IMG/VR virus record: IMGVR_UViG_3300049478_000089
Coordinates: 1 to 24,262 of that record
Direction: 5' to 3' (one strand)
Source of the DNA: a virus
DNA: 24,262 nucleotides
Shown: positions 1 to 24,262 of the stretch, piece after piece
Layout of the letters: each line of letters opens with the position of its first letter
Numbering within the stretch: the first letter of the stretch is position 1
Program-made: the position numbers and the translations under genes
The notes under the pieces: model-generated
What the model saw: the letters and a program-made list of their open reading frames with translations, nothing else
Told to the model about the DNA's origin: nothing
Databases searched by the model: none

Positions 1-122
1 CTCCTGAGGAAGGCATCATCTTTTGGGCAGAAAAGATAGACGCACCGCCTGTCGTGTTGGCAGGCCGGCGTTACGTCCTGCCACCCGACGTGCGGCCTCC
101 TCCACCTTCTGAGAGGGACTGA
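1..122 (+). CDS. C-terminal end of an unidentified protein (5' truncated by the window edge)
   Basis: An open frame enters from the left edge (codons in phase with base 3) and stops at TGA 120-122. The visible 39 residues contain IIFWAEKIDAPPVVLAGRRY followed by a Pro-rich end (PPDVRPPPPSERD). The frame is probably real because the stop lies two bases before the next start codon and that gene's Shine-Dalgarno-like GAGAGGG lies in its last codons, which is the spacing used throughout this window. The visible part has no recognisable domain, so I assign no function. Confidence 0.5.
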   Translation, partial: PEEGIIFWAEKIDAPPVVLAGRRYVLPPDVRPPPPSERD

Positions 123-124
123 TC

Positions 125-205
125 ATGGGCAGAACGATCTACAGGTACGATGCGGAAGACATCGACTTCAAGGATCCAGTCCATCGGGGCTTCAAGGATG
201 ACTGA
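125..205 (+). CDS. 26-residue hypothetical peptide
   Basis: ATG 125 follows GAGAGGG at a good distance, and the frame stops at TGA 203-205, overlapping the start of the next gene by eight bases. The peptide (MGRTIYRYDAEDIDFKDPVH...) is acidic and hydrophilic, with no membrane segment or cysteines. Coupling to both neighbours is the main reason to accept it. It may encode a micro-protein or serve mainly as a translational lead-in for the DUF2786 gene. Confidence 0.45.
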   Translation: MGRTIYRYDAEDIDFKDPVHRGFKDD

Positions 206-977
206 GATCAACACCAACCAGCGGCTGGTCGACAAGGTCCGCAAGCTGCTCGCTCTTGGGACTTCACCCAACGAGAACGAAGCAGCCGCAGCTGTCGCCA
301 AAGCGCAGGAGTTGATGTTCGCCTATAATCTCTCAGTTGAGGACCTTGTTGAGCGCAAAGCCAGCGAGATTGGCGAACGAGCGACCGACATCAACCTCCT
401 AGCGACTTGGCAGGTTCGCCTTGCTAGTGCGGTTGCTGCGTCGAGCCTGTGCCGTATCTTTGTGGTTGACCAAGTCCGCGTCATCGGTGGTCACTACACT
501 GCGAAGCGCGACCGCAAGACAGTCTTCGTAGGCCGCGACTACGACACCGAGCTGGCCGAGATCATCCTCTTGTGGCTGATCGGCGAACTCAACCGGCTAT
601 CCAACCAGTACGCAGCTGGCCTTGCTATGTACGGCGACCGTCACAACGGCCTTGCTTACATCACTCCGGCACAACGCAAGGTAGCACGCCGTTCGTGGCT
701 CGAGGGCGCAGCAACAACAGTCAGTCGCCGACTGGTGGCCGAGTTTGATGTGCGGCAGGCAGCCAACGCAGCCAGCTTCGCGCTCGTCGTCCACCGGTCA
801 GCGGACCTCGACGACTACATGGCCAAGAAGGCTTTCGGCAAGGCCAAGGCAACGAAGTCTGTACGTCGACAAGATTGGTCAGCCTTCATTCAAGGACAGG
901 AAGATGGGCACAGCGTCGCTCTCCGTCCAGGAGAGCACGCAAGTAGGAGGGCAGTCACCAGTGGATCCAACTCCTGA
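198..977 (+). CDS. DUF2786 domain protein
   Basis: A 259-residue protein. Residues about 8-48 carry the DUF2786 signature: a VRKLLALG-type helix, then N-E-x-E-A and an Ala-rich helix ending in A-x-x-L-M-x-x-Y-x-L-S. The following part (about 65-160, including FVGRDYDTELAEIILLWL) looks like the helical domain that often follows DUF2786 in phage and actinobacterial proteins. The biochemical role of the family is unknown. I chose ATG 198 (TCAAGG just upstream, overlap with the preceding small gene) over the in-frame ATG at 150 because the signature starts directly after it. The tail is basic and low in complexity. The family call is firm, the function open. Confidence 0.75.
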   Translation: MTEINTNQRLVDKVRKLLALGTSPNENEAAAAVAKAQELMFAYNLSVEDLVERKASEIGERATDINLLATWQVRLASAVAASSLCRIFVVDQVRVIGGHYTAKRDRKTVFVGRDYDTELAEIILLWLIGELNRLSNQYAAGLAMYGDRHNGLAYITPAQRKVARRSWLEGAATTVSRRLVAEFDVRQAANAASFALVVHRSADLDDYMAKKAFGKAKATKSVRRQDWSAFIQGQEDGHSVALRPGEHASRRAVTSGSNS

Positions 978-1188
978 GCAGGCTACAGCCATCGAACTGT
1001 TCTTGACCGGCGAGTCGCTCGCCATCGAGGCAGGCGCTGGCACCGGCAAGACCTCGACTCTTGTCATGTTGGCCAAGTCAGCGGGCAACAACCGCCAAGG
1101 GCAGTATGTTGCCTTCAATAGGGCACTCGTCGAAGAGGGCAGAGGTTACTCTCAAGCGCCTTGGAGCCTGATTAGCAATGCCTCCTAA
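961..1188 (+). CDS. N-terminal stub of an SF1 (UvrD/PcrA-like) DNA helicase
   Basis: About 75 residues. DPTPEQATAIELFL matches the Q-motif region of superfamily 1 helicases and IEAGAGTGKTSTLV is a complete Walker A (motif Ia region follows with YVAFNRALVEE). The frame then ends in unrelated SQAPWSLISNAS and a stop, whereas real enzymes continue for hundreds of residues with motifs Ia-VI. None of the later motifs appears in any frame immediately downstream, so one frameshift does not explain it. A deletion remnant is most likely; a mini P-loop protein is possible. GTG 961 sits 9 bases after AGGAGGG (945-951). An in-frame ATG at 904 would add 19 residues but overlap the DUF2786 gene by 74 bases. 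Confidence 0.6.
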   Translation: MDPTPEQATAIELFLTGESLAIEAGAGTGKTSTLVMLAKSAGNNRQGQYVAFNRALVEEGRGYSQAPWSLISNAS

Positions 1189-1402
1189 AAAGCTTCTTTG
1201 GCCTAAGACAAGGCTCGAGTTCGACATTCTCGTGGCTGAGTCCAAGGCTCAGTTTTTGCCTGTTATGCAGAAGCTGCAACTCTACCAGTTGGTTGGCATT
1301 CAAGAAGCTTTGGGTCAATGCCTCGACGAGATCACGCCTCTTGCTGCTGCAGAGGACATCAAGAGAGGCTTCAGACCGCCAGGCACCAAGATTGGGAGGT
1401 GA
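1178..1402 (+). CDS. Hypothetical protein, 74 residues
   Basis: ATG 1178 overlaps the end of the helicase stub by 11 bases, and the stop TGA 1400-1402 is two bases before the next ATG. The protein begins MPPKKLLWPKTRLEF and is predicted helical (ESKAQFLPVMQKLQLYQLVGIQEALGQCLDEI), with a basic C-terminus. No domain recognised. Tight spacing on both sides supports expression; the start has only a weak GGAG-like ribosome binding site. Confidence 0.55.
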   Translation: MPPKKLLWPKTRLEFDILVAESKAQFLPVMQKLQLYQLVGIQEALGQCLDEITPLAAAEDIKRGFRPPGTKIGR

Positions 1403-1404
1403 AG

Positions 1405-1608
1405 ATGCCTAGACTTTGGAAGAACCACTGCAACTGCGGCTGTGGCTGTGTTCGGCGCACGATCCACAATGTGTGTCGCTCCTGTGCTCCGATCGTTCGC
1501 CATCGGCCTACCGACTACGAGCTGACTGCCTGCACTGCATGCGGGCGGCCAGCTAAGGGCTGGGAGTTGGAGCCGGGGAGTGGGAGGTGTGACTCGTGTC
1601 GCACCTGA
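1405..1608 (+). CDS. Small Cys-rich zinc-ribbon-like protein
   Basis: A 67-residue protein with ten cysteines arranged as a dense C-x-C-x-C-x-C run near residues 9-15 and three later pairs (CRSC, CTAC, CDSC). The last two pairs, C-x2-C-G and C-x2-C about 20 residues apart, look like one zinc ribbon; the first cluster could bind a second metal. ATG 1405 follows GGGAGGTGAAG directly, and the end overlaps the next gene by 13 bases. The partner (DNA, RNA or protein) cannot be told from sequence. Confidence 0.6.
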   Translation: MPRLWKNHCNCGCGCVRRTIHNVCRSCAPIVRHRPTDYELTACTACGRPAKGWELEPGSGRCDSCRT

Positions 1609-2036
1609 TCAAGCGTGCCAACGCAAGGCACAACCCAACAGGTTGGCGGTGGGAGTTGGTGCAGTGGCTCATTGGAGACTCCTTTGAGGCTGTGCCACTC
1701 TTGCCGCATCGAGTGGTGACTCAGGACGAAGTGCTCATAGTAAGACTCGGCCTCCCAGGAGGCTACAGCACAGCGGAGGTGAAAGTGCCTGTGCCAGCCA
1801 AAGAGCTGATCCCGATGGAGCATCCATCGACTGATCCATTCCCCAACACATTCATGGCTATCGATCTTGCCGATGGCCACAGAGTCGTAGGTACCTTCGT
1901 TCGCTGGATGACCACGCCCGACGACGAGGATGCCATCGTGCTGGCCGAGGCAGGAACCCTCAGAGAAGTCACGCACCTGTACTGCGATGTTGTCGCAAGC
2001 TACTGGGCCCCACTTGGCTACAGAGTAGGAGGTTGA
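1596..2036 (+). CDS. Hypothetical protein, 146 residues
   Basis: Starts at GTG 1596, eight or so bases after GGGAGG, inside the end of the Cys-rich gene. The protein has an N-terminal basic segment (HLIKRANARHNPTGWRWELVQWL) and then an alternating hydrophobic pattern typical of beta structure (EVLIVRLGLPGG, AEVKVPVPAKEL, HRVVGTFVRW). No catalytic motif or membrane segment is visible. The stop is two bases before the GTG of the next gene, so the two are probably co-translated. Confidence 0.6.
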   Translation: MSHLIKRANARHNPTGWRWELVQWLIGDSFEAVPLLPHRVVTQDEVLIVRLGLPGGYSTAEVKVPVPAKELIPMEHPSTDPFPNTFMAIDLADGHRVVGTFVRWMTTPDDEDAIVLAEAGTLREVTHLYCDVVASYWAPLGYRVGG

Positions 2037-2037
2037 T

Positions 2038-2250
2038 GTGCGGTTTGAGTTCATAGTCTCGGTTGAGGTCGAGCGGATCGAGGGCAAGTTTGCCTCCCGC
2101 GATGAACTCGCCGAGCAAATCCAAGAAGCACTGGATAATGCAGACCCCGGCGAGCTGGAAGGCGAAGCAGGGGGCAGTTACCAAACTGTGACCTGGGGAG
2201 TGCAAGAGGAAGCGCAACAGAAAGCCAAGAAACTGGTGCCGCATGGGTGA
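2038..2250 (+). CDS. Hypothetical acidic protein, 70 residues
   Basis: GTG 2038 lies five bases after a perfect AGGAGG (2027-2032). The product, VRFEFIVSVEVERIEG followed by a helix (ASRDELAEQIQEALDN) and a second strand-like piece (YQTVTWGVQ), reads as a small alpha/beta fold of one strand, one helix and one strand. Similar small proteins are common in phage early regions without assigned function. Its last codons overlap the next gene by eight bases. Confidence 0.6.
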   Translation: MRFEFIVSVEVERIEGKFASRDELAEQIQEALDNADPGELEGEAGGSYQTVTWGVQEEAQQKAKKLVPHG

Positions 2251-2362
2251 TGCTTGCGTTGTCTGCAGAGGTAAGGGCACAATCCGTGTGCGTGGTCGTC
2301 CAGGCTGGGAGCGAGTGCCCTGCCCACGCTGCAAGGGAACCGGCCGTGGCGGATGGGGCTAG
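2243..2362 (+). CDS. 39-residue DnaJ-type zinc-finger peptide
   Basis: ATG 2243 to TAG 2360-2362, overlapping the previous stop. The peptide holds two C-x2-C-x-G-x-G motifs (CVVCRGKG at residues 5-12 and CPRCKGTG at 27-34), the exact repeat of the Hsp40/DnaJ Cys-rich domain, where two such repeats make one zinc site. Nothing else of DnaJ is present. Such mini zinc fingers may act as adaptors, but no partner is evident. It is followed by 225 bases without a gene that contain a long hairpin. Confidence 0.6.
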   Translation: MGDACVVCRGKGTIRVRGRPGWERVPCPRCKGTGRGGWG

Positions 2363-2587
2363 AAAGACCTTGACCACTTAGCCTCTTGCCTATCTCATAT
2401 AGGTGCGAGTACCCTTCGGTGCTGTCGCGCCGTCCGCGGTCTTGTCTGCGCCCCTGCCTCGGGCCACACTCTCCTCTTCTCTTCGGTCTTGGCCTCATCA
2501 GGCCGTAGCATGCGAGGGAGTCTGACCCGAGATAGGGGCGCAGACAGTGATTGGGGGCAATCGAGCAGAGCCTCTGAAAGGAGCGCC
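2363..2587 (+). other. Gene-free interval with a long RNA-like hairpin
   Basis: No convincing coding frame crosses these 225 bases. They hold a weak promoter-like TTGACC (2370-2375), a small hairpin at 2409-2424 (AGTACC-CTTC-GGTGCT), the 31-bp rod described separately (2443-2546), a five-base stem GATTG-GGGG-CAATC at 2549-2562, and the ribosome binding site of the next gene (AAAGGAG). Confidence 0.6.
2443..2546 (+). ncRNA. Candidate structured RNA: 31-bp imperfect hairpin with a nested stem
   Basis: Bases 2443-2473 pair with 2516-2546 without bulges: 31 positions, of which three are mismatches (2457/2532, 2464/2525, 2467/2522) and two are G-T wobbles. The outer core TGTCTGCGCCCC pairs perfectly with GGGGCGCAGACA. 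The 42-base loop holds a second stem, GGCCT-CATC-AGGCC (2491-2504). No U-run follows, so it does not look like an intrinsic terminator. It could be a phage non-coding RNA, an RNase III processing site in the leader of the 2588 gene, or a DNA-level inverted repeat such as a protein site. The structure is read directly; the role is inference. Confidence 0.5.
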
Positions 2588-2725
2588 ATGAGCATCAGCC
2601 TGATTGCAGGCATCGTAGCCTTGATTCTTGGCATCGTGTCTGTCGTAGAGTCCAAGGGGCGTAGCTGGGCAGGTTGGGGCGTGATCGTCCTTGCTGCACT
2701 CGTCCTCTATGGTGCCCTGAAGTAA
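2588..2725 (+). CDS. Small membrane protein, 45 residues
   Basis: ATG 2588 follows AAAGGAGCGCC. The product has two hydrophobic stretches: residues about 2-19 (SISLIAGIVALILGIVSV) and about 28-43 (WGVIVLAALVLYGAL), separated by a short basic loop (ESKGRSWAG), so it is probably a two-pass membrane hairpin. In-frame codons upstream to 2489 are open but lie inside the RNA-like hairpin and lack a ribosome binding site. Function unknown. Confidence 0.6.
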   Translation: MSISLIAGIVALILGIVSVVESKGRSWAGWGVIVLAALVLYGALK

Positions 2726-2761
2726 GGAGGCCTAGCCTCTTGGAGGGAGCAAGCACCCGAC

Positions 2762-3178
2762 ATGGCAGATCCTGTCATTGCTCCGACATCTGCGCCACCG
2801 CGTGCAGCTTGGGATCAGCAGCCAGGAGAGAATGACCTATGGTTCGCACGCTTCTTGCGATTTGTTGCATTGGGGCCTGGTAGGTCAGTCAGCCTCGTAG
2901 CAACAGGCCGACGCAACGCGTATCCCGTTCCTGCGCACTGGCCCATCCAGGCCAAGCAGCGACTCTGGCGCGAGCGCGCGCGAGCCTTTGATGAGGCAGC
3001 TCGCGCGGACTCCGGCCTGGTCTTGTGCCTCAATGCACTACTGCTTACCCTCGCTACCGACTCGACTCTGGCCAATGGTGAGGCTGTGGCCTTAGAGAAG
3101 GCAGCAAAAGAGGGCTACCAAGTCCCACCCACTGAGGACGAAGAGTACAACGGCTCTCGTCACTCAATCTCGCCCTGA
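2762..3178 (+). CDS. Hypothetical protein with a terminase-small-subunit-like N-terminal motif
   Basis: A 138-residue protein starting at ATG 2762 after GGAGGGAG. Residues about 17-50 read WDQQPGENDLWFARFLRFVALG-PGRS, a pattern I know from many phage proteins of the small terminase or HTH type (W-x-x-Q-x-G-E, aromatic-x-x-F, L-G-P-x-R-S). The pattern continues with W-x-x-R-A-x-A-F-D, but the C-terminal half (Ala/Leu-rich helix, acidic end) has no recognisable feature. No large terminase is nearby, so a DNA-binding role is inference only. Confidence 0.55.
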   Translation: MADPVIAPTSAPPRAAWDQQPGENDLWFARFLRFVALGPGRSVSLVATGRRNAYPVPAHWPIQAKQRLWRERARAFDEAARADSGLVLCLNALLLTLATDSTLANGEAVALEKAAKEGYQVPPTEDEEYNGSRHSISP

Positions 3179-3181
3179 GCC

Positions 3182-3622
3182 ATGGGAAGGCCGCTGAGCG
3201 GCCTCCCAAAGCGTTGCGCGAAGTGCAAAGTCGTTCTTCCTGACAAGTATCAGACTTGGCAGACAGCAGTCCCTTACTGTAAAGCTTGCGGCACTGTTTA
3301 TGCCAGAGAGCTACGGCGCAGAGATCCTGAGAAGGCTCGAACGCGCGAACGGAAGTACGAACTTCGTCGCCGCTACGGCATTGAGGCCGCTGACTATGAC
3401 CGGCTACTCAAGAAACAGAGAGGCCGATGTGCAATCTGCAGGTCGCCAGAGCCTGGCTCTGCAGGTTCTAAGCCGTGGAAGTACTTTGCAGTTGATCACT
3501 GCCACCTGACAAGCAAAGTTAGAGGTCTCCTGTGCGCCAACTGCAACAGAGTTCTTGGTATAGCAAAGGATAGTTCTCGGCTACTTCGCAAAGCTGCAGA
3601 ATATCTGGAGAAGGTTGTATGA
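3182..3622 (+). CDS. Recombination endonuclease VII (HNH-type Holliday junction nuclease)
   Basis: A 146-residue protein. Residues about 65-140 match the endonuclease VII family: YGIEAADYDRLLKKQRGRC, then the zinc pairs C83-x2-C86 and C118-x2-C121 around the catalytic F-x-V-D105-H106-C-H108 and the L-C-x-N-C-N core. The family cleaves branched DNA (T4 gp49 resolves Holliday junctions before packaging). An N-terminal pair of CxxC motifs (C12/C15 and C33/C36) forms an additional zinc ribbon, probably for DNA binding. Its last codons overlap the primase-helicase start in an ATGA junction, so the two are translated together. Confidence 0.85.
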   Translation: MGRPLSGLPKRCAKCKVVLPDKYQTWQTAVPYCKACGTVYARELRRRDPEKARTRERKYELRRRYGIEAADYDRLLKKQRGRCAICRSPEPGSAGSKPWKYFAVDHCHLTSKVRGLLCANCNRVLGIAKDSSRLLRKAAEYLEKVV

Positions 3623-6003
3623 CCCTAACAGATACAACGCTAGCTGATCTAAGGCGAAGTGGTCTCACAGGAGAAACCATCGAGTCTGCCGGGATCAAAG
3701 ACGACTCTGATGATCAAGTAGCCGTGCTCCTACGCGACAGATACCGCGTGCTAGGCTACTTGCTGCCTTACCACGGGCTTGACCGGAGACCACTGAAGTT
3801 CTACCGTGTCAAGGTCCTAGCCAGCCTCAATGGATCCAAGCCGCCTAAGTACCTGCAGCCCAAGGCAGCTGGCAATCACCTCTACGTGCCCCCCGGCCTC
3901 CACGACCTAGCACCGGGTTGGGCAGCTGATCCGTCCATCACCCTCTTCGTTACCGAGGGTGAGAAGAAAGCACTTGCTGCTGTACAAGCAGGCTTGCCGA
4001 CCATCGCTGTCGGCGGCGTCTTCTCTTGGCGGACTCACATCCACTCGCTTGAGAGAGGAGTCGTACGTGTTGAGGACAAGCCGTCGGCTCGCGTCGTTCA
4101 TCTCGACGACCGCGGTGAGAAGGCATACAGGACAGAGGTGGCTTCAGAGCTCGATGACATCGAATGGCGAGGAAGGGAAGTCGTCCTCATCTTCGACTCT
4201 GACGCCACTCGAAACCCTGAAGTGCAGCGGGCAGCGTTTGAGCTGGCAAACTGGCTGGCTGACCGAGGGGCGCAAACCCTCCAGATCTCTCTGGCTGACC
4301 GCATATCGAGTGACGTTCTTCTGGCAGCCGGAAGAGGACCCGAAGAGAAAGTCGGACTCGATGATGCACTTACACTTGATCCAGCACTCGGTGACTGTCT
4401 GCACGATCCCAAGTGGAGAAGTGGTGAAGGCTTTCGTCCACTTCCATCGGACCCTTTGTCATGGGTCACTGACCAGCTAAACACAGGTCGTACGACACGA
4501 GCGACTCAGGAGAGGGTAGCTGGCTTTGCAATTGCTTGGCTGGATGCCAACGGCACTCGCTTCATGGGCGCTGATGGCACCTACTACTACTTCGACAATG
4601 AGACGCGTGTCTTGCACGACTTCCATCCTGGCACCAATCTCTCGACTTTGCGAGAGACTAGCTTTGGCCATCTGCTTGTAGAACAGCTGGGCCTCGATCC
4701 TGTCGACTCGGCGACGATGGGCAGAATGGTCGGCCGCTATCCTCTCGGCGCTCCGATCATCAATCCACATCGCGTGTTGGCGCAGACTCCAGAGCGGCCC
4801 GACACGATCTACTATCAGCTCTCCGACGCCGATGTAATCCGCATCGGCGCAGATGGCCTCGAGCTGATTAGCAATGGCGATGATGATGTCTTGTTTCACA
4901 AGGGATCAGTAGAGCCGCTCAATCTCGATGTGTTGGCAGATGCATGCGACGTATGGCAGCGCCCACGCGAGCCGCTTTGGCACGAAGCCCTGTCGACACT
5001 CAACATCGAACCGATGGGCGCACTCCTTGACGAGGAAACGCTAAAGCTGCTCACCTGTCTGTTTTACATGAGCCCGTGGCTGAACCGTTGGCGCGGACTC
5101 ATGTTGCCGCTCGAGATTGCAGTGGCCGAGCCAAACAGTGGGAAGTCATTCACATACAACTTGCGCAAGGGCATCCTGACTGGCCAAGCAAGTCTAGCCG
5201 GTCTGCCCGATGACTTCCGTTCGTGGGTGGCCTCGATCGGAGCAGCGCCATCTATGTGGATCTGCGACAATCTCTCCAATGTCCGGTCTGACTACTGGCA
5301 TCGGCTGAACGACGAGCTGGCTCGACTGATCACTGACCCTGCCCCCTCCATTGAGCTTCGCCAGCTTTACACTACAGCCACTACTTTCCGCGTGCCGGTG
5401 AATGCGACCTTTGCTATCACGACCATCCGCAATCCGTTCACCGCACCTGATGTGCTTCAGCGAAGTCTGATCTACAACCTGTCAGCCATCCCAGTAGGTG
5501 AACGCGATCCCGACTGGTATACTGATCGGCTGGCGCACCGGATCGAATGGGTAGCTGAGCACTTGAATGTTCTTCACCTCTTCTTGAAGCGTGCACAGAG
5601 AGTCTGGCGGCCTAACTTCAAGTCAGGCTTTCGCCTCGCCCACTTCGAGCAAGCATTGATGATCATGGGGAACGTCCTCGGCTGGGACATGACGAACATC
5701 GTCAACAGCCTTGCTGGTGTCGTTGCAGCAACTGTTGCTCAGTATGACCCAGTGATCGAGGCCATTGCAACCTTCGTGGACGAGTGGGATCGGCCGCGCC
5801 GCAGGATCAGATTGCGCGAGCTGAATGATTGGGTAGAGATGGATCCAGGTGAGCGCTTTAGTGCGCTGCGCCAGTTTGCCAACGAGATCACGCTAGGCAA
5901 GTACATCCAGGCCCACAAGTACGACATCGAGCAGTCAGTCGGCGTTGCAATCAGTAAGGAGTCTAACTCTACAATCATAGTCTTGCCGGGAGGTGCAAAG
6001 TGA
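3619..6003 (+). CDS. Toprim primase-helicase (replicative)
   Basis: 794 residues. Residues about 105-225 form a Toprim domain of the DUF3854 kind: FVTEGEKKALAAVQAG supplies the catalytic Glu (E113) and IFDSDAT the DxD pair (D193, D195). Residues about 490-650 form a P-loop ATPase: AEPNSGKS (503-510) is the Walker A and WICDNLS the Walker B (D550). The order Toprim, linker, ATPase is that of phage primase-helicases that prime and unwind at the fork. The first Walker A glycine is alanine (A503). I see no N-terminal zinc-binding domain of the usual primase type. ATG 3619 overlaps the endonuclease VII stop, and the end overlaps the next gene by GTGA. Confidence 0.8.
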   Translation: MTLTDTTLADLRRSGLTGETIESAGIKDDSDDQVAVLLRDRYRVLGYLLPYHGLDRRPLKFYRVKVLASLNGSKPPKYLQPKAAGNHLYVPPGLHDLAPGWAADPSITLFVTEGEKKALAAVQAGLPTIAVGGVFSWRTHIHSLERGVVRVEDKPSARVVHLDDRGEKAYRTEVASELDDIEWRGREVVLIFDSDATRNPEVQRAAFELANWLADRGAQTLQISLADRISSDVLLAAGRGPEEKVGLDDALTLDPALGDCLHDPKWRSGEGFRPLPSDPLSWVTDQLNTGRTTRATQERVAGFAIAWLDANGTRFMGADGTYYYFDNETRVLHDFHPGTNLSTLRETSFGHLLVEQLGLDPVDSATMGRMVGRYPLGAPIINPHRVLAQTPERPDTIYYQLSDADVIRIGADGLELISNGDDDVLFHKGSVEPLNLDVLADACDVWQRPREPLWHEALSTLNIEPMGALLDEETLKLLTCLFYMSPWLNRWRGLMLPLEIAVAEPNSGKSFTYNLRKGILTGQASLAGLPDDFRSWVASIGAAPSMWICDNLSNVRSDYWHRLNDELARLITDPAPSIELRQLYTTATTFRVPVNATFAITTIRNPFTAPDVLQRSLIYNLSAIPVGERDPDWYTDRLAHRIEWVAEHLNVLHLFLKRAQRVWRPNFKSGFRLAHFEQALMIMGNVLGWDMTNIVNSLAGVVAATVAQYDPVIEAIATFVDEWDRPRRRIRLRELNDWVEMDPGERFSALRQFANEITLGKYIQAHKYDIEQSVGVAISKESNSTIIVLPGGAK

Positions 6004-6320
6004 CACATATTCTCCTCGTGATTGCTCTTGCTGCAACCCTCCTAGGCTTCTCGCCGCCTAGGACTGGATCTATCGTGGTGTCGCCCAATCCTGCGCATGT
6101 AGGGCAGACTGTTACTATCACTGTGTCGGGTATCATGCCGGGTAAGGGCATTCGAGTCGATACCGGAGATGGCCAGCTTGCGTTCAGAGATGGCAACAAA
6201 GATGGTGTGGCAACCTTTGACATCTGGTACTACAGGACACCTGGCACATACAACCTAACTGTCGTGTATGAGTCTAACAAGAAGTTCATTGCATCGTGCA
6301 CCGAGGTCGTCCTTCCGTGA
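6000..6320 (+). CDS. Exported beta-sandwich (Ig/PKD-like) protein
   Basis: 106 residues from GTG 6000, coupled by GTGA to the primase-helicase stop and preceded by GGGAGG. Residues 2-17 are a hydrophobic signal sequence (THILLVIALAATLLGF). The mature part, IVVSPNPAHVGQTVTITVSG and a repeat-like TPGTYNLTVVYES, has the strand spacing of bacterial Ig or PKD-like domains, with an aspartate-rich turn (DTGDGQ, DGNKDG). No lipobox is visible. An exported beta-sandwich next to replication genes could act at the cell envelope, but this is inference. Confidence 0.6.
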   Translation: MTHILLVIALAATLLGFSPPRTGSIVVSPNPAHVGQTVTITVSGIMPGKGIRVDTGDGQLAFRDGNKDGVATFDIWYYRTPGTYNLTVVYESNKKFIASCTEVVLP

Positions 6321-6436
6321 AGAGTCGTAGTGCACTTAGTAGTGCGCCTGTGCCGATGGATGTCTTCTTCTTCTGGTGTCAGTGTCTTGCCACCGGGTTC
6401 ATCGGCGGCGTCGTTCTCTTTGCGTTGGCCCGCTAG
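6317..6436 (+). CDS. Single-pass membrane peptide, 39 residues
   Basis: GTG 6317 overlaps the TGA of the exported-protein gene. The peptide has a polar N-terminus (VKSRSALSSAPVPM) and one hydrophobic helix from about residue 15 to 37 (DVFFFWCQCLATGFIGGVVL). Coupling to a secreted protein suggests the pair may act together in the membrane. The ribosome binding site is weak (GAGG), so confidence is moderate. Confidence 0.5.
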   Translation: MKSRSALSSAPVPMDVFFFWCQCLATGFIGGVVLFALAR

Positions 6437-6468
6437 AAGAGGCCCGAGAGAGACCAACAACTAGCCTG

Positions 6469-6497
6469 TTTCCTTAGCATCTGAAGCGGAGTAAGAT
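6469..6497 (+). promoter_or_regulatory. Sigma-70-like promoter ahead of the Lys/Ala-rich HTH gene
   Basis: TTTCCT (6469-6474), a 17-base spacer and TAAGAT (6492-6497) lie about 58 bases upstream of ATG 6555. The -35 region and first half of the spacer closely resemble those at 14369-14397, which also precedes a Lys/Ala-tailed HTH gene. That similarity is the main support. Confidence 0.5.
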
Positions 6498-6510
6498 AGC
6501 AAAGCTGGGC

Positions 6511-6529
6511 CGAGGATCCTTCGGCCGCA
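6511..6529 (+). promoter_or_regulatory. Leader hairpin before the HTH gene
   Basis: GGCCGA at 6511-6516 pairs with TCGGCC at 6524-6529, and the stem can extend inward to a 3-base loop. It lies between the promoter and the ribosome binding site (AGGAGGG, about 6540), so it would be in the 5' leader. It may stabilise the message or bind a regulator. Confidence 0.35.
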
Positions 6530-6554
6530 TTCCGCCAACAGGAGGGCATTATCT

Positions 6555-7319
6555 ATGGCCGGAGCCACCGAACGCATCGCCGCGAAACTTGCTGCCCGAA
6601 AGGCAGCGGTAGCTGCACCCGTACCCTCAGAAGACTCCGAGGTCGAGGCTGAGGAAGCCGAAGAAGAGTCTGTACGACCGACAACAATCGCTGAGCGTGC
6701 CAAAGCCGCACGCGCAGCACGCCAGGCTAAGACCAAGCCAGAGCCTGAGCCCGAAGAGGCTGTCAGCGAAGAGGACGAGCTCGAGGACTCCGCAGAGGAG
6801 GCCGAGGAAGCAGAGGCCGAACCCGAGCCCAAGGCCAAGCGCCAGCCAAGTCCTGCACAGCTAGCGGCCCGACAGCGGTTTGCTGAGCAGTCCCGTGCAC
6901 GTGCTGCCGCCAAGAAGGCAGCCAAGGGCCATCCGCGCCAGACCGAGGAAGAACTCAAGGCCAAGCAGCACGCCGCCCGCGTTGCAGAACAGGAGGCTCG
7001 CGCCGCTGCAGCCAAACCAAAGACCGCAGGCTCGGGCAAGCCAGAAGCCGTAGCCAAGCCGGCACCCAAGGCCAAGGCCGGCACGCCGACAGCCCCAAAG
7101 GGCACCAAGCCGTCCGGCCGTGCCAAGGCAGGGAAGCCTAAGCGTGTCGGCTCGAAGGAAGCAGTCCTTGCTCTCTGGACGAAGGGCCACACCCGCCGCC
7201 AGATCATGGATGAACTCGGTCTCTCATATCCCTCGGTGTTCTTCCACACCAAGGGGAAGCCGGGTGGATCAGTTGGCCCACGGGCAGGCCGCATCTATGT
7301 CGAGTGTCCACTCGACTGA
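6555..7319 (+). CDS. Lys/Ala/Glu-rich protein with C-terminal helix-turn-helix
   Basis: 254 residues. Residues about 1-195 are low-complexity and mostly charged: an acidic block (VEAEEAEEES, EEDELEDSAEEAEEAEAE) and basic Ala/Lys/Pro repeats (AKPAPKAKAG). Such chains are disordered and resemble histone H1 tails. Residues about 200-235 (SKEAVLALWTKGHTRRQIMD...) form a helix-turn-helix that aligns without gaps to four other proteins in this window. It may compact or mark phage DNA or regulate transcription. ATG 6555 follows an optimal AGGAGGG and a good promoter. The opposite strand is open over much of the gene, but only because of the repetitive Ala/Glu codons. Confidence 0.65.
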   Translation: MAGATERIAAKLAARKAAVAAPVPSEDSEVEAEEAEEESVRPTTIAERAKAARAARQAKTKPEPEPEEAVSEEDELEDSAEEAEEAEAEPEPKAKRQPSPAQLAARQRFAEQSRARAAAKKAAKGHPRQTEEELKAKQHAARVAEQEARAAAAKPKTAGSGKPEAVAKPAPKAKAGTPTAPKGTKPSGRAKAGKPKRVGSKEAVLALWTKGHTRRQIMDELGLSYPSVFFHTKGKPGGSVGPRAGRIYVECPLD

Positions 7320-7461
7320 GACAGTGTCGAGGTCGGAGGCCATGCGCCGCCAGTATCTCTCCGGCATGTCCATCGGCGACATTGCCCGGTCCCACGACAT
7401 TCGTTACCAGCTGGCCTATACTGCCATCCGCCCGCTCTTTGCCTCCGAAGAGGAGGAGTGA
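7297..7461 (+). CDS. Small helix-turn-helix protein
   Basis: ATG 7297 lies inside the end of the preceding gene (overlap 23 bases), and the product is 54 residues. Residues about 12-50 (RSEAMRRQYLSGMSIGDIAR...) align with the helix-turn-helix of the upstream protein: same spacing from the glycine of the turn (G20) through the polar Asp-Ile at 25-26 to the conserved Tyr (Y34). It ends in SEEEE. It has no histone-like tail, so it may be a stand-alone DNA-binding partner. The start is weak (GGCAGG upstream); translational coupling is probable. Confidence 0.55.
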   Translation: MSSVHSTETVSRSEAMRRQYLSGMSIGDIARSHDIRYQLAYTAIRPLFASEEEE

Positions 7462-7492
7462 CCTTAGGTTGCATCCACCGGAGGAGACGCCC

Positions 7493-8053
7493 ATGGAGGC
7501 CGAGCCGACTTCTGCCCGAGCCGTGCTCGGCCCTTGGGCGTCTTTCCTTCGTGCCGCAAGGCCAACTGTCGATTGGTCAAAAGTAGGGCCGGTCCTCTGC
7601 CTCGATCCAGGCGAGACTACTGGTTGGGCACTCTTCCACCATGGCAAGCTCGAGTCTTGCGGACAGGCAGCCACACCTAATCCGCCCGACCTCGTGGCGG
7701 CCATTCGTGAAGTTGCTGAGTTCTGGCAGACTCTTGCCAACCACCATCCTGACTACGCCAAGGTCCTCAATCGCATTGTGTACGAGGAGTATCGGGTCCG
7801 GGGCAATAAGTTCAAGGAGCACGTTGGCTCCGAAGTCGTCACGATCCAGCACATCGGGGCGATCAAGGTCATAGCAGATGAGCTCGGCATCGGGCTAACC
7901 AAGCAGTCGGCCGGTATGGTCAAGGGCTTCGCTACCGACGTCAAGCTTCGTCGCTGGGGCCTCTACCAAACAAACAAACGTCACGCCAATGACGCAATCC
8001 GCCATGGGGTCTACTGGCTTCTCTTCGTAGCGGCACGAGCACAAGGAGGGTGA
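7493..8053 (+). CDS. RuvC-like Holliday junction resolvase (RNase H fold)
   Basis: 186 residues from ATG 7493, which follows GGAGGAG. VLCLDPGETTGWALF (catalytic D38) is the first strand of the RuvC/RNase H fold. IVYEEYRV supplies E98/E99 on the fourth strand, and HANDAIRHGVYWL near residue 164 provides the C-terminal acidic residue (D167) in the usual N-D-A-x-R-x-G setting. The family cuts four-way DNA junctions symmetrically. Many phages encode such proteins; this is the second probable junction nuclease in the window, besides endonuclease VII. GTGA at the end touches the next gene. Confidence 0.75.
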   Translation: MEAEPTSARAVLGPWASFLRAARPTVDWSKVGPVLCLDPGETTGWALFHHGKLESCGQAATPNPPDLVAAIREVAEFWQTLANHHPDYAKVLNRIVYEEYRVRGNKFKEHVGSEVVTIQHIGAIKVIADELGIGLTKQSAGMVKGFATDVKLRRWGLYQTNKRHANDAIRHGVYWLLFVAARAQGG

Positions 8054-8055
8054 AC

Positions 8056-8277
8056 GTGGGAACACTTGCAACTCTAAACAGCCTCGGTGACACCAAGATC
8101 AGTTGGGACCCTGCGAACGCAGACGAGGTTGAGGCTGCTCGGAACACCTTCAATGACCTGCGAGCAAAGGGCTTCTTGGCCTTCAAGGTCGTGGGGAAGG
8201 CCAAGGGCGAGCAGATCACTGCCTTTGACCCAGAGGCTAAGCGTATCATCATGGCGCCCCCGATGATGGGCGGGTAG
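8056..8277 (+). CDS. Conserved-looking small protein (GDTK...WDP type)
   Basis: 73 residues. The text GDTKISWDPANADEV, TFNDLRAKGFLAFKVVGKAKGEQI and FDPEAKRIIMAPPM is a pattern I recognise from uncharacterised phage proteins of similar length, but no function is known to me. GTG 8056 is preferred over the in-frame GTG 8050 because AAGGAGG (8043-8049) is six bases from 8056 and abuts 8050. The fold looks like one central helix between beta strands. It is next to a 215-residue gene that I also know only as an uncharacterised type. Confidence 0.65.
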   Translation: MGTLATLNSLGDTKISWDPANADEVEAARNTFNDLRAKGFLAFKVVGKAKGEQITAFDPEAKRIIMAPPMMGG

Positions 8278-8280
8278 CCA

Positions 8281-8928
8281 ATGCCGGATTACTTCACCTA
8301 TGGGTTCGATTCTGCGGTCACTGTTCAGAACAGTGGGACTCTGTACGTCACCTACACAGTTCAGACCAACGCCACCACCGCGGTAGCCGATGACTGCTAC
8401 TACGCTTGGCCGACTACCACGACGAACATCTACGCAACAGGAACCTACTATGATGGGTGGGGCCAGACTTACTGGCCGACATACGAGCCATACGAGCCAC
8501 CGGTTCTGACTCCGGCCGAGCAACGTCGGGCCGAGGTCGAGCGCCGTTGCTGGGAGCGAGCTGCAGCTGTCGCAAGGCGGAAACGGGGCCGTGCACATCT
8601 CACCGCACAGCAGAAGGCCGAGCGCATCCTCCTCCAGCATCTGACTCCTGAGCAGCGCGACGAGTACCAGAGACTCCAGCGGTTCAGCGTGATCGGCCCG
8701 GATGGGCACATCTACCGCATCAACCGCGGTCGGTCAGGCAATGTGCAGCTCATCGAAGAGACCGAGGAAGGCGTCATTGGAGTTGAACAGTTCTGCATCC
8801 ATCCAATCGAGTATGTGCCCGACGAGGACAACATGCTTGCACAGAAGTTGCTCATCGAGAGCGATCTGGCGTCCTTCCGCCGGATTGCGAACATCAGTCA
8901 CCTTGGGAGAATGAGGCTTGTATCATGA
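8281..8928 (+). CDS. Hypothetical protein, Thr/Tyr-rich N-terminus and conserved C-terminal domain
   Basis: 215 residues. The first 75 are rich in Thr, Tyr and Trp (TTTTNIYATGTYYDGWG). From about 78 to 125 there is a charged helical stretch (EQRRAEVERRCWERAAAVARRKRG). Residues about 112-205 form a distinctive domain: LTPEQRDEYQRLQRFSVIGP, then DGHIYRINRGRSGNVQLIEE, then a short Cys-His-Pro segment and DNMLAQKLLIE. The combination of Y-R-I-x-R-G-x-S-G-N-V and M-L-A-Q-K-L recurs in uncharacterised bacterial and phage proteins. No catalytic signature is evident. It ends in ATGA with the Acb2-like gene. Confidence 0.65.
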   Translation: MPDYFTYGFDSAVTVQNSGTLYVTYTVQTNATTAVADDCYYAWPTTTTNIYATGTYYDGWGQTYWPTYEPYEPPVLTPAEQRRAEVERRCWERAAAVARRKRGRAHLTAQQKAERILLQHLTPEQRDEYQRLQRFSVIGPDGHIYRINRGRSGNVQLIEETEEGVIGVEQFCIHPIEYVPDEDNMLAQKLLIESDLASFRRIANISHLGRMRLVS

Positions 8929-9137
8929 CAGCTGAAGAACTCGAACGCCGGTTCAAGTACCATCCACCCAACGACGAAACGCGCGCGATCCACAACGAGG
9001 TGCGCGATCTGGTCATGAACTTCGCAGCAGAGCTGGACGAGCTGCTGCCAGGCGAAAGTCGAGAGAAGTCGTTGTTCTTCACCTCACTCGAGGAAAGCCA
9101 GTTCTGGGCTCACGCCCACATCGCCCGCAACCTCTAA
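8925..9137 (+). CDS. acb2: Acb2-like cyclic-nucleotide sponge (anti-CBASS)
   Basis: 70 residues, ATG 8925 overlapping the previous stop. The sequence follows the Acb2/Tad1 hairpin family: an N-terminal ERRFKYHPP, a long helix (about 18-40), then SREKSLFFTSLEESQFWAHAHIARN, closely matching the family consensus S-R-E-x-S-L-A-x-T-x-L-E-E-A-x-x-W-A-N-A-A-I-A-R-N. Acb2 proteins assemble as hexamers and sequester cyclic di- and trinucleotides so that CBASS effectors stay inactive. The usual W-A-N is W-A-H here. The identification rests on remembered family features. The ribosome binding site lies inside the preceding gene. Confidence 0.75.
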   Translation: MTAEELERRFKYHPPNDETRAIHNEVRDLVMNFAAELDELLPGESREKSLFFTSLEESQFWAHAHIARNL

Positions 9138-9173
9138 CCAACTTAGTGTAAGAGCCACCTGGAGGACAATCTC

Positions 9174-9674
9174 ATGCGATCAGTGTCAGGAGTTGAGCAA
9201 GTCGCAGCCAATCTATACAAGAAGTACGGCACGAAGGCCGATGTGGCCCGCGAGATGCTCGACATGGGGTACTCTGTCAGCCAAATCAGCAAGGCCGTTC
9301 CGATGGCCTACAGTCAGGTCCACTCATATCTCGCCAAGAAGGGGCAGACGCAGCAACCTTCTGGTGTGTTGCGGCCGCTATCTGCCAAAGTAGCTCCGAC
9401 TGAAGACAACAACGCACGGCGCAAGGCACTCGCCCGCTCGATCGTCGCAAAGACACCAAAGCTGCCAGTGCGATCACCGCTTGTGGGCAAACTTCGCACC
9501 GGCAACCTCACCGGCGACCGAGACATTGGGCCGTGCGCTAACTGCGGCCACGACCTCGTTGTCCGCAAGGCGCCGACTGGCCTGATGATCGTCCACGTCA
9601 ACATCACGTCGGACGAATACATCAACACAGTTCAGTTCTGCCAAGCAGTCCCGAACAAGGTGTTTGGGCTGTGA
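9174..9674 (+). CDS. Helix-turn-helix plus zinc-ribbon protein (paralogue A)
   Basis: 166 residues; ATG 9174 follows CTGGAGGAC. Residues about 21-56 (KADVAREMLDMGYSVSQISK...) carry the window's shared helix-turn-helix. A basic linker leads to a C-terminal metal-binding region (GPCANCGHDLVVRK) with a further cysteine and histidine downstream (H145, C158). The paralogue starting at 10035 has the same order of HTH, linker and C-x2-C-G ribbon, so the two probably arose by duplication. It is likely to bind DNA, target unknown. Confidence 0.6.
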   Translation: MRSVSGVEQVAANLYKKYGTKADVAREMLDMGYSVSQISKAVPMAYSQVHSYLAKKGQTQQPSGVLRPLSAKVAPTEDNNARRKALARSIVAKTPKLPVRSPLVGKLRTGNLTGDRDIGPCANCGHDLVVRKAPTGLMIVHVNITSDEYINTVQFCQAVPNKVFGL

Positions 9675-10048
9675 GACAAGAAGATCTGGCTGTCTTTAGA
9701 GAGTTTGTCAACTCGCTCGATGAGCCAGTCAATGTGTCCTCTATTCGAGCTTCATTTGTTGCGGCATTCGGCGAGGAACAAGCCGAACGCTTGCAGATAG
9801 CTGGCGATGGTCACCGTGGGGGAATGCTCGATGGCGGCAAGCATGGCCCCAACCCTTTCCAAGATGCAATCGTCATTGCCATTGGCTGGGAATGCTTCAC
9901 CAGGCCGGAGTTTCGCAAGTGCCACGGCATTACAGCACCGGTCGATGAACTCAAGACCTGGATACGTGAGCATGGCGAACTCAACTCTTATCAAGGGCCG
10001 ATCGACTATCTCGCTCTGCTCGCAGGTTGGTACGATGAGTACTGCTGA
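9671..10048 (+). CDS. Hypothetical protein, 125 residues
   Basis: GTG 9671 overlaps the TGA of the upstream HTH gene (GTGA). The product starts with a helical region (EDLAVFREFVNSLDEPVNVSSIRASFVAAFGEEQAERL), has a Gly/His-rich middle (GDGHRGGMLDGGKHGPN) and ends with helices and WYDEYC. I recognise no domain. The gene is sandwiched between two HTH-zinc paralogues and overlaps the second by 14 bases. Confidence 0.6.
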   Translation: MRQEDLAVFREFVNSLDEPVNVSSIRASFVAAFGEEQAERLQIAGDGHRGGMLDGGKHGPNPFQDAIVIAIGWECFTRPEFRKCHGITAPVDELKTWIREHGELNSYQGPIDYLALLAGWYDEYC

Positions 10049-10529
10049 TCTCGCCAAACAGCTTGCAGAGATCGTCGAGAGGCCGGACACCAAAGCAGAT
10101 CGAGCTCGTGCCTTGTTCGGTCTTGGGTGTGAGCGGACAGATGTGGTCGAGCTGCTTTCGATGAACTACAGTCAGGCCCACTCAATCTGGAAGAAGATGC
10201 AGAATGGAAATGTTGTCAGCAGAGGAACGACTAGTCCAGTACCTAACCATGGTTATTCTGGACGCCCCAAGTCCTCTTCTGTCTTGGAATCAAGCGGAGT
10301 GGGCAGCAAGGAGGGTAGTGCGGTACCTCATTCTAGGCAGCTCCACTTTAGTCCAACCCAAACCCGCTTCATCACCCAAGATGGGCACGTCGTCGTCAGG
10401 GTCGACAAAGATCGAGGTCCATTCTGCCGAAACTGTGGCAAATCCTTAGACTTCTCATTGAAGTGGCTTGGCTTCGTCCATCAAGGCTCGTCGTCAGAGC
10501 CCACAGGGATTGAGGATCGCTATGAGTAA
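10035..10529 (+). CDS. Helix-turn-helix plus zinc-ribbon protein (paralogue B)
   Basis: 164 residues from ATG 10035, after GCAGGTTGG. Residues about 18-53 (KADRARALFGLGCERTDVVE...) match the same helix-turn-helix; NYSQAHS aligns with AYSQVHS in paralogue A. A Ser/Gly-rich linker follows, then GPFCRNCGKSLDF (C-x2-C-G) and a C-terminal His. The two paralogues diverge strongly in the linker, so they are an old duplication or separately acquired. An in-frame open stretch upstream to 9807 lies over the preceding gene and is not needed. Confidence 0.6.
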   Translation: MSTADLAKQLAEIVERPDTKADRARALFGLGCERTDVVELLSMNYSQAHSIWKKMQNGNVVSRGTTSPVPNHGYSGRPKSSSVLESSGVGSKEGSAVPHSRQLHFSPTQTRFITQDGHVVVRVDKDRGPFCRNCGKSLDFSLKWLGFVHQGSSSEPTGIEDRYE

Positions 10530-10638
10530 CACCGTCCGACTGCTCTTTGGTGCCATCGTTGGTGGCATTCTAGGACTGTGCGTTGCTTACACAATCGTTG
10601 CTATCGTCGTACTGTTTGCAAAGGGCTTTGCAGCATGA
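10522..10638 (+). CDS. Single-pass membrane peptide, 38 residues
   Basis: ATG 10522 overlaps the stop of the HTH-zinc gene and follows GAGG. The peptide is almost all hydrophobic (residues about 7-33: LLFGAIVGGILGLCVAYTIV...) with a short MSNTVR head and FAKGFAA end. The ATGA junction with the next gene supports translation. Function unknown. Confidence 0.5.
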   Translation: MSNTVRLLFGAIVGGILGLCVAYTIVAIVVLFAKGFAA

Positions 10639-10763
10639 AGGATTGCGTTTGCTCCGACCCCGAGCACAGAGGCGTTCCTTGCCACCGCAAGCGGCGCAAG
10701 GGGCGCGATCGTTGTTCGACTTGTATTGAGTACCATGGAGGGCCATTGCAATGTGGGCAGTAA
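10635..10763 (+). CDS. 42-residue Cys/His-rich peptide
   Basis: ATG 10635 is coupled by ATGA to the membrane peptide. Six cysteines and several histidines (CVCSDPEH, PCHRKRRKGRDRC, STC, QCG) suggest one or two small zinc sites with a basic middle. No named family is recognised. The same layout, a membrane peptide next to a Cys-rich peptide, occurs at 19320-19573. Confidence 0.5.
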   Translation: MKDCVCSDPEHRGVPCHRKRRKGRDRCSTCIEYHGGPLQCGQ

Positions 10764-10948
10764 TCCGAGAGCCAATGCCCGGTCGTGACAACCAGCCAAC
10801 AGTCTTCCACGAGACGCGCGAGCTAGCTGTCACCGAGGCAGAGCGCCTCTGTAAGAAGACAGGTGGCCGGTTCTACCTCTTCAAGCTAGAAGCAACCTGC
10901 GAGCCTGGGGCGGCCGAGTGGACGCCAGCACCGGAGACATCAGAGTGA
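10751..10948 (+). CDS. Hypothetical protein, 65 residues
   Basis: ATG 10751 is preceded by GGAGGGCC. The first part, MWAVIREPMPGRDNQPTVFH, then a helix (RELAVTEAERLCKKTG) and a strand (GRFYLFKLEATCEPG) give a small beta-alpha-beta plan resembling short phage accessory proteins. It overlaps the gene before it by 13 bases and the one after it by four. Function unknown. Confidence 0.55.
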   Translation: MWAVIREPMPGRDNQPTVFHETRELAVTEAERLCKKTGGRFYLFKLEATCEPGAAEWTPAPETSE

Positions 10949-11079
10949 CTATCTCCGAGGTCTTCTTCTGGCTAGCTGAGAACGTCGACATCTGGTGGCG
11001 GTTCGGCGTTGGTGCGCTTGGAGCATTCGCCTGTGCCTGCTTGTGGTACTTTGCAGCGGCCTGGGAGGGCTTCAAGTGA
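10945..11079 (+). CDS. Small membrane protein, 44 residues
   Basis: GTG 10945, nine bases after GGAG, overlapping the previous stop. The peptide has an amphipathic N-terminus (MTISEVFFWLAENVDIWWRF) and a hydrophobic helix (GVGALGAFACACLWYFAAAW). One transmembrane pass is likely. Coupled to the next gene by GTGA. Confidence 0.5.
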   Translation: MTISEVFFWLAENVDIWWRFGVGALGAFACACLWYFAAAWEGFK

Positions 11080-11300
11080 CAGAGCCAAACCTAGCTTACG
11101 TAGCTGGTTGCATTCACGGCATCCCCTTCAATCGGCCATGCGCACTGTGCGGCCGCGACTGCGAGTCTGCTGCACCAGCCAAGTTTGTGGACGTTAGCAA
11201 GCCTGCGTGGACTCCCGAGCGCGTGGAGCGACTTCTGGTTCTCCTCGAGAAGATTGAAGTTGATCTTAGTTGGTTAGCAAAGGAGGTAGCCCAAGTATGA
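11076..11300 (+). CDS. Small zinc-finger-like protein, 74 residues
   Basis: GTG 11076 follows GGGAGGG by six bases and overlaps the previous stop. The N-terminal half (GCIHGIPFNRPCALCGRDC) has four Cys and a His suitable for one zinc site (C-x-H, then C-x2-C-G-x2-C). The C-terminal half is a coiled or amphipathic helix (PERVERLLVLLEKIEVDLSWL) that could dimerise. No family recognised. Confidence 0.55.
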   Translation: MTEPNLAYVAGCIHGIPFNRPCALCGRDCESAAPAKFVDVSKPAWTPERVERLLVLLEKIEVDLSWLAKEVAQV

Positions 11301-11527
11301 GGCACCCGATGACTGAGATCGTTCTGTCTCTTCCGTATGACTTCAACGACCCGCCGAATGATGCTGGCTTCTACGAGGTTGTTCTGAACAGGATCATTGA
11401 CCGGAATGTCCATCGGGGCGACACCGTACTCCTCAGTGATAACCAAGGCGCCGGCCCTGCCGTCCTTGGTCGAGTGCGTTGTCTCATCGCTGTCGTCGAG
11501 CCTAGCCCGGAGGTACCCGATGACTGA
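11297..11527 (+). CDS. Hypothetical protein, 76 residues
   Basis: ATG 11297 is coupled (ATGA) and preceded by AGGAGG (11281-11286). ATG 11309 (MTEIVLSLPYDF...) is an alternative that lies farther from the ribosome binding site. The sequence is strand-rich (GFYEVVLNRIIDRNVHRGDTVLLSDN, VLGRVRCLIAVVE), compatible with a small beta-barrel. Function unknown. Confidence 0.55.
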   Translation: MRHPMTEIVLSLPYDFNDPPNDAGFYEVVLNRIIDRNVHRGDTVLLSDNQGAGPAVLGRVRCLIAVVEPSPEVPDD

Positions 11528-11927
11528 CCGCGGGCTGGTCGCGCTGGGGCTGATCCTTCACGACAACATCTGCGAGCGGGAATTCATCGAGCCGCACCAT
11601 GCGCCGGGCCATCACGGCTACCGCTGCGACCCTGAGCCAATCCTCGGCGACAAGGCGCTGTTCCTGCCGGATGGGCTGCCGGATCGCGAACCGGCGGTGG
11701 ACTTCATGTTCCGCCAACTCGCCGAAGCCGAGGCCGAGATCGCCCGGCTGCGGGCGGCGCTGGTGAACTTCCCTACCGATAGTGGGCGCGAGATAGCTCA
11801 AGCATACCTCCGCACCGCTCTCGCCGGGGAGGAAGAATGCGAATGGTGCCGAGGCATGGATGTAGTCTACGCCTGTGGACACTGCGGCAGATCTGATGTC
11901 CCTGACCATCCGCCCGTATCAGGCTGA
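11520..11927 (+). CDS. Hypothetical protein with C-terminal zinc motif; GC-rich gene
   Basis: 135 residues from ATG 11520 (GGAGG upstream). The middle has an amphipathic helix with heptads (DFMFRQLAEAEAEIARLRAALVNF), a possible coiled coil. The end has CEWC and CGHC pairs (C-x2-C, nine residues, C-x2-C) typical of a small zinc ribbon. Bases about 11525-11770 are visibly richer in G and C at third codon positions than the neighbours, which suggests more recent acquisition. It overlaps the SNF2 gene by 32 bases. Confidence 0.6.
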   Translation: MTDRGLVALGLILHDNICEREFIEPHHAPGHHGYRCDPEPILGDKALFLPDGLPDREPAVDFMFRQLAEAEAEIARLRAALVNFPTDSGREIAQAYLRTALAGEEECEWCRGMDVVYACGHCGRSDVPDHPPVSG

Positions 11928-13275
11928 CGGCCTCGAGTTCTTGGTCTCTCACCGGCGGGCGGCCTTGTTTGATGAGCCCGGCCTTGGCAAGACTATGCAA
12001 GCCCTGCTCTCGATGCGAGACCTCGTGCCCAAAGGGCGCATCTTAGTCGTTGCAACTGGTGATGCAGTGGGCGTCTGGCAGGACGAGATAGCTCGTTGGC
12101 TCGATGAGCCTGTCTCCGTGTTCGCCGGCACTAAGGCAACGATGGATGCCTTGCACGCAGAAGGGTTTGTTATCACCAACTATAGCCGACTCGCCACTGC
12201 ACTCGGACTGGGCCCACACTGGGATGGAGTCATCTTCGATGAAAGTCAGATGCTTCGCAACCGTAAGACGCGGACTCTCTTTCATGCAGTAAAGGCTGCC
12301 TTCGACAGAAGGGCCCATGGTCTCCAAGACGTACCTGCATTCTTCCTCTCAGGGACGCCAGTTGTCAAAGCCGCAGGCGATCTCTGGCCAATCCTCCACA
12401 CGATCGACAAAGTGCGGTGGTCCTCCTACTGGAAGTTCGTCCAACGCTACTGCATTGTGTGGGAAGATCAGTTTGGCTGGCACGTCGAAGGGATAACAAA
12501 CGCAAAGGGTCTGTGGGAGGAGCTGTCGTCAGTCTGTCTGCGGCGCACCGTGGCCGAAGTGCAGCCCTCGCTACCGGAGAAGGTTCGCCAGCGCGTTCCA
12601 CTCAAGATGACTGCTCGACAGGCACGCGCGTACCGGCAGCTTGAGACAGACATGATTGCAGAAGTCGACTCGCTGCCGGCCGGGAGCCTCCTCCTCGCTC
12701 CTTCGGTTCTCGCCCTAGAAACGAGACTGCGCCAGCTCCTCGCCTGCCCGAGGCTCCTCGACATCGATGATGACGGCGCCGCCGTGTTCGCGTTGGCCGA
12801 GGTCGCAGCGACAAACCCGCGGCCCTTCGTTGTCTTTACCCCATTTCCATCGGCCATCCCATACCTCAAAGCTGCACTTTGCAAGGTAACCAATCGGCCA
12901 ATGTTCACCGCACGTGGAGGAATGGGTGCGAAGCTGGCTGAGGCGATTGCAGTCTTCAAGGACGTGTCCGAGGCTTGGACGGCCGATCAGCTCAGCGACG
13001 AAGCGCCTATTCTCTTTGCATCCGTCCAGATGAGCAAGAGCTGGTCGGTAGCCGAAGCAACACACGAGGCCTACTTTCTCGAGTTTGACTGGAATGCAAC
13101 GACTCAGATGCAGGCAGAGAGTCGCCTCCACCGGCCGGGCCAGTCCGACACAGTCTTTGCCCGGTACTTCGTCCACGAAGGAACGCACGACTTCGACGCC
13201 CTCGATGTGCTCTCTGGAAAGAAGCGACTGGCCGATGTAATCCTCGACAGAGCAAGAAAGGTAGTTCACCGGTGA
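11896..13275 (+). CDS. SNF2-family (SF2) DNA helicase/translocase
   Basis: 459 residues. All core SF2 motifs are visible: RPYQADGLEFL (Q-like region, residues 6-16), DEPGLGKT (Walker A, 26-33), FDESQ (motif II, D115-E116), FLSGTP (motif III) and QAESRLHRPGQSDTV (motif VI, E-S-R-L-H-R for the usual G-R-x-H-R). The family moves along double-stranded DNA using ATP. Short single-chain forms are common in phages and probably assist recombination or replication. ATG 11896 is chosen because R-P-Y-Q follows directly; GTG 11875 would add 7 residues. It is coupled by GTGA to the SLOG gene and through it to a methyltransferase. Confidence 0.8.
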   Translation: MSLTIRPYQADGLEFLVSHRRAALFDEPGLGKTMQALLSMRDLVPKGRILVVATGDAVGVWQDEIARWLDEPVSVFAGTKATMDALHAEGFVITNYSRLATALGLGPHWDGVIFDESQMLRNRKTRTLFHAVKAAFDRRAHGLQDVPAFFLSGTPVVKAAGDLWPILHTIDKVRWSSYWKFVQRYCIVWEDQFGWHVEGITNAKGLWEELSSVCLRRTVAEVQPSLPEKVRQRVPLKMTARQARAYRQLETDMIAEVDSLPAGSLLLAPSVLALETRLRQLLACPRLLDIDDDGAAVFALAEVAATNPRPFVVFTPFPSAIPYLKAALCKVTNRPMFTARGGMGAKLAEAIAVFKDVSEAWTADQLSDEAPILFASVQMSKSWSVAEATHEAYFLEFDWNATTQMQAESRLHRPGQSDTVFARYFVHEGTHDFDALDVLSGKKRLADVILDRARKVVHR

Positions 13276-13616
13276 GAGTCCTCGTCTGCGGCTCCCGGGA
13301 TTGGGTAGACGCGGCTGCCATTCGTGCCCGCTTGTCAAAGCTTCCAAACGACACAGTCATCGTCCACGGGGCAGCACCCGGTGCGGACTCCCTCGCTGGG
13401 CGCGAAGCAGTCAAGCTAGGCTTTGTTGTCGAGGCATATCCGGCTGCATGGGGGCTGTATGGTCGAGCGGCCGGGCCAATCCGCAATCGCCAGATGCTCG
13501 ATACGAGCCCTGATCTTGTCATCGCATTTCATTATGACATTGCGTCGTCTCATGGCACGCGAGACTGTGTCCTCGAGGCCAAACGCCGTGGGATTGCCGT
13601 GGAGATACTTCCATGA
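13272..13616 (+). CDS. SLOG-family (YspA/DUF2493-like) nucleotide-binding protein
   Basis: 114 residues from GTG 13272 (GTGA overlap). It carries the DUF2493/YspA pattern: VLVCGSRDW, VIVHGAAPGADSLAG, VEAYPAAWGLYGRAAGPIRN and AF. The G-S-R-D-W start and the H-G-A-x-G-A-D loop form the Rossmann-like SLOG nucleotide-binding site. SLOG proteins bind or cleave nucleotides or NAD-like ligands. In phages their role is undefined; a modified nucleotide or a defence signal is a possible ligand. The next gene, a methyltransferase, is coupled (ATGA at 13613-13616). Confidence 0.75.
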   Translation: MRVLVCGSRDWVDAAAIRARLSKLPNDTVIVHGAAPGADSLAGREAVKLGFVVEAYPAAWGLYGRAAGPIRNRQMLDTSPDLVIAFHYDIASSHGTRDCVLEAKRRGIAVEILP

Positions 13617-14362
13617 CTAAGGCTAAACAGCAAGTCCTCTTGAGGGATGCGCTAGCTGCAACCAAACGTCTGGAAGAAGACAGTGTTGATCTAATCATTC
13701 TCGATCCGCCATACAACACGACTAGCCAGCGCTGGGACAAGACTGATCCTGTTACACCAGAGCTGGTCTGGGAGTTGAACAGAGTACTTGCGCCAACCGG
13801 TAGCCTGTACGTGTGGTGTGGGATTGGCGAGAAGTCGCAGTCGCTCATTCGTTGGTTTCCGCTCTTCGCAGAGGTCTTTACGTTCAAAGATCTCATTACA
13901 TGGAAGAAGCGAAGAGGGATTGGAGGACGAAGAGGATGGCTCTACACTCGAGAAGAACTGATGTGGTTCGTAAAGGACAATCATCAGTTTATCTGGAACA
14001 CCGAGGCTCAATACTCTGAGGAGCCTAATCAGTTCAAGGTGGGAATGTCAGGAACGAGGGTTCATCCCTTCAAGCGGCTCACCAATGTGTGGACTGATAT
14101 CCCAGAAACCTTGACTGACAAAGGTATTGCGCACTATACGCCTAAACCGCTTCTGGCAATCCAAAGGCTCATACTTTTGCACACGCAACCTGGAGACCTC
14201 GTGTATGATCCCTTCGTTGGATCTGGAACAACACTAGTTGCATGCAGGCTGCTCGGGCGTTGTGGCCTAGGGGTCGACAACGATCCAGCGTCTGTCGCGG
14301 AAGCTGGGCGGCGGTTAGCTGCGGCAATCAAGTCGAAAGCAGTCCAAATCCTGCAGAGATAA
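13613..14362 (+). CDS. Beta-class DNA methyltransferase (N6-adenine or N4-cytosine)
   Basis: 249 residues. Motif IV, DPPYN, is at 31-35 and the SAM-binding motif I, DPFVGSGTT, at 199-207. The order IV before I defines the beta class, which methylates N6 of adenine or N4 of cytosine; DPPY favours adenine. The region between (about 60-180, KKRRGIGGRRGW, HYTPKP) would hold target recognition. No endonuclease gene is adjacent, so this is probably an orphan phage enzyme that protects DNA or regulates it. ATG 13613 overlaps the SLOG stop. Confidence 0.85.
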   Translation: MTKAKQQVLLRDALAATKRLEEDSVDLIILDPPYNTTSQRWDKTDPVTPELVWELNRVLAPTGSLYVWCGIGEKSQSLIRWFPLFAEVFTFKDLITWKKRRGIGGRRGWLYTREELMWFVKDNHQFIWNTEAQYSEEPNQFKVGMSGTRVHPFKRLTNVWTDIPETLTDKGIAHYTPKPLLAIQRLILLHTQPGDLVYDPFVGSGTTLVACRLLGRCGLGVDNDPASVAEAGRRLAAAIKSKAVQILQR

Positions 14363-14368
14363 AGACTG

Positions 14369-14397
14369 TTGCCTTTGCATCCGGTTGGGACTAAGGT
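14369..14397 (+). promoter_or_regulatory. Sigma-70-like promoter before the H1-like HTH gene
   Basis: TTGCCT (14369-14374), a 17-base spacer and TAAGGT (14392-14397). The -35 and spacer text (CTGTTGCCTTTGCATC) is nearly identical to that at 6466-6481 (CTGTTTCCTTAGCATC), and the ribosome binding sites of both genes read CAGGAGGGC. Similarity of the two regions makes it a believable phage promoter. Confidence 0.5.
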
Positions 14398-14455
14398 ACT
14401 CATTGCCAATGGGGCGACGGCACGAATAGACCGCCCCCAATCAGGAGGGCCAATC

Positions 14456-14782
14456 ATGGCACGCACTCCCGCTCAGGCCAAGGCACTCGAGACGAAGGCA
14501 CTTGCTGCTGCTTCCAAGTCCGAGGGCATGCGGATGCTCTTGGAGGCTGAGTACACTGTTGCTCAGATCCGCGACATCTTCGATGTGCCATATGGCTTCG
14601 TCTACGGCGTGGCCAAGCGTGGCAAGTTCATCGCACCGACTCCGCGCGCAGCCAAGCCCAAGGCCAAGGCTGAGAAGCCAGCCAAGGTCACCAAGCCAGC
14701 AGCCAAGGCTCCGGCCAAGGCCGCAGCCAAGACCGCAACCAAACCGCGCGTCACACGCCGAGTCGCCGCTGCCAAAGTCTAG
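14456..14782 (+). CDS. Histone-H1-like helix-turn-helix protein
   Basis: 108 residues from ATG 14456, after TCAGGAGGGC. Residues about 21-56 (KSEGMRMLLEAEYTVAQIRD...) align with the shared helix-turn-helix; the turn glycine is Glu here. The C-terminal half is an Ala/Lys/Pro repeat (AKPKAKAEKPAKVTKPAAKA), strongly basic, like H1 or HU tails. This suggests general binding and packaging of DNA rather than a single operator. The gene has its own promoter and a strong hairpin just after its stop, so it is probably monocistronic and well expressed. Confidence 0.65.
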   Translation: MARTPAQAKALETKALAAASKSEGMRMLLEAEYTVAQIRDIFDVPYGFVYGVAKRGKFIAPTPRAAKPKAKAEKPAKVTKPAAKAPAKAAAKTATKPRVTRRVAAAKV

Positions 14783-14796
14783 GCACACGACTCGAT

Positions 14797-14837
14797 GAGC
14801 CTGCAGTCTCGTTTGTGGGTGCCGAGACTGCAGGCTC
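14797..14837 (+). terminator. Strong terminator-like hairpin
   Basis: GAGCCTGCAGTCTCG (14797-14811) pairs perfectly with CGAGACTGCAGGCTC (14823-14837), 15 base pairs around an 11-base loop containing TGTGGGT. It lies 14 bases after the HTH stop codon. Only a short weak T stretch follows (TCGCTTT), so termination could be partial or factor-dependent. It could also serve as an mRNA 3' stabiliser. Confidence 0.6.
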
Positions 14838-14858
14838 TCGCTTTGACCACGAGTAATC

Positions 14859-14888
14859 TTGACGGAGCATGGCCCGAGGGCCTATGAT
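14859..14888 (+). promoter_or_regulatory. Best sigma-70-like promoter in the window
   Basis: TTGACG (14859-14864), an 18-base spacer and TATGAT (14883-14888). It lies just downstream of the terminator-like hairpin and 83 bases before ATG 14972. It would start transcription near 14894, into a stable leader hairpin, and could drive the recombination and modification genes that follow. Confidence 0.65.
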
Positions 14889-14894
14889 GCGAGC

Positions 14895-14940
14895 CTCCGG
14901 TCGGGCCTTCGTATAGGACCTCCCCAAAGCCTGGCCGGAG
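14895..14940 (+). promoter_or_regulatory. Structured 5' leader hairpin
   Basis: CTCCGGTCGGGC (14895-14906) pairs along its full length with GCCTGGCCGGAG (14929-14940), 12 base pairs including two G-T wobbles, with a 22-base loop. It begins about where transcription from the promoter above would start, so a transcript would carry it near its 5' end. This could protect the mRNA or act as a regulatory element. No known riboswitch class is recognisable. Confidence 0.5.
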
Positions 14941-14971
14941 AACAACTTGAGCCACCTGGAGATTCAGTGCA

Positions 14972-15349
14972 ATGGCAACAACACTCCTTACCGCTGTCTT
15001 CTCTACATTCGACTTCGTTGGCTTCCATCAGTGGCTTTCTGCGCCCGACGAGGTTGACTATCTCCGGCATCGGCATCGGCATCTGTTCAAGGTACGCGTC
15101 GAGATTGCTGTTGAGCACACAGATCGTGCAATCGAGTTTCACATGCTCAAGCGTAACCTGCTAGAGCACGTCCTCTCAGGGCGCAAGGTGAACGTGTTCG
15201 ATGAGCTGGAGCTGGACTCTGCTTCCTGCGAGGACGTTGCCTTGCAGATTCTCCAGGCAGTTGTTGAGTGGCATCCCGGCCGGCCCTACTACCGTGTGGA
15301 AGTGAGCGAGGATGGCGAGAATGGCGCCATCGTAGAGGCCAAAGCATGA
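14972..15349 (+). CDS. Possible T-fold (6-pyruvoyl-tetrahydropterin-synthase-like) protein
   Basis: 125 residues, ATG 14972, GGAG ten bases upstream. The features GFHQWLSAPDEVDYLRHRHRHLFKV, IEFHMLKRNL and a later SCEDVA resemble a family of short proteins with a QueD-like layout: His in an N-terminal strand, H-x-H near residue 35-38, and a Ser-Cys-Glu at the start of the second helix. The acidic end YYRVEVSEDGENGAIV would be a final strand. QueD-like enzymes bind pterins, which fits the 7-deazaguanine cassette downstream, but the usual catalytic Cys is not in its expected place. The fold is a suggestion. Confidence 0.5.
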   Translation: MATTLLTAVFSTFDFVGFHQWLSAPDEVDYLRHRHRHLFKVRVEIAVEHTDRAIEFHMLKRNLLEHVLSGRKVNVFDELELDSASCEDVALQILQAVVEWHPGRPYYRVEVSEDGENGAIVEAKA

Positions 15350-15363
15350 TCGACCAGCACTTA

Positions 15364-15469
15364 GGGGAGCAGCGCCTTGGAACGGGTCACGCTGCTCCCC
15401 GGAGCGCTTGTCGCTCCAGTCTCGATGGGCGCGTGTGGGTCCTCCAGGCCGGCTCCGCGCCCACGAGAC
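15364..15469 (+). ncRNA. Cluster of three consecutive hairpins in the leader of the nuclease gene
   Basis: Hairpin 1: GGGGAGCAGCG (15364-15374) with CGCTGCTCCCC (15390-15400), 11 perfect base pairs. Hairpin 2 abuts it: GGAGCG (15401-15406) with CGCTCC (15412-15417). Hairpin 3: bases 15419-15433 pair with 15456-15469, 14 base pairs with a single bulged A (15425). They lie between the T-fold-like stop and the nuclease start. The closing CAGTCTCG and the TGTGGGT in the loop recur in the hairpin at 14797-14837. An overlapping frame (15346-15474) exists, but the structure explains the sequence better. Confidence 0.5.
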
Positions 15470-15486
15470 CTTAGCCCAAGGACTCT

Positions 15487-16686
15487 ATGTTGGACTGGTA
15501 TCGCAGACTGATGACTTCAGACACTCCCACTCCGGCAATCATCGAAGTCCATACTTCCGACCGCGATCTCTTCAAGCGGTGCAGACGACGCTTCGCGTGG
15601 GCGTCTACTCTGCGCAACAATCTCATCAGGATTGGCCCTGAGCAGCCTGCCTTCTTTCTCGGCACTGGCTTCCACTTTGGACTTGAGGACTGGTGGGGCT
15701 ATCGGCGCTTTCCCCATCCGGCCTTGGCTTTCGCAGCCTACTACGACGCACACCGTGCAGACGACTTGCCTGACGAGGCCGATGATCTCCTGATCCTTGC
15801 CACCGACATGCTGAGTTACTATGTCGAGGAGTGGTTAGAGGAACACCCTGAGCCCTATGAGACTCTTTGGGTGGACGGCAAGCCGCAGGTAGAGATTGAG
15901 GTTGCGATCAGTCTCAATGACATTCTGCTCGAGGCAGCGAAGGGCCACCAGAAGGTGTGGTTGATCCCTCTGATCGATAAGTACTCAATCGAGTACGTCA
16001 CAACCTTCGACCGCGTTGTCATTGATAAGCACGGACGGATCTTTGGTCTTGACTACAAGACCGCTACCTCGTTCGATGAGCTGAACTTGCAGACAAACCC
16101 GCAGGCCGGAGCCTATGACTGGGCAATGGATCTCTTCTACACGCCGGTTGGCTACAAGCCCGAGGGGATCATCTGGCAACAGTTCAAGAAGGCAGTCCCG
16201 AAGCCACCTGAGTACGTGAACATTGGGAAGAAGAACGAAGGCTTTAGCCTCGACGTACGTCAGTCGACTACATACCGGCTTTATCGGCGTGCGCTGATCG
16301 AGCACTATGGCACAGTCCCCGAGAAGTACTACAGCTTCTTGGCCATCTTGGGTGATGCACAGGACGAGAATGGCGACCGCTTCATCCGCCAGGATGTCCT
16401 GCGGCGCAATCAGACGCAAAGGGAGGTGGAACAAGCAAAGATTGTCCAAGAAGTCCTGGAGATGCTCGATCCGGGGCTTCCGCTGTATCCAAACCCAACG
16501 AAAGACTGCGGCTGGGACTGCGCCTTCAAGGCTCCGTGCCTTGCCAATGATGACGGATCGGACTTCGAGCACATTCTTCGCACTGAGTATGCCCAGTGGG
16601 CTGGGTACAAAGATGACTGGCGATCGAAGGTGAAGTACCCTGATGCCGCATCCGGTGAGCCCACCGATACCCTCACCTTTACCTAG
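15487..16686 (+). CDS. Cas4/RecB-like PD-(D/E)XK exonuclease with Fe-S cluster
   Basis: 399 residues, ATG 15487 after CAAGGACT. The nuclease core is FDRVVIDKHGRIFGLDYKTATS, giving D175, D189 and K191 of a D-x(n)-D-x-K site, with H63 (FHFGLEDWW) as the upstream histidine. Four cysteines, C32 near the N-terminus and C341, C345 and C351 at the C-terminus (C-x3-C-x5-C), match the 4Fe-4S layout of Cas4 and AddB-type nucleases. It would resect DNA ends to single strands for recombination or replication. The RecA-fold ATPase and DUF669 protein follow, a familiar phage recombination set. Confidence 0.75.
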   Translation: MLDWYRRLMTSDTPTPAIIEVHTSDRDLFKRCRRRFAWASTLRNNLIRIGPEQPAFFLGTGFHFGLEDWWGYRRFPHPALAFAAYYDAHRADDLPDEADDLLILATDMLSYYVEEWLEEHPEPYETLWVDGKPQVEIEVAISLNDILLEAAKGHQKVWLIPLIDKYSIEYVTTFDRVVIDKHGRIFGLDYKTATSFDELNLQTNPQAGAYDWAMDLFYTPVGYKPEGIIWQQFKKAVPKPPEYVNIGKKNEGFSLDVRQSTTYRLYRRALIEHYGTVPEKYYSFLAILGDAQDENGDRFIRQDVLRRNQTQREVEQAKIVQEVLEMLDPGLPLYPNPTKDCGWDCAFKAPCLANDDGSDFEHILRTEYAQWAGYKDDWRSKVKYPDAASGEPTDTLTFT

Positions 16687-16698
16687 GAGAACACTTCA

Positions 16699-16893
16699 AT
16701 GGCAGCTACCAAGCCGTTCCTCACTGTCGAGTTTGAGACAGACCGGGAGACCAAGGGTACGATCCGCTACAAGGAGGATGAGCCTGCAGATGGCTCTCGC
16801 CCAGCGATCGGGACACTCTACATCACTAAGACAGCGCTTGCCAAGACGAACGGGGTGAAGCGCATCCGTGTGACTGTCGAGGCGATTGGCTAA
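16699..16893 (+). CDS. Small beta-rich protein of the recombination module
   Basis: 64 residues, ATG 16699 after CTAGGAGAAC. Sequence KPFLTVEFETDRETKGTIRYKEDE, GTLYITKTAL and KRIRVTVEA is a run of beta strands. Short proteins of this type occur between phage exonuclease and RecA-like genes and may bind single strands or protein partners, but no function is known to me. Its TAA overlaps the next ATG (TAATG). Confidence 0.6.
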   Translation: MAATKPFLTVEFETDRETKGTIRYKEDEPADGSRPAIGTLYITKTALAKTNGVKRIRVTVEAIG

Positions 16894-18065
16894 TGCCAGC
16901 TCCGCCTAGACCTGTAGTGCGGCTTCGATCCCGAGCTGCGCCAACAGCATCACCGCTGCCGCTTGACGATCAACCAGTCAAGCGTACGCCTGTCGTTCCG
17001 TTCACCATTGGGCCAGTGCGCCCGATAGGTGAGCGTACGCTCAACATCATGATCTACGGACCGTATGGCCATGGTAAGACCACGTGGGCGGCCACAGCAG
17101 AAGACGTCGAGTCAATGCGGGACGTGCTGTTTATCAACGCCGAGTCGGGCGACATGAGCCTGACAAACAGACGTGCGCTTGATGTCGTCAACATCAATCG
17201 CTACGACCAGCTTGCCCGCATCTTTGACTATCTGACTCTCCACTGCAAGTGGCGCGACGAAGGCAACATCGATAAGCTGCTCGAGTACGAGAGGCAGCTC
17301 AAGGCAACAGTGATCCCTGAGGCCGACCAGACGCCTCCGACAAAGGCTGGCAGAACTTGGTTCGAGGAGCAGCGCATTCGCCTCGGCAAGCCGATGGATG
17401 AGCCATTCCTCTATCGGACAGCGATCCTCGACTCGATCAGCGAGCTGCATAAATACCTCATCTACAAGTTCACCGGCGTTGACATCGGCAAGACGAAGCT
17501 CGATGACGAGATGGAGAAGATGGAGGATTGGCAGGTTGCGCAGGAGATGTTCCGACTTCTCGTGCGCTCCTTCCGCGATCTGCCCATGAACACCATCTTC
17601 GTGTCAGCCGAGGCAATCGAACCGGCAGAGCGCAACCGCAGGCGCAATCCGCTTGCAGGCCAGTCGCTGCCGAAGTTGGCAGGCCAGATGGCAGGCGATG
17701 TTGCTGGCTTCATCGACATCGTTGGCTACTTCCTGCGTGAGATTGGGAAGGATGGTGAGATCAAGCGGAGACTCTACCTCGGCGCAGGCTACGAGGGATG
17801 GATCAGCAAGCATCGCTTCGAGAACCTGCCAAACCTCGAGTACGTTGACAATCCTACGCTCGCTTCGCTCATCGACCTCGCACGAAAGGATGCAGACAAT
17901 GGCACCAGTCAATCGGCCTACACAGGCCAGCCGATCCGCCGCACCGTCCCGGCGGCCGTCCACCCCGCCCGCCCAGCAGCGGCGAACAGCCGCCGTACGG
18001 CCAGCGGCCCGGCGGCCCGAGCCGGAACCCGAAGAGACCACACCGTTCGACGCCCAGGAAGGTGA
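16893..18065 (+). CDS. RecA-fold ATPase, Sak4-like single-strand annealing/recombination protein
   Basis: 390 residues. YGPYGHGKTT (55-64) is the Walker A (G56-x4-G61-K62-T63) and AILDSISEL (D180) the Walker B. This is the AAA_24/Sak4 type, which phages use for single-strand annealing with an SSB-like partner. A later QMAGDVAGFIDIVGYFLREI is the core beta strand region typical of the family. From about residue 336 the frame continues through a Pro/Arg/Ala-rich tail that overlaps the next gene by 167 bases, so the true C-terminus could be shorter in function. ATG 16893 shares bases with the previous stop. Confidence 0.75.
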   Translation: MPAPPRPVVRLRSRAAPTASPLPLDDQPVKRTPVVPFTIGPVRPIGERTLNIMIYGPYGHGKTTWAATAEDVESMRDVLFINAESGDMSLTNRRALDVVNINRYDQLARIFDYLTLHCKWRDEGNIDKLLEYERQLKATVIPEADQTPPTKAGRTWFEEQRIRLGKPMDEPFLYRTAILDSISELHKYLIYKFTGVDIGKTKLDDEMEKMEDWQVAQEMFRLLVRSFRDLPMNTIFVSAEAIEPAERNRRRNPLAGQSLPKLAGQMAGDVAGFIDIVGYFLREIGKDGEIKRRLYLGAGYEGWISKHRFENLPNLEYVDNPTLASLIDLARKDADNGTSQSAYTGQPIRRTVPAAVHPARPAAANSRRTASGPAARAGTRRDHTVRRPGR

Positions 18066-18507
18066 CGAGCAGGGAGAGGGCTTTCTCGAAGCCGAGGGCG
18101 AACTTCCGCAGATCATCGATCTGTCTGACATCGAGGCAGCGACCTACGAAGTCGTCCCTCGAGGCATCTACGAGGGCTACATTGACTCGGTCGAGTATGG
18201 CCTCTCTCAGTCGAAGGGGCTCCCTATGCTCACCTGGGTCTGCAAGTTTGATCACGAGGGCAAGGAGCGGACTCTCCGCTACTACACTACCCTCACAGGC
18301 GAGGGCGCAGGCCGCACGAAGGCCACGCTTGCACGCCTCGATCCTGAGCTCGACCTTGCCGCACTCGAGCCGGATGCCATGGACGAGCACTTCGGCGGAC
18401 TCGAAGTCAAGATCCGTGTGACCATTCGTCCAGATCGGGACGACCGCAAGATCAAGCGGAACAACGTGGCAGACGTCTATCCGCTCGAAGAGGAGTTTGC
18501 TCAGTAG
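17899..18507 (+). CDS. DUF669-like SSB-type recombination partner
   Basis: 202 residues. Residues about 70-200 resemble the DUF669 family: PQIIDLSDIEAATYEVVPRG, YEGYIDSVEYGLSQSKGLPM, LTWVCKF and IRVTIRPDRDD, with the closing VADVYPLEEE. DUF669 proteins accompany phage annealing proteins and probably bind single-stranded DNA. The first 70 residues are a Pro/Arg-rich linker (RRPSTPPAQQRRTAAVRP) then acidic. ATG 17899 follows GAAAGGA by eight bases; ATG 17890 is in frame but too close to it. It overlaps the ATPase gene by 167 bases. Confidence 0.65.
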   Translation: MAPVNRPTQASRSAAPSRRPSTPPAQQRRTAAVRPAARRPEPEPEETTPFDAQEGDEQGEGFLEAEGELPQIIDLSDIEAATYEVVPRGIYEGYIDSVEYGLSQSKGLPMLTWVCKFDHEGKERTLRYYTTLTGEGAGRTKATLARLDPELDLAALEPDAMDEHFGGLEVKIRVTIRPDRDDRKIKRNNVADVYPLEEEFAQ

Positions 18508-18657
18508 TCTCTCGTGGACTTTGCTGGTCGCACTATAAGGTTGGACCTGGACACGCACTAACCGTCGTGAGAGTGGCGCCAACCTACAGCCGTGCGGATA
18601 ACGACTGCCACACTACGGTGGCTGTGGACGCCAGCACATTCTCTAAGAGGAGGACTG
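18508..18657 (+). promoter_or_regulatory. Intergenic region with a leader structure before the 7-deazaguanine block
   Basis: A possible -10 box, TATAAG (18534-18539), has no convincing -35. Just after it, GGTTGG (18539-18544) pairs with CCAACC (18579-18584), enclosing CGCACT (18554-18559) that pairs, with one bulge, with AGTGGCG (18572-18578). A smaller stem, GCCAC with GTGGC, lies near 18607-18622. The ribosome binding site AAGAGGAGGAC ends the region. It probably marks a new transcript start or a regulatory leader. Confidence 0.4.
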
Positions 18658-18894
18658 ATGAACCTCGTTCGCCTTGGCCACTACTTCGTTCCCACCGACA
18701 ACCATGGTCATGGCATGTGCCAGACAGCACTGGTTGTTGGTGTAGATGCGGATGCCAACAGAGTCAATCTTGCTGTCTGGTCGCATGATGGCAGCGCTGA
18801 GGTCCGGCGCAACGTCATTGTCCTCGAGGATCCACGTGACGTGCCAGACTCTGCGTCCTTTCACCTCTCGGGCTACTGCCCTTGGAAGCGGTGA
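18658..18894 (+). CDS. Hypothetical protein, 78 residues
   Basis: ATG 18658 follows AAGAGGAGGACTG. The text VRLGHYFVPTDNHGHG, TALVVGVDADANRVNLAVWSHDGS and RRNVIVLEDP with SGYCPW is a small strand-rich fold; the D-x-V-N-L-x-V-W-x-x-D-G pattern recurs in uncharacterised phage proteins. It is the first gene of the modification block, three bases before the QueD start, so it may be co-expressed with it. Confidence 0.6.
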   Translation: MNLVRLGHYFVPTDNHGHGMCQTALVVGVDADANRVNLAVWSHDGSAEVRRNVIVLEDPRDVPDSASFHLSGYCPWKR

Positions 18895-18897
18895 ACC

Positions 18898-19323
18898 ATG
18901 AAGATCGGCAAGACCTTCACCTTCGATGCAGCACATCGACTTCAAGACCACGAAGGCAAGTGCCGCAACCTTCACGGCCATACCTACAGCGTCGTCGTGA
19001 CTTTGGAAGGTGAGCTCGACGACCCAGGGAGCGGCAGATCAGGTGCCGGCATGGTCCTAGACTTCAGCCGGCTTGGCGAGTGGTGGAAGCCACTCAGTCA
19101 CGTCCTCGACCACGCGGCGCTACTCCAAGAGACCGACCCCCTGGTGAACCTCCTCACCCTTCTGAGTCCGCCTGTCCGAATAACAACCTTTCGCTTCCCG
19201 CCCACTGCTGAGTGCCTTGCAGACTGGATCTACGACGATCTGGCCTCGTGGCTCGCGCCGATGGTTGTGCATGCCTTCTCGGTTCGTGTCTATGAGACAC
19301 CGACTTCTTGGGCCGAGCGATGA
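18898..19323 (+). CDS. queD: 6-carboxy-5,6,7,8-tetrahydropterin synthase (QueD)
   Basis: 141 residues. FDAAHRL, GKCRNLHGHTY (C22 as the catalytic thiol; H13, H26 and H28 as the zinc ligands), MVLDFSRL, VLDHAALL (D71, H72) and VRVYETPTSWAE form the complete QueD signature. The enzyme converts 7,8-dihydroneopterin triphosphate to 6-carboxytetrahydropterin, step two of 7-deazaguanine synthesis after FolE. ATG 18898 is the natural start, with MKIGKTF leading into the motif. The stop overlaps a tiny Cys-rich gene. Together with QueE and FolE it makes three of the four preQ0 enzymes in this window. Confidence 0.9.
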   Translation: MKIGKTFTFDAAHRLQDHEGKCRNLHGHTYSVVVTLEGELDDPGSGRSGAGMVLDFSRLGEWWKPLSHVLDHAALLQETDPLVNLLTLLSPPVRITTFRFPPTAECLADWIYDDLASWLAPMVVHAFSVRVYETPTSWAER

Positions 19324-19427
19324 GGCGCAGTTGTAAGTGCCTTCTGCCGACTTGCGGCCACTGCCGGAAGTATCACAGCGGACCGGGTGGCGCTTGCACT
19401 AAGTGCTCCTGTGAGGTGTTCATATGA
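19320..19427 (+). CDS. 35-residue Cys-rich zinc peptide
   Basis: ATG 19320 overlaps the QueD stop. The peptide has eight cysteines and two histidines in pairs (C-x-C, C-x2-C, C-x2-C-x-C around GHC and TKC), enough for one or two zinc ions. It ends in ATGA with a membrane peptide, an arrangement that mirrors 10522-10763. No family is recognised. Confidence 0.5.
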   Translation: MRRSCKCLLPTCGHCRKYHSGPGGACTKCSCEVFI

Positions 19428-19573
19428 AGTCGCTCTGGGATCTTACTACTCAGTTCTTCGCCCTTTGCTTTGCACTTGCCTTGGTAGTCGCAGTCCTCTT
19501 GACGACTGCAATCTTTGCAGGGATCTGGTGGGCAACCTTAGTGAGGGCTGCTGAGTGGTGGCTGACATGGTAA
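19424..19573 (+). CDS. Membrane peptide, 49 residues
   Basis: ATG 19424 overlaps the Cys-rich peptide stop. After MKSLWDLTTQ comes one long hydrophobic segment (FFALCFALALVVAVLLTTAI), followed by a Trp-rich end (GIWWATLVRAAEWWLTW). One pass is likely. It overlaps the QueE start by 19 bases. Position inside the que block is notable but its role is unknown. Confidence 0.5.
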   Translation: MKSLWDLTTQFFALCFALALVVAVLLTTAIFAGIWWATLVRAAEWWLTW

Positions 19574-20409
19574 CAACCTCAGTTCCCATTGCAGAGATCT
19601 TCGGGCCAACAATCCAAGGTGAAGGTGCGCTTGCAGGTGTTCCAACCTACTTCCTTCGTGTTGGCGGTTGTGACTTCTCGTGCGTCTGGTGTGACAGCGC
19701 TCACGCAGTCCTTGCAGAGGAAGTCCGTAAGCTGCCGCACTGGAGCGAGGAAGAGATCCTAGAGCAGCTCATCCACCTCTCGCATGGCAAGCCCGGCCCT
19801 GACTGGCTGACAATCAGTGGCGGCAATCCTGCACTCTATGATCTTTCTATGGTTGTGCAGAGCTGGCAACATCGAAAGTCGCCGAGCGGCTGGGCAAGCA
19901 AGGTTGCAGTCGAAACACAAGGCACGAAGTGGCAGCCGTGGTTCGGAGACGTCAATCTTCTCGTTGTGTCGCCTAAGCCACCTTCGAGCACCATGAATAC
20001 CTCGGGTCTCGATGTCTTCATGCGCTGCGTGGCTGCTGCTGAGGAGAATTTCTGCTATCGACGTCTCCAAGACCCAGGTATTCCACCTGACGACTGGCGA
20101 ATGGTCTTCAAGGTCGTAGTCTTCGATGAGATCGACTACAGGTTTGCACGAGACCTCCACATGAGATGGCCGCTCATCAAGTTCTACCTCTCCTGTGGGA
20201 CTGCAATGGGCGGGCTGACTGGCGAGTGGTTGCCGAGCTGCAATAGACCCTCATTGAACAACGGCGGCTACGTCGACACCAAGGTTGACCTGCTTGCCCG
20301 CTACAGTTGGCTCGCCGAGCTTGCCATGAATGACTATGCGATGTCCGACGTTGCTGTCTTGCCGCAGCTCCATGCCCTGACTTGGGGCGCAAGAACAAGG
20401 GGTGTTTGA
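19555..20409 (+). CDS. queE: 7-carboxy-7-deazaguanine synthase (QueE), radical SAM
   Basis: 284 residues. IAEIFGPTIQGEGALAG leads to the radical SAM cluster motif GGCDFSCVWCD (C39-x3-C43-x2-C46), as in QueE. WLTISGGNPALY matches the substrate-binding region and VAVETQGT the conserved VETQGT strand. The enzyme rearranges 6-carboxytetrahydropterin to CDG, the substrate of QueC. GTG 19555, behind GAGGG, is the likeliest start; GTG 19558 and ATG 19567 are also in frame. The last codons run to one base before the FolE start. Confidence 0.85.
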   Translation: MVADMVTTSVPIAEIFGPTIQGEGALAGVPTYFLRVGGCDFSCVWCDSAHAVLAEEVRKLPHWSEEEILEQLIHLSHGKPGPDWLTISGGNPALYDLSMVVQSWQHRKSPSGWASKVAVETQGTKWQPWFGDVNLLVVSPKPPSSTMNTSGLDVFMRCVAAAEENFCYRRLQDPGIPPDDWRMVFKVVVFDEIDYRFARDLHMRWPLIKFYLSCGTAMGGLTGEWLPSCNRPSLNNGGYVDTKVDLLARYSWLAELAMNDYAMSDVAVLPQLHALTWGARTRGV

Positions 20410-20410
20410 C

Positions 20411-21043
20411 GTGGCGCAAGCAGGAGAAATAGGTGTTCGGATTAGGACGCACATAGGCCCACAGAGCATTGAGGATGACATCAAGTCGATCCTTGAGCAG
20501 CTAGGCCTCGATCCATCGAGTCAACACTTTGTCCGAACGCCTGAGCGTGTTGCAAGAGTCTTGCGAGCTTACGTCCAGCCGAATGATCTCGACTCTCTTC
20601 TAGCTGATGGCTTTGAGGATGACGACCCTGAGGAGGGCGAGACACATGAGAAGGTTCTCGTCGTTCAGACCAACATTCCCCTCATGGGACTATGTGCACA
20701 TCACCTTCTCCCATTCTTTGGGGCAGCGGCGGTCGGCTATCTGCCGCGTGATCGCGTGGTCGGCCTATCAAAGCTCACCCGTCTTGTCTATGCGGCTGGT
20801 CATCTGGCCCCGACGACTCAAGAGCACATCACGAACCTCGTTGCGAGCGCCCTCTATGCCTCAAGGGCCATCAACCCGCGGGGAGTTGCGGTTCTGACAA
20901 GCGCGCTTCACGGATGCATGGCAGTCCGCGGAGTTGAGGCACCTGCTACGCGAACGATCGTGTCTGCTATCCGTGGCGACTTCAAAGACTATCCGGCACT
21001 AGAGGCGAAGTTCATGGACTTAGCTAAGGAGGGTCTTGGATGA
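20411..21043 (+). CDS. folE: GTP cyclohydrolase I (FolE)
   Basis: 210 residues. The zinc ligands C95 and H98 lie in LCAHHLLPF, and C169 in LHGCMAVRG; VVGLSKLTRLVYAA and TTQEHIT are the other FolE signatures. The enzyme opens the GTP ring to dihydroneopterin triphosphate, the first step of 7-deazaguanine (and folate) synthesis. A phage copy would supply the precursor for the QueD enzyme 18898-19323. GTG 20411 follows AAGGGG by eight bases; GTG 20402 is in frame but sits within that box. The end overlaps the next gene (ATGA). Confidence 0.9.
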   Translation: MAQAGEIGVRIRTHIGPQSIEDDIKSILEQLGLDPSSQHFVRTPERVARVLRAYVQPNDLDSLLADGFEDDDPEEGETHEKVLVVQTNIPLMGLCAHHLLPFFGAAAVGYLPRDRVVGLSKLTRLVYAAGHLAPTTQEHITNLVASALYASRAINPRGVAVLTSALHGCMAVRGVEAPATRTIVSAIRGDFKDYPALEAKFMDLAKEGLG

Positions 21044-21312
21044 GTGATCCCTTCTTCCGGCGATACCATCGTGCACTCGCAGATGCAGCTGACATTGTCA
21101 CGTCCCGCGACGCAGAGGGCCGCAACGCTTCGATGGGAATAGAGGCTCAGTACGAGTCAACTGTCTTTGTCATCGACATCGTGCGGATGAAGTGCCAGCG
21201 GGCCAAGTCGTATCTCGCAGCGGGCAACCTGGAGAAGTTCAGAGAAGAGATGCTCGACTGCATGAACTACTCTGCGTTTGCTGCGGCCCTTGAAGACCGA
21301 GGTGAGGAGTGA
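21040..21312 (+). CDS. Nmad1/DUF1599-like small protein
   Basis: 90 residues, ATG 21040 after AAGGAGGGTC, overlapping FolE. The layout ADIVTSRDAEGRN, STVFVIDIVRMKCQRAKSYLAAGNLEKFREEMLDCMNYSAFAAALED, that is a variable start, then I/V-R-M-K-x-x-R and a closing D-x-x-N-Y-x-x-F, is like the nucleotide-modification-associated (Nmad1/DUF1599) or MazG-like helical family. Iyer and colleagues linked such domains to nucleotide-modification operons. The placement between FolE and the DpdA-like gene agrees with that. No metal-binding acidic motif is certain, so this is a suggestion. Confidence 0.5.
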   Translation: MSDPFFRRYHRALADAADIVTSRDAEGRNASMGIEAQYESTVFVIDIVRMKCQRAKSYLAAGNLEKFREEMLDCMNYSAFAAALEDRGEE

Positions 21313-22118
21313 TGCCAGCGCCGCAGTTTGCACCAGTCGCGCCACTTCCAGCTCTGCGTACACTGGCCAAAGCCGGAGTCCTTGGTAACTATCAACTTCT
21401 GATTGCACCGATGGTGCTCGAACATGCGATGGAGTACTTCCACTTCTTCACCGGGGAGCATGACGATCAGTTCGTCATCCTCGACAACGGCGTGATTGAG
21501 CTTGGCCATTCACTTAGTGCCCCTGATCTTCATTATGCAGCTGATGTCGTAGGGGCTCATGTTGTGGTGATGCCTGATACTATCGACGACGCGGAAGCGA
21601 CGATACAGCAGGTCGAAGATGGCCTGGAGACCTTCCGCAAGTACGATACAGCAACCGACACTCTAGGGGTCGTCCAAGGTACGACAATGGGAGAGTGCCT
21701 ACGATGCGCAGAGAGTCTAGTGAAGGCGGGGGTGGACTGGCTGGCCGTACCGCGCGGCCTCACACCGCATCTTGGCAGCAGAGTGCCACTGGTGAGACAG
21801 GTAGCTCAGTTCGGGCTGCCCATCCACATCTTGGGCTTCAGCGAAGATATGAAGGACGACATCGAGACAATGATGTCACACCCGCTAATCAGGGGGATCG
21901 ACGCAGCAACGCCAATCTGGATGAAGGGCCTTCTGCCAGACGAGCCACCGAGAGTAGCACGCTTCGGACGGCGCCCCTTCGACTTCTGGCAGCGCCCACC
22001 GGAGGCAATGGGGCCGGAGTTCACACGAAACGTCGAAACGGTACGCGCCTGGATCAGCCACGAGTGGCACGCCCAGATCGATGCCCAGGGTGTCCATACA
22101 GGCGTGGTCGAACGGTAG
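21312..22118 (+). CDS. dpdA: DpdA-like DNA (tRNA-guanine transglycosylase-type) deazaguanine transglycosylase
   Basis: 268 residues. Phage DpdA-type text is present: YQLLIAPMVLEHAMEYF, FVILDNGVIELG (D58, E63), DVVGAHVVVMPDTIDD, LGVVQGTTMGECLRCAESLVKAGVDWLAVPRGL, IHILGFSEDMKDD and RGIDAATPIW. This is a TIM-barrel queuine-transglycosylase relative that swaps guanine in DNA for a 7-deazaguanine such as preQ0. Direct linkage to FolE, QueD and QueE strengthens the call. The length fits short phage DpdA forms; bacterial DpdA is longer. ATG 21312 is preferred to GTG 21309. It overlaps the polymerase start by 55 bases. Confidence 0.8.
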   Translation: MPAPQFAPVAPLPALRTLAKAGVLGNYQLLIAPMVLEHAMEYFHFFTGEHDDQFVILDNGVIELGHSLSAPDLHYAADVVGAHVVVMPDTIDDAEATIQQVEDGLETFRKYDTATDTLGVVQGTTMGECLRCAESLVKAGVDWLAVPRGLTPHLGSRVPLVRQVAQFGLPIHILGFSEDMKDDIETMMSHPLIRGIDAATPIWMKGLLPDEPPRVARFGRRPFDFWQRPPEAMGPEFTRNVETVRAWISHEWHAQIDAQGVHTGVVER

Positions 22119-24262
22119 GATCTGACGGTCCACCAGATGCGCCACTCGTTGTCATAGGTGAGGCACCCGGTCGGGACGAGGTTGCAAGTGGAAGGCCATT
22201 CGTCGGTCGATCGGGCAAGCTCCTGAATGCTGCACTCGCTAGGGCCGGTATCGACCGTGCGGATGTCTACACGCTGAACGCGCTGCAGTGCCAGCCGACT
22301 GAACAACCTCCGTCTCGCACTGCCATTGACGCATGCCGCGTAAGACTGGCCGAGGAGGTCCTTGCACATCCGCGCAAGGTCATCCTCACGATGGGCAACT
22401 CAGCAATGCGAGGCTTCCTGGGCGAACACAGCTTCAAGATTACATCGAAGCGCGGTCATCCCATCGATCTAGAAGAACTTGGCATCATCCTGCCGACCTT
22501 CCACCCTGCCTCGATCCTCCGCAATCAAGGTGAGTATCCACGGTGGCTCGAGGATCTCAAGTATGCAGCTAAGTTGCTCGAGAATGGCCGCGACAGTCTC
22601 AAGTCACCAGGCAAGCCAACCGCATATATCATGCTCTTGGGGCCAGAAGAAGACGTCTACTACCCTAAGATAGGCGAGTTGAAAGCTTGGGACAACAACA
22701 TCGTCGATGGCAGCCAACTTCGAGATTGGCCAATCCGCAGAGTAGTCACTGGCATACCAGCAGCAATCCGTGCTGTGGACTTGCTCCTGCAGCAGGAAGT
22801 TGTCGCAGCTGACATTGAGACAGCATATAGCTACTCGCCGCGGCTCGGCAAGATCCTTGCGTTGGCTGTTGCATGGAGTCCGTTCGAAGCTGTTGTGTTC
22901 AGCGAAGGCCTCCTCGACTCGCCTGCCTTCCGCCCGCATCTCGTTCGTTTGCTCACAAGCAAAGGTCCGCTTGCTGTGGGCCACAACTGGAAGTGGGACT
23001 CATCGTATCTGCGTCATCAATACCTCGATGGGAAGTGGCCTGCCGAAGGCATGATCGTCAATGCGCATGACACGCTTCTTGAGCACTACTGCCTCGATGA
23101 GACAAAAGGTACGCATGCCCTCGAGAGTCTTGCAGGCGACCTGCTAGGGGCGGAGGACTACAAGTATGTTGTTCGCAAGTATGGTGTGGGCGACCAAGGC
23201 TACGAGAACGTACCACGTGAGATCCTCTATCCATATGCAGCGCTGGACACCACGCACACCTTCGCTCTCCACGAGATGCTGTGCCCAAGGGTGCAGGCAA
23301 GCCTTGGACTGAAGAAGCTCTACAATGATCTCCTGCTCCCCGCGTCGATCTTCCTCCAGAAGGTTCAAGACTACGGCCTGTGGGCAGATCGAGACTTCGT
23401 CGAGCAGCTTGACAAGATGCATGGCGATCGAGTGGTGGCAGCACGAGAGGCGTTGATGCGAGAGGTCGCACCCATTTGGGACACCGAGGAATACATGGCG
23501 TCGAGATGGGCAACGAAGAAGATACCTGACGGCTACAATGGGCAAAACTGGAAGCACACGAGCTTTGTCCTCGAGAAGTTGATCGGCTGGGTGCCGATGA
23601 ACACGAACGAGCGGACCCTTCGCGACCTCGACCAGACCGGCAAGGACCAATCTGCGACCTTCGGATACAAGGCAAAGAACTATGCCCGTGGCCATCCCAA
23701 CCGGAAGGTGAAGCTCAACTACCCGTACATCCAGGCTCTCATCGACTTGAGACTCGCTCGCCATGCGCACCGCATGCTTGTAATGCAGATCAAAGAGAAG
23801 ATCGAGCCGGATGGGCGCTTGCACACAACCTTCAACATGCACTCGACCGAGACTGGGCGATTGAGCTCCTCTGCACCCAACCTACAGAACCTTCCCGTGC
23901 CCGAGAAAGACGAGGAGCATCCGGCCCGAGACATCGTCGGGGCACCTCCGGGCCGTGTCATCATTGAGGCAGACTACAGCCAGCTTGAGTTGCGCATCCT
24001 CGCTCACTTTAGCGACGACGATCACCTCCTCGATGTCTACCGGGAAGGACGTGATCTGCATACCGAGCTCTCGATCGCCATTTGGGGTCCGGGGTTCACG
24101 AACTATCAGCGCGTTCGGGCCAAGGCTGTGAACTTCGGTATTGCCTACGGCCGTGGTGCTGGATCGATTGCAGCTGAGCATGACATTCCTGAAGAGGAAG
24201 CTGCAGAGATGCGGCGGACTTGGTTCAAGACGTTTCCCAAGGCAGCTGTTTGGCTAGAGAAG
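22064..24262 (+). CDS. polA: Family 4 uracil-DNA glycosylase fused to DNA polymerase I (3' end cut by the window)
   Basis: 733 residues to the window edge, with no stop. Residues 1-165 are a family 4 UDG: C7-x2-C10, C76-x14-C91 (the four 4Fe-4S ligands), GEAPGRDE at 32-39, FVGRSGKLL and FHPASILRN. Residues about 240-400 are the 3'-5' exonuclease: D250-I-E252, N308 with D312, and Y391-x3-D395. Then comes the family A polymerase: motif A, D637 (ADYSQLELR), and motif B, R683-x3-K687-x3-F691-x3-Y695, matching E. coli Pol I R754/K758/F762/Y766. Motif C lies beyond the edge. GTG 22064 puts the first Fe-S cysteine at residue 7. No AGGAGG is obvious; coupling to dpdA is likely. Confidence 0.85.
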   Translation, partial: MARPDRCPGCPYRRGRTVGSDGPPDAPLVVIGEAPGRDEVASGRPFVGRSGKLLNAALARAGIDRADVYTLNALQCQPTEQPPSRTAIDACRVRLAEEVLAHPRKVILTMGNSAMRGFLGEHSFKITSKRGHPIDLEELGIILPTFHPASILRNQGEYPRWLEDLKYAAKLLENGRDSLKSPGKPTAYIMLLGPEEDVYYPKIGELKAWDNNIVDGSQLRDWPIRRVVTGIPAAIRAVDLLLQQEVVAADIETAYSYSPRLGKILALAVAWSPFEAVVFSEGLLDSPAFRPHLVRLLTSKGPLAVGHNWKWDSSYLRHQYLDGKWPAEGMIVNAHDTLLEHYCLDETKGTHALESLAGDLLGAEDYKYVVRKYGVGDQGYENVPREILYPYAALDTTHTFALHEMLCPRVQASLGLKKLYNDLLLPASIFLQKVQDYGLWADRDFVEQLDKMHGDRVVAAREALMREVAPIWDTEEYMASRWATKKIPDGYNGQNWKHTSFVLEKLIGWVPMNTNERTLRDLDQTGKDQSATFGYKAKNYARGHPNRKVKLNYPYIQALIDLRLARHAHRMLVMQIKEKIEPDGRLHTTFNMHSTETGRLSSSAPNLQNLPVPEKDEEHPARDIVGAPPGRVIIEADYSQLELRILAHFSDDDHLLDVYREGRDLHTELSIAIWGPGFTNYQRVRAKAVNFGIAYGRGAGSIAAEHDIPEEEAAEMRRTWFKTFPKAAVWLEK

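Follow-up and report, generated by a model that had tools for sequence, protein, structure and literature searches.

A phage 7-deazaguanine DNA-modification cassette that lacks QueC and a QueD-fold protein that may take its place

The stretch of DNA analysed here (the window) is the whole 24,262-base IMG/VR record IMGVR_UViG_3300049478_000089, which is a genome fragment. It probably carries an operon with which the phage substitutes a 7-deazaguanine for guanine in its own DNA, and in which the enzyme QueC has been replaced by a QueD-fold protein acting on 7-carboxy-7-deazaguanine (CDG), most likely by decarboxylating it to 7-deazaguanine, the base that a DpdA-type transglycosylase would insert. 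The operon appears to function in the same way as other phage 7-deazaguanine cassettes, and the evidence for a swap of enzymes at the QueC step is good. The relevant features are as follows.

14972..15349, + strand: QueD-fold protein (DL; phrog_17812), proposed QueC replacement and putative CDG decarboxylase
15487..16686, + strand: PD-(D/E)XK exonuclease of the replication module that flanks the cassette (PF12705 1.3e-11; phrog_1218 4e-37)
16893..18065, + strand: Sak4-like AAA ATPase, upstream synteny conserved (PF13479 4e-14; phrog_124 5e-30)
18658..18894, + strand: SMALL78, a conserved 78-aa protein directly upstream of QueD
18898..19323, + strand: QueD, 6-carboxytetrahydropterin synthase (PF01242 9.4e-33; TIGR03367 92.2 bits, cut-off 89.25)
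19320..19427, + strand: Zn35, a Cys-rich micro-ORF of 35 codons, not conserved
19424..19573, + strand: TM49, a putative membrane micro-ORF of 49 codons, not conserved
19555..20409, + strand: QueE, CDG synthase, radical SAM (TIGR03365 219.8 bits, cut-off 206.1; phrog_2076 3e-29)
20402..21043, + strand: FolE, GTP cyclohydrolase I (PF01227 1.1e-44)
21040..21312, + strand: 90-aa protein without recognisable similarity to Nmad1, at the position where sister contigs have an Nmad1-like gene
21309..22118, + strand: DpdA-type DNA-guanine transglycosylase, from a family that has no name in Pfam or PHROGs (phrog_19058/phrog_20335), recognised by fold and family profile
22121..24262, + strand: uracil-DNA-glycosylase-like domain, then 3'-5' exonuclease and family A DNA polymerase domains (PF03167, PF01612, PF00476; phrog_17 1e-92); cut off by the end of the contig, start codon uncertain

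The QueD, QueE and FolE identities given in a preliminary description of this DNA are genuine, as indicated by strong family matches, which for QueD and QueE pass the NCBIfam equivalog cut-offs, and by the presence of diagnostic residues. QueD keeps C22, H13/H26/H28, D71-H72 and E133, QueE carries the cluster residues C39-x3-C43-x2-C46, and the FolE residues are C98/H101/C172. The same FolE residues had been numbered C95/H98/C169 from a start placed three codons later, and this numbering is corrected here. FolE, QueD and QueE with their catalytic residues, together with a dedicated DpdA that has the fold of a tRNA-guanine transglycosylase (TGT), are the genes by which a phage 7-deazaguanine cassette is defined. 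This gene content supports the earlier reading of the locus as a probable DNA-modification cassette of that kind.

The gene previously described as DpdA-like encodes a real transglycosylase, as judged by fold and sequence comparison. A set of 66 homologues fetched from IMG/VR was used with the window protein to produce an AlphaFold model with a pLDDT of 95.9, and the top PDB matches to this model found by Foldseek are a row of TGTs and the DpdA structure 7ui4 (E=2e-7). Thus, the structure prediction that had been proposed as a check on this gene product found the transglycosylase fold. The family profile also matches 7ui4 by sequence (E=9e-4). This profile is needed, as the window protein used alone as a PDB sequence query returns only noise, and the NCBIfam DpdA model (NF041059) gives a weak match (0.03). 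Seven residues, three of them Asp, are invariant in the 67 homologues (D59, N60, E64, D90, R158, H173 and D198), and Q123-G124, P148-R149 and H173-L175-G176 are also conserved. The motifs occur in the TGT-like order DN, PD, QG, PR, HxLG and ID, and we take them to correspond to D102/D156/Q203/D280 of the Z. mobilis TGT.

The bacterial DpdA (PDB 7ui4; NF041059) matches the fold of the window protein with a probability of 1.00, and the C-terminal halves align with common His-Leu-Leu-Gly and Ile-Asp-Ser motifs. However, the two are only 14% identical, and the bacterial proteins are 413-436 aa long compared with 269 aa for the window DpdA. DpdA1 (from phages 9g, Dp-1 and Bipper) and DpdA2 (from nt-1) have their presumed function and the TGT superfamily in common with the window DpdA, and profile comparisons between these families and its own are at noise level. 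The families phrog_19058, phrog_20335 and DUF6610 can now be annotated as DpdA-type transglycosylases, which would expose many more modified phages in metagenomes.

QueC was not found in the whole 24,262-base record by a search that detected its positive controls, nor in the sister contigs G001 and G003, in agreement with its reported absence. The site is spanned without QueC in 4/4 contigs of the clade, namely the window, G001 (35 kb), G003 (34 kb) and G007 (9 kb). Outside this clade, QueC is present in IMG/VR loci with the window DpdA family wherever the QueD-QueE cassette is spanned. SMALL78 is located directly before QueD in the four clade contigs and directly before QueC in the relative G016, and therefore marks the site of the missing gene. 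There is no QueC remnant between a DUF669-like gene and QueD in any of the four contigs. An artefact of contig edges as the cause of the absence is thus ruled out. Together with the truncated G002, these contigs form one clade (support 100/100) nested among QueC-bearing relatives. As judged from these sequences, QueC has been lost in this clade, and its absence is a trait of the clade and not merely of a contig edge. The window therefore does not hold a preQ0-type cassette, as defined by FolE-QueD-QueE-QueC-DpdA.

The remaining cassette genes have been under purifying selection, with dN/dS values between G001 and G003 of 0.15 for QueD, 0.08 for QueE, 0.03 for FolE and 0.04 for DpdA (synonymous sites are nearly saturated in the other pairs). 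This suggests that the pathway is still used without QueC. Three small genes were considered as substitutes and ruled out: SMALL78 coexists with QueC in G016, and neither Zn35 nor TM49 is conserved. A group I intron was also considered for the split QueC of G016, for which there is no Rfam match.

The candidate that we favour is located 3.5 kb upstream of QueD, outside the region treated in the preliminary description. It is also outside the cassette, a position that counts against the proposed role. The ORF at 14972..15349 matches phrog_17812 ('unknown function') in PHROGs (E=1.4e-20) and is homologous to gp040 of Cellulophaga phage phiST. A profile built without the window clade finds it in the window at 3e-32 and also matches G001 and G003, and the same profile finds nothing in shuffled ORFs. 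Its AlphaFold model (pLDDT 84.8) has E. coli QueD (4ntm/4ntk) as the best match (E=1.7e-5, probability 1.00, TM 0.70), and a profile comparison likewise links this family to QueD (E=1.9e-6). The protein retains the Zn-binding histidines H19/H35/H37 and the terminal Glu (E113), and thus has a PTPS/T-fold with its His triad. In contrast to E. coli QueD, however, the family alignments lack the catalytic Cys before HGH and the Asp-His dyad, and have an invariant Ser-Cys-Glu at positions 85-87. Judging from these missing residues, the protein cannot carry out QueD chemistry in the usual way, and the phage also has a normal QueD.

There are 15 records that carry this gene together with QueE, and QueC is found in 0/15. 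These are the window, G001, G003, G033-G036, and the eight complete genomes of phages phiST, ACP17, MA9V-3, BUCT-ZZ01, PA5oct, Ahp1, RHph_I1_18 and Bakedbeans. Conversely, the QueD-fold gene is found in 0/49 QueC-bearing records (47 relatives plus phages 9g and Dp-1). Many of these negative records are fragments, and the negatives are meaningful because the same search detects the expected carriers. A Fisher test on records, with one near-duplicate dropped and Bipper counted against the exclusion, gives p ~3e-13, although this value is only illustrative given the kinship among the records. The gene lies among FolE, QueD and QueE genes in ACP17, BUCT-ZZ01, RHph_I1_18 and phiST, and its carriers fall at three separate places on the DpdA tree. 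Neither QueC nor the QueD-fold gene was found in Bipper, so QueC loss without this gene does occur. Bipper gp4 was considered as a diverged substitute and rejected, as its profile comparison is at noise level. Faecalibacterium phage Roos has a QueD-fold homologue without a detectable QueE. Bipper and Roos both count against the proposed role.

The QueD-fold gene accompanies QueE, does not occur together with QueC and encodes a protein with a pterin-binding fold, and therefore the protein most plausibly acts on CDG. The cassette had been described as near-complete with QueC missing. The absence stands, but the pathway is probably not just incomplete, since a gene that is mutually exclusive with QueC is present instead.

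In the proposed pathway, FolE would convert GTP to dihydroneopterin triphosphate, QueD would make CPH4 and QueE would make CDG, as is established for these three enzymes (PMC13329287). The step from CDG to preQ0 catalysed by QueC would be lost in the clade, and the QueD-fold protein would take CDG instead, most likely removing the carboxylate to yield 7-deazaguanine. Once the DNA has been replicated, DpdA would put this base in the place of guanine (dDG), and the modified DNA may be protected against host restriction. Modification that depends on dpdA is known to shield the DNA of phage CAjan from restriction (PMC6884629). It is most likely that the QueD-fold protein uses CDG, that it decarboxylates this compound, and that virion DNA carries dDG. 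The insertion of a deazaguanine other than preQ0 had been anticipated, with CDG as the example. A non-preQ0 base is indeed indicated, but it is likely to be 7-deazaguanine, and CDG is retained here as a rival. Reportedly, Cui et al. 2023 detected dDG as well as dCDG in the DNA of phages and predicted that CDG is decarboxylated by an enzyme named DpdL. We presume that the phrog_17812 protein is DpdL, which matches our proposal in the predicted conversion of CDG to 7-deazaguanine and, reportedly, in its QueC-less phage context.

There is a small but real chance that QueC has simply been lost and that DpdA inserts CDG itself (dCDG), with the QueD-fold gene engaged elsewhere, perhaps in pterin handling. 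CDG is the product of QueE, and Hutinet et al. suggested its insertion for the QueC-lacking phage Bipper (PMC6884629), which also lacks the QueD-fold gene. The clade-marking DpdA substitutions are S199A, S61G, H34P and V91T, and the first two adjoin invariant residues. We had considered whether they reflect a pocket for CDG, but dropped this idea because phiST, MA9V-3 and Ahp1 show no clear convergence on them, and phiST retains the Ser beside the last Asp. Moreover, a bystander gene would not show the reciprocal counts of 0/15 and 0/49 given above. Another unlikely possibility is that the QueD-fold protein converts or conjugates CDG into an undescribed 7-deazaguanine that is glycosylated in some carriers. 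Group-1 glycosyltransferase-like genes adjoin the QueD-fold gene in Acidovorax phage ACP17, Pseudomonas phage PA5oct and Synechococcus phage BUCT-ZZ01, which makes a different CDG-derived product conceivable, and the sister contig G001 has sugar-nucleotide-like genes.

It is quite doubtful that the phage inserts preQ0, with QueC activity or preQ0 itself coming from the host. QueC is present in many bacteria and host participation has been proposed for other phages (PMC6884629), but this scenario gives no reason why QueC and the QueD-fold gene should exclude each other in phages whose hosts are unrelated, and scans of bacterial genomes with DpdA and with primase found no relative that would point to a host. 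Less probable still is a QueC gene in a region of the genome that lies beyond the sequenced contigs. The window and its sisters (24, 35, 34 and 9 kb) are all fragments, yet QueC lies in or near the cassette in QueC-bearing relatives, G001 and G003 reach well past the cassette on both sides without QueC, and the complete genomes with the QueD-fold gene have none. Finally, these genes are very unlikely to increase the queuosine in host tRNA instead of modifying the DNA of the phage, as may occur in phages with pathway genes but without DpdA (PMC6884629), because a dedicated DpdA-fold gene is present in the operon beside a DNA polymerase and a phage that lacks QueC makes no preQ0 from which queuosine could be formed.

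Replacement of QueC by the QueD-fold protein, which is the reading we prefer, turns the apparent gap into the testable claim that phrog_17812 stands in for QueC where the pathway branches at CDG and decides which 7-deazaguanine enters DNA. If this is true, then the inserted base would probably be plain 7-deazaguanine, and this disguise from the restriction enzymes of the host can be tested chemically.

Similar arrangements are found in other phages. Genes gp036-gp042 of Cellulophaga phage phiST (KC821604) comprise QueD, QueE and FolE without QueC, as in the window. They include the QueD-fold gene (gp040, also phrog_17812) and a member of the window DpdA family (gp042; profile E=1.5e-31), although the DpdA proteins are only about 19% identical. 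Unlike in the window, MazG and kinase genes are interleaved, and the QueD-fold gene is inside the cassette rather than 3.5 kb upstream. Bacillus phage BSP7, Weizmannia phage Youna2 and Brevundimonas phage MaInes have the same DpdA family and the window order of exonuclease, Sak4-like ATPase, QueD, QueE, DpdA and PolA. However, in these phages QueC is present just upstream of QueD and the QueD-fold gene is missing.

An Nmad1-like gene and two micro-genes had been proposed as possible new parts of the cassette, which the window itself does not support. The gene at 21040..21312 has no match to Pfam (including Nmad1 / DUF1599, PF07659), PHROG or homologue profiles, and there is no credible homologue of the 35- and 49-codon micro-ORFs in any fetched locus. 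The Nmad1-like character is confined to the gene at the same position in the sister contigs, which matches PF07659 just under the cut-off (4e-5) and phrog_1485 at 1e-12.

Members of the transglycosylase (DpdA) family represented by the window gene at 21309-22118 are matched by the Pfam domain DUF6610 (PF20314) and by phrog_19058/phrog_20335, and these three families can probably be annotated as DNA-guanine transglycosylases. The DpdA of Rhizobium phage RHph_I1_18 carries a DUF3310 domain fused at its C-terminus (L123:6065-7333), and one contig (L095) encodes two divergent DpdA-like genes.

In three phages, group-1 glycosyltransferase-like genes adjoin the QueD-fold gene (phrog_17812) proposed to replace QueC, and these neighbours possibly carry out further base modification:

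L117:3972-5000, glycosyltransferase-like gene of ACP17
L120:2753-3814, glycosyltransferase-like gene of PA5oct
L119:5325-6491, glycosyltransferase-like gene of BUCT-ZZ01

The QueC gene of the QueC-bearing relative G016 is split by approximately 590 bp containing a LAGLIDADG-like reading frame (GYFDGEGA). This insert, which has no match in Rfam, is perhaps a mobile intron.

L029:596-2000, interrupted QueC of G016

Two regions of the sister contig G001 stand out beside the window:

G001 (L102/L103) 17695-20404, reversed orientation, acyltransferase, DegT-like aminotransferase and Gfo/Idh-like oxidoreductase genes
L001:7726-8187, gene for an SLT lytic transglycosylase whose N-terminus is hydrophobic

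The first set, located between the helicase and exonuclease genes, looks like sugar-nucleotide biosynthesis, with families assigned by eye, and the window showed no equivalent of it. The SLT gene lies between QueD and QueE, where the window instead has two micro-ORFs.

No counterpart of one window gene was found in G001 or in the sister contig G003:

13613-14362, N6/N4 DNA methyltransferase gene

Elsewhere in the window, positions 22121-24262 encode a phage DNA polymerase A whose N-terminus is joined to a uracil-DNA-glycosylase-like domain.

Follow-up and report, generated by a model that had tools for sequence, protein, structure and literature searches.

DNA polymerases with an N-terminal uracil-DNA glycosylase (UDG) domain are an already known kind of phage protein, one of them being in print (Pseudomonas phage PaBG) and another in the PDB (9qhs). 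The UDG domain of the PaBG DNAP I was modelled on Tth UDG 1ui0 (PMC7412058); PaBG differs from the locus studied here in belonging to a jumbo phage lineage, and the accessible part of the same report describes no link to dpdA, the gene for a DNA guanine transglycosylase (PMC7412058). The polymerase of Thermus phage phiLo, to which PDB 9qhs is identical over 183 residues, likewise joins UDG to PolA, with intact motifs and four cysteines in the gene, but has 1175 aa, and no dpdA is annotated in the surrounding stretch examined. The chain in 9qhs lacks the C-x2-C pair, beginning only at phiLo residue 34, and a complete cluster would therefore not be expected in that construct. SPO1-type polymerases such as that of CampHawk also have an N-terminal UDG-like domain on PolA, in which, however, the cysteine ligands are absent and motif 1 is lost. 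Standalone family 4 UDGs (Tth and Thermotoga TM0511) have the pocket residues and four cysteines in common with the domain described below, but are unfused to a polymerase, and Tth has N89.

Two Brevundimonas phages, vB_BpoS-StAshley and vB_BpoS-MaInes, resemble the present locus in having an intact-motif UDG-exonuclease-PolA gene directly after a DpdA-like gene, together with queC, queD and queE, as taken from the annotated record for StAshley and from similarity for MaInes. Their polymerases are nevertheless only about 30% identical to the one studied here, they possess queC, and they are annotated merely as DNA polymerase and hypothetical protein. In the open-access literature no functional assay was found for the UDG-like domains of phage polymerases, and its full texts yielded no report of a dpdA/UDG-polymerase pairing.

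Architecture and active site of the fusion

The DNA analysed (the window) is a viral record of 24,262 bases whose contig ends inside the polymerase gene. Its relevant features are:

18898..19323, + strand: QueD-like 6-pyruvoyl-tetrahydropterin synthase homologue (PF01242, 113.2 bits; phrog_2389)
19555..20409, + strand: QueE-like radical SAM enzyme (phrog_2076, E 3.1e-29)
20402..21043, + strand: GTP cyclohydrolase I, folE (PF01227, 152.5 bits)
21309..22118, + strand: predicted DpdA-like DNA guanine transglycosylase, overlapping the polymerase start by 55 bases
22064..24262, + strand: UDG - 3'-5' exonuclease - family A DNA polymerase fusion, 733 codons, 3' end cut by the contig end
22064..22579, + strand: family-4-like UDG domain, residues 1-172 (PF03167, TIGR00758, phmmer to PDB 1vk2/1ui0)
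22082..22093, + strand: Cys7 and Cys10 codons (C-x2-C), at 22082 and 22091, inside the dpdA overlap
22157..22171, + strand: motif 1 GEAPG, residues 32-36 (Glu33 = Tth E41)
22289..22336, + strand: Cys76 and Cys91, the C-x14-C pair predicted to supply the last two of the four Fe-S ligands
22502..22513, + strand: motif 2 HPAS, residues 147-150 (His147 = Tth H155)
22775..23293, + strand: 3'-5' exonuclease domain (PF01612, 45.7 bits) with DIE, NWKWD and YAALD motifs
23717..24259, + strand: family A polymerase domain (PF00476) with motifs A and B, motif C lying beyond the contig

The frame opening with GTG 22064 reaches the window end over 733 codons with zero stops, and this GTG is the only in-frame ATG, GTG or TTG between about 22000 and the second cysteine codon. 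All three domains exceed the curated Pfam cut-offs: PF03167 over residues 21-158 (102.9 bits against 24.3), DNA_pol_A_exo1 over residues 238-410 (45.7 against 23.6) and DNA_pol_A over residues 552-732 (162.8 against 34.3). Polymerase motifs A (DYSQLELR) and B (RAKAVNFGIAYG) were recognized by reading, and motif C (LVHDA) was found in L102, a full-length relative with 72% identity. The cysteine spacings, GEAPG, HPAS, the exonuclease motifs and the family A polymerase listed in the first-pass annotation were thus all recovered by reading and Pfam. Exonuclease residues D241, E243, Y382 and D386 (L102 numbering) are invariant across 60 relatives. The contigs of L102 and L103 have complete polymerases, the same gene order and 68% identity in the UDG domain. 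The VIA comparison list for the L102 polymerase model, which covers residues 185-851, gave a Z of about 36 against Bst PolA; the UDG domain of the L102 model is of high confidence, with block means mostly of 90-96. A BFVD search returned phage polymerases with alignments exceeding 900 columns, and a single-protein scan of viral contigs gave zero matches.

The four cysteines characteristic of family 4 UDGs are present as C7, C10, C76 and C91. The uracil pocket of Tth UDGa includes, according to the accessible text of PMC5387724, E41, E47, F54, N80 and H155, of which E47 excludes thymine, and N89 positions a water molecule, the N89A replacement lowering activity without abolishing it. The five pocket residues align to E33, E39, F46, N72 and H147 of the window; the counterpart of N89 in the alignment is Gln81, and only about 9 of 76 fusions of the dpdA clade have an asparagine in this stretch. 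Comparison with family 4 structures, as had been proposed at first pass, gave phmmer E-values of 5e-26 for Tth and 5e-28 for Thermotoga TM0511. The best-scoring UDG model was the family 4 model TIGR00758, but its 104.1 bits fell short of the cut-off of 125.3, and the domain is therefore named family-4-like. Identity with UdgX, defined in the accessible part of PMC10359453 by a KRRIH loop and a GEQPG motif, was rejected: the window has GEAPG and its C76-C91 segment reads CQPTEQPPSRTAIDAC, neither matching, and TIGR03914 reached 97.6 bits against 189.95.

The deazaguanine cluster and the spread of the pairing

The ORF at 21309-22118 gave zero Pfam matches. Its tblastn matches included phage genes annotated as DNA guanine transglycosylase (Flavobacterium immuto, E 5e-4) and an ORF in Campylobacter phages. 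Its model, built from a 60-row alignment (pLDDT 95.3), had a TGT as top Foldseek match (1.2e-9) and DpdA PDB 7ui4 at E 1.8e-7, and in VIA it exhibited the TGT fold with Z 19.5 and rmsd 3.3 over 239 aligned residues; the first-pass naming of this neighbour as a deazaguanine gene agrees with the TGT/DpdA fold, and the ORF is, as modelled, a predicted DpdA-like DNA guanine transglycosylase. Two aspartates, D59 and D198, are unchanged throughout the 60 alignment rows and may correspond to the catalytic Asp of TGT. With folE, queE and queD just upstream of this TGT-fold ORF, the region constitutes a predicted gene cluster for 7-deazaguanine modification of DNA. The search for queC was negative for the window and for the examined stretches of L102, L103 and L186; either the host may supply preQ0, or an earlier intermediate may be the base that is inserted. 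An N6/N4-type DNA methyltransferase is encoded at window positions 13613-14362, some 4.5 kb before the deazaguanine genes, and may give this phage a further kind of DNA modification.

The 55-base overlap of dpdA with the polymerase gene is real but unusual (by start positions, the overlap in L102 is 88 bases), and the conserved feature is adjacency. The translational linkage that had been deduced from the overlap is unsupported as stated, since just 10 of 98 relatives have their first cysteine codon within dpdA.

IMG/VR was searched with three seeds, i.e. DpdA, UDG and the polymerase domain alone; the resulting sets have contigs in common, and match E-values and counts rest on HMMs built from few seeds and on contigs that are fragments. 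Among the best 80 of 91 DpdA relatives, polA was present in 77/80 loci and a fused UDG in 76/80, the exceptions being L087 (polA without UDG match), L066 (cut inside the UDG), and L084 and L096 (without polA). The best 80 of 208 UDG matches gave 78 new loci, with a fusion in 68/78 and dpdA in 31 of these 68. Among the best 80 of 175 polymerase-domain matches, 77 were fused (77/80) and 3 were cut at the contig start; UDG was thus present in 77/77 readable cases, and dpdA in 73/73 with upstream sequence, the remaining 4 fusions beginning within 581 bases of the contig end. When polymerases were clustered by single linkage at 50% identity (n=66), 40 clusters were fused with dpdA, 23 fused with dpdA unseen, 1 unfused with dpdA, and 2 had neither. 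An independent motif sample of phage polymerases comprised 88 whose start could be read, besides 32 that were cut; a UDG was present in 12 of the 88, the 12 including the L102 and L103 contigs and one very weak match.

Among isolated phages, a DpdA-like gene and a UDG-polymerase co-occur in three lineages (2 Brevundimonas, 5 Bacillus and 1 Weizmannia phages), and the two genes adjoin in the annotated neighbourhoods of StAshley, BSP7 and Youna2. The polymerases of BSP7 (L004:5974-8877) and Youna2 (L183:5968-9237) are each annotated as two genes, the break in BSP7 immediately following motif B; the CampHawk polymerase is similarly split, around an HNH gene, and an intron or homing-endonuclease insertion is a possible cause.

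In a FastTree tree of 135 polymerases, a fast method that left several open forks and long branches, dpdA-bearing rows fell almost all into one clade of 98 (local support 98), and the fewest label changes were 7 for dpdA and 4 for UDG. Over 96 loci, with pairs that are not independent, distances correlated with those of the polymerase at rho 0.785 for DpdA, 0.731 for UDG, 0.744 for queC and 0.856 for Sak4, and more weakly for folE (0.309), queE (0.427) and queD (0.437). Because DpdA and UDG distances track the polymerase, dpdA and UDG-polA were concluded to pass down together as a core pair; some of the precursor genes seem to be exchanged. L105-L107, situated inside the clade, lack dpdA and have an intact UDG, which is therefore not kept solely for the sake of dpdA. 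A dpdA search of whole UDG-polymerase records was positive in 2 of 48, both being the L102 and L103 contigs, with 36 of the 48 picked for a flank without dpdA. UDG-less records had dpdA in 1/49 (a partial match) and queC in 1/49. With 31/68, 2/48 and 1/49 in the respective samples, dpdA was rejected as a general partner of UDG-polymerases, and given this limited spread the pairing is a clade trait. The linkage looks to be inherited by descent, with UDG-polymerases outside the clade lacking dpdA, and is best read as a gene pair co-inherited in one large phage lineage.

Retention and loss of the glycosylase domain

The 76 fusions found through their dpdA neighbour were obtained without selection on the UDG. 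Retention among them was 69 for C7, 69 for C10, 68 for E33, 73 for E39, 66 for N72, 67 for C76, 69 for C91 and 70 for H147; the Glu/Glu/Asn/His set was complete in 62/76 and all eight residues in 54/76, at least one key residue thus being missing in 22/76. Four cysteines were present in 67, none in 6 and one to three in 3, an all-or-none pattern as expected for a cluster. The position of F54 is occupied by Phe in 33 (as in the window), Leu in 21, Ile in 14, Met in 7 and a gap in 1, so that other clade members might differ in specificity. The dN/dS of the UDG domain was 0.14-0.15 for the window versus L102 and L103, comparisons in which synonymous sites are near saturation, and 0.08 for L102 versus L103, within the range of the exonuclease (0.08-0.16). 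Every one of 25 dpdA-clade records had exactly one PF03167 match, lying in an open frame of 788-1196 aa, i.e. one UDG per genome, in the polymerase. As judged from residue retention and a dN/dS of 0.08-0.15, the active site is maintained by selection, and the original suggestion that retained Fe-S ligands and both glycosylase motifs may mean an active domain is supported by this.

Losses were found as well. Recognizable UDG domains have disappeared in the close kin L087 and L180, and among 20 chosen sequences from named phage records (3 of them separate UDG genes) all eight residues occur in 8. The kinship to SPO1-type polymerases noted at first pass holds, but CampHawk is degenerate, with none of the four cysteines and much of the pocket lost along with motif 1. 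PMBT14, Lebethron and P744 have kept the four cysteines and lost motif 1, F54 and N80; these contrasting losses indicate that pocket and cluster can decay separately. In Huwbert and KimJongPhill most key residues are missing. Intact-motif fusions occur elsewhere too (phiLo, ctfzr933 and others), and the window UDG, by its residues, is in the intact state.

Five of the 76 polymerase N-termini (L047, L054, L056, L063 and L064) have zero of the four cysteines and retain Glu/Glu/Asn/His, making them possible candidates for a UDG without an Fe-S cluster. Residual UDG similarity was detected in a six-sequence test at the polymerase N-termini of the T5-like Ceto (L182:3815-6388; domain E 1.1e-8) and of Brevundimonas phage Polewnik (L181:5782-8316; 3.4e-15), and many phage PolA may descend from a form that had the UDG domain.

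Possible roles of the glycosylase domain

The reading favoured here, at a probability of roughly 0.6, is that of a phage replicative polymerase with a proofreading exonuclease and an N-terminal family-4-type UDG that most likely binds a 4Fe-4S cluster and excises uracil, providing uracil surveillance. The UDG domain would inspect DNA at or just behind the replisome and remove uracil, whether it arose through misincorporation of dUMP or deamination of cytosine, leaving the resulting abasic site to host or phage repair. Against an active UDG count the missed TIGR00758 cut-off, Gln81, the variation at F54, the 22/76 incomplete members and the losses in L087 and L180; furthermore, a glycosylase acting ahead of the polymerase would produce abasic sites in the single-stranded template, which seems harmful.

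Several other explanations were weighed. A sequencing or assembly error fusing two genes, which the first-pass annotation had itself raised, might be imagined for a 24 kb contig that ends inside the gene; the fusion is, however, neither chance nor a joining error, because it recurs across the three differently seeded sets, and it is found in 133 of 138 polymerase clusters at 90% identity (from IMG/VR loci mostly seeded for fusion) and in cultured phages such as StAshley, so that this explanation is already refuted and its probability negligible. It is possible, though on balance doubtful, that the UDG serves the polymerase as a structural or DNA-binding element without catalytic function, concerned with processivity or with template or uracil sensing, its residues being held for fold and binding. 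Such a role would suit the many degenerate fusions (CampHawk, PMBT14, Lebethron, P744, Huwbert and KimJongPhill), the residual similarity in Ceto and Polewnik and the replacement of N89, but does not predict the joint retention of the uracil pocket, including E47, that is seen as E/E/N/H in 62/76 unselected members and persists in 5/76 that have lost all cysteines.

Two further proposals connect the domain with guanine modification. That dpdA and the UDG-polymerase form a working pair, with replication, uracil removal and guanine exchange in one complex and the UDG guarding or preparing hypermodified DNA, draws on the changed stacking residue in over half of the clade and is improbable. Likewise improbable is a pocket adapted to a different base connected with DNA hypermodification, the domain serving the DpdA pathway directly: dpdA does adjoin 73/73 of the nearest polymerases for which upstream sequence exists, 42/76 clade members have Leu, Ile or Met at the F54 position, and a UDG-polymerase clade outside dpdA sits with genes for 5-hmdU kinase and amino acid:DNA transferase, but the window retains the canonical Phe and E47, the UDG is intact in the dpdA-less L105-L107, and thymidylate-synthase-like genes occur in 2/24 IMG/VR fusion records versus 4/49 UDG-less controls, indicating no general link to hypermodification. 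Including named phages (7/13), such genes are found in 9/37 dpdA-less fusion records; the idea that UDG-polymerases are a general marker of hypermodified genomes, suggested by early named examples, is unsupported as a rule. A 5-hmdU kinase was found in 3/49 records, 2 over the cut-off. In the UDG-polymerase contig L141 (5933-8928), polA is preceded by domains of an amino acid:DNA transferase (ADDT) and a 5-hmdU DNA kinase, a predicted thymine-hypermodification setting for such a fusion. A dUTPase, considered as an explanation, was present in 5/25 clade records versus 5/25 controls (3 of these over the cut-off), i.e. without contrast.

For the uracil-surveillance reading, the near-completeness of the active site in polymerases of this clade makes uracil excision by a replicase directly testable. 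The steady dpdA neighbour, in turn, gives access to the question of how replication and base exchange are combined in 7-deazaguanine phages.
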